A DNA stretch of 64,000 bases from Liolophura sinensis (taxonomy: Eukaryota; Mollusca; Polyplacophora; Chitonida; Chitonidae): NCBI RefSeq assembly GCF_032854445.1, contig NC_088295.1:1428501-1492500 (forward strand). The letters run 5' to 3'. Below are positions 1 through 64,000 of the stretch, piece after piece. The position numbers and the translations under genes were made by a program. Each line of letters begins with the position of its first letter. Within the stretch, counting starts at the first letter, position 1. Below the pieces are notes generated by a model that was given only the letters and a program-made list of their open reading frames with translations, searched no databases and was not told where the DNA came from.

Positions 1-2005
1 ATGACACATGATTTAGTCCAGGAAGAGTCACTCCTTACCTGGTTGTAATGGAGGTCTTTGAGAACATACCTGTATATGACACATGATTTAGTCCAGGACC
101 AAGTAACTCCTTCCCTGGTTGTAATGGAGGCCTTTGAGAACATACCTGTATATGACACATGATTTAGTCCAGGAAGAGTCACTCCTTACCTGGTTGTAAT
201 GGAGGTCTTTGAGAACATACCTGTATATGACACATGATTTAGTCCAGGACCAAGTAACTCCTTCCCTGGTTATAATGGAGGCCTTTGAGAACATACCTGT
301 ATATGACATATGATTCAGTGCCGGAAGAGTCACTCCTTCCCTGGTTGTAATGGAGGCCTTTGAGAACATACCTGTATATGACACATGATTTAGTCCAGGA
401 CCAAGTCACTCCTTCCCTGGTTGTAATGGAGGCCTTTGAGAACATACCTGTATATGACACATGATTTAGTCCAGGACCATGTCACTTCTTCCCTGGTTAT
501 AATGGAGGCCTTTGAGAACATACCTGTATATGACACATGATTTAGTCCAGGACCAAGTAACTCCTTCCCTGGTTGTAATGGAGGCCTTTGAGAACATACC
601 TGTATATGACACATGATTTAGTCCAGGACCAAGTCACTCTTTCCCTAGTTGTAATGGAGGCCTTTGAGAACATACCTGTATATGACACATGATTTAGTCC
701 AGGACCAAGTAACTCCTTTCCTGGTTGTAATGGAGGCCTTTGAGAACGTACCTGTATATGACACATGATTCAGTGCAGGAAGAGTCACTCCTTCCTTGGT
801 TGTTTTGGAGGCCTTTGAGAGCATACCTGTATATGACACATGATTTAGTCCAGGACCAAGTCACTCCTTCCTTGGTTGTAATGGAGGCCTTTGAGAACAT
901 ACCTGTATATGACACATGATTCAGTGCAGGAAGTCACTCCTTCCCTGGTTGTAATGGAGGCCTTTGAGAACACACCTGTATATGACACATGATTTAGACC
1001 AGGACCAAGTAACTCCTTCCCTGGTTGTAATGGAGGCCTTTGAGAACATACCTGTATATGACACATGATTTTGTCCAGGACCAAGTCACTCCTTCCCTGG
1101 TTGTAATGGAGGCCTTTGAGAACATACCTGTATATGACACATGATTTAGTCCAGGACCAAGTCACTCCTTCCCTGGTTGTAATGGAGGCCTTTGAGAGCA
1201 TACCTGTATATGACACATGATTCAGTGCAGGAAGAGTCACTCCTTCCTTGGTTGTTTTGGAGGCCTTTGAGAACATACCTGTATATGACACATGATTGAG
1301 TGCAGGAAGAGTCAGTCCTTCCCTGGTTGTAATGGAGGCTTTTGAGAACACACCTGTATATGACAAATGATTTAGTCCAGGACCAAGTCAGCCCTTCCCT
1401 GGTTGTAATGGAGGCCTTTGAGAGCATACCTGTATATGACACATGATTGAGTGCAGGAAGAGTCAGTCCTTCCCTGGTTGTAATGGAGGCCTTTGAGAAC
1501 ATACCTGTATATGACACATGATTTAGTCCAGGACCAAGTAACTTCTTCCCTGGTTGTAATGGAGGCCTTTGAGAACATACCTGTATATGACACATGATTG
1601 AGTGCAGGAAGAGTCACTCCTTCCCTGGTTGTAATGGAGGCCTTTGAGAACATACCTGTATATGACACATGATTTAGTCCAGGACCAAGTCACTCCTTCC
1701 TTGGTTGTAATGGAGGCCTTTGAGAACATACCTGTATATGACACATGATTGAGTGCAGGAAGAGTCACTCCTTCCTTGGTTGTAATGGAGGCCTTTGAGA
1801 ACATACCTGTATATGACACATGATTTAGTCCAGGACCAAGTCACTCCTTCCCTGGTTGTAATGGAGGCCTTTGAGAACATACCTGTATATGACACATGAT
1901 TGAGTGCAGGAAGAGTCACTCCTTCCTTGGTTGTAATGGAGGCCTTTGAGAACATACCTGTATATGACACATGATTGAGTGCAGGAAGAGTCACTCCTTC
2001 TGCCT
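1..2005. repeat. Minisatellite, 75-76 bp unit, about 26 copies
   Basis: Tandem units carrying TATGACACATGATTTAGTCC and GTAATGGAGGCCTTTGAGAA recur every 75-76 bp from the left edge to about 2005. Copies differ by scattered substitutions and by two versions of the junction (GTCCAGGACCAAG versus GTGCAGGAAGAG). Frames on the - strand stay open for up to 173 codons but overlap each other and encode only the repeat, so none is called a gene. The array lies upstream of the first visible exon of the gene at 2237-6372 and is probably intronic to it. Confidence 0.95.
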
Positions 2006-2236
2006 GATTCTGGGGGCTGCAATGATCTTAGACAGGCATTGTGGTGTTTGTTTACAGGTTAGGAGCACAGACATTAATATTTTATGACCATTATTGATCT
2101 CTAAAAGATCTCTAAAATTGATCTCTAAAAGTGGTTGGGCGAATTTTGAGCAAATGTGGTAAGAAGAATTTCACAAAAATTGAAATGGAGAAATTTAGCT
2201 TTCATTCAGTTTAATTCGTTTTACTTCATCTTTCAG

Positions 2237-5200
2237 AAAGGGTATTCTCAACTATAATGAAAAAAACAAAGATAAGGTAAGAGATCAGCATCTGATTTTT
2301 ACAGTCTGTTTTGGCATAGGGAAATCCTGCCATAGACCAACCAGTTGTCCATGAGAAGGGCACTGTTTATGTTGTGTGTGTCAGCCATGTTGTCATGTGA
2401 TGCGAGACTGTAGAGATATTATGATTGGACACTCACTCTTTCCAGCTGAGCAGGGCAAACGGTGAAGTTTTGATACTTTCCTAACAGACAGCTAACATCT
2501 GATGTGCTGCAGCTGGCTAAGCTAATTTACAAGCTAATTTTAATACAGCAGTGTGCTATCAGTAGTTACTACATGTGATATGCTGAGTTAAGTTATTATC
2601 TAATTTTAATACAGTAGTGTACTACCAGTAGTTACTGCATGTGATACTTTGAGTTAAGTTATTATCTAATTTTAATACAGTAGTGTGCTACCAGTAGTTA
2701 CTACATGTGATACTTTGAGTTAAGTTATTATCTAATTTTAATACAGTAGTGTGCTACCAGTAGTTACTACATGTGATACTTTGAGTTAAGTTATTATCTA
2801 ATTTTAATACAGCAGTGTACCACCAGGAGTTACTACATGTGATACTTTGAGCTAAGTTATTAGCCAATTTTAATACAGTAGTGTGCTACCAGTAGTTACT
2901 ACATGTGATACACTGAGTTAAGTTATTAGTGAATTTTAATACAGTAGTGTTCTACTGGTAGTTGCGACATGTTGCGAAAAAGGTTGTTAGCAGTTATGCA
3001 CAAGGCTTAGCAAAGAGATATTATTTTTTGATAATAGATGATATACGTAAATTTTCCTAAAAGGCCTATACATGTATATTGTAATTTCTTTTCTCCCGGC
3101 AGATCAAGACTGGTTATCATGAAACAGTGACGATGTTCTACATTCACCTCATCTCAGATGCCATCCAAACATCTGGCTGTCAACATGAAACTTTTGAAGA
3201 TTTTATTGCGAACAACAGTTACCTGATGGAGAGAAGCTTAATCCTGAACTACTACAGCCCAGAGAGGATTGCTGATCAGGAATGCAGACACAGGTATTAG
3301 GCAGCATTTAATCCGTGCCTCGTACATGTATTACCCAGTGCTTGTCATCTTCTTCCCAAGTCCCCTACTGATACTGGAGAGGATCTGTTAGGCTTTAGCA
3401 TTGATAATCATAATATGACCTGTTAAACTTAGACATTGACAACCATAATATGTGGTAGGCCTAAACATTGACAATCATAATATGTGTTAGGCCTAAACAT
3501 TGACAACCATAATATGTGGTAGGCCTAAACATTGACAACCATAATATGTGGTAGGCCTAAGCATTGACAACCTTTATATGTGGTAGGCCTAAACATTGAC
3601 AATCATAATATGTGTTAGGCCTAAACATTGACAATCATAATATGTGTTAGGCCTAAGCATTGACAACCATAATATGTGGTAGGCCTAAACATTGACAATC
3701 ATAATATGTGTTAGGCCTAAACATTGACAATCATAATATGTGTTAGGCCTAAGCATTGACAACCATAATATGTGGTAGGCCTAAACATTGACAATCATAA
3801 TATGTGTTAGGCCTAAACATTGACAATCATAATATGTGTTAGGCCTAAGCATTGACAACCATAATATGTGGTAGGCCAAGACATTGACAACCATTGTATG
3901 TGTTAGGCCTAATCATTGGCAATCATATTATGTGGTAGGCCTAAGCATTGACAACCATTATATGTGTTAGGCCTAATCATTGGCAATCATATTATGTGGT
4001 AGGCCTAAGCATTGACAACCATGATATGTCTTGGGCCTAAACATTGAGTGAGTGAGTGCTTGGGGTTTAACGTTGTACTCAACAATATGACGCCGAAGGA
4101 ATCCTTGGGGTGTATGTAATGTGCCTCTTTGTTGCAGAACAGATTTCCACCGTTCTTTCATCTAGTGCTGCTTCACTGAGACGATTTACTGAAGGCAAGT
4201 AAGCCGCCCCGCGCGAGCCACTATACTGATACACGTCAGTCAGTCATTGCACTATCCCCTTGCTGAAGGCCAAGCGAGGAAGTCACAACTTCCTATTTTA
4301 AGGTCTCAGTTGTGACTCAATCCAGGATTGATTTGTGGCATTGACAATCATAATATGTGGTAGGCCTAAACATTGACAATCATAATATGTGTTAGGCCTA
4401 AGCATTGACAACCATGATATGTGTTAGGCCAAGACATAGGGAAACATGATATGTGTTAGGCCTAAGCATTGACAATCATAATATGTGTTAGGCCTAAACA
4501 TTGACAATCATAATATGTGTTAGGCCTAAGCATTGACAACCATGATATGTGTTAGGCCAAGACATTGGGAAACATGATATGTGATAGGCCAAGACATTGA
4601 CAATCATAATATGTGTTAGGCCAAGACATTGACAATCATAATGTGTTAGGCCTAAACATTGACAATCATTATATGTGTTAGGCCTAAGCATTGACAACCA
4701 TAATATGTGTTAGGCCAAGACCATGGTATGTGTTCATGGTTACGGACTAAACATTAACAGTCATAATATGATGTGTAAGGTCTAAACGTTGACAATCATA
4801 ATATGATGTGTTAGGTGTAAACGTTGACAATCATAATATGATGTGTAAGGTCTAAACGTTGACAATCATAATATGATGTGTAAGGTCTAAACGTTGACAA
4901 TCATAATATGATGTGTAAGGTCTAAACGTTGACAATCATAATATGATGTGTAAGGTCTAAACGTTGACAATCATAATATGATGTGTAAGGTCTAAACGTT
5001 GACAATCATAATATGATGTGTTAGGTGTAAACGTTGACAATTATAATATGATGTGTAAGGTCTAAACGTTGACAATCATAATATGATGTGTAAGGTCTAA
5101 ACATTGACAATCATAATATGATGTGTAAGGTCTAAACGTTGACAATCATAATATGATGTGTTAGGTGTAAACATTGGCAAATCGCTTCCTTATTGCGTGC

Positions 5201-6372
5201 ATATATTGTGTCTTCTTGTGGCAGGGCTATTCCATTCCTATTGCGACCACTGAAGTATCATGCTGAAGACAACATACAGGACACCCAACCTAGTCACATT
5301 ATACTGACACAAGGCCAACCAAAGTTTCCTCGCTCTAACCTCTCAGTGATCAGTGCCATAATCAGGTGCCTGGGCATATCAAAGCAATGAGACCGCTTCG
5401 GTGGCCTAATGGTTAGACAGCGTCTGCCTCAAAGTCACGAGACCAGAGATCAAACCTGGATCAGGTCACACCAAAGACAAGGAAACCGGACTGGTTGGTC
5501 CAGTGTCCGTATAATGTGACTGTAGGGTGTCATGACTGGCATCACTTCGGCATGACACTTCAGTGGAATCGCCCTGCCACAAGGAAACACAGTATATGTA
5601 CACACACCTAATTACCCCTCGTTGCCACATGACTGAAAACTTGTTAAGTATGACGTTAAACCCCCTAGCATTCATTCATTCATTCATTTTAAACATTAGC
5701 AACCAAACATGATGAGTCAGACACAAGAATGGACAGTCACAATGTGAGGCATCAGGCCTAAGCATTAACAGCCATGTCCTAAGTACTGTTGAGCTGTGTA
5801 CAATACTGCCAACTAAATGCTAGAACTTGCATGTAGGAGATACATGAATGCAACACTTCAGCTCAATACATTAAGTACTGAAATCTCCAACGTGGTAATT
5901 TACGGTAATTAGTATGCACACAGAGCATCAGCGATAGTGCTGTACATGTGTGCAAACCCTGAGCTCAATACAGATACCACCTCTAACATTTTGTTTAACA
6001 GTGAGTCTAATACACATTACACTAAGTCAGGAATTCAGTAGTTTACAGTGTTTAATATGTACACACCAAATCAACACTGGAATATCATCCTTGTGTTATT
6101 GTACTCTACATGTGTGCACACCCTGAGCTCAATACCTGCAGTACCTTTTAAGATACCACTTCTAACATTTTGTTTAACAGTGATTCTAATACACAATACA
6201 CTAAGTCAGGAATTTGGTAATTTATGGTGTTTAATATGTACACACCAAATCAACACTGGAATATCACCCTTGTGTTATTATGTGCAAACCTTGAGCTCAA
6301 TACCTGCAAGTACTAAAAATATATCCTGTTGTTTTCAGATTTATGGAACCAGACAAGAAGGCTTTGCCATAA
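2237..6372 (+). CDS. Conserved uncharacterised protein, C-terminal exons (partial gene)
   Basis: Three coding exons can be joined with consistent phase: 2237-2276 (40 bp), 3103-3293 (191 bp) and 6339-6372 (stop TAA at 6370-6372). Every boundary is AG/GT. The joined product reads KGILNYNEKNKDK, then IKTGYHETVTMFYIHL, then a stretch with FEDFIANNSYL and LNYYSPERI, ending RFMEPDKKALP. From memory, this order (RYNE, GYHETxT, an Fxx(F/L)xxxNxxL helix, YYSPER, a final EPD..LP) is that of a widespread uncharacterised bacterial protein family. Function is unknown and I infer none. The 5' exons are outside the window, since the first visible exon begins inside a codon. A polyadenylation signal AATAAA lies at 6741. 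The exons are too short to stand out as open frames. Confidence is high for the exons and moderate for the family. Confidence 0.78.
2277..3102 (+). repeat. Intron with 65-bp minisatellite (about 2560-2950)
   Basis: Between the first two visible exons of the uncharacterised gene, about six units of 64-66 bp (core TTAAGTTATTATCTAATTTT and ACCAGTAGTTACTACATGTG) form a tandem array. The rest of the intron is AT-rich with nothing recognisable. Confidence 0.9.
3415..4735. repeat. 32-bp minisatellite split by a SINE-like insertion
   Basis: Units of about 32 bp (ACAATCATAATATGTGTTAG followed by GCCTAAACATTG) run from 3415 to 4042 and resume at 4333-4735 after a SINE-like copy. Variants with AAGCATTG, CAACCAT and GCCAAGAC are interspersed. 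It lies in the second visible intron of the uncharacterised gene. Confidence 0.93.
4043..4338 (-). mobile_element. SINE-like copy, family V, 5'-truncated
   Basis: Starts GTGAGTGCTTGGGGTTTAAC and contains ACTATACTGATACACGTCAG and GCCAAGCGAGGAAGTCACAA, ending near a GACTCAATCCAGGATTGA segment. The GGGTTTAACGT end matches the tail end of the better-preserved copy at 5391-5693 in opposite orientation, so its sense is -. The tRNA-like head is missing. It interrupts the 32-bp array. Confidence 0.7.
4736..5178. repeat. 35-bp minisatellite, about 12 copies
   Basis: Units of 35 bp (ACAATCATAATATGATGTGT followed by AAGGTCTAAACGTTG) are nearly identical. The unit shares its ACAATCATAATATG core with the 32-bp array just upstream, so one array probably arose from the other. 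Confidence 0.93.
5193..5390 (-). mobile_element. SINE-like fragment, family V
   Basis: Internal segment with TTGTGGCAGGGCTATTCCAT and CACATTATACTGACACAAGG, the same body as in the copies at 5391-5693, 35878-36157 and 41753-42016. Sense is -, so it sits head to head with the next copy. The open frame across it is fortuitous. Confidence 0.6.
5391..5693 (+). mobile_element. SINE with tRNA-like head, family V, near complete
   Basis: The head reads GACCGCTTCGGTGGCCTAAT then GGTTAGACAGC, with an A-box-like TGGCCTAATGG and about 50 bp later a B-box-like GAGATCAAACCTGG. The body contains GTCCGTATAATGTGACTGTA and the CTTGTGGCAGGGC segment (on -). The tail ends in an (ATTC)n run at 5675-5692. Pol III promoter boxes followed by a simple tail is the usual SINE layout. 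The head is not a functional tRNA gene. Confidence 0.72.
5880..6330. repeat. Diverged direct duplication next to the last exon
   Basis: A segment with GTGTTTAATATGTACACACC and AAATCAACACTGGAATATCA occurs at about 6046-6090 and again at about 6228-6270. Related GAGCTCAATAC and CTAACATTTTGTTTAACAGT stretches flank both. The duplication ends just before the acceptor of the final exon of the uncharacterised gene. Confidence 0.75.
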
Positions 6373-6740
6373 GTGACATTTAAAACTGGAGAACTTTATT
6401 ACCACAATGGCAGAAGTATAGACTTGTCCTGTCATGCTGGCTCTTCAGGCAGGAATTGTGCAAAGGGAGCAGTTTTGTTGTGAGACTCCAGGGTGCATAG
6501 TGTGGGCTTTTCTTTACCATCAGTCATCTTGCTACCACAGCATGCCAGGACTGTTGAAGTCAGTAATAGAACTTACAGTGAGTCAACCTACAGCTGAAAG
6601 TCACAGCAGTGAACATAGAACCTCAGCAAAGATTCAGCACTGAACAAACAACTATTGAAGGAATCAGCAAAGTCACAGAATAACTGGAGTTTTACATTGA
6701 TAGTTTGTCTTTAGGTACAGACACATGTGGTCCTAAGAAA

Positions 6741-6746
6741 AATAAA
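6741..6746 (+). terminator. Polyadenylation signal AATAAA
   Basis: Canonical hexamer about 370 nt downstream of the stop codon of the uncharacterised + strand gene. It is the only clear one before the next repeat array, so it probably marks that gene's 3' end. Confidence 0.55.
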
Positions 6747-6974
6747 TACAACAATGATGTTGGGCATTCAGGGCCATACAATATTAGGAAAATACGTGGA
6801 GTTCGTAAATATGTAATAATTTTTCAAAATCATGAAGTTGTCCAAATTAGTTTCCAGTGAGATTTTAATCATTCAGTACAGAGCAATGGACATCTGGGTA
6901 AAGATGTCACAAATCCTGCTTTCATCTCGTAGAACGTACATTTCAATTACAGCATTGGTCACCAAGCTATTTGG

Positions 6975-7615
6975 GTTGAGTATGGTAGACTGATTCACAG
7001 CTATTTGAGTTCAGTGTGGTAGACTGATTCACAGCTATTTGAGTTCAGTGTGGTAGACTGATTCACAGCTATTTGAGCTGTATTTTAGACTGATTCACAG
7101 CTATTTGAGTTCAGTGTGGTAGACTGATTCACAGCCATTTGAGTTCAGTATTTTAGACTGATTCACAGCTATTTGAGTTCAGTATTTTAGACTGATTCAC
7201 AGCTATTTGAGTTCAGTGTGGTAGACTGATTCACAGCTAGTTGATTCACAGCTATTTGAGTTCAGTGTGGTAGACTGATTCACAGCTATTTGAGTTCAGT
7301 ATTTTAGACTGATTCACAGCTATTTGAGTTCAGTGTGGTAGACTGATTCACAGCTATTTGAGTTCAGTGTGGTAGACTGATTCACAGCTATTTGAGTTCA
7401 GTGTGGTAGACTGATTCACAGCTATTTGAGTTCAGTGTGGTAGACTGATTCACAGCTATTTGAGTTCAGTATTTTAGACTGATTCACAGCAGAGTTCAGT
7501 ATTTTAGACTGATTCACAGCTGAGTTCAGTACTTTAGACTGATTCACAGCTATTTGAGTTCAGTATTTTAGACTGATTCACAGCTATTTGAGTTCAGTGT
7601 GGTAGACTGATTCAC
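6975..7615. repeat. 34-bp minisatellite, about 19 copies
   Basis: Unit ACTGATTCACAGCTATTTGA followed by GTTCAGTGTGGTAG, with a TATTTTAG variant of the last segment and a few shortened units near 7090, 7235, 7490 and 7520. It is intergenic, between the uncharacterised gene and RPS9. Confidence 0.95.
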
Positions 7616-7773
7616 ACATGTTGATATATTTATCTCATAGGTGTTTTTCCACAGATGTTGTGGACATGGGTCACTCACAATAAATTGTAAACTGCGCATC
7701 CATTGTGTGTATTGTATGAAAAAGGCTGTTGTCAGTTTCGGAGAATTATAGAGAAGTTTCTGTAGATTCCAAT

Positions 7774-8640
7774 CTTGCCTGGTGTGACGTCATGCAAGAA
7801 CACTTGAGGTCGTACTGTCAAACTCTTGCCTGGTGTGACGTCATGCAAGAACACTTGAGGTCGTACTGTCAAACTTTTGCCTGGTGTGACGTCATGCAAG
7901 AACACTTGAGGTCGTACTGTCAAACTCTTGCCTGGTGTGACGTCATGCAAGAACACTTGAGGTCGTACTTTCAAACTTTTGCCTGGTGTGACGTCATGCA
8001 AGAACACTTGAGGTCGTACTGTCAAACTTTTGCCTGGTGTGACGTCATGCAAGAACACTTGAGGTCGTACTGTCAAACTCTTGCCTGGTGTGACGTCATG
8101 CAAGAACACTTGAGGTCGTACTGTCAAACTTTTGCCTGGTGTGACGTCATGCAAGAACACTTGAGGTCGTACTGTCAAACTTTTGCCTGGTGTGACGTCA
8201 TGCAAGAACACTTGAGGTCGTACTGTCAAACTCTTGCCTGGTGTGACGTCATGCAAGAACACTTGAGGTCGTACTGTCAAACTTTTGCCTGGTGTGACGT
8301 CATGCAAGAACACTTGAGGTCGTACTGTCAAACTTTTGCCTGGTGTGACGTCATGCAAGAACACTTGAGGTCGTACTGTCAAACTCTTGCCTGGTGTGAC
8401 GTCATGCAAGAACACTTGAGGTCGTACTGTCAAACTCTTGCCTGGTGTGACGTCATGCAAGAACACTTGAGGTCGTACTGTCAAACTTTTGCCTGGTGTG
8501 ACGTCATGCAAGAACACTGGAGGTCATACTGTCAAACTCTTGCCTGGTGTGACGTCATGCAAGAACACTTGAGGTCGTACTGTCAAACTCTTGCCTGGTG
8601 TGACGTCATGCAAGAACACTTGAGGTCGTACTTTCAAACG
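7774..8640. repeat. 51-bp minisatellite, 17 copies, each with a CRE palindrome
   Basis: Seventeen units of exactly 51 bp. Each contains TGACGTCA, the full cAMP-response-element palindrome, followed directly by TGCAAG; the first is at 7785-7792 and the last at 8601-8608. The units are almost identical and differ mainly at a C/T site (CTTGCC or TTTGCC). The order of the two types is L L F L F F L F F L F F L L F L L when read as Leu/Phe codons, suggesting a partial three-unit super-repeat. Because 51 is a multiple of 3, both strands stay open (309 and 261 codons); neither is accepted as a gene. Confidence 0.95.
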
Positions 8641-9727
8641 CGCACGACGTCATTCTAGCATGCCTGCCTTACTGGATGTCTTATCTTCTAGATTCCTCGT
8701 CACATAAGGCAAATTAGTACGTCACGTCAGGAAAATTTTACGGAAACTGCCGAAGATTTTGTTTTCGAGGACTGTTCTCAGGTGAAATAGTAGTATTCAT
8801 CGTAAACATTTTTGAAACGTCCTATTAGTTTTGTTCCTTACGGTACCCTGTGTTTTATTTCCTGGTTTCACTTAGGACTAAAGTAGCACTTTATACCCAA
8901 ATCTTGCTGCTCCTGGGGGCTTGGTCGGCTATGCTTGGCGGCCATTTGCAGCCCAGCATTTGTTGAGGACCACCTTTCATCCACCAATGTGGTGTGCCAT
9001 TTCTGTGTGTCATACTTGTCAGTAACTTGCCTGACAGCGGTGGTTTTCCCAGTTTACTCCACTCGAGTAGCGAACAGTTGTGGTTATTGGTACATCTATC
9101 AAGTGAAAAATTTCATATGTATGGTGTTTAACAACTTTCAAGAATTGCGAACATGCACCATTGGAGAAACACTTGGATGTCAGCATTTTTAACCAGGAAA
9201 CACCTATTTAGGATTTGGGATTTCTATTGCATAATCGAGACGTTTTTACCTATCAGCACTGATGCTTATGCGTGGTGATCGGACAGGGTCTTGTGACTTC
9301 GAAAACCACATCAAGTCCAGGCTAATCATCTGGCTGTTCAGATTGCCCATTAAAGCAAGCAACAGGTTTAGGACCTACGACACCGTCGTGTTCACTGGCT
9401 ACATTGTCAACAAAGTGAAACCTGGGAGGGTCACCCGGTGACATATCAATTGCTACAAGACCTGTTAATGTTTGTGCCTTTGGTGGAGTAAATGGAGTAA
9501 ACTTCACAATTTCATGAACAGATGGGTTACAGGTCTTCTAGGTATGAGCAGCAACTGGAGTTCACAATTAGCAAAGCCTTCAGGGATGAATTTCCTAGAT
9601 AGGTGAATGCCATACGTGAACACTTCACTTGAACAGAAAGGATGGAAACTAGGCTATTATCGTGACAGAGAAACTGAACAAACTTGACTAAGAATGACAA
9701 ACAAAAATGACTAAGTCTGATTCTGAC
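8641..9727. other. Intergenic DNA between CRE array and RPS9 3' end
   Basis: Unique sequence with further ACGTCA half-sites at 8646-8653 and about 8718-8728. Frames at 8935-9192 (+) and about 9322-9520 (-) are open but have no recognisable domain, splice context or start, and are left uncalled. No RNA gene was recognised. Confidence 0.5.
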
Positions 9728-9733
9728 TTTATT
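9728..9733 (-). terminator. RPS9: RPS9 polyadenylation signal
   Basis: TTTATT on the + strand is AATAAA on the RPS9 strand. It lies 73 nt beyond the stop codon, giving the very short 3' UTR typical of ribosomal protein genes. Confidence 0.75.
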
Positions 9734-9805
9734 TGGAGCTGGTACATGAACAAGGCTCCCAGACAAGGGAGCTACTCCACGATGAAAATTGCTCCGACAA
9801 GGGAG

Positions 9806-12225
<2,420 letters not shown>

Positions 12226-12570
12226 TTTGCTGCTTCACTGGCTGTCAACAAAACAAAACCAAACCAAAACAACTTAAATCCTTTAACAGGTAATTTTGAA
12301 AACCAAAATTTCAAAGATTACAAGAATGACAGACTTAATGCTCCTGTAGACTACGTCATGACAACAAAACTTCAGAATGTGTTACCATGGCTCACAGTTC
12401 TCTTCCTAGTAACTTAAAGTCAATAGCATTTGAAACTGGGTCATAATTTCCTGAAGAGACAAATATATAAAGAAGCATGGCAGTGTTTCCGATCTTTGAT
12501 CATTTACTTACACTGCTCACCAGTTATCAGTGTTTCTTTTCACTTCTATTTATGGTGCTGTTGCACTTGA

Positions 12571-12667
12571 TTTATTTGATTGGTGTTTTACGCCATACTC
12601 AAGAAAATTTCACTTATATGACGGCGGCCAGCATTATGGTGGGAGGGAACCGGGCTGAAACCCACTG
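12571..12667 (-). mobile_element. SINE fragment, family T (3' part)
   Basis: TTTATTTGATTGGTGTTTTA then CGCCATACTCAAGAAAATTT and CGGCGGCCAGCATTATGGTG. Same family as 33784-33925, 47345-47440 and the headed copy at 55382-55521, which sets the sense strand as -. Confidence 0.75.
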
Positions 12668-14347
12668 ATACACTTGAAAGCACAAACATGAGGTACAGTA
12701 GGAAGCATTATATGTATGTCATGGAAATTCCTTAGACTGTGAAGTCAGACATTGTGTACCAGTAAAAAGGTTTCATTATTTTCTTACTTCAAATTTTAGA
12801 GATCAGTGTTCGTAAAAAATTATGTGTACATGTAGTTTCAGAAGACAGGTCCCATGTGCATGTAAAGTTTTTCCTCCTTAAATTCCAACCCTTTCCAGGA
12901 AAGGGGGATTAGAAAAGTTGCTATTGGGTTTGGGACTTTTACAGTTCAGGTTGCTGTAACATGGCCAGTTTTTCACAATGAGCACCTGTGAAGGGACTAA
13001 CTGACTAACAAAAGGATCAACTCAGTCTGTACATCTGCCTTTGATTATGAGGTTAACATCAAGATAACCGTTCATTGGTTTGATTTCACTTCATCTGATT
13101 GTTGTTTTAAGTTGATTTACACCATCTTTCACTTGTGATGAACCCGGGTCTGGATTAGTCACGTCTGGTCAGAACAACTAAACAATGGGCATCTGACAAG
13201 AGGGCTAACAACACACCATCGTGAACTTTACTACTGCTCAAGTGATTGTACACCAGCTCGAAAGATGTGGTCGCATGTCCACAATTTTGTGCAACAATTT
13301 CATATGAGCTACATAGTGTTTAGCCCATCTGAATGGACTTGGGTGTGCCATTTCATTTTAAAATACTCAGACATTCATCGTACCACGGCATACTAAGTCC
13401 ATTTAGATGGATAATAATAATTCTGCCTATTATGAACAGTATATCCCTCTATGAAAAGTGTAAGTAGTAAAATCCACACATGCGCAGCTGTACTACTTCA
13501 ACAAGCCACGTGCTCCATAGGTGTCGCGTAGATAACTGTGAAGTTTAACAGACTTTACAAGTTTCAAATACAGCAGAGATCACTGCTGTTTACAAACATT
13601 ACGCCCCCCCCCCCGCCAATAACACTTTCTGCCATTAGAAATCTCGAAACCAAATATTTTTGTAGAGCTAAGTAGAAACACACCCAACTGTAGTGGCAAC
13701 ACCGCATGGAAAAGACCGAAAGTAGTTACAGCAATTATAATATGAAAGTATGTATCTTTCCGCTTAATACTCAGGGTCAACGTCGGGATCTGTAGTATCT
13801 TGACAAGTCAGACAATTCATATCAGAGTGTACTATCATTTTGCTAAAGCTTTATATGACCAAATACGTAAATTTGCACGCATGAAACATCGTTTTGTATG
13901 CTGTTATTATTCTCAAAGCGGAAGAACATGAGTGATCCGTTTTCTTTCACAGCGCCCTCTGTTAGTGAGAAATATTTTTATGGCTACTGTGAAGCGATAC
14001 TAAGATTTGTTAACAAACATGGCTAACAACATACATAAAGACGAAGACTGCACAAAAGCACGTGTGGTTTAACAGATAATAAAGTCAACCGGGCAATTTC
14101 ATATTTCGTATCAAAAACATTAAATAACACTCAACGCTTATCTCCCCTTGTGGTTTACGAAACAATGCTTGCCGAGCAAATTGTCTTTGTTATAGTTGTT
14201 TTCATAAACTAAATTACTCACTGGGGATATTAGGATGTCGTGTGTTATTTCTCCTGTCTTGTCAACGTAAAAACTTTTTATTCATCAATACTTTTTTGGC
14301 CGTGTTTTCGAATTACAAACTCCATAGAGGTCAAGGTCGATCGGTTA

Positions 14348-14355
14348 TTCGCGCC
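14348..14355. promoter_or_regulatory. E2F-like site TTCGCGCC upstream of ATAD5
   Basis: TTCGCGCC (reverse complement GGCGCGAA) matches the E2F core. It lies in a CG-rich stretch about 2 kb before the ATAD5 start codon. ATAD5 acts in S phase, so E2F control is plausible, but this is inference from an 8-bp match. Confidence 0.25.
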
Positions 14356-16324
14356 AGTTTTGCTTCAATTGTAAGAAGGAGATGGCGAGGAGGTGGCAAA
14401 ATTTCACGCACGTTTTTTGTCAAAGTGTATCAGTGTTATGGAGTGAGGCCCACTGAAGACGGGGACAACCCATGAATCATGACATGGGCGTAGTAAGGCA
14501 AGTAGTCACTGCGGTGAATAGGAAAGATATAAATGCAAATCTGTCGTATCAATTTCGGATGCCTGTTTTTCATTGTTCGTTAGACCAGGAGACAATGCAA
14601 ATGGCTGCAGTGTAACACAAACATATTATTATTGATAACTGCATACAGCACAGCAAGTCAACCGCACTGTATATGTAGTAATATTAGTCCGACAGAGGAA
14701 CCCTGCAAATTATCCGTTATAGCCCAGTGTGGTTTTCCATCATTTGGCAAACTTCTGGTCCGCAGGCAACACAAACCCGGCCACTGATCAGTACTTGAAT
14801 CATTTATAGATGTACATTTATTCGCCTATGTGTGATCATTGTTAGACAGTGATATCTGCTACGACTCACTCGTCAGTAACACGCGGATGAGTTTAGAATT
14901 TTCTTGGACGTTATTTGTGAACTCACCTGATTAGCTGTAGGAACTAAGTGCTTCCGTATGTGACACATCTGTTGTCCACAGGTATCAGTACTAATGTAAG
15001 TGTGTAGATATGTTCATAGAGTATAGGCTAGTTGGGAAATGTTTGATTATTGGTCCCTTCGGTGTATTTTACATGTATATGATCTTAATAGGGGAGTGAC
15101 AGCACCTTCTTGCTAGATACAGAAATTTGACTTCCATCAGTTTCTTGTTAAAGAAAGACATAATGATTTAAGGGTCTGAATATTAACGCTTGTTATCAAT
15201 GTTAGTAAAATACCAATAATTAATATTTTATGGCTATGCTGAAGAACCCAACAACATCATTCTCTGAAACAGATTTTCTTAAAATTTAACTTTGGGATTG
15301 TTTTTAAGACTTTACAATACTGTGGTTATAAAACAACCAACATAGCCTGGAACTGAATCGAGTTATAGTGGATGATAGTTTGATGTACATAGGGAAAATG
15401 CAAAGTCTCTTTTACTTGATTCCTGCATGGAACATGTGACAGCCTTTTGAAATGGCTGGTAACTCCCCCATTCTTTTCAACATTAGTTGCTTAATGGATA
15501 GATTTATGGTTTTAGTAATAAAAATATGACCAGAAAGCAAATCCAGGAAGACAATATGTTGCTGTTAATCCAATGGACCTGGTAAAGCGCTGATTTCATG
15601 ATGTCAGCAAGCCTGTATTACATGTAAGCTCAGTATTTTGTAAATATCGTCACCTTGTTCCAAAGAAACAAATGGCACACTTTACTTTAATGTGGATTAT
15701 GTCTTTGGGGTCCAAGGTAGCTTATTGTAATGAATGTATGCTGATGTACCTGAAAGAAAAGTACACCTGTTTGCTTTAAACACAGTGGAGAGATTATCTG
15801 AAGATAGTCCCTTTGTAAGGATTTCCTCGTTGGAGGGGGGAGTTGAAAGGGAATGACATGGCCAGATTGAGAGAGGTCTGAGTGCTAGCTGGTGTGTATC
15901 TAGTGAGGGTGGGGTAATCCTAACTTAGAGTGTGAAGACCCTTGGGGGCCAGGGGGCTTGGGTTTGGGTGACATCACCCAGCCCATAAAACACTGCAGGG
16001 GTCCATCAGTGAATTCAGCATATCCTCCTTCAATTAGGCTCTGCTATTAAGGAAAAAGTTGTCATTCAGCTTCGACTGGTGTTTGAATGTTAAAACACAC
16101 ATACCACCTGCAGTCCTTGTGCTGGCTTATAAGGAACAGAGTTCTGCCAGACCTCATTAGTGTGTCTCAGGTCACCTGAACATCATGATCATTCAGGGAC
16201 AGGTATGTACATACGTGATTACTTGCTTTCCATACTGTATGTAAAGCATGCCTGGAAACTATTGGATTTTCTTCACCTTTGCCTTGTCTTCTGCAGACCC
16301 TGATGGCACACCTTTTCTGGAGAC

Positions 16325-19300
16325 ATGTTGGGTGTCGCGATGGACTCGCTTCTGGACACAGCACAAGTAAGTGTGGGAGATGTCCCACATATTTACCAGT
16401 CATCATTTGCCTTGGAAATAATTTATTTTTTCATGAACATGAAAGTATATTTAACCTCTTTTTTAATTTATATATTGCATATCACTGGGAAAAATAATTT
16501 AAGTACTATTTGATAGCTTGGAATTTTTATACATCTTTTGTGTCAGTGGCCTGAAAGCAGTTGTTCATAGCCATGCTTCCTACTAAAAGTAGAGTTACAA
16601 ATGCATCAGTGAAACATTGCTTTTCAACCATGACATCACAGGCTCCATATTTTAACATTGTTTGGTGATCTTCGTGGATTTTGACACTATTATTGTTGCT
16701 GCGACTTTCTGAAGCCTGTTATAAGGACAGGTATCGGAGCTAACCTGCTTGTTCTGGTTACAGCTACTGGAACGACCAACATTAGAAGAAGTAACAGTTC
16801 CTCAGAGAAGTATTACAGACTTTTTCCAATCTCCAACAAAACCGGTGGCAGTTAGCAAACCTTCAACTTTATTAGGGTACTTCACAGGTAAGGATGGGTC
16901 ACCATCTGTTTCATCCCAGAACAGTGCAGGGAATGAAATTGATGGTAAACCTCAGTCGAAGAAGCGTAAACGGAACAGTGTGGAGGACTTAAACAGCTCT
17001 CTTAATGACTTTGACTCATCGGTGCGGAGTAAAAGCTCTGAAACTACACGTAAAAAAGTTAAATCAAGTGATAGTGCTAAGAGAAAGTCTCAAAAAGTTG
17101 TTGGAGTGCGTAAAGCTGTTTCTCATCCGATAGGAACATCCGACACTTGTGGTAGCCCATATGGTAAAGAGAACGAAGTAAGGTTATGCGCAGGAAACTA
17201 TGCAGAGACAGTAGTAGGTGAGGTGACAGCAGTATCAGAACCCAGGAACAAACTGTCTGTGAGCAGGAGAAAACAGGCTACCGGGCAGGCCAAGGGGCAG
17301 AGAGGTCACAGTAGTGGTCTTTCGTGCGATTCTCGTCTCTCACAGGCTACAGATCCTTCACCAGCTGAATCAGCAGATGAAACAACCACTATCATAGATA
17401 TACATACACCAAAAGTAAAACATCAGGAAAAATGTGAACAAAAGTCAGAACTTGACCGTGTACAGGCAGAATCCAAACAATTAGATAAAGTTTCAAAGAC
17501 TGAGCAAACCCTACTGAAGGGGGGCAGGGATGGGAACTTGACTGTGGAAGTGTCTTATGAGGATTTCCTGAGGAGTGAGGGTATACAGTTCTCGGAGCGT
17601 AGTCCTTCAGACAATGATCACTTTGACGAAGAGCAGCCACCTCAACTAACAGTTCCGAAGTGTCACAAAGTTTTGGACTATTTCAAAAAGACAACAAACC
17701 AGGACAGTAGAACAACTCGTATGAGAACACTTAGTGCACCAAACGGCGAAGATCACATAGTGACTAAGGCTGATGTCCATTTTGAACCTTCTCCACCTCA
17801 TGCTAGCACAACTCCTGTGAACAAACATACATGTGATAGTTATGATCTTCAGACATCAAATATACTTTTGTCCCATGAAGAATGTGATATGGACATTTTT
17901 GAAATAAGTTCTGAAATTATTGAAGTATCCCCTTTTAAACCTGCCGACAAAGTGTCTGACAGAGAGAAGAGCACTGTTTGTGGCACTTCCACAGTATTTT
18001 TGGACAGTGGTGAAGTTAAACCTGGGAAGCCTGGCGTGTTTACTGTAGACAAAACCAGAAAGCCTGAACTAACCCAGAGCCTTGTACAGAAAACCACACA
18101 AGCGACACTGTGCTTCACAAAGAAAGGCTTAGGGATGAACAAGCTGGTAAATGTTGTACAAGAATCTTCTGTTACTGTGATACAGTCTGAAAAAGAATGC
18201 ACAGAGTCCATGTCAGTGACTAGGACGCACAAGAAGGTGATTACTAATACCAGAAACCCAAATCAAGACTCCCAGCAACCAAAACGTGGCAAAAAATCAG
18301 CAGAAAGTAGTGCTACTGTAGAACGTGGCGAGGACAGACAAACTGCTGATGTGTTAACTGTACCATCTAGACGATCACCGAGAACAAAACATCTACCTGA
18401 GCTTGCACAACCAGAGTCGCGTAAGGCTGAGAAGAGGAGGAAGAAAACATTACGAGGGCGATACAGGGTCGCCCAACTCCAGCCTGGCTGTGACAACAGA
18501 AGTCCCATCCGAATTCGTCTGAAAAGGTAATGTTATTGACAGGATATGATATTCATTTAAAATAAATGTAAATTTTTGTAAACTTATCCACATGAAATCT
18601 GATAGGCTATAATGGCTGCAATCTTCGCTACAGGTGCTCCAGAAGCAGTGGGGATGAGGAATCCATTGCTGTTACAGCCAGGATGGAGAAAACCTCTGTA
18701 AGTCAACACACCAGCTACATACTTTTTTTATTTTGTTTCCAACTAAAATGACATATTTAAATGTTCAGATTTGTGGTTTTATGGTATCTTATAATGCATG
18801 TTTCAGGTGAAGACCAAAGCACAAAAACTGGTGGAGAAGGCTAAAAAAAAACAAAAATTGTCCCTGGAAAAGACGAGGAAAGCAGATCTGATTGTAACCT
18901 CCAAATATCCGAAAGGCAAGCAATCACCGGGAAAAAGCAAGAAGACATCATCCACCCGGTTTCTGTGTAAAAACACCAGGAAAGCAAAAACAGCCAATGT
19001 GACCCCATCTAAAAATACCAGAAAACCAAAAGCAGCCAGTGAGTCTCCAGTGGAAACTCCTAAGAAAGCTAAGACAAGTAAGATTCTGTTCTATTGTGAT
19101 TGTTTGGCTATAAAATTGAGCAAACCATTTTTCTCCCGCTTGAAAAGAAATACTCATGATGTGTGATTTATCGCTCTTTGCTTGCAGAAAAAGCAGTGAA
19201 GCTGGCGCCAATTTTTACCAAGAAACAGCCTGTGTTTACAGAAGTAACACCAAAAACTGCACTAGACCCAGAAATAGTTCGGCAGAGGCAGGAATTCCTG

Positions 19301-22300
19301 AAAAGCAGTCTCCCAGAAAACTTGAAGAGACGTAATGTTGCTACAGTTCCTGTCTCTTGTCTGCAACATCCCCCCATCCCACGTTGCTCCCATGTGCAAC
19401 AAGCACCTGCTGGCCAGGACAGAGAGGGGGTGAATGTATGGGATCTGCCTACAGTGGACATAAAGCTGAGAGATAAACATGCTGGTGTACCCGACCTTAA
19501 TGACAGTGATAAGATGTGCTGTTTGACTCGGTCATCAGTTAAGTGGCAACCACTCTGTATTCCCAAGGTTTGTCTTCTACAAGTCTAATCAGTATTAGGA
19601 TTAAGGGATAAGTATTAGGATTAAGGGATACGTGAAACGATTTGTTTTATTTCTTATTGTGCAGATTATCATGTGTAATAGTACAAATAAATTTTTCAGC
19701 TATCACTTAGGGGCATGAAAATGGCTTCAAAATAATGTTTTTGATGCCCGAGCTGTCAGTCTGAAAATCAAGTAGCTTCCAGCGGTGACGTCGACTATGA
19801 TCCCTGATCAAAGAGAACTCTTGGGAGGGGGAGGGGGTACTCTGAACAGGACTGGCCGAATGAGGAGGGGGATGTTGGGAACAGGCCGATTGAGGTGGGG
19901 GGGTGTGTTGGGGCGCAGAGGGGGCGCTAAACTTGCCAGAAGAAGCCATGCAGTATCTGTGTACATATCACCTTGCTGACACTGTAGCAACACGGATCAC
20001 CTGGCTTGGGGCACTTTGGTGGTGTTCACAGAGTTCCGTGCAAGATCAGCGATGACGTAATTTCTGGTTTTGTCTTGTGGCCTACAGTATCCATATTATT
20101 GATAAGCAGTTGTGTCTAATGAGTGAAAATGTTGTGTTCTGTTAATAAGGAGTTTGTCTTCCCAAGGTAAATGTCCTTTTATTTGTCAGGATTTCTGCCA
20201 ACATGAAGACCTCCATGAAAAAGTTGTGGACGTACTGCTGAAGGAAATTCAGAGGAACAATCCAAATTTCCCTGTCCAGCGTTTGTACAAATGCTACCAA
20301 ACAAGGAAAGAAGAATATGCAAATAAAGGTGAGAAAAGGTATACCTGGATAGTACGGTGTAGACCTATCTTATAGGTATGTTGATGTCTAGGTGTAGCCA
20401 TGTATAGACATCAGAGAATAATCTCACCAGAACATGATGAATACCTGGTTGGAGCTGGTTGGTGGCTCTGACCAAGTGGTTGTGGTCTGTAGTAAGTCAT
20501 CATATCACAGCCTGCTTGGATCAGAACCAGCAGACCACTGAACATCCAATTAGAAATGTGGACATTAGATCTCGTCGTGGATGCCACAGTTGCTACTCGC
20601 AGTGGTTGTTGATGCCGCATTTGCTACTTGCAGTGGTTGTTGCACCACAGCCTGCTTGGATCAGCACCACCAACCACAGACACAGGTAGGAACTGTGAAG
20701 CAAAGTTCTGTTTGTCACACTGGCTAAGCGGCTGTGACAGCGTATCACTCAGTATTATACCACAGCCTGCTTCGATCAGACCCACCAGCCACAGACACAA
20801 GACAGAAACTGAACCAAAGCTCTGTATGTCACAACTGCCACACTGGCTAAGTGGCTGTGATAGTGTATCACCTAGTATCATATCACAGCCTGCTTAGATC
20901 AGTATCGCAACTTGTCAGAGCACATTCACGTTGTACCACATATCCGGGACAATGCACATGTTGTATCAGCTCCAACTGCCTGTGCATATGTACTGCTGGT
21001 TGGGTGACTGTGATTTGTGGTGATGAATCATATCACAGCCTGCTTAGATCAGCAGTAAGTCTGCTAATGACCTGCTCAGTGCTGACACCTGACCGCTTTC
21101 CTTGCCCCTGCTGTTGCTGCTTTCTGTTGGCACCCAGACTGTCCTGGTTTGTGCTGACCAAGTGACTGGGATTTGTAGCTTTGAACCATATCACAGCCTG
21201 CTTGGATCAGCATGAATAAAGGCATTTTTAGGGGGCATGCGGTACCTTTGAAGCCACCCGAGGATATAGAGCACATCATTTCAGTGCAGTACATGATGTT
21301 CCTGTCTCAACTTTCTAGGACTTCATTTTGAGAGTTTTGCATCCCTGACTAAGTGGTTGTGATTTGTTGATTGGCTCATATCACAGCCTGCTTGGATCAG
21401 AACTGCTCCTCATAAAACTCAACAGTGATGGCCATCAAGCTGAAGTGGACATGAAGTTATACCTGTATTGCTTTGTTGGTGGTGTGTGATAGTTAGCAGC
21501 TTGAGGTCTTATCACGAACTTGTGCTCACAGCTAGGCATTGAGGTATTAGAGTGCGCAGATTTTAGGGGTTGTTGCTTTGATATTTAACATCTGCGGAGT
21601 CGTTATGGACTCCTTAGTGATCGATGTAGTGCTGACTGGGTGGTGGTGGTGTGTGATGCCTGATGTCATATCACAGCTGCTTGGATCAGCACAACATATC
21701 ACAATAGTCTACAGGTGTATTGGCTGTGTATTGTGAACCCTGACCATATCACAGCTGCTTGGATCAGCACAACATGTCACAATAGTCTACAGGTGTATTG
21801 GCTGTGTATTGTGAACCCTGACCATATCACAGCGGCTTGGATCAGCCCAACATGTCACAATATTCTACAGGTGCGTTTCGGAAGTGTGCTGTTACTGGTA
21901 CATTGTCAGATGTGCAAAATGATAGCTAACACTGACCAGGTCTCTGTGGTGTACGATTTCTGATATCATATCACAGCTGCTTGGATCAGCATGTCAAAGT
22001 AATATACAGGTGTGCCGTGAGGAAAGTTGAAGGAGTGAGAGCTTCTGTGGAGTGTAAGGTGTGGTTAGGAAGTGTGCTGTAAATGCAATGTCAGATGTCC
22101 TTCAGTGCTATATGATAGGTAACACTGACCAAGTCGCTGTGTATTGTGAACTCTGACCATATCACAGCTGCTTGGATCAGCATGACATGTCAAAGTAATC
22201 TGCAGGTGTGCTGTGAGGAGAGTACAAGGACTGTACAGAGCTTTTGTTGAGTGTAAGGTGTGGTTAGGAAGTGTGCTGTGAATGCAATGTCAGATGTCCT

Positions 22301-25300
22301 TCAGTACTATATGATAGGTAACACTGACCAAGTCACTGTGTATTGTGAACTCCAACCATATCACAGCTGCTTGGATCAGCATGACATGTCAAAATAATCT
22401 ACAGGTGTGCCGTGAGGAATGTTGAAGGACTGTACAGAGCTTTTGTTGAGTGTAAGGTGTGGTTAGGAAGTGTGCTGTGAATGCAATGTCAGATGTCCTT
22501 CAGTACTATATGATAGGTAACACTGACCAAGTCGCTGTGTATTGTGAACTCCGACCATATCACAGCTGCTTGGATCAGCATGGCATGTCAAAGTAATCTG
22601 CAGGTGTGCTGTGAGGAGAGTACAAGGACGGTACAGAGCTTTTGTTGAGTGTAAGGTGTGGTTAGGAAGTGTGCTGTGAATGCAATGTCAGATGTCCTTC
22701 AGTACTATATGATAGGTAACACTGACCAAGTCGCTGTGTATTGTGAACTCCGACCATATCACAGCTGCTTGGATCAGCATGGCATGTCAAAGTAATCTGC
22801 AGGTGTGCTGTGAGGAGAGTACAAGGACTGTACAGAGCTTTTGTTGAGTGTAAGGTGTGGTTAGGGAGTGTGCTGTGAATGCAATGTCAGATGTCCTTCA
22901 GTACTATATGATAGGTAACACTGACCAAGTCGCTGTGTATTGTGAACTCCGACCATATCACAGCTGCTTGGATCAGCATGGCATGTCAAAATAATCTACA
23001 GGTGTGCCGTGAGGAATGTTGAAGGACTGTACAGAGCTTTTGTTGAGTGTAAGGTGTGGTTAGGAAGTGTGCTGTGAATGCAATGTCAGATGTCCTTCAG
23101 TACTATATGATAGGTAACACTGACCAAGTCGCTGTGTATTGTGAACTCCGACCATATCACAGCTGCTTGGATCAGCATGGCATGTCAAAGTAATCTGCAG
23201 GTGTGCTGTGAGGAGAGTACAAGGACGGTACAGAGCTTTTGTTGAGTGTAAGGTGTGGTTAGGAAGTGTGCTGTGAATGCAATGTCAGATGTCCTTCAGT
23301 ACTATATGATAGGTAACACTGACCAAGTCGCTGTGTATTGTGAACTCCGACCATATCACAGCTGCTTGGATCAGCATGGCATGTCAAAGTAATCTGCAGG
23401 TGTGCTGTGAGGAGAGTACAAGGACTGTACAGAGCTTTTGTTGAGTGTAAGGTGTGGTTAGGGAGTGTGCTGTGAATGCAATGTCAGATGTCCTTCAGTA
23501 CTATATGATAGGTAACACTGACCAAGTCGCTGTGTATTGTGAACTCCGACCATATCACAGCTGCTTGGATCAGCATGGCATGTCAAAATAATCTACAGGT
23601 GTGCCGTGAGGAATGTTGAAGGACTGTACAGAGCTTTTGTTGAGTGTAAGGTGTGGTTAGGAAGTGTGCTGTGAATGCAATGTCAGATGTCCTTCAGTAC
23701 TATATGATAGGTAGCACTGACCAAGTCGCTGTGTATTGTGAACTCTGACCACATCACAGCTGCTTAGATCAGCATGACGCGTCTGAATGATCTACAGGCG
23801 TGTGTGGAAAGTGCGGTGTGACTGAGTCCAGTGTACTTAATGTGATAGGTATCACTAACCAAGTTGTGGTGTGTGATCTCACCTATCACAGCTGCGTGGA
23901 TGAGCAGGACATGTCAGACTAGTGTACAGGTCTGCCATGAGGAGTGTTCATAAAACTGGTACATTTCCAGAGGGATGAAGTGTACTAGAGTACTGGGTGA
24001 TAGGTGATGCTGGCCAAGCCACTGTGGTCTGTTATCTTGTATCATATCACAGCTGCTTGGATCAGCAGAGCATATCACAACAATCTACACGTGCTGTCGG
24101 GTGTGTTTGGGGAGTGGGCTGTGACTGGTACCTTGTCAGATGTCTTTCAGTGATTATAGTTGACAACACTGGTTTGGTACTTATATTCATATCACAGCTG
24201 CTATCATCTGCATAACCAGTCACGATAATCTACAGGTGTGTTTTGACTGGTACTTTGTTAGACGAACGTAATATGACAGGTAATACTGACCAAGTCACTG
24301 TGGTGTGTGATATCTGATATCATATCACAGCTGCTTGGATCAGCATGGCATGTCGCAATAATCAACAGGTGTACCGCAGTATTCAACAGGTGTGCCAGGA
24401 GAAATGTTTGGAAAGTTTGCTGTGAGTGGTAGACTTGAGGACTTTGGTAGTAGGTGATGGTGACACTGACTAAGTGGCCGTGGTCTGTTATCTTCGATCA
24501 TATCACAGCTGCTTGGATCAGTATTACATCTCTAACTTCACTTCAGATCACTTCAGTCCGGAAAGTCTAGGAAACCTGTATTTGACCCTTCGACGACAAG
24601 TACTGTCTGGAATTTGGCCATGTGATTGAGATTTGTGGTTGTTGTCGTATCACAATCTGCTTGGATCAACATCATAACTGGTCATATATTCAACAGTCAT
24701 TTCTTTGCACAGAATGGCAAACTTGAGCAACTGTATTTATCCCTATTATAAGTCAAACTGCCTTGCTACAAGATATATATACAACTTGGGTGTGTTGATT
24801 TCACATTTGACTGTTGTCTTCAACAATGTTTTGTCTGCCCACAGGTTTGCTCACGAAAGTGACATCCACGGAAGTGGGTTGCCAACAGCCCAGCACTAAT
24901 ACGCCAGTAGCTAGCCAGGATAAGGTTTCTCCTCAGAAAGAGGATGAACGGAACGGCAAGCACAAGGGCAGGGCCTGCAGACGATTGATGACCATAGATG
25001 GTATGGTCAGTGCCCCAGTTACCAGTAGGCAGAGGTCAAATAGGCTGAGACGAAACAGGAAGTCTAAGGACCAGTCAGAGGACCCCCCAGTGGAGCCCCC
25101 AGTGCCAGCTGAGGTTAGGGGTGGGGAACATGTTTGTGTACCTGTGGCATCATCTCTTCACCATCAGGCCAGTCAGTCGCTGACTTCACAGCAGCAGAAA
25201 GACACAGGTACGCTGGCTGATACTGACTAAAGGCAGAACATTTCAAGCTCTCTCACTCGTCTAGCTGTAAACCCACCTGCCATCGTGTTTAAGGTAATTG

Positions 25301-28300
25301 ACTGTCAGTAGCTAGGTACTAAATTGGTTTGGATAGGAAATTTGTAGATCCCCCTGCTGTCACTGTTATGTGGGTCTTCAGTGAAGGAAAGCAGTCAAGC
25401 ACTCTGTGGCTCAAACAACTGCCATGATGTGATGTGTGAGGTTAAACTGGCTTGACATGAGGAAGAAAAGCAATGATTTTGAAGATGATATGGTTCATTG
25501 TATTGGTCAAGATTGCAGAATAAAGTGAGGTGAGTTTTCAGGGAAATATTTGTTTTGTATTGGGTGACAGGAAGAGAACAGCTGTGGACAGAGAAGTACC
25601 AACCCTCCCAGAGTCTCGAGATGATTGGCAACAGTGCAAACCTCAAGAGACTCAAGTCCTGGTTACAACAATGGAAACACCGTACGGATAAGGAGGCCAG
25701 GAGACTGGAGAAACTGCTGCGAAAACAGAGGAAGACGCTGGCTAAGGCCATGGAACCAGGTTAGCAGTCGACACATGTAGTTATCCCCCTGTTTAAATCC
25801 TGTGAAATCAAAAGCAAACACACATGTCCTATCACCATTTCACTGACTTTTGTAAATGGACACAGTGTAGAATACATTATTACGTTCTCATCATCATGAG
25901 TGCATCACTGAACAAGGACATGAGACAGGCTTGTAATCACTTGTAGTAACATATGACAGATTTGTCTTCATCAACAAAGAGAAATACACAATTTCAGGAA
26001 TTGTAAAGCTGCTATATTAGCTATAACTCGTATAAGTTCTGACTAAGTCATTTGACTTGGATTTTTCAGAGAGCAGCAACGATTGGTGGACAGACGATGA
26101 TAGTGACTTTGCCGACACTAAGACTGACAGGGATTGGCTGGAGGCTGAGGAGGATGCCCTGTGTAACACAATGCTAATTTCAGGGCCCATTGGCATCGGT
26201 AAAACAAGTGCTGTGTATGCGCTAGCCCAGGAATTAGGCTATCAGGTAATATTGGCTGTATATCTGGCAACATTGGCTGTATGTGCGTTAGAATAAAGTT
26301 GTTTGAACTGCACTCGCAAAGATGAGAACAGGCTTTAAATGAATTAGTTATTTATATCTGAGAGCTTATGGTTGTGTACTGACCCCATCTAGTCAAATTG
26401 TAACAGCCTAATGTGTGGGTGTTTTTTTTTTTTGTATTACAAGTGTGGGTAGAGTAATATTTTATGTTGACTCTTTGAAACCTTGTATTTTCCTCAAGCG
26501 GTGAGATACGTTGACACCCTGAAACCTAGTTTTTTCCTTTAATGGTGAGATACGTTGGTGCCCTGAAACCTTGTATTTTCCTTTAGTGGTGAGATACGTT
26601 AGTGCCCTGAAACCGTGTATTTTCTTCTAGTGATATAGATGATATACTTTGTAGTAAGGAAACATTCAAGTAATGTGCGATGCTTTCTGCTAATATTGAC
26701 AGGTGTTTGAAGTGAACTCGACGTCGTCCCGGGCTGGTAAGAAGATATTGGGCAAGCTTCAGGAGGCCACACAGTCCCACCAGGTGGCCAAACAGAGCAC
26801 GGACAAGGCACTGGTTGGATCCTCCACTCCAGGGAAAACACCGCACACAGGTGGGAAACTAGTTTGCTATCATGTGTAATGGCCTTTCTCTAAATGCTCC
26901 CATGGCCTAGGGGCCACTTGTGCACACTAACGCGGCACAATGACACTGGAGCCTCTCACCAATGCAGGTCCTGAGAGTTCAAGTCCACTGGCTGGTACAG
27001 TATTAAACCTCAGTTAAATAAATCCATCCAAATTCTCCCCATTTCTTTATACGGTCAGGTGATGAGGAAACTCGTGCATGTTAATGTTTTAGGTAACTAG
27101 ATTTAGTGAAGCAGGTACCCTGTTTTGATCAGGTACATGGGAGAGAGAGAGAAAATAGAAGTAGCATTAGAAATCAGACAAATTTCAAAATCTTGCCTAA
27201 CCTGTGCCATGGTAATTTTGAATTTGTTTATAAAGTTAGTTTGTGGGAAATATTTCTGAGACCATTAAGCACTGATTTATTTTCTGTCCCATCCACCGGG
27301 ACAGAAAATAAATCAGTGCTTAAGTGCAGAATGTTTGTTACAAGTTCACATGACCTCTTCTTCAGGCTCCCACATTACAGCCAGTCCTTTAAAAGCTGCC
27401 AAGATGCCCGCAGCTTTCACAAACCTCTTCAGGAAAACCAAACCTAAACCAGCTGATGTACAAGAGGTTATCACTATAGATGGTAGTGATAAGAAAAAGC
27501 CGAGTAAAGCTGTGGAATCAAAGAGAAAACGCTTTCGTGTTACGGAGGAGAAAGGTATGTTTAGGTTTGTGGGGTGGAACACATGTTGTTGGATAAACAG
27601 AAAGCATAGACAGAATGTTACCTTCAGCATGTGATAACATCCATCATTCAGACAGTCAAAATGTAAATGTTAGCTTTCTTTTAGTGTGGTAAATTTTGCG
27701 GTAAATTTACAATGATAATCTACAATTCTACTAGAATTGTACGGAAACCTGTAGGAGCCTGATGATGAAATAGTCCACTAATCAAATAAATAAAAGGCAG
27801 ATGGAAAGTGGATAATCTCTTTCTCAGCAGGTCTCCAGTCTCCAAAGAAGATGGCTGTAGGAAGGACGTTGAATTTCCCAAGTGTGGCTGCTGGTGACAG
27901 CAGCAGCAGCAGCTCTTCCATGGCCACAAAGGCTCTCAACCTGTCGAGTACCTCCCTCATTCTTTTTGATGAGGTAAGCACAATTCTTGCTATTGTAGTG
28001 TATTGTTTACCCACCCCCAACACACACTTCACAGTTTACCCACCCCCAACACACACTTCACATCAAAAGAAAAAACATACATTGGAATGAATAGAATATT
28101 TCACAAAGTCACCAACCTTAATCCTTAGGCCATGTTTCAGTCAAGAGCAAGTCTGATCTTTTTGGACAATCTGTATTCCATACAGAAGTTTGTTTGCTTC
28201 AGTTTTTTTTTCTGCCAGAGCCATGTGGCTCTAGTTGACCTGTATACTCATGGCCAAGTTGGATCTCTCACAGAAGGCTGACATGTTCCAGCTCAGCAGT

Positions 28301-31300
28301 ATGAAATGCACACTTTCAGAGAATTGTTATTACAGATCCAACATGACAACAGGTCTTGTCATTAGGTGATGTACCACTAGGCAACAGTAAGTCAGTTCAG
28401 GCCAGACACAGCAGCTCGGGTCATCCATCATCATTCCATCAAATTTTTTTTTTTTTTTTCACACATTTTGACATGATTGTTTACTGTAGTTCACGGCTAT
28501 AAATACCAAACATGTCAAATTTACTCATAATTAGCTATAAAACGTGAAAAAAAAAAGAGGTGTATTTCGCTTTATTGTTGTGTTTGTTCTTCATTTTATC
28601 CAAAAAAATCCTGTATTTTGTGTCCCTGTAAAGACTAATAACGGTAAAAACAAAGTGGCATGCAGCATGTCGTTTGAATCGGTGCATTTTGGGGAGTCTC
28701 ATAGAAATGACGTCGTTTCCCGTCTGATTCCGGGAAGGAAATGAAAAACAAAAGGGGGATTCCGAACCAAAAATGTCCTAATAAGGAATATAATGTATGC
28801 AAGAATGCAAAACATCACAATCCTGGCATTTGATTGGATAGCACAGCAACTGAACCGTGAAACACAGCTGCAGTGGCTGTACCCTGTAAAGGTTGGCTTC
28901 TCCTGGGTGTTAGTTACTTGACCTGTAGGTTGATGTGTTCACCAGCTGTATCCTGTACAGGCTGACTTATCCTGGGTGTTACTTACCTGACCTGTAGGTT
29001 GATGTGTTCACCAGCTGTATCCTGTACAGGCTGACTTATCCTGGGTGTTATTTACCTGACCTGTAGGTTGACGTCGTGTTTGAGGAAGACAAAGGGTTTT
29101 GGGCAGCCATCCAGAGTTTCATGAACACAACCAAACGTCCCATCATCCTGACAACATCAGACAGCAGGTTCAGTCACAAATTTGAGGGCAGATTTGATCA
29201 CCTGGTCTTCAAGAAGCCTCCATATGTAAGTGTGGATTTGCAGTGCAATTTGAGGACAGTATTGATATTGCATTAATGATTATCAAAGTTTTACATCCTG
29301 GCAGAGATACAAGATAAAGGTAATAATATACAAATTTTATTTTGAGCATGCTTTGGACATTAAACTTCGGTATTAATCCGTGGTAGTTGTCAGTCTGTAA
29401 AATTTCTGAAATGGGGAGCAAATATTGATGTACATTTGTACATGTAAATCTTTCAGGTTTGCTTGGAAAAGCCAAACAAATAATGCTGTTTTAGCATTTT
29501 AAATGTTCATTCCTCTGTTGGTACAGCTTAACACAGTGACCTGCCTTCAGCTGCTGTGTTTGGTGGAGAACGTCAGGACTGAGTTCTCAGACATTCTCAA
29601 CCTTGTTGAGTTTTATAGAGGAGATCTGAGGAGGTGTGTTCAGGCATTACAGTACTGGGTGGAGTCAGGGGGAGGCATCGTCCAGGAGGCTCAGCCCGTG
29701 CTCTCCTCTGTGTCTGCTGGTGGTCAGTTACTGCTAGAGGATGAACTGTCACAGTGCCCAGACGGGCAGGTGGGCACAGACACCCCGGTGAAGGGGAGGG
29801 ACGGAACACGAGGACAGAGTCAGTCTGGAGACGATAGCCGGCTGGAGGATAGCTCTGACCGCTGCGCCCTGGTGGCCATAGGGGGTGTGGTTAGTCGTCT
29901 TCGGGTGGTGCAGGACGACTCCTCTGTGGATAGCTTCCAGTCCACCCCACGTAAGAAGCCTTTGCAGACTGTACCTGAAGTTGATCTGATGGATGAGAAT
30001 GCTATGTTTCCCAGTTATGATGACCTGTCCAGTTTGCCCGATGACTTGCCCCCAGTACACAGACTGTGCGTGGAGTCCTTGGTGGGAGCGTCTGCATACT
30101 CGCACCGTGACATCACTGACCTATTCACCGGCGAGCTGGGGTACTGCGCGACCAGTGTGGGCAGACTTCTCCAGGAGGCAGACATTGACTTACGGTTCAG
30201 TAACCTTGAACTCCTACTGCCCCTGTCTGTGTCCCTGGTGGATTCTGGATGCTGGCCAGTCAGATCTAGAGCCAGTGAAGACTGCACAATTTTCCAGTCT
30301 GACCTGGCTCCAGATCCCAGTGCTAGTGATTCATCAGACAGCGAGTGGATATTTGATAAGCAGAAAACCAGAGAGGAACGCACAGCTCCTGAACAGCCAC
30401 CAGTATGGGAAGACCTGCGATCCAAATTAATCACAGACATGTCGGAGGAGCAGAGAAACTGTTTAGGTTCATCAGTGGAGTCCTTGTCAAACTTTTACGA
30501 GTTCGGGTCATTCACAGATGTGTTCAGAACACAGACTGCATTCTCCCCCTCAACCTGTCGTCACAGCGACCTGCCAGACTGGGGCAGGGCGTCTGTTCAC
30601 TCAGGGTTGACGGATGAGCCTCGGGTAGGGGATGGTCGGGACACGTCAGCTGTATCATTGTCGTCGGAGATGGCTGCAGAGCTGAGGGTGCGTAGTCTGA
30701 AGCAGTGCTATGACGCCCTGGACACGGTTAACCAGACCTGCCAGAGTCTGGGAGAGAGCGAGTCTCTAGAAGAACAACTGAGTGTGCCTGTCCTGAAGGG
30801 ATATCATCAGTTGAGGTTGTCCGAGGATTTGCCAGTCAGGTAAATATCAAGGGAGGGCAGGTGATGTCTACCATGATACATGTACTACAACTCCTACGCT
30901 TTACAGATGGTGTTCATATGCACTTTTGATATTGTCTCTGTAGCTGCTAACCTGTTTGTCCTTTAGATTGGCATGTAGCCATATGTTATGTGGCAAATGT
31001 TATACAGGTCTCTGGATAATGTGTATGTTTTATGTTGTAGCTAGTTGTCTGGCTGACATGTATGGTTTATGCTGTAGCTACACTGTACCTGTCTGGCTGA
31101 TGTATGGTTTATGTTGTAGCTAGGTGTCTGGCTGATGGGTATGGTTTATGTTGTAGCTAGGTGTCTGGCTGACATGTATGGTTTATGTTGTAGCTACACT
31201 CTAGTTGTCTAGCTGATGTGTATGGTTTATGTTGTAGCAAGGTGTCTGCCTGATGTGTATGGTTTATGTTGTAACTAGATGTTTGGCTGACGTATGGTTT

Positions 31301-32165
31301 GTGTTGTAGCTGTGTGGCTGACAGGTATGGTTAAAGTTGTATACCGATCTCATTTTTTATGGCATACGTTTGTATACAGGTCTTTGGCAATGTCGTCGAG
31401 AAGAAAGGCCATGGAGAACCTGGTGTCTTGTCTTCCACTTCACATCTGGAGCCAGACTAGGAGTGTTAGTCTGGATTACACGCCAGTTCTGCGTTCTATC
31501 TGTGCTGCTGAGCAAGTCAGACACGTGTCCAAAATCAAGAGAAGGTAATCCTCCATCCACACACACACACACACAGAGGTATTGAGGGAGTAACACACAT
31601 TCCACCTATTACAATGGAACTATTCTTCAATCTATTTCTGCAATCACAATGCTATAACAATAAAAGCAGGTTTTATCAAATTCCTACATGCACAGTCTGG
31701 TCCACAAAAAGAATGTGGCTTACTCTGGGGTCACTGTGGACTTAGCCTTGGCTTCCATCAGTGGCCAGACTGACTATCGTTCTCTTGTAAAACATGCATG
31801 TTTACTTGCTCACAAAGGCAGGAACGAACAATGTAAGGAATCTGCTGCATTTTGACTTAGGTCTGGAGAAGTCATGGTGGAGACATTTTTTTATTCTGAT
31901 AGTCGTGCATTGAAAAGGCAGGGAATATCCAGTCAAAGTTGACGGTTAAGTGCTTGAGAGCTTTTTACGTTTTGTCAAGAACGTGTTGAAAACCCTGTTG
32001 CACTGTGAAGGACACGGCTGAATATGGTTTCCAGGGTTTAACGTTGACATTCAAATACTTGTACAATTTATGTTTGTCTTTCACAGATTTCTGCACTACT
32101 TAGATGGAATTTCTCTGCCGATCAAAGAGTTCACAATGAATGTATTGGGGACCAGCCTTAGATAA
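16325..32165 (+). CDS. ATAD5: ATAD5/Elg1, PCNA-unloading RFC-like AAA+ ATPase
   Basis: Large subunit of an RFC-like complex that unloads PCNA from chromatin and recruits the USP1-UAF1 deubiquitinase. Coding exons: 16325-16366, 16764-18526, 18634-18697, 18807-19077, 19188-19567, 20190-20328, 24845-25207, 25571-25759, 26070-26245, 26703-26850, 27366-27554, 27831-27973, 29067-29225, 29527-30839, 31380-31544, 32087-32165. The donors and acceptors are GT-AG and phases close to 5583 nt (1860 aa; human is 1844). Landmarks: PIP box QRSITDFF at residues 28-35; VSYEDFLRS at about 277-285, shared with vertebrates; LWTEKYQP entering the AAA+ core; Walker A GPIGIGKT at 1109-1116; Walker B ILFDE ending at 1289, followed by VDVVFEED; sensor-1-like LTTSD; ENVRTE; conserved C-terminus KRRFLHYLDGI. 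ATG 16325 is the first in frame after a stop at 16301; ATG 16340 is an alternative. An acceptor at 16295-16296 suggests a 5' UTR exon upstream. Intron 6 hosts the miR-2 array. Confidence 0.96.
16803..16826 (+). other. ATAD5: PIP box (QRSITDFF) at ATAD5 N-terminus
   Basis: Codons 28-35 spell a textbook PCNA-interacting box, Q-x-x-I-x-x-F-F. It is the first motif of exon 2. It aligns by position with the weaker TITKYL segment of the vertebrate protein as I remember it. The LLGYF and later VLDYFKKT segments echo the vertebrate LDYF motif. Confidence 0.75.
20468..20534 (+). ncRNA. mir-2 hairpin 1
   Basis: Mature-like 3' arm at 20513-20534, CCTGC type with intact TATCACAG start. The 5' arm is CTGACCAAGTGGTTGTGG. 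Confidence 0.85.
20590..20664 (+). ncRNA. mir-2 hairpin 2, degenerate
   Basis: 3' arm 20643-20664 begins CACCACAG, so the seed is altered, though CCTGCTTGGATCAG is intact. The 5' arm is hard to place because the flank is duplicated (GCAGTGGTTGTTG twice). Possibly a dead copy. Confidence 0.5.
20720..20779 (+). ncRNA. mir-2 hairpin 3, seed variant
   Basis: 3' arm 20758-20779 begins TACCACAG (T to C in the seed) and has TTCGATCAG. The 5' arm is CTGGCTAAGCGGCTGTG. Confidence 0.65.
20843..20902 (+). ncRNA. mir-2 hairpin 4
   Basis: 3' arm 20881-20902, intact seed, CCTGC type with TTAGATCAG. The 5' arm CTGGCTAAGTGGCTGTGAT pairs well; its G opposite the changed base is compatible. Confidence 0.85.
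20996..21052 (+). ncRNA. mir-2 hairpin 5
   Basis: 3' arm 21031-21052, intact seed, TTAGATCAG version. The 5' arm is CTGGTTGGGTGACTGTGAT, with G-T pairs replacing Watson-Crick pairs. Confidence 0.8.
21154..21210 (+). ncRNA. mir-2 hairpin 6
   Basis: 3' arm 21189-21210 is identical to hairpin 1 over TATCACAGCCTGCTTGGATC. The 5' arm is CTGACCAAGTGACTGGGAT. Confidence 0.85.
21345..21400 (+). ncRNA. mir-2 hairpin 7
   Basis: 3' arm 21379-21400, same mature sequence as hairpins 1 and 6. The 5' arm is CTGACTAAGTGGTTGTGAT. Last copy of the CCTGC type before copy 26. Confidence 0.85.
21632..21689 (+). ncRNA. mir-2 hairpin 8
   Basis: 3' arm 21669-21689 is the first of the 21-nt type (CTGC, one C fewer). 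The 5' arm CTGACTGGGTGGTGGTGG pairs with several wobbles. Confidence 0.75.
21707..21767 (+). ncRNA. mir-2 hairpin 9, weak 5' arm
   Basis: 3' arm 21747-21767 is intact, but the upstream sequence is ACAGGTGTATTGGCTGTG, so the lower stem is poorly paired. It forms a close duplicate with hairpin 10, 78 bp away. Confidence 0.6.
21785..21845 (+). ncRNA. mir-2 hairpin 10, variant
   Basis: 3' arm 21825-21845 has intact TATCACAG but GCGGC instead of GCTGC. Its 5' side is as in hairpin 9. Confidence 0.6.
21932..21989 (+). ncRNA. mir-2 hairpin 11
   Basis: 3' arm 21969-21989, consensus 21-nt type. The 5' arm is CTGACCAGGTCTCTGTGG. Confidence 0.85.
22125..22180 (+). ncRNA. mir-2 hairpin 12
   Basis: 3' arm 22160-22180, consensus. 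The 5' arm is CTGACCAAGTCGCTGTG. First member of the 199-bp series. Confidence 0.88.
22324..22379 (+). ncRNA. mir-2 hairpin 13
   Basis: 3' arm 22359-22379, consensus. The 5' arm is CTGACCAAGTCACTGTG, one base different from its neighbours. Loop has AACTCCAACC. Confidence 0.88.
22523..22578 (+). ncRNA. mir-2 hairpin 14
   Basis: 3' arm 22558-22578, consensus; stem as in hairpin 12, loop AACTCCGACC. It precedes a B-type spacer (GAGAGTACAAGGACGG). Confidence 0.88.
22722..22777 (+). ncRNA. mir-2 hairpin 15
   Basis: 3' arm 22757-22777. Hairpin sequence is identical to copy 14; the following spacer is type B' (ACAAGGACTG, then TTAGGGAG). Confidence 0.88.
22921..22976 (+). ncRNA. mir-2 hairpin 16
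   Basis: 3' arm 22956-22976. Hairpin identical to copy 14; the following spacer is type A (GAGGAATGTTGAAGG). Confidence 0.88.
23120..23175 (+). ncRNA. mir-2 hairpin 17
   Basis: 3' arm 23155-23175. Exactly 597 bp after copy 14, with the same B spacer behind it. Confidence 0.88.
23319..23374 (+). ncRNA. mir-2 hairpin 18
   Basis: 3' arm 23354-23374. Exactly 597 bp after copy 15, with the same B' spacer, including TTAGGGAG. Confidence 0.88.
23518..23573 (+). ncRNA. mir-2 hairpin 19
   Basis: 3' arm 23553-23573. Exactly 597 bp after copy 16, with the same A spacer. Confidence 0.88.
23717..23772 (+). ncRNA. mir-2 hairpin 20, variant
   Basis: 3' arm 23752-23772 begins CATCACAG (first base changed, seed kept) and has TTAGATCAG. 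Last member of the 199-bp series. Confidence 0.75.
23855..23904 (+). ncRNA. mir-2 hairpin 21, diverged 3' half
   Basis: 3' arm 23884-23904 keeps TATCACAGCTGC but continues GTGGATGAG. The 5' arm is CTAACCAAGTTGTGG. Confidence 0.65.
24010..24065 (+). ncRNA. mir-2 hairpin 22
   Basis: 3' arm 24045-24065, consensus. The 5' arm is CTGGCCAAGCCACTGTGG. Confidence 0.85.
24169..24210 (+). ncRNA. mir-2 hairpin 23, probably decayed
   Basis: 3' arm 24190-24210 has TATCACAGCTGC then TATCATCTG. The 5' arm is reduced to CTGGTTTGG, so the stem is short. Confidence 0.45.
24286..24343 (+). ncRNA. mir-2 hairpin 24
   Basis: 3' arm 24323-24343, consensus. The 5' arm is CTGACCAAGTCACTGTGG. Confidence 0.87.
24466..24521 (+). 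ncRNA. mir-2 hairpin 25
   Basis: 3' arm 24501-24521, consensus, followed by T rather than CA. The 5' arm is CTGACTAAGTGGCCGTGG. Confidence 0.86.
24613..24669 (+). ncRNA. mir-2 hairpin 26, diverged
   Basis: 3' arm 24648-24669 begins TATCACAATCTGCTTGGATC. The 5' arm TTTGGCCATGTGATTGAGAT carries matching changes (ATTG opposite CAAT), so the stem is kept although the sequence shifted. About 175 bp before exon 7. Confidence 0.75.
26460..26630. repeat. Short tandem repeat in ATAD5 intron 9
   Basis: About four diverged units of roughly 45 bp sharing GGTGAGATACGTT and CCCTGAAACCTTGTATTTTC. Nothing coding. Confidence 0.75.
27265..27323. repeat. Perfect 26-bp palindromic hairpin in ATAD5 intron 10
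   Basis: Arms 27265-27290 and 27298-27323 are exact reverse complements (TTAAGCACTG...GTCCC / GGGAC...CAGTGCTTAA) around a 7-base loop ATCCACC. The structure ends 42 nt before exon 11. Confidence 0.95.
28865..29066. repeat. Duplicated acceptor region before ATAD5 exon 13
   Basis: Units with ATCCTGGGTGTTA, CCTGACCTGTAG and GTTGATGTG recur at about 28905-28940, 28965-29005 and 29035-29075. The last one is the true acceptor of exon 13 (GACCTGTAG, then GTTGACGTC). The upstream copies keep the AG and the first exon-like codons but then diverge and meet a stop. Confidence 0.85.
31005..31310. repeat. Minisatellite in ATAD5 intron 14
   Basis: Units of about 37-45 bp with ATGGTTTATGTTGTAGCTAG and GTGTCTGGCTGA. 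Seven or so diverged copies end about 70 bp before exon 15. Confidence 0.88.
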
Positions 32166-32422
32166 TTGGATGAGAATTTCTTCCAATGCTGGGACGTAGG
32201 CAGGAGGCAGGGCCTGGACCAACCATTATTCCAAGCGTCTGTTCAGTTGTTCAGTTCATTGTGCTACAGCCTATGGCATGTTGATGTATTTTTATTGACA
32301 ATTTGAGTGTGTACATTGTGCTTCTTTTATTTATGCACCCATACAAATGACATAATATTTGTACAGAAGATTTTTATTCAATTATATAATACAAAAGTAC
32401 ATGTAATCGCAAAGCATGAAGA

Positions 32423-32428
32423 AATAAA
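32423..32428 (+). terminator. ATAD5: Candidate ATAD5 polyadenylation signal
   Basis: AATAAA about 260 nt beyond the ATAD5 stop; a second AATAAA lies near 32499. Either could end the transcript. Confidence 0.5.
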
Positions 32429-32859
32429 ATTTAATATAATTTTTATTGTTCTTAAGTCTGATCAGATCATTTACATGCATCTATTCCCATAATAGAAAAA
32501 TAAAGAGAAAATCATGCTCTCTATACGAGGAATCTTTCTGACAGAACACAGGTGAAGCTCAACGCAAACCACGTCAACATTCAGCTTTTCTCTGCTGGAA
32601 GTAAACCCGTGTATACTGACTGGTGTTGAACGCTGTGCTCCACAATCGTTCACGGAGAGAGAGTTATCTGCCTTAAATGTGAAGGGAACCCGAAACGGCA
32701 TGCAGACGCCAATGCCATTGGCAGATATGTGTGAAATTGATGCAAGGCCAAGTCTGACACTTGTGAATGAGAGTTGCACAATATCAGATGGAATTGTGAT
32801 CACATATACCCAGATATCTGTGGCCAAGAAGACTTCATCAAAAGCTTCTCTCACCAGGT

Positions 32860-33235
32860 ACCTGACCTACCCTGATGAAGACCTCCAGTGTCGCCATGTA
32901 CCTGACTAACCAGGAAAACCTGCCTTTGTCATGGTTTAGACGAAAAAACCCTGCAGAAACCCTCTGCTCTTACCAGGGAAACCCTGATGAAAACCTTTAC
33001 TCTCACCATGTACCTGGCTAACCAGGGAAACCCTGATTAAAGCCTTTACTCTCACCATGTACCTGACTAACCAGGAAAACCCTGATTAAAGCCTTTACTC
33101 TCACCATGTACCTGACTAACCAGGAAAACCCTGATTAAAGCCTTTACTCTCACCATGTACCTGACTAACCAGGAAAACCCTGATGAAAGCCTCTACTCTT
33201 CCCAGGTAATTGACTAACCAGGAAAACCTTGTATA
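32860..33235. repeat. 50-bp minisatellite downstream of ATAD5
   Basis: Unit CTCTCACCATGTACCTGACT then AACCAGGAAAACCCTGATTA, about seven copies. Intergenic between ATAD5 and MFSD11. Confidence 0.92.
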
Positions 33236-34770
33236 AATCCACTGCTCTTGCCACATACCCAACAACCCTTGCAAACAAGTTCAATGTACAGTACAAGTAC
33301 AAACTGATTTGTTTGACCCCCATTTTCCCATCCACTGCTCTAAATCACAGGTTTGCTGTGGTTTAATCTCTAAATAATCTCGCCAGTCAGGGAGTTGGGA
33401 GTCATGTCAACAATGGTCTCCAGTCAAATCTGAAACAGCCAGCCAGCTGGAGTATAGCATCTATAAATGGCTCTCTCCAGTCACCTCTGAAACAGTTAAC
33501 ACAACACTGTTACTGAATACATGGAATTACTTGTAAAATAAAGGAAAATGCTGTATTATAGTGACCCTCAAGAAACAAAAAGTGTGACTAAATTACATCC
33601 CTTGTCACAACTGGCGCTATGATGTAATGCAAAATTAAATTTTTAAGCATGGAACCTCGTCTACTGAAGTGTGCAACGTGAAGGTTGCTATGTCATGACC
33701 ATGATAAATATTTTGTAACAATGTAGACGGACGTGCCATCAACAATAAGAGTCTCAGAACTGTGTGCTCTTAAATCCTCAGCTTATTTATTATTTATTTA
33801 TTTGATTGGTGTTTTACGCCATACTCAAGAATATTTCAATCATACAACGGCGGCCAGCATTATGGTGGGAGGAGACCAGGCATAGTCCCGGGAAGTTATC
33901 CGCAACCATCTGCTAGTGGAGTCCCCAGCTTAAGTAGAATGTATATATTTGTCCGATGAACCAAAGTCGTTATACATTTTCCTGACAGTTTGGGTGTCCA
34001 TATCTGAACACAACTGGGCCCGTATCATTACTGGCAACACTGAATATCATGTGAACACAGACCAAGTTACGGTGTCCATCTCCAAAAGCAACTGGAAGAT
34101 GGATTGAGCTCGGTGAACTCCTCCCTGAATATTTCATTTTGTACATTCATTAAATTTGGATACATACAAGGTTTGGGTAGTCCTAAATCAAGTACATGTC
34201 TATGATAACAGTTCTACGAGATATTTGGACTTCCTACAAAATGGATGTGGCAAACAATTACACATGCTAGTAATCCCCAGGATTTTACAAGTCTCCTGTT
34301 CCTCATAAATAGCTCCAATACATTGTTTTAAAAAATAACTAATGCAAATTACAGTTCTAAAAATTTTCATAATAACGACAAAAACTTCTGCACCTGACAC
34401 CTAGTGAGCACAGCCACACAGTTCTCTTGAGATACAGAAAGCCGGTGCACATAATGAGCTCGTTCCTGCCTGAACCAAGATGGTCCAAAAATGTGAACCT
34501 GTTTGTTCTCTCATTTATTACTTCACAATTATAAATGTTTGGTGCTCATAAAAAATATATGAAGTACACATGCACTGCAACGTCATAGAATGAAAACGAA
34601 GAGTTCTATTGGCGTGTAGTTTCCCCATTCCTGTAGCAATCGCCAATGAAGACATTACATTGCCATGATAGCTAACAGGTGCACATAAGAACCATCACCA
34701 AACATTAGAAAGCTGTGACATGGCAGTAAATGCTGTGATGTAACTAGGGCTAAAGCTGTACCATATCTAC
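33236..34770. other. Intergenic DNA between convergent ATAD5 and MFSD11
   Basis: Contains a family T SINE fragment (33784-33925) and otherwise AT-rich unique sequence. TTTATT at 34514-34519 could be an MFSD11-strand polyadenylation signal but is 1.7 kb from the stop. No coding exon was recognised. Confidence 0.45.
33784..33925 (-). mobile_element. SINE fragment, family T
   Basis: TTATTTATTTGATTGGTGTT, then ACGCCATACTCAAGAATATT, CGGCGGCCAGCATTATGGTG and ATCCGCAACCATCTGCT. Longer than the 12571 copy but still lacks the tRNA-like head. Confidence 0.78.
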
Positions 34771-34774
34771 AGGT

Positions 34775-35355
34775 AGTACTGTGGGTGATTTGTGAACATG
34801 GCCCCAGTACCTACAGGTAATACTGTGAATGACTTGTGAACATGGTCCCTGTACCTACAGGTAATGCTGAAAATGGTTTGGGAACATGGCCCCCATATCT
34901 ACAGGTAGTACTGTGAGTGACTTGGGAACATGGCCCCCATATCTACAGGTAGCACTGTGAGTGGGTAACAGTGTGGATGGTTTATGAACGCGGTCCCAGT
35001 AGCTACAGGTAACAGTGTGGATGGTTTGTGAGCACGGTCCCAGTACCTACAGTCAACAGTGTGGATGGTTTGTGAGCGCGGTCCCAGTAGCTATAGGTGA
35101 TACTGCGAGTGGTTTGTGAGTGCGGTCCCACTTGCTACAGGTAATCGTGTGAGTGGTTTGTAAGCAGGGTCCCAGTAGCTACAGGTAACAGTGTGGATGG
35201 TTTATGCACGCAGTCCCAGTAGCTACAGGTAGCAGTGTGGATGAACCTGGTCCCAGTAGCTACAGGTAGCAGTGTGGATGGTTTATGAATGCGGTCCCCG
35301 TAGCTACAGGTGATAGTGTGAGTGGTTTGTGAGCAGGGCCCCAGTACCTACAGGT
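34775..35355. repeat. Minisatellite downstream of MFSD11
   Basis: Diverged units of roughly 44-60 bp sharing AGCTACAGGTAACAGTGTGG and ATGGTTTGTGAGCGCGGTCC. About 12 copies. Confidence 0.88.
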
Positions 35356-35617
35356 AATGTGAAAGATTGTGAATGAACACAGCCTCTGTTGACCAACTGG
35401 AAATGTTAGAAATGAAAGTCTGTTAACTGTAACTGCTCCTGATCATGCATATCAAACAGGTAACTCACCAGTGTGGACTTCTCCCTAGACAAAGAGGTAA
35501 TACAGGTACATACATTCATAAACAAAACATCCCCCGGTGTTTGGAAAGGGTATGGGAAACATGATATGTCACATGATATGCAGTAGTGTTACCACTGTGG
35601 CAAATGCTGGCCAACAC

Positions 35618-35670
35618 TGTATATGTGAAATATTCACATATACGTAAAAACACCAATCAAATAAATTAAT
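35618..35670 (+). mobile_element. SINE tail fragment, family T
   Basis: GTGAAATATTCACATATACG then TAAAAACACCAATCAAATAA is the family T 3' end in + orientation, about 50 bp. Confidence 0.55.
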
Positions 35671-35877
35671 TATGTGTGGTGCAAAGTAAGAAACTGTTGT
35701 TGAGGCAATAGCTTTAGTGCCTTCACATTCTACTTTTCTCCCAACAACCTTCCATCACTATAAATCTTGTGTGTAAAATACAATCACATACAAAAACAGG
35801 TGTCATCCTGCAGGTGATGTAAAATCAAATGTCTTGTACAGTAGTGATTCCAGATGCACTTCCACAACATGTATGTA

Positions 35878-36157
35878 CGTATGTGTTCTGGGGGGTTTAA
35901 CATCGTACGTAGGTGTGTGTACACATAGTGTGACGCACAGCGAGTCCATGCTGCCGAAGACACCAGTCATGAAACCCCACCTAGTGACATTATATGGACA
36001 ATGTGCCAACCAGTCCAGTCTCCTTGCCTTAACCCAAGTGGTGAGCGCGAAGCAGCAACAAGTATCATTTTTTTTAAGTCGATGCGGTTTTGATCCCAGT
36101 TCTCCCAACCTTGAGGCAGAGGCTCTAACCATTAGGCCAGCAGAACGGTCCCCATGA
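35878..36157 (-). mobile_element. SINE with tRNA-like head, family V
   Basis: On the - strand it begins GGGACCGTTCTGCTGGCCTA then ATGGTTAGAG, with an A-box-like TGGCCTAATGG and a B-box-like GGGATCAAAACC. The family V body (CATTATATGGACAATGTGCC on +) and the GGGGGTTTAACATCGTACG tail end follow. It lies just past the MFSD11 stop and may be within its 3' UTR. Confidence 0.72.
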
Positions 36158-36189
36158 TGTGTCCCACTCACCTCTCCCTGGTCCTCCTG

Positions 36190-38930
36190 TCAAATTTGGA
36201 TGTAGCCCTCTTTTGCTGCCCGGTTGCAGCTCCACTCAATCACACAGAAGGCGTACGCCCCGAGCGTGCCTGTTACCACCAGGATGAGCAGCTGCCAGTG
36301 CAGCAGCAGCTGTAAACTGTAGGCAAAGCCAATAGCAGCAGCCACCGACTGTAATCACAACAGATGATGCCAGCATCTCGTACAGTTTTATCAAGATTAA
36401 TGCATTTGCAGGAGCTAAAAAAAACAGAAGGCCACAATGTCCAAGTTCTCTTCACTTGGCCCCTGAAGGGAGGACACTGAGGCACACAGCCATAGAAACA
36501 CACAAACATGGAGGCACACAGCCATGGAAACACACAGACAAGGAGGCACACAGCCATGGAAACACACAAATGTGGAGGTGCGCAGCCATGGAAACACACA
36601 GGCGTGGAGGCACACAGCCATGGAAACAAACAGACATGGAGACACACAGACATGGAGGCACACAGCCATGGAAACACACAGACGTGGAGGCACACAGCCA
36701 TGGAAACACACAAACATGGAGGCACATATAGACATGGGTACACAAAGCCATGGAAACATAGAGACATGGAAATACATAGGCATGGGAACATACAGACATG
36801 GAGGCACACAGACATGGATATACATAGGCATGGAGGCACACAGCCATGGAAACACAGACGTGGAGGCACACAGCCATGGAAACACACAGACGTGGAGGCA
36901 CACAGCCATGGAAACACAGGCGTGGAGGCACATAGCCATGGAAACACACAGACATGGAGGCACACAGCCATGGAAACACACAAACAGGGAGGCACACAGC
37001 CATGGAAACACACAAACGTGGATACACACAGCCATGGAAACATACAGACATGGAAATACATAGGCATGGGAACATACAGACATGGAGGCACACAGACATG
37101 GATATACATAGGCATGGAAATATACAGACATGGAGGCACATGAACATGGAAATACATAGGCATGGAAATATACAAACATGGAGGCACATACACATGGAAA
37201 TACATAGGCATGGAAATATACAAACATGGAGGCACATACACTTGGAAATACATTGGCATGGAAACATACAGACACGGAGGCACACAGACATGGATATACA
37301 TAGTCATGGAAATACACAGGCATTGAGGCACATACACATGGAAATACATAGGCATGGAAATATACAAACATGGAGGCACATACACATGGATATACATAGC
37401 CATGGACACGTACAGACATAGCTTCTTTCAGAGGGAACAACAGGCATTGTTGCCTGTTGTTGACACCACTTACTCACTTACTGTATATATGTTGTCTTGT
37501 ATCTCTGTATGTTCATATGGTTTGATAACGATGTAAGAACCTACATCGAAACGTCACCAACACAATAAATCCAGGAATTGTTATCCTTAAGTAATGCCTC
37601 TGTCAACGTACAGACATGGAGGCACATAGACATGGATATACATAGGCATGGAAACATACAGACATGGAGGCACATAGACATGGATATACATAGGCATGGA
37701 CACGTACAGACATGGAGGCACATAGACATGGATATACATAGGCATGGACACGTACAGACATGGAGGCACATAGACATGGAAATACATAGGCATGGAAATA
37801 TACAGACATGGAGGCACATAGACATGGATATACATAGGCATGGAAACATACAGACATGGAGGCACATAGACATGGATATACATAGGCATGGACACGTACA
37901 GACATGGAGGCACATAGACATGGATATACATAGGCATGGACACGTACAGACATGGAGGCACATAGACATGGAAATACATAGGCATGGAAACATACAGACA
38001 TTTAGGCACATAGACATGGATATACATAGGCAGGGACACGTACAGACATGGAGGCACATAGACATGGAAATACATATGCATGGAAACATACAGACATGGA
38101 GGCACATAGACATGGATATACAAAGGCATGAAAATATACAAACATGGAGGCACATAGACATGGAAATACATAGGCATGGAAACATACAGACATGGAGGCA
38201 CATAGACATGGATATACATAGGCATGGAAACATACAGACATGGAGGCACATAGACATGGATATACACAGGCATGGAAACATACAGACATGGAGGCACATA
38301 GACATGGAAATACACATGCATGGAAACATACAGACATGGAGGCACATAGACATGGAAATACATAGGCATTACAAAAAATGAAGACCATATGTCCAAAGTA
38401 TCCTGTATGTATAGCTTATGTTGATTTAACACCAAGCTTCATGGCTTTATCTCCATACCTGTATATATATCTGTAACGTTCACTCTGAAATTTACTCACT
38501 CACTCCTGATGATGGCTCAATAAAGTGCCAAAATATTGAGTCAAAATGAGGCTTTTTTGTTTTCGGTTACACTACACTTTTAACTAATCAATGGACCACA
38601 ATTCATATGTCCCATGGTCTATGGACTAAGGAGGAATGGCATAGAGATAACATTTCCCAGCACAGAATTCAGGTGTGGTCATCATCAGGGAAGTGGTATT
38701 TATACTCGTGAATTAGGTGAGAGAATACTGCGGTGACAAAGTTACCTGAACAAACTTGTAGAGAGCAAACGCAGGAGCACTGTCTTCAGGGAACATAAAT
38801 CCCAACAGAGAATAAAGCTGGAAAAATAACAAATTCAAATGTTAGACAATTATTATAGATGTAGAAGAGCTTCGGAAATTTGTCACTGCTGGACGAATCT
38901 CATTCCGCTCATCACTTCTTTATGACAATC

Positions 38931-39019
<89 letters not shown>

Positions 39020-42000
39020 TTTTGTGTGTGTGCGTGCGTGCATGTGTGTATGTATGTGCATGTATGTATGTATGTATGTATGTATTATTATATGATGGTG
39101 ACCAGTACATTAGGGATGGAAGAGTACCCAGGTAACCCATGACCTTTGGCAAGTTCATGGCAAGCTTTTCCACATGTGAGTTATGTACACCATATTGGCT
39201 TAAGACAAGATGTCTTCAATGATTTGGACTGAGCAAACAGCCTGACAAGCATCACAGATAGCTTGGCTGTATTGTCACCAAAGCAACACAAGCAGCGAGG
39301 ACACAACCTGCACCCTCAGTGTCTAGTGATCAAAAAATGGATATTTCCACAATACCATAACAAGGTGAACTTCTATTCAACCACAGTCAGGGATGCATTC
39401 AGCTTTTTAATCTGTATCAATGTAAGTTAATTTCCACTTACCTGAGTATTAAAACTGGCATCACCAAATCCAAGCAAGAAGCTGCATAAAATGGCCACAT
39501 ATACACTGAAAACAACAAATACAGCACTTAGGCTGGCCAATACATGCAGTACAGATCTGCCTTATAATGCAATATTTTCACCATGGAGTGCTCAACTATA
39601 CCTTCTATTTATATTTTGATGAAGCTCTTGTGCCATAGATAAGGACAGTGTGACATTCTAAATGATGCCAGCACAGGTGTGTTGCTGTGCTTCATTCTCA
39701 ATAATCTGAGAGGTTAACAGGTCTACAACTCCTGCAGATGATGTGGTACAAGTCAGAATTCCACAGGAACATTCAAGGGCAGATAACTGCAGTAATCTGA
39801 GAGGCTAACAGGTCTACAACTCCTGCAGATGATGTGGTAGAATTCCACAGGAACACTCATGGGCAGATAACTGCAGTAATCTGAGAGGCTAACAGGTCTA
39901 CAACTCCTGCAGATGATGTGGTAGAATTCCACAGGAACACTCATGGGCAGATAACTGCAGTAATCTGAGAGGCTAACAGGTCTACAACTCCTGCAGATGA
40001 TATGGTACAAGTTAGAATTCCACAGGAACATTCAAGGGCAGATAACTGCAGTAATCTGAGAGGCTAACAGTTCATGTTCATACAGTAATCTGCGAGGCTA
40101 ACAGGTCTACAACTCCTGCAGATGATGTGGCACAAGTTAGAATTCCACAGGAACACTCAAGGGCAGATAACTACAGTAATCTGAGAGGCTAACAGGTCTA
40201 CAACTCCTGCAGATCATATGGTACAAGTTAGAATTCCACAGGAACATTCAAGGGCAGATAACTACAGTAATCTGAGAGGCTAACAGGTCTACAACTCCTG
40301 CAGATGATATGGTACAAGTTAGAATTCCACAGGAACACTCAAGGGCAGATAACTACAGTAATCTGAGAGTTTAACAGGTCTACAACTCCTGCAGATGATA
40401 TGGTACAAGTTAGAATTCCACAGGAACACTCAAGGGCAGATAACTACAGTAATCTGAGAGGCTAACAGGTCTACAACTCCTGCAGATGATATGGTACAAG
40501 TTAGAATTCCACAGGAACATTCAAGGGCAGATAACTACAGTAATCTGAGAGGTTAACAGGTCTACAACTCCTGCAGATGATGTGGTACAAGTTAGAATTC
40601 CACAGGAAATACTCAAGGGGAGATAACTACAGTAATCTGAGAGGCTAACAGGTCTACAACTCCTGCAGGTGATGTGGTACAAGTTAGAATTCCACAGGAA
40701 CACTCAAGGGCAGATAACTACAGTAATCTGAGAGGCTAACAGGTCTACAACTCCTGCAGATGATATGGTACAAGTTAGAATTCCACAGGAACATTCAAGG
40801 GCAGATAACTACAGTAATCTGAGAGGCTAACAGGTCTACAACTCCTGCAGATGATGTGGTACAAGTTAGAATTCCACAGGAACACTCAAGGGCAGATAAC
40901 TACAGTAATCTGAGAGGCTAACAGGTCTACAACTCCTGCAGATGATGTGGTACAAGTTAGAATTCCACATGAACACACAAGGGCAGACAATTACACTAGT
41001 TTGAGTCTAACTCCTGCAGAAACCAGGAGAACATTTACTATGAAAATCAGATTATTTTATGACCTATTGACTGCCAGTACAGAAGAATCAGTGCAGTGCA
41101 GACAATCGTGTAGCTGGTACAGTATTTGTTTGGAATGCTTTAGTGTTTGTAATAGTGTTTGGTGATATATTTTCTCTCTGTGTTCACACTTACTGTATAC
41201 AGTATTAACCTGACCAGACATTGGGCCCACTGAGGCCTGCTGACCTTGTGCCATGTAAAACAACAGATGTAAGAGATCTTACTTGGCCTCGATGTAAGTG
41301 GATCCCATGGTGCTCTGTAACGGGGAGTTGCTGGGTAGGTTGATGAAGATTAGATAGAAGGCAGCCATGTGCAGCACATAACCCACCAGCACAATTGGGT
41401 CACGGCCATACTTATTGGTGCGACTGCCAAACAGCCCAAACATGGTACCAGCTGTGCAAAGAAACAGACCATGCAGCTACAGATATTAACAGCCAGATAG
41501 ACACCACTGACTTTTCCTTACCATTCATTAGTAAATACACAAGTGCATGTCATACAGACATGAATGTGACCTGTACATCCAAAATACTTCTGGCAGGTGA
41601 TGTAAATGAGGCTTTAGCAATAAATATACAATACAACAGAATCACAGGATGGAGTGGGTGGGATCACCTTGAACTGGAGGCTTTACAATAAACTGGCGAA
41701 GCGACAGCACATTTAATAATTTCTCAGTCATATGACAATACAGAGTCAATAGGTGTGCGTACATCATATACTCTTTCTTTTCATGGCAGGGCGAGTCCAT
41801 GCCTCCAAAATGCTGCCGCCAATGAAGTCACATTATACTGACACCAGGCCAGCCATTCCTCTTTTCCTGCTCTCACCCCTTCCTGATGAGCGCCAAGCCA
41901 GTAAGCACCAAGTACCATTTTTTAAAGTAACTGGCATGGCCCAACCTGGGTTGGATGCGAAGTCATCTGACATCAAAGCGGACTCTCTACCCATTGGGCC

Positions 42001-45000
42001 GCTGAACAGTCCCCTTCATATGTACCCTACTGGATATTCACATGAAAAATTTTCATGTTTCAACTGCTCGCCATCATAGACTAAACTAGCTGGACACTGC
42101 CTATCATAGACACCAGCACGGCTGACAACTGATCTAACGATGCACTCTGTACAAGGCTCCACACACTAATGCCATCAATCAAGGCTATATACACCAGCAT
42201 GGCTGACAACTGATCTAACAATGCACTCTGTACAAGGTGTCACACACTCCTGCCACCAATCAGGGCTATATACACCAGCATGGCTGACAACTGATCTAAC
42301 AATGCACTCTGTACAAGGTTTCACACACTCCTGCCACCAATCAGGGCTATGAACACCAGCATGGCTGACAACTGATGTAATGATGCACTCTGTACAAGGT
42401 TTCACACACTCCTGCCACCGATCAGGGCTATATACACCAGCATGGCTGACAACTCATGTAACGATGCACTCTGTACAAGGCTCCACACACTAATGCCATC
42501 AATCAGGGCTATATACACCAGCATGGCTGACAACTGATGTAACGATGCACTCTGTACAAGGTTTCACACACTCCTGCCATCAATCAGGGCTATATACACC
42601 AGCATGGCTGACAAATGATGTAACCATGTACTCTGTACAAGGTTTCACACACTCCTGCCATCAATCAGGGCTATGAACACCAGCATGGCTGACAACTGAT
42701 GTAACGATGCACTCTGTACAAGGTTTCACACACTCCTGCCATCAATCAGGGCTATAAACACCAGCATGGCTGACAACTGATGTAACGATGCACTCTGTAC
42801 AAGGTTTCACACACTCCTGCCATCAATCAGGGCTATATACACCAGCATGGCTGACAACTGATCTAACAATGCACTCTGTACAAGGTTTCACACACTCCTG
42901 CCACCAATCAGGGCTATGAACACCAGCATGGCTGACAACTGATGTAATGATGCACTCTGTACAAGGTTTCACACACTCCTGCCACCAATCAGGGCTATAA
43001 ACACCAGCATGGCTGACAACTGATGTAATGATGCACTCTGTACAAGGTTTGACACACTCCTGCCACCAATCAGGGCTATAAACACCAGCATGGCTGACAA
43101 CTGATGTAATGATGCACTCTGTACAAGGTTTGACACACTCCTGCCACCAATCAGGGTTATAAACACTAGCATGGCTGACAACTGATGTAATGATACACTC
43201 TGTACAAGGTTTCACACACTCCTGCCACCAATCAGGGCTATAAACACCAGCATGGCTGACAACTGATGTAATGATGCACTCTGTACAAGGTTTCACACAC
43301 TCCTGCCACCAACCAGGGCTATAAACACCAGCATGGCTGACAACTGATGTAATGATGCACTCTGTACAAGGTTTCACACACTCCTGCCACCAATTAGGGC
43401 TATAAACACCAGCACGGCTGACAACTGATGTAATGATGCACTCTGTACAAGGTTTCACACACTCCTGCCACCAATCAGGGCTATATACACCAGCATGGCT
43501 GACAAATGATGTAACTATGTACTCTGTACAAGGCTCCACACACTCCTGCCACCAATCAGGGCTATAAACACCAGCATGGCTGACAACTGATGTAACGATG
43601 CACTCTGTACAAGGCTCCACACACTCCTGCCACCAATCAGGGCTATATACACCAGCATGGCTGACAACTGATGTAATGATGCACTCTGTACAAGGTTTCA
43701 CACACTCCTGCCACCAATCAGGGCTATAAACACCAGCATGGCTGACAACTGATGAAACGATGCACTCTGTACAAGGCTCCACACACTCCTGCCACCAATC
43801 AGGGCTATAAACACCAGCATGGCTGACAACTGATGTAACGATGCACTCTGTACAAGGTTTCACACACTCCTGCCATCAATCAGGGCTATATACACCAGCA
43901 TGGCTGACAACTGATCTAACGATGCACTCTGTACAAGGTTTCACACACTCCTGCCACCAATCAGGGCTATGAACACCAGCATGGCTGACAAATGATGTAA
44001 CGATGCACTCTGTACAAGGTTTCACACACTCCTGCCATCAATCACGGCTATAAACACCAGCATGGCTGACAACTGATCTAACACTGCACTCTGTACAAGG
44101 TTTCACACACTCCTGCCACCAATCAGGGCTATATACACCAGCATGGCTGACAAATGATGTAGCCATGTACTCTGTACAAGGTTTCACACACTCCTGCCAC
44201 CAATCAGGGCTATATACACCAGCATGGCTGACAACTGATCTAACACTGCACTCTGTACAAGGCTCCACACACTCCTGCCACCAATCAGGGCTATATACAC
44301 CAGTATGGCTGACAACTGATCTAACAATGCACTCTGTACAAGGTTTCACACACTCCTGCCACCAATCAGGGCTATAAACACCAGCATGGCTGACAACTGA
44401 TCTAACAATGCACTCTGTACAAGGTTTCACACACTCCTGCCACCAATCAGGGCTATATACACCAGCATGGCTGACAACTGATCTAACAATGCACTCTGTA
44501 CAAGGTTTCACACACTCCTGCCACCAATCAGGGCTATGAACACCAGCATGGCTGACAACTGATGTAACGATGCACTCTGTACAAGGTTTCACACACTCCT
44601 GCCATCAATCAGGGCTATAAACACCAGCATGGCTGACAACTGATGTAATGATGCACTCTGTACAAGGTTTCACACACTCCTGCCACCAATCAGGGCTATA
44701 TACACCAGCATGGCTGACAACTGATGTAGCCATGTACTCTGTACAAGGTTTCACACACTCCTGCCATCAATCAGGGCTATATACACCAGCATGGCTGACA
44801 AATGATGTAACAATGCACTCTGTACAAGGTTTCACACACTTCTGCCACCAATCAGGGCTATAAACACCAGCATGGCTGACAACTGATCTAACAATGCACT
44901 CTGTACAAGGTTTCACACACTCCTGCCACCAATCAGGTGATATTCATGTTGAGAATATAATTAAAACCTAATCAGAACTTCTTCACTTATTTTTGTATAT

Positions 45001-48000
45001 GCAATATGTAACTCTTAGAAAACGCTCATCAATCCAAGTACAAAATTTGTTTTTATATTTAGAAACGGTTTTGACATATATATTAGCAATTTTCCATGTT
45101 TTCATTGATCACTCTCTGAAACCTCACTGAGGTATTTTTATCATTTTTCCTGATTAGAGATAGTTTGTTAGATATAGCCATCGGCTGGTAAATTACTGGT
45201 GAAAAGGCCAATTAGTTAACAAGCAATTACCATAAGGTTTTGTCCACATAGATAATACTGACCTATGATCTCCCCTGCTCCGATGAACATGCCCGAAATA
45301 CCCAGCAGACCTTTGGCGTCATTCCCAAAATGCTGAGTATGTCCTACACAGGTGCCATAGACACCACTGAAAAACGTCAGCTCCAAACCTACACAGATAC
45401 AGGGGTTTCATTGGTCAGTCACAATTACAAACTATCACTTACACCTATACACTCTCTAAAGTTTAGACACATTGTTTTTATTTATTTATATGACTGATTT
45501 TTAATGGTTTAGAAACTTATATAGGGATAGTCAAATTTATGGTGGAGGAAGAGCTTCAGGAAAATACTGCTCAGTGTAAGGTACCATCTAATTCTTCTGA
45601 CAAAAAGTCACAGCTAAAAAGATCTGGATTTGAATACCCAAACTGAATGATCCAGCTGGATTTGAACACCCAAACTAATGGGTCAAGGGAATGGCCAGCA
45701 GTAGCCATTCAGCAGTCGTGGCTTTAATGGGAGGAATTTAAGGGTAAATATAACCCTACTGACAAAGACGTAATCATTTCTCGTTCCTAATGGGAGATTG
45801 TAAACCTGTAACATTGTAAGCACAACCTCAGGGTGCAGACATGTACATCTCAGTACACCTGGCAATGCTGCAATCCTGCTTATTGGAAGTACAAAGTATC
45901 AGTGAGTTATTAAGACATCGTTATGGTAGGTATAGTTTAGAACATATTCACGCCATACACTCAAGTTCTGATTAGTTACGACACTGGACTAAAATGTCAT
46001 TTATACAAATGTTGGCAGGTTTTTGGAAACTTTGCTGAGTCCACTCAACGTCATCCTCTTCAGCACATCACTGGTTACTATGGTTTTAGTCAAAGTGGAT
46101 CTGTAGCTGTAGAAAACTGTCTTACCTGTATAGGCAAAGGTCAAGCTTAAAAACAGCATCTCTCTTGTCTTCAGCAGGTGGAAGGAACGCTCTGAAACAA
46201 TCATCCCAGACCTACACGTAAACAAGACATGGCAAACACTCCATCAGTCACACTCCATCAATCAACACTCCATCAGTCAAACACTCCATCAGTCAAACAC
46301 TCCATCAGTCAAACACTCCATCAGTCACACACTCCATCAGTCAAACTCTCCATCAGTCACACATTCCATCAGTCAAACTCTCCATCAGTCAAACTCTCCA
46401 TCAGTCACACACTTCATCAGTCAAACTCTCCATCAGTCAAACTCTCCATCAGTCAAACACTCCATCAGTCACACACTCCATCAGTCAAACACTCCATCAG
46501 TCAAACTCTCCATCAGTCACACGCTCCATCAAACTCTCCATCAGTCAAACACTCCATCAGTCAAACTCTCCATCAGTCAAACTCTCCATCAGTCAAACTC
46601 TCCATCAGTCACACACTCCATCAGTCAAACTCTCCATCAGTCAAACACTCCATCAGTCAAACACTCCATCAGTCATACACTCAATCAGTCAAACTCTCCA
46701 TCAGTCACATACTCCATCAGTCAAACATTCCATCAGTCAAACACTCCATCAGTCAAACACTCCATCAGTCAAACACTCCATAGGTCAAACTCTCCATCAG
46801 TCAAACTCTCCATCAGTCACACACTCCATCAGTCAAACTCTCCATCAGTCACACACTCCATCAGTCAAACTCTCCATCAGTCAAACACTCCATCAGTCAA
46901 ACACTCCATCAGTCAAACACTCCATCAGTCAAACTCTTCATCAGTCACACACTCCATCAGTCAAACTCTCCATCAGTCAAACACTCCATCAGTCACACGC
47001 TCCATCAAACACTCCATCAGTCACAAACTACCGGCTTTCTCTAAAATTAAACAGTAAAAATCATTCACTCATTTGTCACTTTTAATGCTGCCTTGATTTC
47101 ATGCAATCTGGTTTTGTATAATTACCCAAATAACAACTAAAAACAAACATCAAATTATACAATGCTTATACTTACTGAGTGCCTCCAGAGGAGTGTCCGA
47201 TTTGACCTTACTTATCGATGTGCTGAAACAGCGAGTCATCAAATACTGATACAAAAACTTCAGGTACCGAATCACATCCTCATAAACAGTAAGTCATTAA
47301 AACCTCCATCACATACTGGTACAAATCCTACATCAAGTACCGGTACAATTTAATTATTTATTTATTTGATTGGTGTTTTACGCTGAGCTCAAGAATATTT
47401 CACTTATACGACGGCAACCAGCATTATGGTGGGTGGAAACCTACTGGTGCAAAACCTGCACCAAGTATTGGCACAAATCCTGCACCAAGTACAAGTACAA
47501 ATCCTGCATCAAGAATTGGTACAAAACCTGCACCAAGTACTGGTACAAAACCTGCACCAAGTACTGGTACAAAAGCTCCATCAATTACAGGTACAAAACC
47601 TGCACCAAGTACAAGTACAAATCCTGCACCAAGTACTGGTACAAAACCTGCACCAAGTACTGGTACAAAACCTGCATTAAGTACTGGTACAAAACCTGCA
47701 CCAAGTACAAGTACAAATCCTGCACCAAGTACTGGTACAAAACCTGCACCAAGTACTGGTACAAAACCTGCACCAAGTACTGGTACAAAACCTGCACCAA
47801 GTACAAGTACAAATCCTGCACCAAGTACTGGTACAAAACCTGCACCAAGTACTGGTACAAAACCTGCACCAAGTACTGGTACAAAACCTCCATCAATTAC
47901 AGGTACAAAACCTGCACCAAGTACAAGTACAAATCCTGCATCAAGTACTGGTACAAAACCTGCACCAAGTACTGGTACAAAACCTGCACCAAGTACAAGT

Positions 48001-51000
48001 ACAAATCCTGCACCAAGTACAGGTACAAAACCTGCACCAAGTACAAGTACAAATCCTGCACCAAGTACTGGTACAAATCCTGCACCAAGTACTGGTACAA
48101 AACCTGCACCAAGTACTGGCACAAAACCTGCACCAAGTACTGGTACAAAACCTGCACCAAGTACTGGTACAAATCCTGCATCAAGTACTGGTACAAAACC
48201 TGCACCAAGTACTGGTCCAAATCATGCACCAAGTACTGGCACAAAACCTGCACCAAGCACTGGTACAAAACCTGCACCAAGTACTGGTACAAAACCTGCA
48301 CCAAGTACAAGTACAAATCCTGCATCAAGAACTGGTCCAAATCATGCACCAAGTACTGGTACAAAACCTGCATCAAGTAGTGGTACAAATCCTGCATCAG
48401 GTACTCGTACAAATCCTGCATCAGGTACTGGTACAAAACCTGCACCAAGTACTGGTACAAAGCCTGCGCCAATTACATATTCAAAATCTGCATCAAATAC
48501 TGGTACAAAACCTGCATCAAGTACTGGTACAAAACCTGCATCAAGTACTGGTCCAAACCTGCATCAAGTACTAGTACCAAAACCTCCATCACTAACAGGT
48601 ACAAAACCTGCATCAAGTACTGGTACAAAACCTGCATCAAGTAGTGGTACAAATCCTGCATCAGGTACTGGTACAAATCCTGCATCAGGTACTGGTACAA
48701 AGCCTGCACCAAGTACTGGTACAAAGCCTGCACCAATTACATATACAAAATCTACATCAGGTACTGGTACAAAACCTGCACCAAGTACTGGTACAAATCC
48801 TGCATTGAGTACTGGTACAAAACCTGCATCAAGTACTGGCACAAAACCTCCATCAATTACAGGTACAAATCCTGCACGAAGTACTGGCACAAATCCTGCA
48901 TCAAGTACTGGTACAAAACCTCCATCAATTACAGGTACAAAACCTGCATCAAGTAGTGGTACAAATCCTGCATCAGGTACTCGTACAAATCCTGCATCAG
49001 GTACTGGTACAAAGCCTGCACCAAGTACTGGTACAAAGCCTGCGCCAATTACATATACAAAATCTGCATCAAATACTGGTACAAAACCTGCACCAAGTAC
49101 TGGTACAAAACCTGCATTGAGTACTGGTACAAAACCTGCATCAAGTACTGGCACAAAACCTCCATCAATTACAGGTACAAAACCTGCTTCAAGTTCTGGC
49201 ACAAATCCTGCACCAAGTACTGGTACAGAACCTGCATTGAGTACTGGTACAAAACCTCCATCAATTACAGGTACAAAACCTGCATCAAGTACTGGTACAA
49301 AACCTGCATTGAGTACTGGTACAAAACCTCCATCAATTACAGGTACAAAACCTGCATCAAGTACTGGTACAAAACTGATATATTTTTTAGTTTCTGACTA
49401 ACCCAATCATTCAAAATTATTGACCAACACTATAGTTTTTGTCTGGGTATTGATTTAGGAATTTCAGTGTATCAAATATAAACATATCCATGGAAAGTCA
49501 AATCTGCTGTCACCTGGCATTCAATCCTATAAGACTGTTGGAATCTCTCTCTCTTCTCTTGCGGAGTAGGACCAGGGTGAGTATGCCCAGCCCACAAGCC
49601 CCAGACAGTCCCAGGAACAGCTTGGTCCTCTCTGACACAGGGATGTCAAAGTTCCCCCTCAGAGTGAGGTAAGAGTACAGGTTCCCAAACAACAAGCTGA
49701 AAACAATAAACATGAAAGTACAGGTAAAACAAGCTGAAAACAACAAACATGAGAGAACGAGTTACCAAAAAACAAGCTGAAAACAACAAACATGAGATTC
49801 CTGGTTACCACAAAACAAGCTGAAATCAACAAACATGAGAGAACAGGTTACCATAAAACAAGCTGAAACTATTAAACATGAGAGAACAGGTTACCATAAA
49901 ACAAGCTGAAAACAACAAACATGAGAGAACGAGTTACCAAAAAACAAGCTGAAAACAATAAACATGACAGTACAGGTTACCATAAAAAAGCTGAAACTAT
50001 TAAACATGAGTATGAGTATAAACAATAATCGAACAACTTAATCAAATTGATGAACAAGTTTACCACTTGTTTTCCCCACTCCTTACAGAAAATTACCATA
50101 ATATCCCATGTTTTCCCACTCCTTACAGAAAATTACCATAATATCCCATGTTTTCCCACTCCTTACAGAAAATTACCATAATATCCCATGTTTTCCCACT
50201 CCTTACAGAAAATTACCATAATATCTCATGTTTTCCCACTCCTTACAGAAAATTGCCATAATATCTCATGTTTTCCCACTCCTTACAGAAAATTACCATA
50301 ATATCCCATGTTTTCCCACTCCTTACAGAAAATTGCCATAATATCCCATGTTTTCCCACTCCTTACAGAAAATTACCATAATATCCCATGTTTTCCCTGC
50401 TCCTTACAGAAAATTACCATAATATCCCATGTTTTCCCACTCCTTACAGAAAATTACCATAATATCCCATGTTTTCCCTGCTCCTTACAGAAAATTACCA
50501 TAATATCCCATGTTTTCCCACTCCTTACAGAAAATTACCCTAATATCCCATGTTTTCCCAGCTCTTTCCAGGACCATTCAGTGTAACTACAAAACTTCAT
50601 ATGGAGTCAGATGGATATTGTTTTAGTAGCTTACTTAACTTTGTCAATGAGTTTTCAACGTCTTGAAAAGCTATTAACAAAATTTTAAAACCAACAAATT
50701 CTAATACTTTCCAGGAATTCAAGGATCAGTGGGAGCTCTTAATCAGTAATTATGGCTGACCCACACAAGCAGTGTTACTAGTAATTCTGCTTTATACACT
50801 TTTAACAAAACAGAAATTCAGTACATCGGATATCAGCATATGTAATTATTTTTGCACGACAAACACTGACTACACAGCATAACTCTGACCTGCATTGTAA
50901 CAAAGCCCAGAAAATTCCACTGTTTCTGCCCACAGTTTCAGTGTCTGAGTTAATAGTGAGGAAATTACCCTGCCCAGTCCATAAAACTGCAAAACACAAT

Positions 51001-54000
51001 AAAACAAGATACATGAGAAATTAAACAATACACAAACAATGTAGCTGTTTATGATAGATGTATGTGGGTAAAATCAGAGTTAGTGCCAGAGACCCAGCAA
51101 ACTAGCCAGTACAGAGATTATTTCCTCTGTCTGTGTACCTCTGGGGTGTTGCATATCTGAACTGAGGTGTGTCTAAGGTATACTTGAGGTGTATCTGAGG
51201 TGTATTGAAAGTGTATCTGAGGTACTGCCAATTATGCAAATTAGTACCTCAAGTACACCTATAATAAACCTCAGTGGAGGTGTACCCTGTAAATATTAGT
51301 TAAAAACTATGATGCCTGAGGTATATCTAAGGTACAGCTGAGGTACATGCTTACCCCTTTTGAACTTGTTTTTGATAGAAAACAAGCTCAAAACACTTAA
51401 AATTGACTGTATAAATTAATAGATAAATTTAAGTAAGCTTGTAAGTACATGCCGTTCTTTGTTAACAGTATCGATAAATCTCAGCTGACTTACAGCAACA
51501 ACAGTGATACACATTTACATGAGGCTTTCTAGATGCTTGATTAAAATTTACTCCCATTCTATGCCTTTTAAAACTGTTCATGTGCCCAAACATGTCACAA
51601 ATTCTGTCCCAGGAAGCATCAATTAGTCCTCTCACAGCCTGGAATATATGTGCACCTTGTTCAGGGCAGTCATTTTGAAATAATCAGGGGAAAATATATC
51701 CTTGCTCTGTGATTGGTCAATATTTGCACACTGAATGGTAAGTCATTATAGGGTAAGACAAAGGCTTATATTTATTTTTCCTTTGAACATAAACATTTGT
51801 TATTTTCGTCTGAAGTAAAATGTAAATCTGATCTCGCTCTAAGACTTTAAAAAACTTGCTGAGGTGTACCTGAGGTACAGGACCACTAAATTATAATAAA
51901 AGAATCTCTCAAAGTTTCTAAGGTGTACCTGAGGTACATCTCCTCAGTGTTAATTTTTTTTCAAACTTGAGGTACAGTACACCTCAGATAATACAGGTGG
52001 GGTGTATACCTCATCTATACCTCACACCCAGGTGTACATGAGGCGTACACCCCATATACACCTCATGTCTTTAAGGGGATTCCCACACAAAATCAATATA
52101 TCAAGCAAGTAGGATACGTGTACATGTATTTTGTTTCAATTTTCAATGCAAATGTACCAGTGATAGACTAGGGCTTTTAAAAGTTTGTTTTCATTTTTGT
52201 AACAGAAATACTTTTTAGTACGCTATGAAAAATCCATATGTAATAATGGGAATTGACTTATTAGCATATCAGATCTCTAACACACAATATCAAACTTAAA
52301 ATCCTTCCCTTATATGAATATAGAACAAAATGCTTTACACATGTACAAATATATTGCTTTAAGATTAATTTAAGTACCTTTGTTGTGAACTCAACAGAAC
52401 AAAGCCTTCTGATAGTTATGTGCGGGTAACATGAAATGTGGGTAGTTTGAGAGGTAACTAATACAACAGCATGGTACGTCTTAAAAAACTGCATGTACAT
52501 GTATATATAGCTTGGTAGATCATACTTACTTGCTGCCCCAAATCCAACCAAAACAGACCCAGTATACAACGCCCATGTCATTGGTTTTAGAAACTGGAGA
52601 ATAAATAAACTGTGAACAAAGAAATACTTGACCATATTTATCATGGATAAACAATTTCTTAGCCACAGCTACAAGTTACTTGCATTATTTAATGTCGGCC
52701 ATCAAAAGATGCAAAAAGTGCCAAATCAAGATGTCATGTCAAATGGAAAGTTCTACCTCTAACTTCTTATTTGCCAAGTAATTTTATGTAACAGTGAACG
52801 GTCAAAACACAACCCTCACTGACAAGACATGGTCAACTGAGGAGGAAATAGACCTGTGCATGTAAATACTTACAAGTACATCACCGCACCAACAATCATA
52901 CATAACTTAGGCCCAATAAGGCTCAGGATGGAGGGAGCTGCCCAGTTTGAGAGAGAAAACATGGAATAGATGATGGCCAGGCTGTAACAGACAACAGGGA
53001 TACAGTTCAGTTTCCACAGAGCATAAAGATATGAACAATGTGGTTTACATAGATGCAGAATTGTCATGGATCATGTGAGAGACAGAAAAGTTCAGAAGGT
53101 TAGGTTAGAGTAGATTCCCAGTGCTGAGCCTTCCACTCCGTAGACATACAGTTTGAGGTTCCTGGGATCAATTCCTATCAATTAAAACGTCGAAAATGGA
53201 AGAAAAACGACAGAATTCAGTCCTCAAACGTCAGAAAATCCACTCCACCACGACAGAGCCACCTTTGACCTCGTGACATCCGGAGGTACATTCCCTTCAT
53301 GCAGATGAGGCTTCTCTAGGTGTGCAACACTGACAGCAGGAGCCAATCGCTATACCTTTACAATTAATTCCGAGAATAATCCATGTCCGAGTGTGGCTTG
53401 CGATTACAGTTACACAACACAGGATATTGTAAAGTTACATACATGGCCTAAAAATGGAACAGATTTACAAAATATGGACCAGATCTCGTCAAGAATGCCT
53501 TATGATTACAGGCAACTTGACCGTCGTATGAGACTTGCTAATTCAGCCATCAAAGAAAGGGCTGAATGATGAGCTTTATAAAATCCTCAAAAAAGCCAAA
53601 CAGAAAAGACATCCGATTTTCACTTCCTGAATACAGATGTTGTTTAGTTATTTGCTTGTTTGAAACAGGCTGTGACATGAACTGTAGGGAGCTGCTAGCC
53701 TTTGCTCTACAACGGCCACAAGGCTACAGGGGGGCCCTCCAACTCAGTTCACACATTGCCTACAGGACACCATGTGTGCATGATACACAACAGCAAACAG
53801 TACCTTGAAGTCCATAATGGGAAATCAGACAAATTTAAAATTGGCATTTCTATGTGTTACCAACTGCTGCTTCCATTCAATATAGTTCAAACCTTATTTA
53901 TTTTGCTAAACATATCTACGTGCTTTAAATACAGTAATTTTCAACATTCAATATGTTTGGTTTAACTGTTTGTTATCAGCTTACAGATTTACACCTACCT

Positions 54001-56279
54001 GGTGTAACCATCTCCAGTAAATGAGGAATTAACTTGTGCACTCTGTAAGACACTTTCCTGAAATGGAACGTAATACACATACTCAGGTGAAAATTCACGA
54101 CACAAACAGATTAGCAATGGGTCAGTTAATAGATTTACTAAAAGACAACAAAATGTTTTTCTCACAACCCTGGTGATTTCACAGGCCACATCTTGTTTGC
54201 TATGTAGAGAAGAAAAATACAGCTCTGTGGCTGTCATACTGATAAGTTGAGAGAGGGACAGCTACAGATTAAGAGCTAATAAAATGGTGCATCTCTCACA
54301 GCAGCTAGGAACATAGAATATGACTGTGTTTTATAGTTTTGATTTGATGCAGAGTCACATGAAAATATATTTTATTCCTGATCAAGGAGCTTTAGTATTC
54401 AAGTGGACTCAAAAGCCTCTTACGAATGCAATCGTTGCAAGTTCAAAACCACTGCTGACGTACGTGGGAAGGCCTGTCAAATGACAGAGTGACGTCACTT
54501 CATACAATAATCTGCTACATACAATAAATATCTGCTCAAAAATAAGTCAACAACCTACAACTCCACATAGCTCTATGCTTAATTTGTTATCTATATATCA
54601 TAGGAAAACTACAGTACTGCATAAGAGAGGGTATGTGAACATACACTGTGTCTGTCGTTAGCCCTACAAGGCTTTACCTTTGCTAAGACTCCAGTAGAAC
54701 CATATCATATTCTATGTGATACAAACTTGCATAAATATACGCAATACAATGTCCGTATGTTAGCCTAAGACCTCGGTTTAAGGGCAGCTTATCTACACTG
54801 AAATTAGGGAACTGCTGGCCACTCTTAGCCTGAGAGTTAAGGGACCCAATTCTTGTAAGATGATTACAAAGAGCTACCCTCTCATTCAATTCTGATGTAT
54901 GCATGTTAGATTCGTCCTGAATACACATATAGCATGTCAATTCTCAAAGCTAAAATATTTACGCACATTTTGTCACAATCTAGAATTCAGAATAGAGTGG
55001 TTGCCGAGGATAACCCACCTTTTCACTGCAAACTTAATTTGACATTTCGCACCAATTGTGGGATCCATCATTCTGCTCCGTAGCCTTCAGACAATTGCAA
55101 ATTCATGCCTCGGCAGTAACACGATATCTGAGCGTAAGTCACAACTGTAAATTATCTTGGATTTACCAGCCTTTAATTCTATAGTATGTGGCAAAACTTG
55201 GCAGGGGAACAGATAATGTCTTGGTGAACACAAATTATTGGAATTTTCCCCAGTAAATGCATGTATTGGTTTATTTTGCACCAGTCTTTGAGGCCCGGAG
55301 TTTCTATGCGCTAAGCTGTTTTTAAATACCACTATTTCAACTTGGAAGACTCCTTGGCTGTGATCTATGCCTAAACTCATATTTTATTTATTTATTTATT
55401 TGCTTGGTGTTTTACGCCGTACTCATGAGCTGGACTTGAACTCACAGCGACTGCATTGGTAAGAGACTCCTGGGTCATTACGCTGCGCTAGCGCGCTAAC
55501 CAACTGAGCCAGGGAGGCCCCTCCCCTCCCCACATTTTAAGATCATAGCCGAGATCCTTGGCTACCGGTACATCAACTTTATTCCCTAGCAATCTGCTGG
55601 TCTCCTGGCCAACATTAAAACAAAACCTCTATCCATAAACTCATGATTGCTGTTGTGAGTGTAAATAATGTCACCTTCCCCGGGTAAAAAGTTCTCATCA
55701 ACGCTTCCTTAACACAGTTCATTTTGAAGCCTATAATTGATGCAAATATTTCAGACATACATGAGAACTGTGCTTACTAATTATTAGAACTGAATTACTT
55801 ACTAAATCAGTTCTGCAAAATTTTAACCAGGACCAAATGCTACGTATACAAAAGTACAAAAGTCACGCGCCATTACAGGTTGGTTTCGTTTTTACGTGAG
55901 GCAATGATTGTAGCCCGTATATTTGTGCAACTGCAAGTCTGTTCTTTCACAGGAGACAAGAACTGAGTCCAAGAAAATCAAATACAGTGTGACATAGCTC
56001 TGCCAGAGAGTTAGCAAAGGTAGAGCAATGTAGGCTAGTCTGGGGTGTAGTATTTGCAAACTTCGAGACACAGAGCAAACTTCGAGACACAGAGAAAACT
56101 TTTCACATCACGCACTTTACCTCTGCCATAGACGCCGTTTGAAATGCTGTAAAAACAAGCATGAAGGCAACCCCAAGAACGATGATATTGTAAAAACGAA
56201 TATCAAAGTACTTGGCCGGGCCTTGAACGGCCAAGGTGGTCGGTGTCTCTTCAGACTCATTCTCCACGTCGTCTGCCAT
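36190..56279 (-). CDS. MFSD11: MFSD11, UNC93-like multi-pass membrane protein
   Basis: Major-facilitator-superfamily protein of the UNC93 group; the transported substrate is unknown. Coding exons in transcript order: 56279-56121, 54057-53999, 52981-52874, 52609-52530, 50986-50890, 49696-49514, 47222-47176, 46191-46126, 45388-45263, 41451-41283, 39505-39442, 38817-38746, 36348-36190. Phases close to 1389 nt (462 aa; human is 449). Landmarks: MADDVENESEE leader; first membrane helix IIVLGVAFMLVFTAFQT; LAIIYSMFSLSNWAAPSIL; WTGQGNFLTINSD; GRNSGIFWALLQ; SLLFGNLYSYL; REMLFLSLTFAYTGLELTFF; SGVYGTC; CSFLLGFGDASFNTQ; EDSAPAFALYKFVQ; final helices with LLLHWQLLILVV. Exon 4 uses acceptor CACAG at 52610-52614, not the nearer CTCCAG, which would break the frame. 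The 20-kb span comes mainly from minisatellites in its introns. Convergent with ATAD5. Confidence 0.95.
36475..37415. repeat. 24-bp-periodic minisatellite in MFSD11 last intron, block 1
   Basis: CATGGAGGCACACAGCCATG and GAAACACACAGACATGG variants alternate in a roughly 24-bp rhythm. Frames are open for hundreds of codons on both strands (Met/His/Thr-rich or Cys/Val-rich), which is a by-product of the period. Confidence 0.95.
37416..37604 (+). mobile_element. Retroelement 3'-end relic with hammerhead-like fold
   Basis: Unique DNA splitting the 24-bp arrays. It contains TTGATAACGATGTAAGAACC then TACATCGAAACGTC: a GATGTA/TACATC stem bounded by a TGATAA and a GAAACGTC, the arrangement of hammerhead ribozyme core and stem II. 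It is followed by AATAAA. Similar 3' ends occur in Penelope-like elements, but the first core (CUGAUGA) is imperfect, so assignment is tentative. Confidence 0.35.
37605..38370. repeat. 24-bp-periodic minisatellite in MFSD11 last intron, block 2
   Basis: ACATGGAGGCACATAGACAT and GGATATACATAGGCATGG units, more uniform than block 1. They form a higher-order pattern of about 48 bp. Confidence 0.95.
38440..38545 (+). mobile_element. Second retroelement 3'-end relic
   Basis: ACTCCTGATGATGGCTCAAT then AAAGTGCCAAAATATTGAG: CTGATGA followed by a TGGC/GCCA stem and AAAA. It resembles the structure at 37522-37555 with decayed core bases, and borders block 2 of the 24-bp array on its right. Confidence 0.3.
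38936..39086. repeat. (TG)n / (TATG)n microsatellite
   Basis: About 75 bp of nearly pure TG followed by mixed TG/TGCG and then TATG repeats, in MFSD11 intron 11. Open Cys/Val frames here are artefacts. Confidence 0.97.
39690..40980. repeat. 91-bp minisatellite in MFSD11 intron 10, about 14 copies
   Basis: Unit with CTGAGAGGCTAACAGGTCTA, CAACTCCTGCAGATGATG, TACAAGTTAGAATTCCACAG and AAGGGCAGATAACTACAGTA. Most units are about 91 bp, but two early ones are shortened by a deletion of TACAAGTTAG. Confidence 0.94.
41753..42016 (-). mobile_element. SINE, family V, with degenerate head
   Basis: On - it begins GGACTGTTCAGCGGCCCAAT then GGGTAGAGAGTCCGC (degenerate A box). The family V body follows (CACATTATACTGACACCAGG and GCAGGGCGAGTCCATGCC on +). 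It lies in MFSD11 intron 9, just before the 81-bp array. Confidence 0.65.
42085..44937. repeat. 81-bp minisatellite in MFSD11 intron 9, about 35 copies
   Basis: Unit with CACCAGCATGGCTGACAACT, GATGTAATGATGCACTCTGT, ACAAGGTTTCACACACTCCT and GCCACCAATCAGGGCTAT. Since 81 is 27 codons, the - strand is open for up to 346 codons with a 27-residue repeat including PDWWQEC and PCTEC. Stops occur wherever the CCATCAATC variant appears, and exons of MFSD11 flank it, so it is intronic. Confidence 0.95.
46225..47030. repeat. 16-bp minisatellite in MFSD11 intron 7, about 50 copies
   Basis: Unit CCATCAGTCAAACACT with variants CAAACTCT and CACACACT. It occupies most of the intron between exons 7 and 8 of MFSD11. 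Confidence 0.95.
47345..47440 (-). mobile_element. SINE fragment, family T
   Basis: TTATTTATTTATTTGATTGG, then TGTTTTACGCTGAGCTCAAG and ACGGCAACCAGCATTATGGT. It lies immediately before the 24-bp array of MFSD11 intron 6, which may have been seeded near it. Confidence 0.75.
47441..49375. repeat. 24-bp minisatellite in MFSD11 intron 6, about 80 copies
   Basis: Unit TACTGGTACAAAACCTGCAC then CAAG, with CATCAATTACAGG, ACAAGTACAAATCC and other variants. Read in frame it would give TGTKPAPS on + or GAGFVPVL on -; all such frames are artefacts of a unit of 8 codons. Confidence 0.95.
49697..50030. repeat. Minisatellite next to MFSD11 exon 6
   Basis: Units of about 43 bp sharing ACAAGCTGAAAACAACAAAC and ATGAGAGAACAGGTTACCAT. 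The first unit begins at the acceptor of exon 6 itself (CAAGCTGAAAACAA), so the array was built from the 3' splice site region. Confidence 0.85.
50065..50562. repeat. 40-bp minisatellite in MFSD11 intron 5, about 12 copies
   Basis: Unit TTTTCCCACTCCTTACAGAA then AATTACCATAATATCCCATG, nearly exact. On + it looks like a polypyrimidine tract plus CAG, but the host gene is on the other strand. Confidence 0.95.
51130..52075. repeat. Diffuse repeat field in MFSD11 intron 4
   Basis: Many copies of a roughly 12-bp motif (AGGTGTACCTGAGGTACA and its complement TACCTCAGGTACACCT) are scattered through otherwise unique AT-rich DNA, dense at 51140-51350 and 51860-52070. Confidence 0.6.
54240..55381. other. 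MFSD11 intron 1, unrecognised open stretches
   Basis: Two - strand open stretches (54683-54940 and 55087-55380) have no recognisable domain. Their position next to a SINE suggests old mobile-element debris, but I cannot name a family. The rest is AT-rich. Confidence 0.3.
55382..55521 (-). mobile_element. SINE, family T, with intact tRNA-like head, internally deleted
   Basis: On - it begins GGCCTCCCTGGCTCAGTTGG then TTAGCGCGCTAGCGCAGCG. A perfect A box TGGCTCAGTTGG is followed about 50 bp later by a B box GAGTTCAAGTCC. It then jumps straight to the 3' end GTACGGCGTAAAACACCAAG and an (AAAT)n tail. The middle part present in the copies at 12571 and 33784 is missing. Confidence 0.85.
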
Positions 56280-57405
56280 CTTGTTCGGTCTCTACCAGTC
56301 ACATGATCATGATGGATGGGACACTTCAGCAAGGTACGAGATTGTGTAGATTAAACTAGTACATTGCAATCTTTGAAAGAGTTCAAGCATGTTAATAACC
56401 GGCAAATATGATAATGGTGTTGCAGATGGAATGGGTTTATTTACATTATCTGATCGAGTTATGTTATTGTTTTTTCTGGAAATGGGCTTCGACTGAGGCG
56501 AGGGTCACCCGAGGCCGTTTTAAACTGGGTCTAAGTGAAGGTATCTTTATTACTAATTTCTGGTCTGGAAAATATGAATAAAGGAGCTTTTATGCATGTA
56601 TGTACATGTAGGCCCATAGTTAGTGGCGCGTCCTGAAATGACGATATTTTTCTTCTTTTTGTTGTCTTCTCCTTTACGTTGGGTTAATGTTAGCATAGAC
56701 CATTGTTATTCATGTATTGTGTATTGCGCTTGCGGTAAATCCATGTATGTGTAGGCCTATAGGCCTAGATAGCAATTAGGAAATTAATCCATATTAAACT
56801 AAGTGGTAATAGTATTGCATAACATGGGGTCTATATAAATTCATTTGTAGGTGTCGCTTGAAGAAAATAGGAGCTGCTTTCGTGTGGTAATTTAAAATGA
56901 AGTCAAAGTCATTAAATATCTCTATATATAGGCCTAGATCAACATGTCTCACGTGGATCTGTATAATGTGTGGTTGAAGCACATTAACTCTTTGGTCGCC
57001 GTCAGTTTTCATGTGTTGACACACTGAATAATTAGCTTACGTCGTTCGTTAGCCTCGCAGTTGGCCAATGGGATCGGAGGTTGGGATGCAGTTCCCTCCT
57101 TGGGTTCGTAGTTGGTAACTAATTTTTGCCGAATAAGGTCAGGGAGGTTGAAGTCACGTTCGCCGCTCTTTTTGGTTATTGTAAGAACAAGCCCTTATCC
57201 AGTGAGATTAGAGGTTGTATCCAACATCCCGCGTGGTTCGTTGATGATTACTGCATGACGCTAGCCAATGAGCATCATTGGTACGTTTCCAGTGTTTCCA
57301 CTGTCGTCGATCATTAAAGATTTTAAAAAATGGGGGGTAACGGTGACTTATGATTAAAGCACTGGCTGGTTGCGATTTTCAGGCCCTTTTTCAAGTCCAA
57401 CCCTG
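56280..57405. other. MFSD11 upstream region
   Basis: Presumed promoter side of MFSD11, with CCAAT boxes near 57065 and 57263 and scattered CpG. The 57126-57317 open frame has no recognisable features. Nothing else was identified. Confidence 0.4.
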
Positions 57406-58121
57406 GTCGAGCGCCTAATCGTGTATTTCGTCTAATCGTGTGATAGCGCCTAATCATGATAAAATACCTGTCGTGGGAAAACGCTGCGACTAATCGTGTA
57501 ACAGCGCCTAATCGTGTAACAGCGCCTAGTCGCGGTAACGTACTGCGTTTAGTCGTGTAACTGCGCATAATCGTCTTAAAATGCGGCGCCTAATCGTGTA
57601 ATATCGCCCAACAATGGAAAAGGACGCACTTAATCGTGGAACCTCGTTAACCCTAAAATATTGTCCAGTCAGCTTTAAATGGCGATGCTGACAGGTCAGC
57701 TATATTAACTTGTTACGTAAACAAAAAAAAAAAACGTACATTCAGGAAAATTAAGCACAATTATATTATTCAAATATTTTTTATTGAATTCAACCCGTAA
57801 TCCTTGCATCGATACCAGCAGTATAGTATCTTTAGAATTATTTTTCTCTCCGTTTCCAGAAGCTTTTAAAGTCATGTTTAACTAAACTACTGGCTACTTT
57901 TAAATATTTAAATATCTAGGTCGTATTTTGACAATATACAACAACGTCGTTGCCACAAAAGTCTTCATAGTCGTTAATAAGTCTCTGTAACGTACAACAA
58001 GCGTTGTTAATTCTTTACTTGAATAAACTAACATAATCTTCCTGTAAAAATAATAAGCATAGAAGGTGAATTTTCATGCTGAACTTTATTATCATGAATA
58101 CACTGTGGCTCAAGGAGATCG
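57406..58121 (+). mobile_element. Foldback element, left arm
   Basis: Starts GTCGAGCGCCTAATCGTGTA and has about nine subterminal copies of CGCCTAATCGTGTAAC-like units to 57605. A longer section follows (ACAATGGAAAAG, TTAATCGTGGAACCTC, GCGATGCTGACA, TTGAATTCAACCCGTAATCC, TTTCTCTCCGTTTCCAG, CGTTGTTAATTCTTTACTTG). Each of these reappears in reverse complement, in mirror order, in 60594-61506. Confidence 0.85.
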
Positions 58122-58192
58122 AGTCAAGTTTAATTATTCATTACAACGTTAGCTACAATTGTTAGTTATGTTGTTACATGTACAAACTTTCT

Positions 58193-58260
58193 GCTGGCCG
58201 CCGTCGTATAAGTGAAATATTCTTGAGTACGGCGTAAAAAAAATGGTCAAATAAATAAAT
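58193..58260 (+). mobile_element. SINE tail fragment, family T, in the foldback loop
   Basis: GCTGGCCGCCGTCGTATAAG then TGAAATATTCTTGAGTACGG and CAAATAAATAAA: the family T 3' end in + orientation. Confidence 0.72.
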
Positions 58261-58384
58261 TGGCCCATTGGCGGAAAGTACAAAATAATAATTGTAATTA
58301 CTACTTGCCTTCATCCTTTATACCTGAATCTGCTCTACAAATCCTTGATACTTGTTACATTTCTTTCCTGCATTAAAGTCAGCT

Positions 58385-60588
58385 TTATTCATATCAAATT
58401 TTCCCTTCGCTGTCATTGGTTTCTCGGAAAGCTGGGTCTCTGAAAGGAATTCATCACGTCTTGAACTGCCTGGTTAGAAGTCCCTTTTTATGTCACGATC
58501 TAAAGGAAAGGGGGGAGGCCTTGTTTATATGTGAATGACAGGATAAGTGGTTTCTGTCTCAGAGAAGACTTGAGCAGTATCGATGAAAATGGTAATTTTG
58601 AATGTATATTTATTCAGTGTGCCATAGGTGGAATTAGCTATCTGGTCAACACAGCAAAACGTAAGCTTAAGACAAGCAATAGTCGTCTGCAGTTTAGAAC
58701 TTATCGTAATAAACTTAATAGTCTGCTCCGTCTTACAAGGAAACAATATTTCGAACGTGAGTTCAACAAAGTAAATCAAGACATAAAAAAGACCTGGAAA
58801 ATTATTAATAAACTACTGTGCATAAATAAAAAAAGCAAGTAAGCGGCAAGTTTTCAATGTAAATGGTAGTGACATTTGTGATCAGAGACCGGGATTGCTA
58901 ACAACTTTAATGAGCACTTTAGTACAACAGCAGGCAAACTAGTGATCAACATGGACTCCTCAAATGAAGAATTTACAGATTTTCTTGGACAACCAATTGG
59001 ATCAGAGTTCAACCTTTCGCATGTCTTCAAAATTTTATTCAGTCTGTGATATGTAAGCTGAAGGATAATTTCTCACCTGGGTTAGATGGAAGACGTTCTT
59101 CCCTCGTGAATTAGTGTCAGATGTAATATCTACACCTCTAGCACAAATTATCAATTTATCTCTTACTTCTGGAAGTGTTGCGAGTCTCGCCTATATATAA
59201 ATCTGTTCAGACTAATCACATTGAAAATTATAGACCTATTTCTGTCCTTCTGCAAGACCCTTGAACAAACTGTATCAATAATGCTGTTCGAATATCTAGA
59301 AGAGGAATCTATAATTAATCCAAATCAGCTTGGTTTCAGGGCAAACATTGTCTTTACATAGTCTGAATACAGTCTTTACGAAAAACTAGTAATTGTGAAG
59401 GAGAATAAACAGCGCGGTGACGTAACATCCTTGGACCTGTCAAAGGCATTTGACACTGTAAACCATGATATCCTCCTTCTTAAACTTTCTCATTATGGTA
59501 TTCGCAACTGTCCAAATAAATGGTTTAAAAACCATTTGTCTAACAGACAACAATATGTAAAGTTTAATAACGCCCAATCTAACCCAGCTACCATCACGTG
59601 TGGTGTCCGACAGAGGTCTATTCTCGGTCCGACTTTATTTCTACTCTATATTAATGACATCAATTCCCCTGGATCTTATTCTGTTTACAGATGACACGGG
59701 TTACATTTACTCCAACGACGATGCAACTCAAGTGATTTCTGTCATAAATGTCGAGTTGGAAAAAATTTATACGTGGCTTCTGGCCAATCGGTCATAAAAT
59801 CTACTTATGTTCCAACCTGTCAAGAAATATAGGCCTTATTTCACACATTAAACTCTCTGTAAATAAAATGACCCCCCTAATCCTTTACTACTCACTTATT
59901 TATCCATATCTACTCTACGACAATATATTATGGGGAAACGAAAATCATACACATCTCCAGCCCTTGTACATAGTTCAAAGAAGACAAATTAGAACAATTA
60001 ATTTATCAGACCGCATTTGCCATACCCAACCGCTTTTTTGCAATCTGAAAATCTTACCCCTTGCCGAACTATCTCTATTTTCTACTCTGTTACAAACTCA
60101 TATTTACTTTTATTCCATAGACACTATTCCTGTAAGTCTAAAGTCCTGTTTAATCAAACAAGAAATTTTAAATCCATATCACACGCGAGATAGACATTTA
60201 GTCTTTCACAAACAGTTATATAAAAGAAATTTATAGTATTTATTCACAATTTCGGTCATAGGGAATGGAATAAGCTTCCATTAACACCAAGATCAGTTTC
60301 TTCTTTAGTCTAACATTACACATTTAAGGCAGAGTTGAGGTAAAATAAATACATATATATTTAGAAAAAAAAATATTTACGCACAAACTATAATGTCAGC
60401 CTCATCCTTCCAATGCTGTTATTACTTATAAATGGGATAGAACAAGCTCAACCTGAGCTTTATTCCCACCATGTATCATATCTTCCTAGACTTTAGTGTT
60501 ATCGCATTGCGCCTGTATTTTGTTGATGTCTTAAAATCCAATGTATATATCTATTATTGTATGGCTAATAAAATCAATCAATCAATAT
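58385..60588 (+). pseudogene. Decayed non-LTR retrotransposon (LINE) inside the foldback loop
   Basis: Endonuclease debris (about 58390-58620, with a CLYVNDRISGFCLREDLSS stretch) is joined by a deletion to the region before the reverse transcriptase (FRTYRNKL..LTRKQYFEREF). RT motifs follow: SPGLDGR at about 59080, SLDLSKAFDTVNHDIL at about 59430, GVRQRSILGPTLFLLYIND at about 59600 and FTDDT at about 59690, where active elements have FADD. The C-terminal part (SLIYPYLLYDNILWGN to about 60235) lies in another frame. The 3' end GTATGGCTAATAAAATCAAT then (CAAT)n is a typical LINE tail. Several frameshifts and stops make it inactive. It looks like a Jockey/CR1-group element; the exact clade is not determined. 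Confidence 0.85.
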
Positions 60589-60593
60589 AATTA

Positions 60594-61506
60594 CGGTCTC
60601 TGTGCCACGGCGAATCTTTGATGATAAAGTCTTACATGTAAAACTCAACTGACGGTTTCTGAGCATACTAATCTCGCTGTAAGTTTCTAACAGTTTATTC
60701 CAGTAAAGAATTAACAACGATTTTTATACGTATAGAAAAGTACAGAAGACTTTTGTTGCAAGTGTTATAGTTTTTATTCTTTTTTATTCTGCTAAGAACG
60801 TACATCTACAGTGTCCCGTACCCGCCGACTCTCTCTTGCGGTAGCGTTGTGGCTTACATGTATCACGTAACACATACGTCACGGCACAAAATGATACATA
60901 TATTGTTTAATACAAAAACAGTGTTGTAGCATAGTGAAAAAAATTGAATTCAATATTTCAGTCTTTAAAAGTAGTCAGTATGTCATCTGAACATTATATA
61001 AGCGCCTGGGAATGGAGAGAAAATAATTCTAATGATATTACTGTTAGTATCGATGAAGGGATTATGGATTGAATTTAGTTATGTGTTAGCATCGCTATTT
61101 GAAACAAACTGGGCAATATTTTACAATGACTGAGGTTCCACGATAAAGCATGAGCTTTTCCCATTGTTATAAGATTATTCGCGAAATTTTACGCGATGTT
61201 ACACAATTAGGCACAGCATGTTAACGCGATTATATGCAGTTACACGATTGGGCGCAGCGTTTTACCATGATTAGGCGCAGTTACACCATTAGGCGCAATA
61301 TTTTACCATGACTAGGTGCAGTTAAACGGTTAGGCGCAATATTTTACCATGGCTATGCGCAGTTACACGATTAGGCGCAATATTTTACCATGACTAGGTG
61401 CAGTTACACGATTAGGCGCAATATTTTACCATGACTATGTGCAGTTACATGATTAGGCTCAGCGTTTTACCAAGATTACGCGCTGCTACACTATTAGGCG
61501 CTCGAC
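60594..61506 (-). mobile_element. Foldback element, right arm
   Basis: Inverted counterpart of 57406-58121. It ends CTATTAGGCGCTCGAC, the reverse complement of the left terminus apart from one base. About nine GCGCAGTTACACGATTAGG-type subterminal units lie at 61190-61500. The arm is about 200 bp longer than the left one and clearly diverged from it, so the duplication is not recent. Confidence 0.85.
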
Positions 61507-61611
61507 AACTCTCGCTGCGGCTTTAAGTGAGGAGGTTTGTCAGGTTCCTGTTGAAGGGCTACGGTCCACTCGATCCATGCACTGCGCTTTCCTCATTGAT
61601 GGACCTGACCC

Positions 61612-61668
61612 CCGTCATGTAAGTGAAATATTCCTGAGAATGGCGTTTGACACCAATCAAATCTATAG
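61612..61668 (+). mobile_element. SINE tail fragment, family T
   Basis: GTCATGTAAGTGAAATATTC then CTGAGAATGGCGTTTGACAC and CAATCAAATC: a diverged copy of the family T 3' end, just outside the foldback element. Confidence 0.6.
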
Positions 61669-62059
61669 ATATACGTATCAAAGCCGTATGTTAATTTGTA
61701 TTTAAAAAACCCAAGCATGTACACACATATACATTTAATTATTTCTTCATATAGCCACCTGACTTTTCCTAAATGGACGGAACTAAATTGAACAGATTTT
61801 TATTTATTTCTGTGCAGATGTTGCCAAAGAACATGCTAAGTGGTTAAGTTGCGGAGTGGGGTAGCTCTTACCCACGCACTTGCGATGTGTCCAAACGTGT
61901 CGGACTGACGGTAAGAAACATTTACCGCTGTTCACACGAGGATTAAATCCTACGTAGCATAAATCGATATCAACCGAATGTTACAATTAATTAAAATAAC
62001 CTGTTTTTAGATTGGTTTAACCAAAAATAGCCCAAGGCAATTATACAAAGGTACTAATT

Positions 62060-62935
62060 GCTAAGGTACAGGCGGGTTCACTAACTGCTAAGGTACAGGC
62101 GGGCTCACTAACTGCTATGGTACAGGCGGGTTCACTAACTGCTATGGTACAGGCGGGTTCACTAACTGCTATGGTACAGGCGGGTTCACTAACTGCTATG
62201 GTACAGACGGGTTCACTAACTGCTATGGTACAGGGGGGTTCACTAACTGTTATGGTACAGACGGGTTCACTAACTGCTAAGGTACAGGCGGGTTCACTAA
62301 CTGCTATGGCACAGGGGGGTTCACTAACTGCTATGGTACGGGCGGGTTCACTAACTGCTATGGTACAGGCGGGTTCACTAACTGCTATGGTACAGGCGGG
62401 TTCACTGCTATGATACAGGCGGGTTCATTCACTGCTATGGTACAGGCGGGTTCACTAACTGCTATGGTACAGACGGGTTCACTAACCGCTATGGTACAGG
62501 CAGGTTCACTAACTGCTATGGTACAGACGGGTTCACTAACTGCTATGGTACAGGTGGGTTCACTAACTGCTATGGTACAGCCGGGTTCACTAACTGCTAT
62601 GGTACAGCCGGGTTCACTAACTGCTATGGTACAGGCAGGTTCACTAACTGCTATGGTACAGCCGGGTTCACTAACTGCTATGGTACAGCCGGGTTCACTA
62701 ACTGCTATGGTACAGGCGGGTTCGCTAACTGCTATGGTACAGGCGGGTTCACTAACTGCTATGGTACAGCCGGGTTCACTAATTGCTATGGTACAGGCGG
62801 GTTCACTAACTGCTGTGGTACAGGCGGGTTCACTAACTGCTATCGTACAGACGGATTCACTAACTGCTATGGTACAGACGGGTTCACTAACTGTTATGGT
62901 ACAGACGGGTTCACTGACTGCTATGGTACATGCCT
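62060..62935. repeat. 27-bp minisatellite, about 32 copies
   Basis: Unit ACAGGCGGGTTCACTAACTG then CTATGGT, with GACGGG, GCCGGG and GGGGGG variants. Both strands are open because 27 bp is 9 codons (GSLTAMVQA on +, EPACTIAVS on -). No gene is inferred. Confidence 0.95.
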
Positions 62936-62944
62936 GGGAACTGT

Positions 62945-63045
62945 GATTATATATTATCATGGACTGACGTGATTGTCATGGACTGACGTGATTATCATTG
63001 ACTGACGTGATTATCATGGACTGACGTGATTGTCATGGACTGACG
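62945..63045. repeat. 19-bp tandem repeat
   Basis: About five units of ATGGACTGACGTGATTATC (with TGTC variants) directly after the 27-bp array. Each contains TGACGTGA, a CRE-like half site. Confidence 0.88.
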
Positions 63046-63239
63046 ATTTATACTGCGGAAGTTTTGATGCGCGTGTGCAAGTGGTAAATGTTCATTACCA
63101 TCAATCCGACACATCTGGGACGGTTTATCTCTGTAGCTCTCGGTTAGATCTACCCCACTCCGCCATAAGCCACGTGGGTGTATCCAGTATAACACTGCCA
63201 CCACTAAGCGTTTCCACTGATTTTAAGAAGTGGATGAGG

Positions 63240-63935
63240 GATACCCTATGATGTCTTCATAGATCCTATACCAGTGTCAGTGAGAGATACACCGTGATGT
63301 CTTATTAGATGCTACAAGTCAGTGAGGGATACACTGTGTTGTCTTTTCAGATACTATACAATGTCTTTTCAGATACTATACAAGTTAGTGAGGGATGACC
63401 TATGTTGTCTTTCTAGATACTATAAAATTAACTTATAGTGAGGGATACGATGGGTCTTACTTGATGCTATACAAGTCAACTCCAGAGGAATACACTGTGA
63501 TGTCTTTCTAGATGCCTGTGAGGTATAGACTGTGATGTCTTTCGAGATGCTATACAAGTCTGTGAGGGATACACTGCGATGTCTTTTTAGACTCAATACC
63601 AATCTGTGGGGTGTACATTATGATGTCTAGATAATAGTACTATACAAGTCAGTGGGGGATACACTGCGATATCTGTCTAGATACTATACCAGTCTGTTCG
63701 GGATACACAGTAATGTCTGTCTAGATACTATACAAGTCAGTGGGGGATACACTGCGATGTCTATCTAGATACTATACCAGTCTGTTAGGGATACACAGTG
63801 ATGTGTATCTAGATACTATACAAGTCAGTGGGGAATACACTGCGATGTCTATCTAGATACTATACCAGTCTGTTAGGGATACACAGTGATGTCTGTCTAG
63901 ATACTATACAAGTCGGTGAGGGATACACTTTGATG
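63240..63935. repeat. About 45-bp minisatellite near the right edge
   Basis: Diverged units of roughly 44-46 bp sharing AGATACTATACAAGTCAGTG and GGGATACACTGCGATGTCT. About 14 copies. No coding signal is present in the rest of the right end. Confidence 0.9.
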
Positions 63936-64000
63936 TTATCTATGTAAATCTTTGATTTTATTCCATGTTTCTTCCCAATTTTTGGAATAAAAGGAATTTT

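Follow-up and report, generated by a model that had tools for sequence, protein, structure and literature searches.

Does the long row of miR-2-like sequences inside a single intron of a replication gene of Liolophura sinensis represent an amplified microRNA array, or is it a by-product of tandem repetition? Within the whole 64,000-nucleotide stretch of DNA analyzed here (the window), an initial annotation had placed about 26 miR-2 hairpins in an ATAD5 intron. The boundaries proposed for this intron are exact, with GTGAGA beginning at 20329 and CCACAG finishing at 24844. ATAD5 as the host was likewise borne out, as the downstream exons contain an ATAD5-type AAA+ region and match human ATAD5 (8uii_A) with an E-value of 1.2e-22 compared to 2.6e-8 for the best non-ATAD5 match, which supports the assignment of the 3' exons to a putative ATAD5 orthologue. 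The two exons immediately flanking the array intron gave no meaningful PDB match (E 0.48 or higher), and their membership in the ATAD5 gene is therefore based on position, strand and splice sites. All array hairpins are oriented in sense to the host and confined to this one intron.

20329..24844, + strand: 4516-bp GT..AG intron of the ATAD5 orthologue (the host), containing the entire array
25534..25764, + strand: ATAD5 exon open reading frame 3' of the array intron, starting LWTEKYQPSQSLEMIGN; matches human ATAD5 8uii_A together with the next exon
26036..26296, + strand: open reading frame with the ATAD5 Walker A exon, GPIGIGKTSAVYALAQELGY; Pfam AAA, E 6.7e-5

A tolerant scan detected 26 miR-2-type 3' arms (h01 to h26) in the ATAD5 intron. 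Within 20329-24844 there are 22 copies of the sequence TATCACAG on the + strand; both strands of the whole window together have 25 compared to 4.0 expected, a count reached in 0 of 100 shuffles. The proposed miR-2 start of the 3' arms holds for 23 of the 26 copies, in which the seed ATCACAG (nt 2-8 of the arm) is intact, but not for h02, h03 and h26, in which it is changed. Each segment was folded, and hairpins were considered sound if at least 16 arm nt were paired to the 5' arm, the arm did not pair with itself and dG was -19 or lower. Twenty of the 26 copies passed this test (15 of them distinct), while h02, h09, h10, h21, h23 and h26 failed, so that the figure of about 26 stands for the arms but has to be lowered for the hairpins. 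The seed AUCACAG is present in 19 of the 20 sound hairpins, the exception being h03. All seven miR-2 hairpins found elsewhere in the genome passed the same test, as did none of ten chance near matches from the genome and only 44/3000 and 33/3000 constructs in which the arm was placed behind random 44-mers of the window. A folding z below -2 was also observed for 20 of the 26 copies, in a slightly different set that includes h21 and excludes h20.

20465..20529, + strand: h01 hairpin, arm matches lgi/cgi-miR-2d at 22/22 nt, z -4.5, model score 77.6 bits
20624..20669, + strand: h02, decayed copy, seed changed, model score 21.5 bits
20717..20784, + strand: h03 hairpin, seed changed to ACCACAG
20840..20907, + strand: h04 hairpin, highest-scoring site of the stretch against Rfam mir-2 (44.5 bits; gathering cut-off 45.5)
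20993..21057, + strand: h05 hairpin (folding, hairpin test)
21151..21215, + strand: h06 hairpin, arm matches miR-2d at 22/22 nt
21342..21405, + strand: h07 hairpin, arm matches miR-2d at 22/22 nt
21629..21694, + strand: h08 hairpin, first one-base-deleted arm, TATCACAGCTGCTTGGATCAG
21709..21772, + strand: h09, deleted-form arm without proper 5' arm, 78-bp partial repeat
21787..21850, + strand: h10, deleted-form arm with one further change, without proper 5' arm
21929..21994, + strand: h11 hairpin (folding, hairpin test)
22122..22185, + strand: h12 hairpin (folding, hairpin test)
22321..22384, + strand: h13 hairpin (folding, hairpin test)
22520..22583, + strand: h14 hairpin; h14-h19 are identical to one another
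22719..22782, + strand: h15 hairpin (hairpin test)
22918..22981, + strand: h16 hairpin (hairpin test)
23117..23180, + strand: h17 hairpin (hairpin test)
23316..23379, + strand: h18 hairpin (hairpin test)
23515..23578, + strand: h19 hairpin (hairpin test)
23714..23777, + strand: h20 hairpin, weaker, z -0.6, arm nt 1 changed
23852..23909, + strand: h21, arm present, different fold
24007..24070, + strand: h22 hairpin (folding, hairpin test)
24157..24215, + strand: h23, decayed copy that preserves the seed but differs in the 3' half of the arm, model score 16.1 bits
24283..24348, + strand: h24 hairpin (folding, hairpin test)
24463..24526, + strand: h25 hairpin, highest model score, 78.7 bits
24611..24674, + strand: h26, decayed full-length copy with the seed altered to ATCACAA

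Comparison with published miR-2 entries supports the miR-2 identity of the array, since the 3' arms of h01, h06 and h07 equal the first 22 nt of lgi/cgi-miR-2d. Seed, single stem-loop and a mature sequence near a known member, the features that define the miR-2 family, are all present. The array differs from lgi/cgi-miR-2d in the 18 arms of h08-h25, which lack one C directly after the seed and of which 14 are identical. This deleted form, UAUCACAGCUGCUUGGAUCAG, was found within two mismatches only at the ATAD5 array among the matches listed in a genome search. Rfam at gathering cut-offs returned no match in the whole window, whereas at E <= 10 the region 19900-25300 gave 41 rows, the top 16 of which were mir-2, all below cut-off. 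The array is not filed as an RF00047 (mir-2) match because its best score of 44.5 stays under the gathering cut-off of 45.5; this cut-off also misses copies of the ancestral cluster, with scores of 37.9 for the canonical miR-2d of the same genome and 45.4 for a further canonical copy.

The middle of the array (h12-h20) is a recent tandem block:

21967..23776, + strand: 199-bp tandem array, 9.1 copies according to TRF, with a 597-bp block repeated at 596/597 bases

Here the units are 94-100% mutually identical, and the earlier statement that flanking DNA diverges freely does not apply; it does apply to the older copies, whose flanks show an identity of 0.50-0.53 compared to 0.48-0.49 after shuffling. 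The 3' arm, on the other hand, has an identity of 0.88 among 19 non-recent copies (a set omitting only the recent duplicates h13-h19) and 0.91 among 13 sound ones (the 13-copy and 11-copy sets omit decayed as well as recent copies). Of 171 pairs, 133 had flanks at background level on both sides, and their arm identity was still 0.87; the arm is thus conserved above its flanks in this comparison of copies within one genome. The outer stem shows 15 one-sided changes of the 5' arm, belonging to 6 kinds, and all of them preserve pairing, whereas in the loop transitions account for 34 of 77 changes. In contrast, 5 of 10 one-sided changes in the inner stems break pairing, which counts against an amplified functional array. 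The stem of h04 carries a CTAAG/CTTAG double change; covariation as proof of the stem was rejected, as it was not above shuffles (156/500 as high).

Where the array may have come from is suggested by the other miR-2 loci of the genome, for which all whole-genome counts are lower bounds. The ancestral miR-71/miR-2 cluster is kept in PPP4R1, an exon of which gave no PDB match, and consists of one miR-71 and six miR-2, among them one canonical miR-2d on C5 that matches lgi/cgi-miR-2d over the full 23 nt. A lone miR-2 copy resides in MELK, and the copies in both genes are sense and intronic. Among the pattern matches listed, only one exact miR-2d lies outside the array. The PPP4R1-cluster miR-2d is the likely source of the array. 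For miR-71, one site within two mismatches was present among the matches listed (C5:1012691), while the window contained none at four or fewer mismatches across 23 nt; a query shortened to 16 nt, again allowing four mismatches, gave five chance-like matches there. The ATAD5 array is a separate locus without the linked miR-71 that characterizes the miR-71/miR-2 cluster. It resembles this protostome cluster in its seed, the 3' arm product and tandem duplication, as well as in the intronic sense position seen for PPP4R1, and differs in the absence of miR-71, the restriction to the miR-2d subtype, the host and the deleted-form arm.

We consider it probable that miR-2d was duplicated and amplified in tandem inside ATAD5, raising the miR-2 dose and adding a variant that keeps the seed and differs 3' of it. 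The earliest copies would be h01-h07 in the miR-2d form, the one-base deletion would have arisen near h08 and spread through its descendants h08-h25, and the 199-bp block would be the last step of this spread. The hairpins would be transcribed in sense as part of the ATAD5 transcript and released from the intron by microprocessor cleavage, with mainly 3' arm products being loaded. Since the seed AUCACAG stays the same, the array is predicted mainly to increase miR-2-type repression in cells that transcribe ATAD5, presumably those entering S phase, while the deleted variant would shift 3' pairing. We infer the link of array transcription to proliferating cells from the host.

Considerable repetition surrounds the array, as tandem repeats make up about 35% of the minisatellite-rich window (TRF rows merged). 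Together with the roughly nine 199-bp units and the nearly perfect copying of the 597-bp block, this would fit a mostly young satellite, in which some older miR-2d copies outside the block are functional and the block, a product of unequal crossing-over, adds little. Eight units differ at 14 columns, none of which falls in the 3' arm with 1.5 expected, and the block itself is therefore uninformative on selection. However, this reading is unlikely: old copies whose flanks can no longer be aligned still share a conserved arm, h01, h03-h08, h11, h22, h24 and h25 (11 of the 20 sound hairpins) lie outside h12-h20 compared to nine within, and stable folds were obtained for h12-h19 (z -2.2 to -3.3). 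Near-identical 597-bp blocks are also the type of repeat that assemblies miscount, and the number of 199-bp units could be wrong; yet an artefact of this kind is very unlikely considering the ordered three-unit pattern of the 14 differing columns and the 12 sound hairpins that are left with the block collapsed to one unit.

The hairpins could also be made from a promoter of their own rather than from the ATAD5 transcript. Intragenic microRNAs often diverge from their hosts, and the accessible part of the oyster work reports strong co-expression in only 21 of 76 intragenic microRNA-host pairs, although the six PPP4R1-intron mir-2 track host expression with a largest r of 0.93. We regard a separate promoter as unlikely, given an array that is sense and wholly inside one intron, as well as the same arrangement of the PPP4R1 and MELK copies. 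That the hairpins are unprocessed remnants, with slow decay or gene conversion accounting for the conserved arm, would fit the six of 26 copies failing the hairpin test, but flanks at background next to 21-22 near-identical nt argue against it; conversion tracts this short and this exactly placed are, in our judgement, implausible, and we find this explanation highly improbable.

The array is large, as the initial annotation had proposed: its 26 arms and 20 sound hairpins compare to an oyster PPP4R1 cluster with six mir-2 and to spider clusters of three and six, with up to six per cluster, in the accessible portions of those studies. It would be a lineage-specific intronic microRNA array, a kind already known. 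Large arrays available for comparison in the accessible parts of the sources are mainly mammalian (C19MC, Sfmbt2; PMC6346411), plus one spider family with 34 copies. The mouse Sfmbt2 intron-10 cluster (C2MC) is likewise a large tandem array in a coding-gene intron, but is built from a B1 retrotransposon unit, imprinted and rodent-specific, whereas here one ancient protostome family was multiplied; primate C19MC, also large and lineage-specific with 46 genes, spans about 100 kb of Alu-rich, non-coding host introns compared to 4.5 kb in a coding-gene intron (both according to the accessible part of PMC6346411). Among openly accessible papers, we found none joining mir-2 and ATAD5, and nothing on mir-2 family expansion in gastropods or on a mir-2 cluster in mollusc microRNA work.

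With about 20 well-formed miR-2 copies in one intron, the animal may make extra miR-2 where its cells divide. MicroRNA dosage could be studied here as a natural experiment, given this number of sound hairpins of a deeply conserved protostome microRNA within one intron of a replication gene. One seed, many copies and a cell-cycle host offer a direct test of whether intronic copy number sets the dose in dividing cells, and old copies beside new ones reveal what selection keeps. Tentatively, miR-2 leaving the PPP4R1 cluster might settle in introns of S-/M-phase genes, such as ATAD5 and MELK in this genome and SMC4 in oyster, each round of proliferation carrying its own dose of anti-apoptotic microRNA; the ATAD5 intron could then be a replication-coupled amplifier with a new same-seed mature isoform. 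None of the loci examined here had an SMC4 host like that of oyster.

Outside the three loci, ten sites matching a miR-2-like pattern were folded, and none passed the hairpin test (C3:3461895, C1:39797408, C1:49138817, C6:30041725, C8:37471638, C6:58909548, C1:44781000, C7:46767502, C8:51900761 and C13:5396635). The nearest were C1:49138817 (14/22 paired, dG -12.5, z -1.2) and C7:46767502, which had 20/22 paired and dG -15.8 but a changed seed. The bgl-miR-1985 sequence had no match within one mismatch in the genome.

Downstream of the arm we observed the motif CNNC, which we take to be an SRSF3 site. In nine copies of the 13-copy set of non-recent sound hairpins it begins 18-19 nt beyond the arm, compared to a shuffled mean of 1.3, with an adjacent offset pair equally high in 1/2000 shuffles, although the copies share ancestry and three of the six non-sound copies also carry it. 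Of the seven miR-2 hairpins outside the array, one has CNNC at 18-19 and three more have it at 17.

Intact hairpins of miR-2d type are arrayed in sense inside ATAD5, and their arm is under constraint. A tolerant scan located 26 miR-2 3' arm copies (numbered h01 to h26 from 5' to 3'), all on the + strand and spaced 78 to 290 bases apart, in line with the about 26 arms claimed in the initial annotation for this one intron, whose limits, 20329-24844, proved exact (first bases GTGAGA, last bases CCACAG). The window represents C1:1428501-1492500 of a 609-Mb genome. The exact word TATCACAG occurred 22 times on the + strand within the intron and 25 times on both strands of the whole window, compared to 4.0 in shuffles, and the seed ATCACAG was unchanged in 23 of the 26 copies. 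The assignment of the host to ATAD5 was borne out by the exons downstream of the array, which match human ATAD5 (8uii_A, E 1.2e-22) and contain an AAA Walker A motif; the two exons directly flanking the intron gave no meaningful PDB match. On the strand opposite to ATAD5, exons at 10992-12234 (-) encode ribosomal S4/S9 N-terminal and S4 domains and are likely RPS9.

The proposed miR-2 identity was supported by comparison of the mature arms: over 22 nt from their 5' ends, lgi-miR-2d and cgi-miR-2d (UAUCACAGCCUGCUUGGAUCAGU), described from limpet and oyster (PMC4941716), are matched exactly by h01, h06 and h07. From h08 to h25, all 18 copies miss one C following the seed (deleted form), and 14 of these are identical. 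The Rfam mir-2 model returned 16 rows on the array with E up to 0.054, its gathering score of 45.5 being unreached there (best 44.5); the canonical miR-2d of the same genome scored 37.9.

Two further miR-2 loci were found in the genome:

C5:1010422-1012713, - strand: ancestral cluster of one miR-71 and six miR-2, sense, between PPP4R1 exons
C1:34515634-34515700, - strand: lone miR-2 hairpin TATCACAGCCAGCTTGATGAG, sense, between two protein-kinase exons

One of the six miR-2 in the C5 cluster equals miR-2d over the full 23 nt. With a human PPP4R1 sequence as query, tblastn placed residues 146-166 on the upstream side of this cluster (E 1.6e-5) and residues 196-235 on its downstream side (E 3.6e-10), and PMC4138081 names PPP4R1 as its host also in oyster and C. 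elegans. The lone miR-2 is one base shorter than miR-2a, and the exon downstream of it matches MELK (4.1e-16). In genome pattern searches, the counts of which are lower bounds, exact miR-2d was found only at C5 and in the ATAD5 intron, the deleted form (up to 2 mismatches) only in the ATAD5 intron, and miR-71 at least once (C5). No genome match within one mismatch was obtained for bgl-miR-1985-5p, reported in a snail, despite the presence of the limpet and oyster form of miR-2d.

For folding, each arm was taken with the 44 bases upstream and scored as sound if at least 16 nt paired to the 5' arm, with no self-pairing and a dG of -19 or lower. The claim of about 26 hairpins with a pairing 5' arm held for 20 arms but not for h02, h09, h10, h21, h23 and h26. 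The two arm forms placed behind random window 44-mers passed 44 and 33 times in 3000, while the other miR-2 hairpins of the genome passed in 7/7 cases (six from the PPP4R1 cluster plus the MELK copy) and ten near matches elsewhere in 0/10. Folding z was below -2 in 20 of the 26 copies, with -2.75 to -4.82 in a repeat run on eight. As h14-h19 do not differ from one another, the 20 sound hairpins reduce to 15 distinct sequences. A covariance model trained on 13 array hairpins and the C5 miR-2d recovered, partly by construction, every one of the 26 places, with scores of at least 62 bits for 20 and of 16 to 40 for the others.

Identity was compared among 19 copies after removal of the recent duplicates h13-h19. 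Flank identity was 0.50 and 0.53, near the shuffled 0.48-0.49, and reached 0.57 in the 5' arm, 0.58 in the loop and 0.88 in the 3' arm; the 13 sound copies among them gave 0.91 for the 3' arm and 0.64 for the 5' arm. Both flanks were at background in 133 of 171 copy pairs, where arm identity was still 0.87. In the outer stem, one-sided 5'-arm changes (15 cells, 6 kinds) all retain pairing and two more cells are unpaired owing to 3'-arm changes; in the inner stems pairing is kept in 5 cells and broken in 5. Formal covariation in the array hairpins was not above shuffles, as the near invariance of the 3' arm would predict, and gives no support for the stem. CNNC, in animal pri-miRNAs the site for SRSF3, begins 18-19 nt past the arm in 9 of the 13 non-recent sound hairpins (shuffled mean 1.3) and falls within 15-21 nt in 9/13 versus 24-26% of random places, several of the CNNC-bearing copies sharing ancestry. 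It is likewise present in 3 of the 6 non-sound copies and, among the seven miR-2 hairpins outside the array, at 18-19 in one and at 17 in three.

The view that flanks diverge freely stands for the older copies but not for h12-h20, which lie within 199-bp units that are 94-100% identical. A 597-bp block of three units is present twice (596/597 bases the same). The outer copies are old. The full-length arm is found at either end of the array (h01-h07 and h26), with copies of the deleted form between, a layout suggestive of a deletion that occurred within a small array and spread afterwards.

The notion that known protostome miR-2 clusters are small agrees with the published clusters compared, oyster (PMC4138081) and spider, which hold up to six mir-2. 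Large microRNA arrays are already known, among them the spider mir-3791 family (34 copies, 13 of them in 50 kb) and the mammalian C19MC and Sfmbt2 intron arrays (PMC6346411). Relative to the openly accessible literature, the novelty lies in the array size within an ancient protostome family, its placement in one 4.5-kb intron and the locus-specific arm variant.

The array would be transcribed together with ATAD5 and its hairpins processed, which would raise the dose of the seed AUCACAG at sites of ATAD5 expression. As a factor that unloads PCNA during replication, ATAD5 would tie this dose to S phase. ATAD5, MELK and SMC4, hosts of dispersed miR-2 copies, are all cell-cycle genes; from three cases without a background count, a preference of such copies for cell-cycle hosts is a lead rather than a result. 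SMC4 hosts a dispersed copy in oyster, and the Drosophila hosts spitz and CG7033 fall outside the pattern (PMC4138081). According to PMC3744074, reaper is among the genes that miR-2 members act on in Drosophila, and Yorkie limits proliferation-induced apoptosis via miR-2 members, the miR-2a reporter result in wing discs being negative. Gain of function of cgi-miR-2d lowered oyster haemocyte apoptosis (PMC4941716); further mollusc roles of miR-2, e.g. in shell formation (PMC12691275), have been published, so that an anti-apoptotic reading is one of several.

Tandem repeats (TRF) cover approximately 35% of the window, including the arrays:

1-2000, tandem repeat
36483-38369, tandem repeat
42106-44937, tandem repeat
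47442-49375, tandem repeat

The minisatellite word GCGCCTAATCGTGTAAC is common to 57410-57601 and 61235-61501, which lie in opposite orientations approximately 3.6 kb apart.
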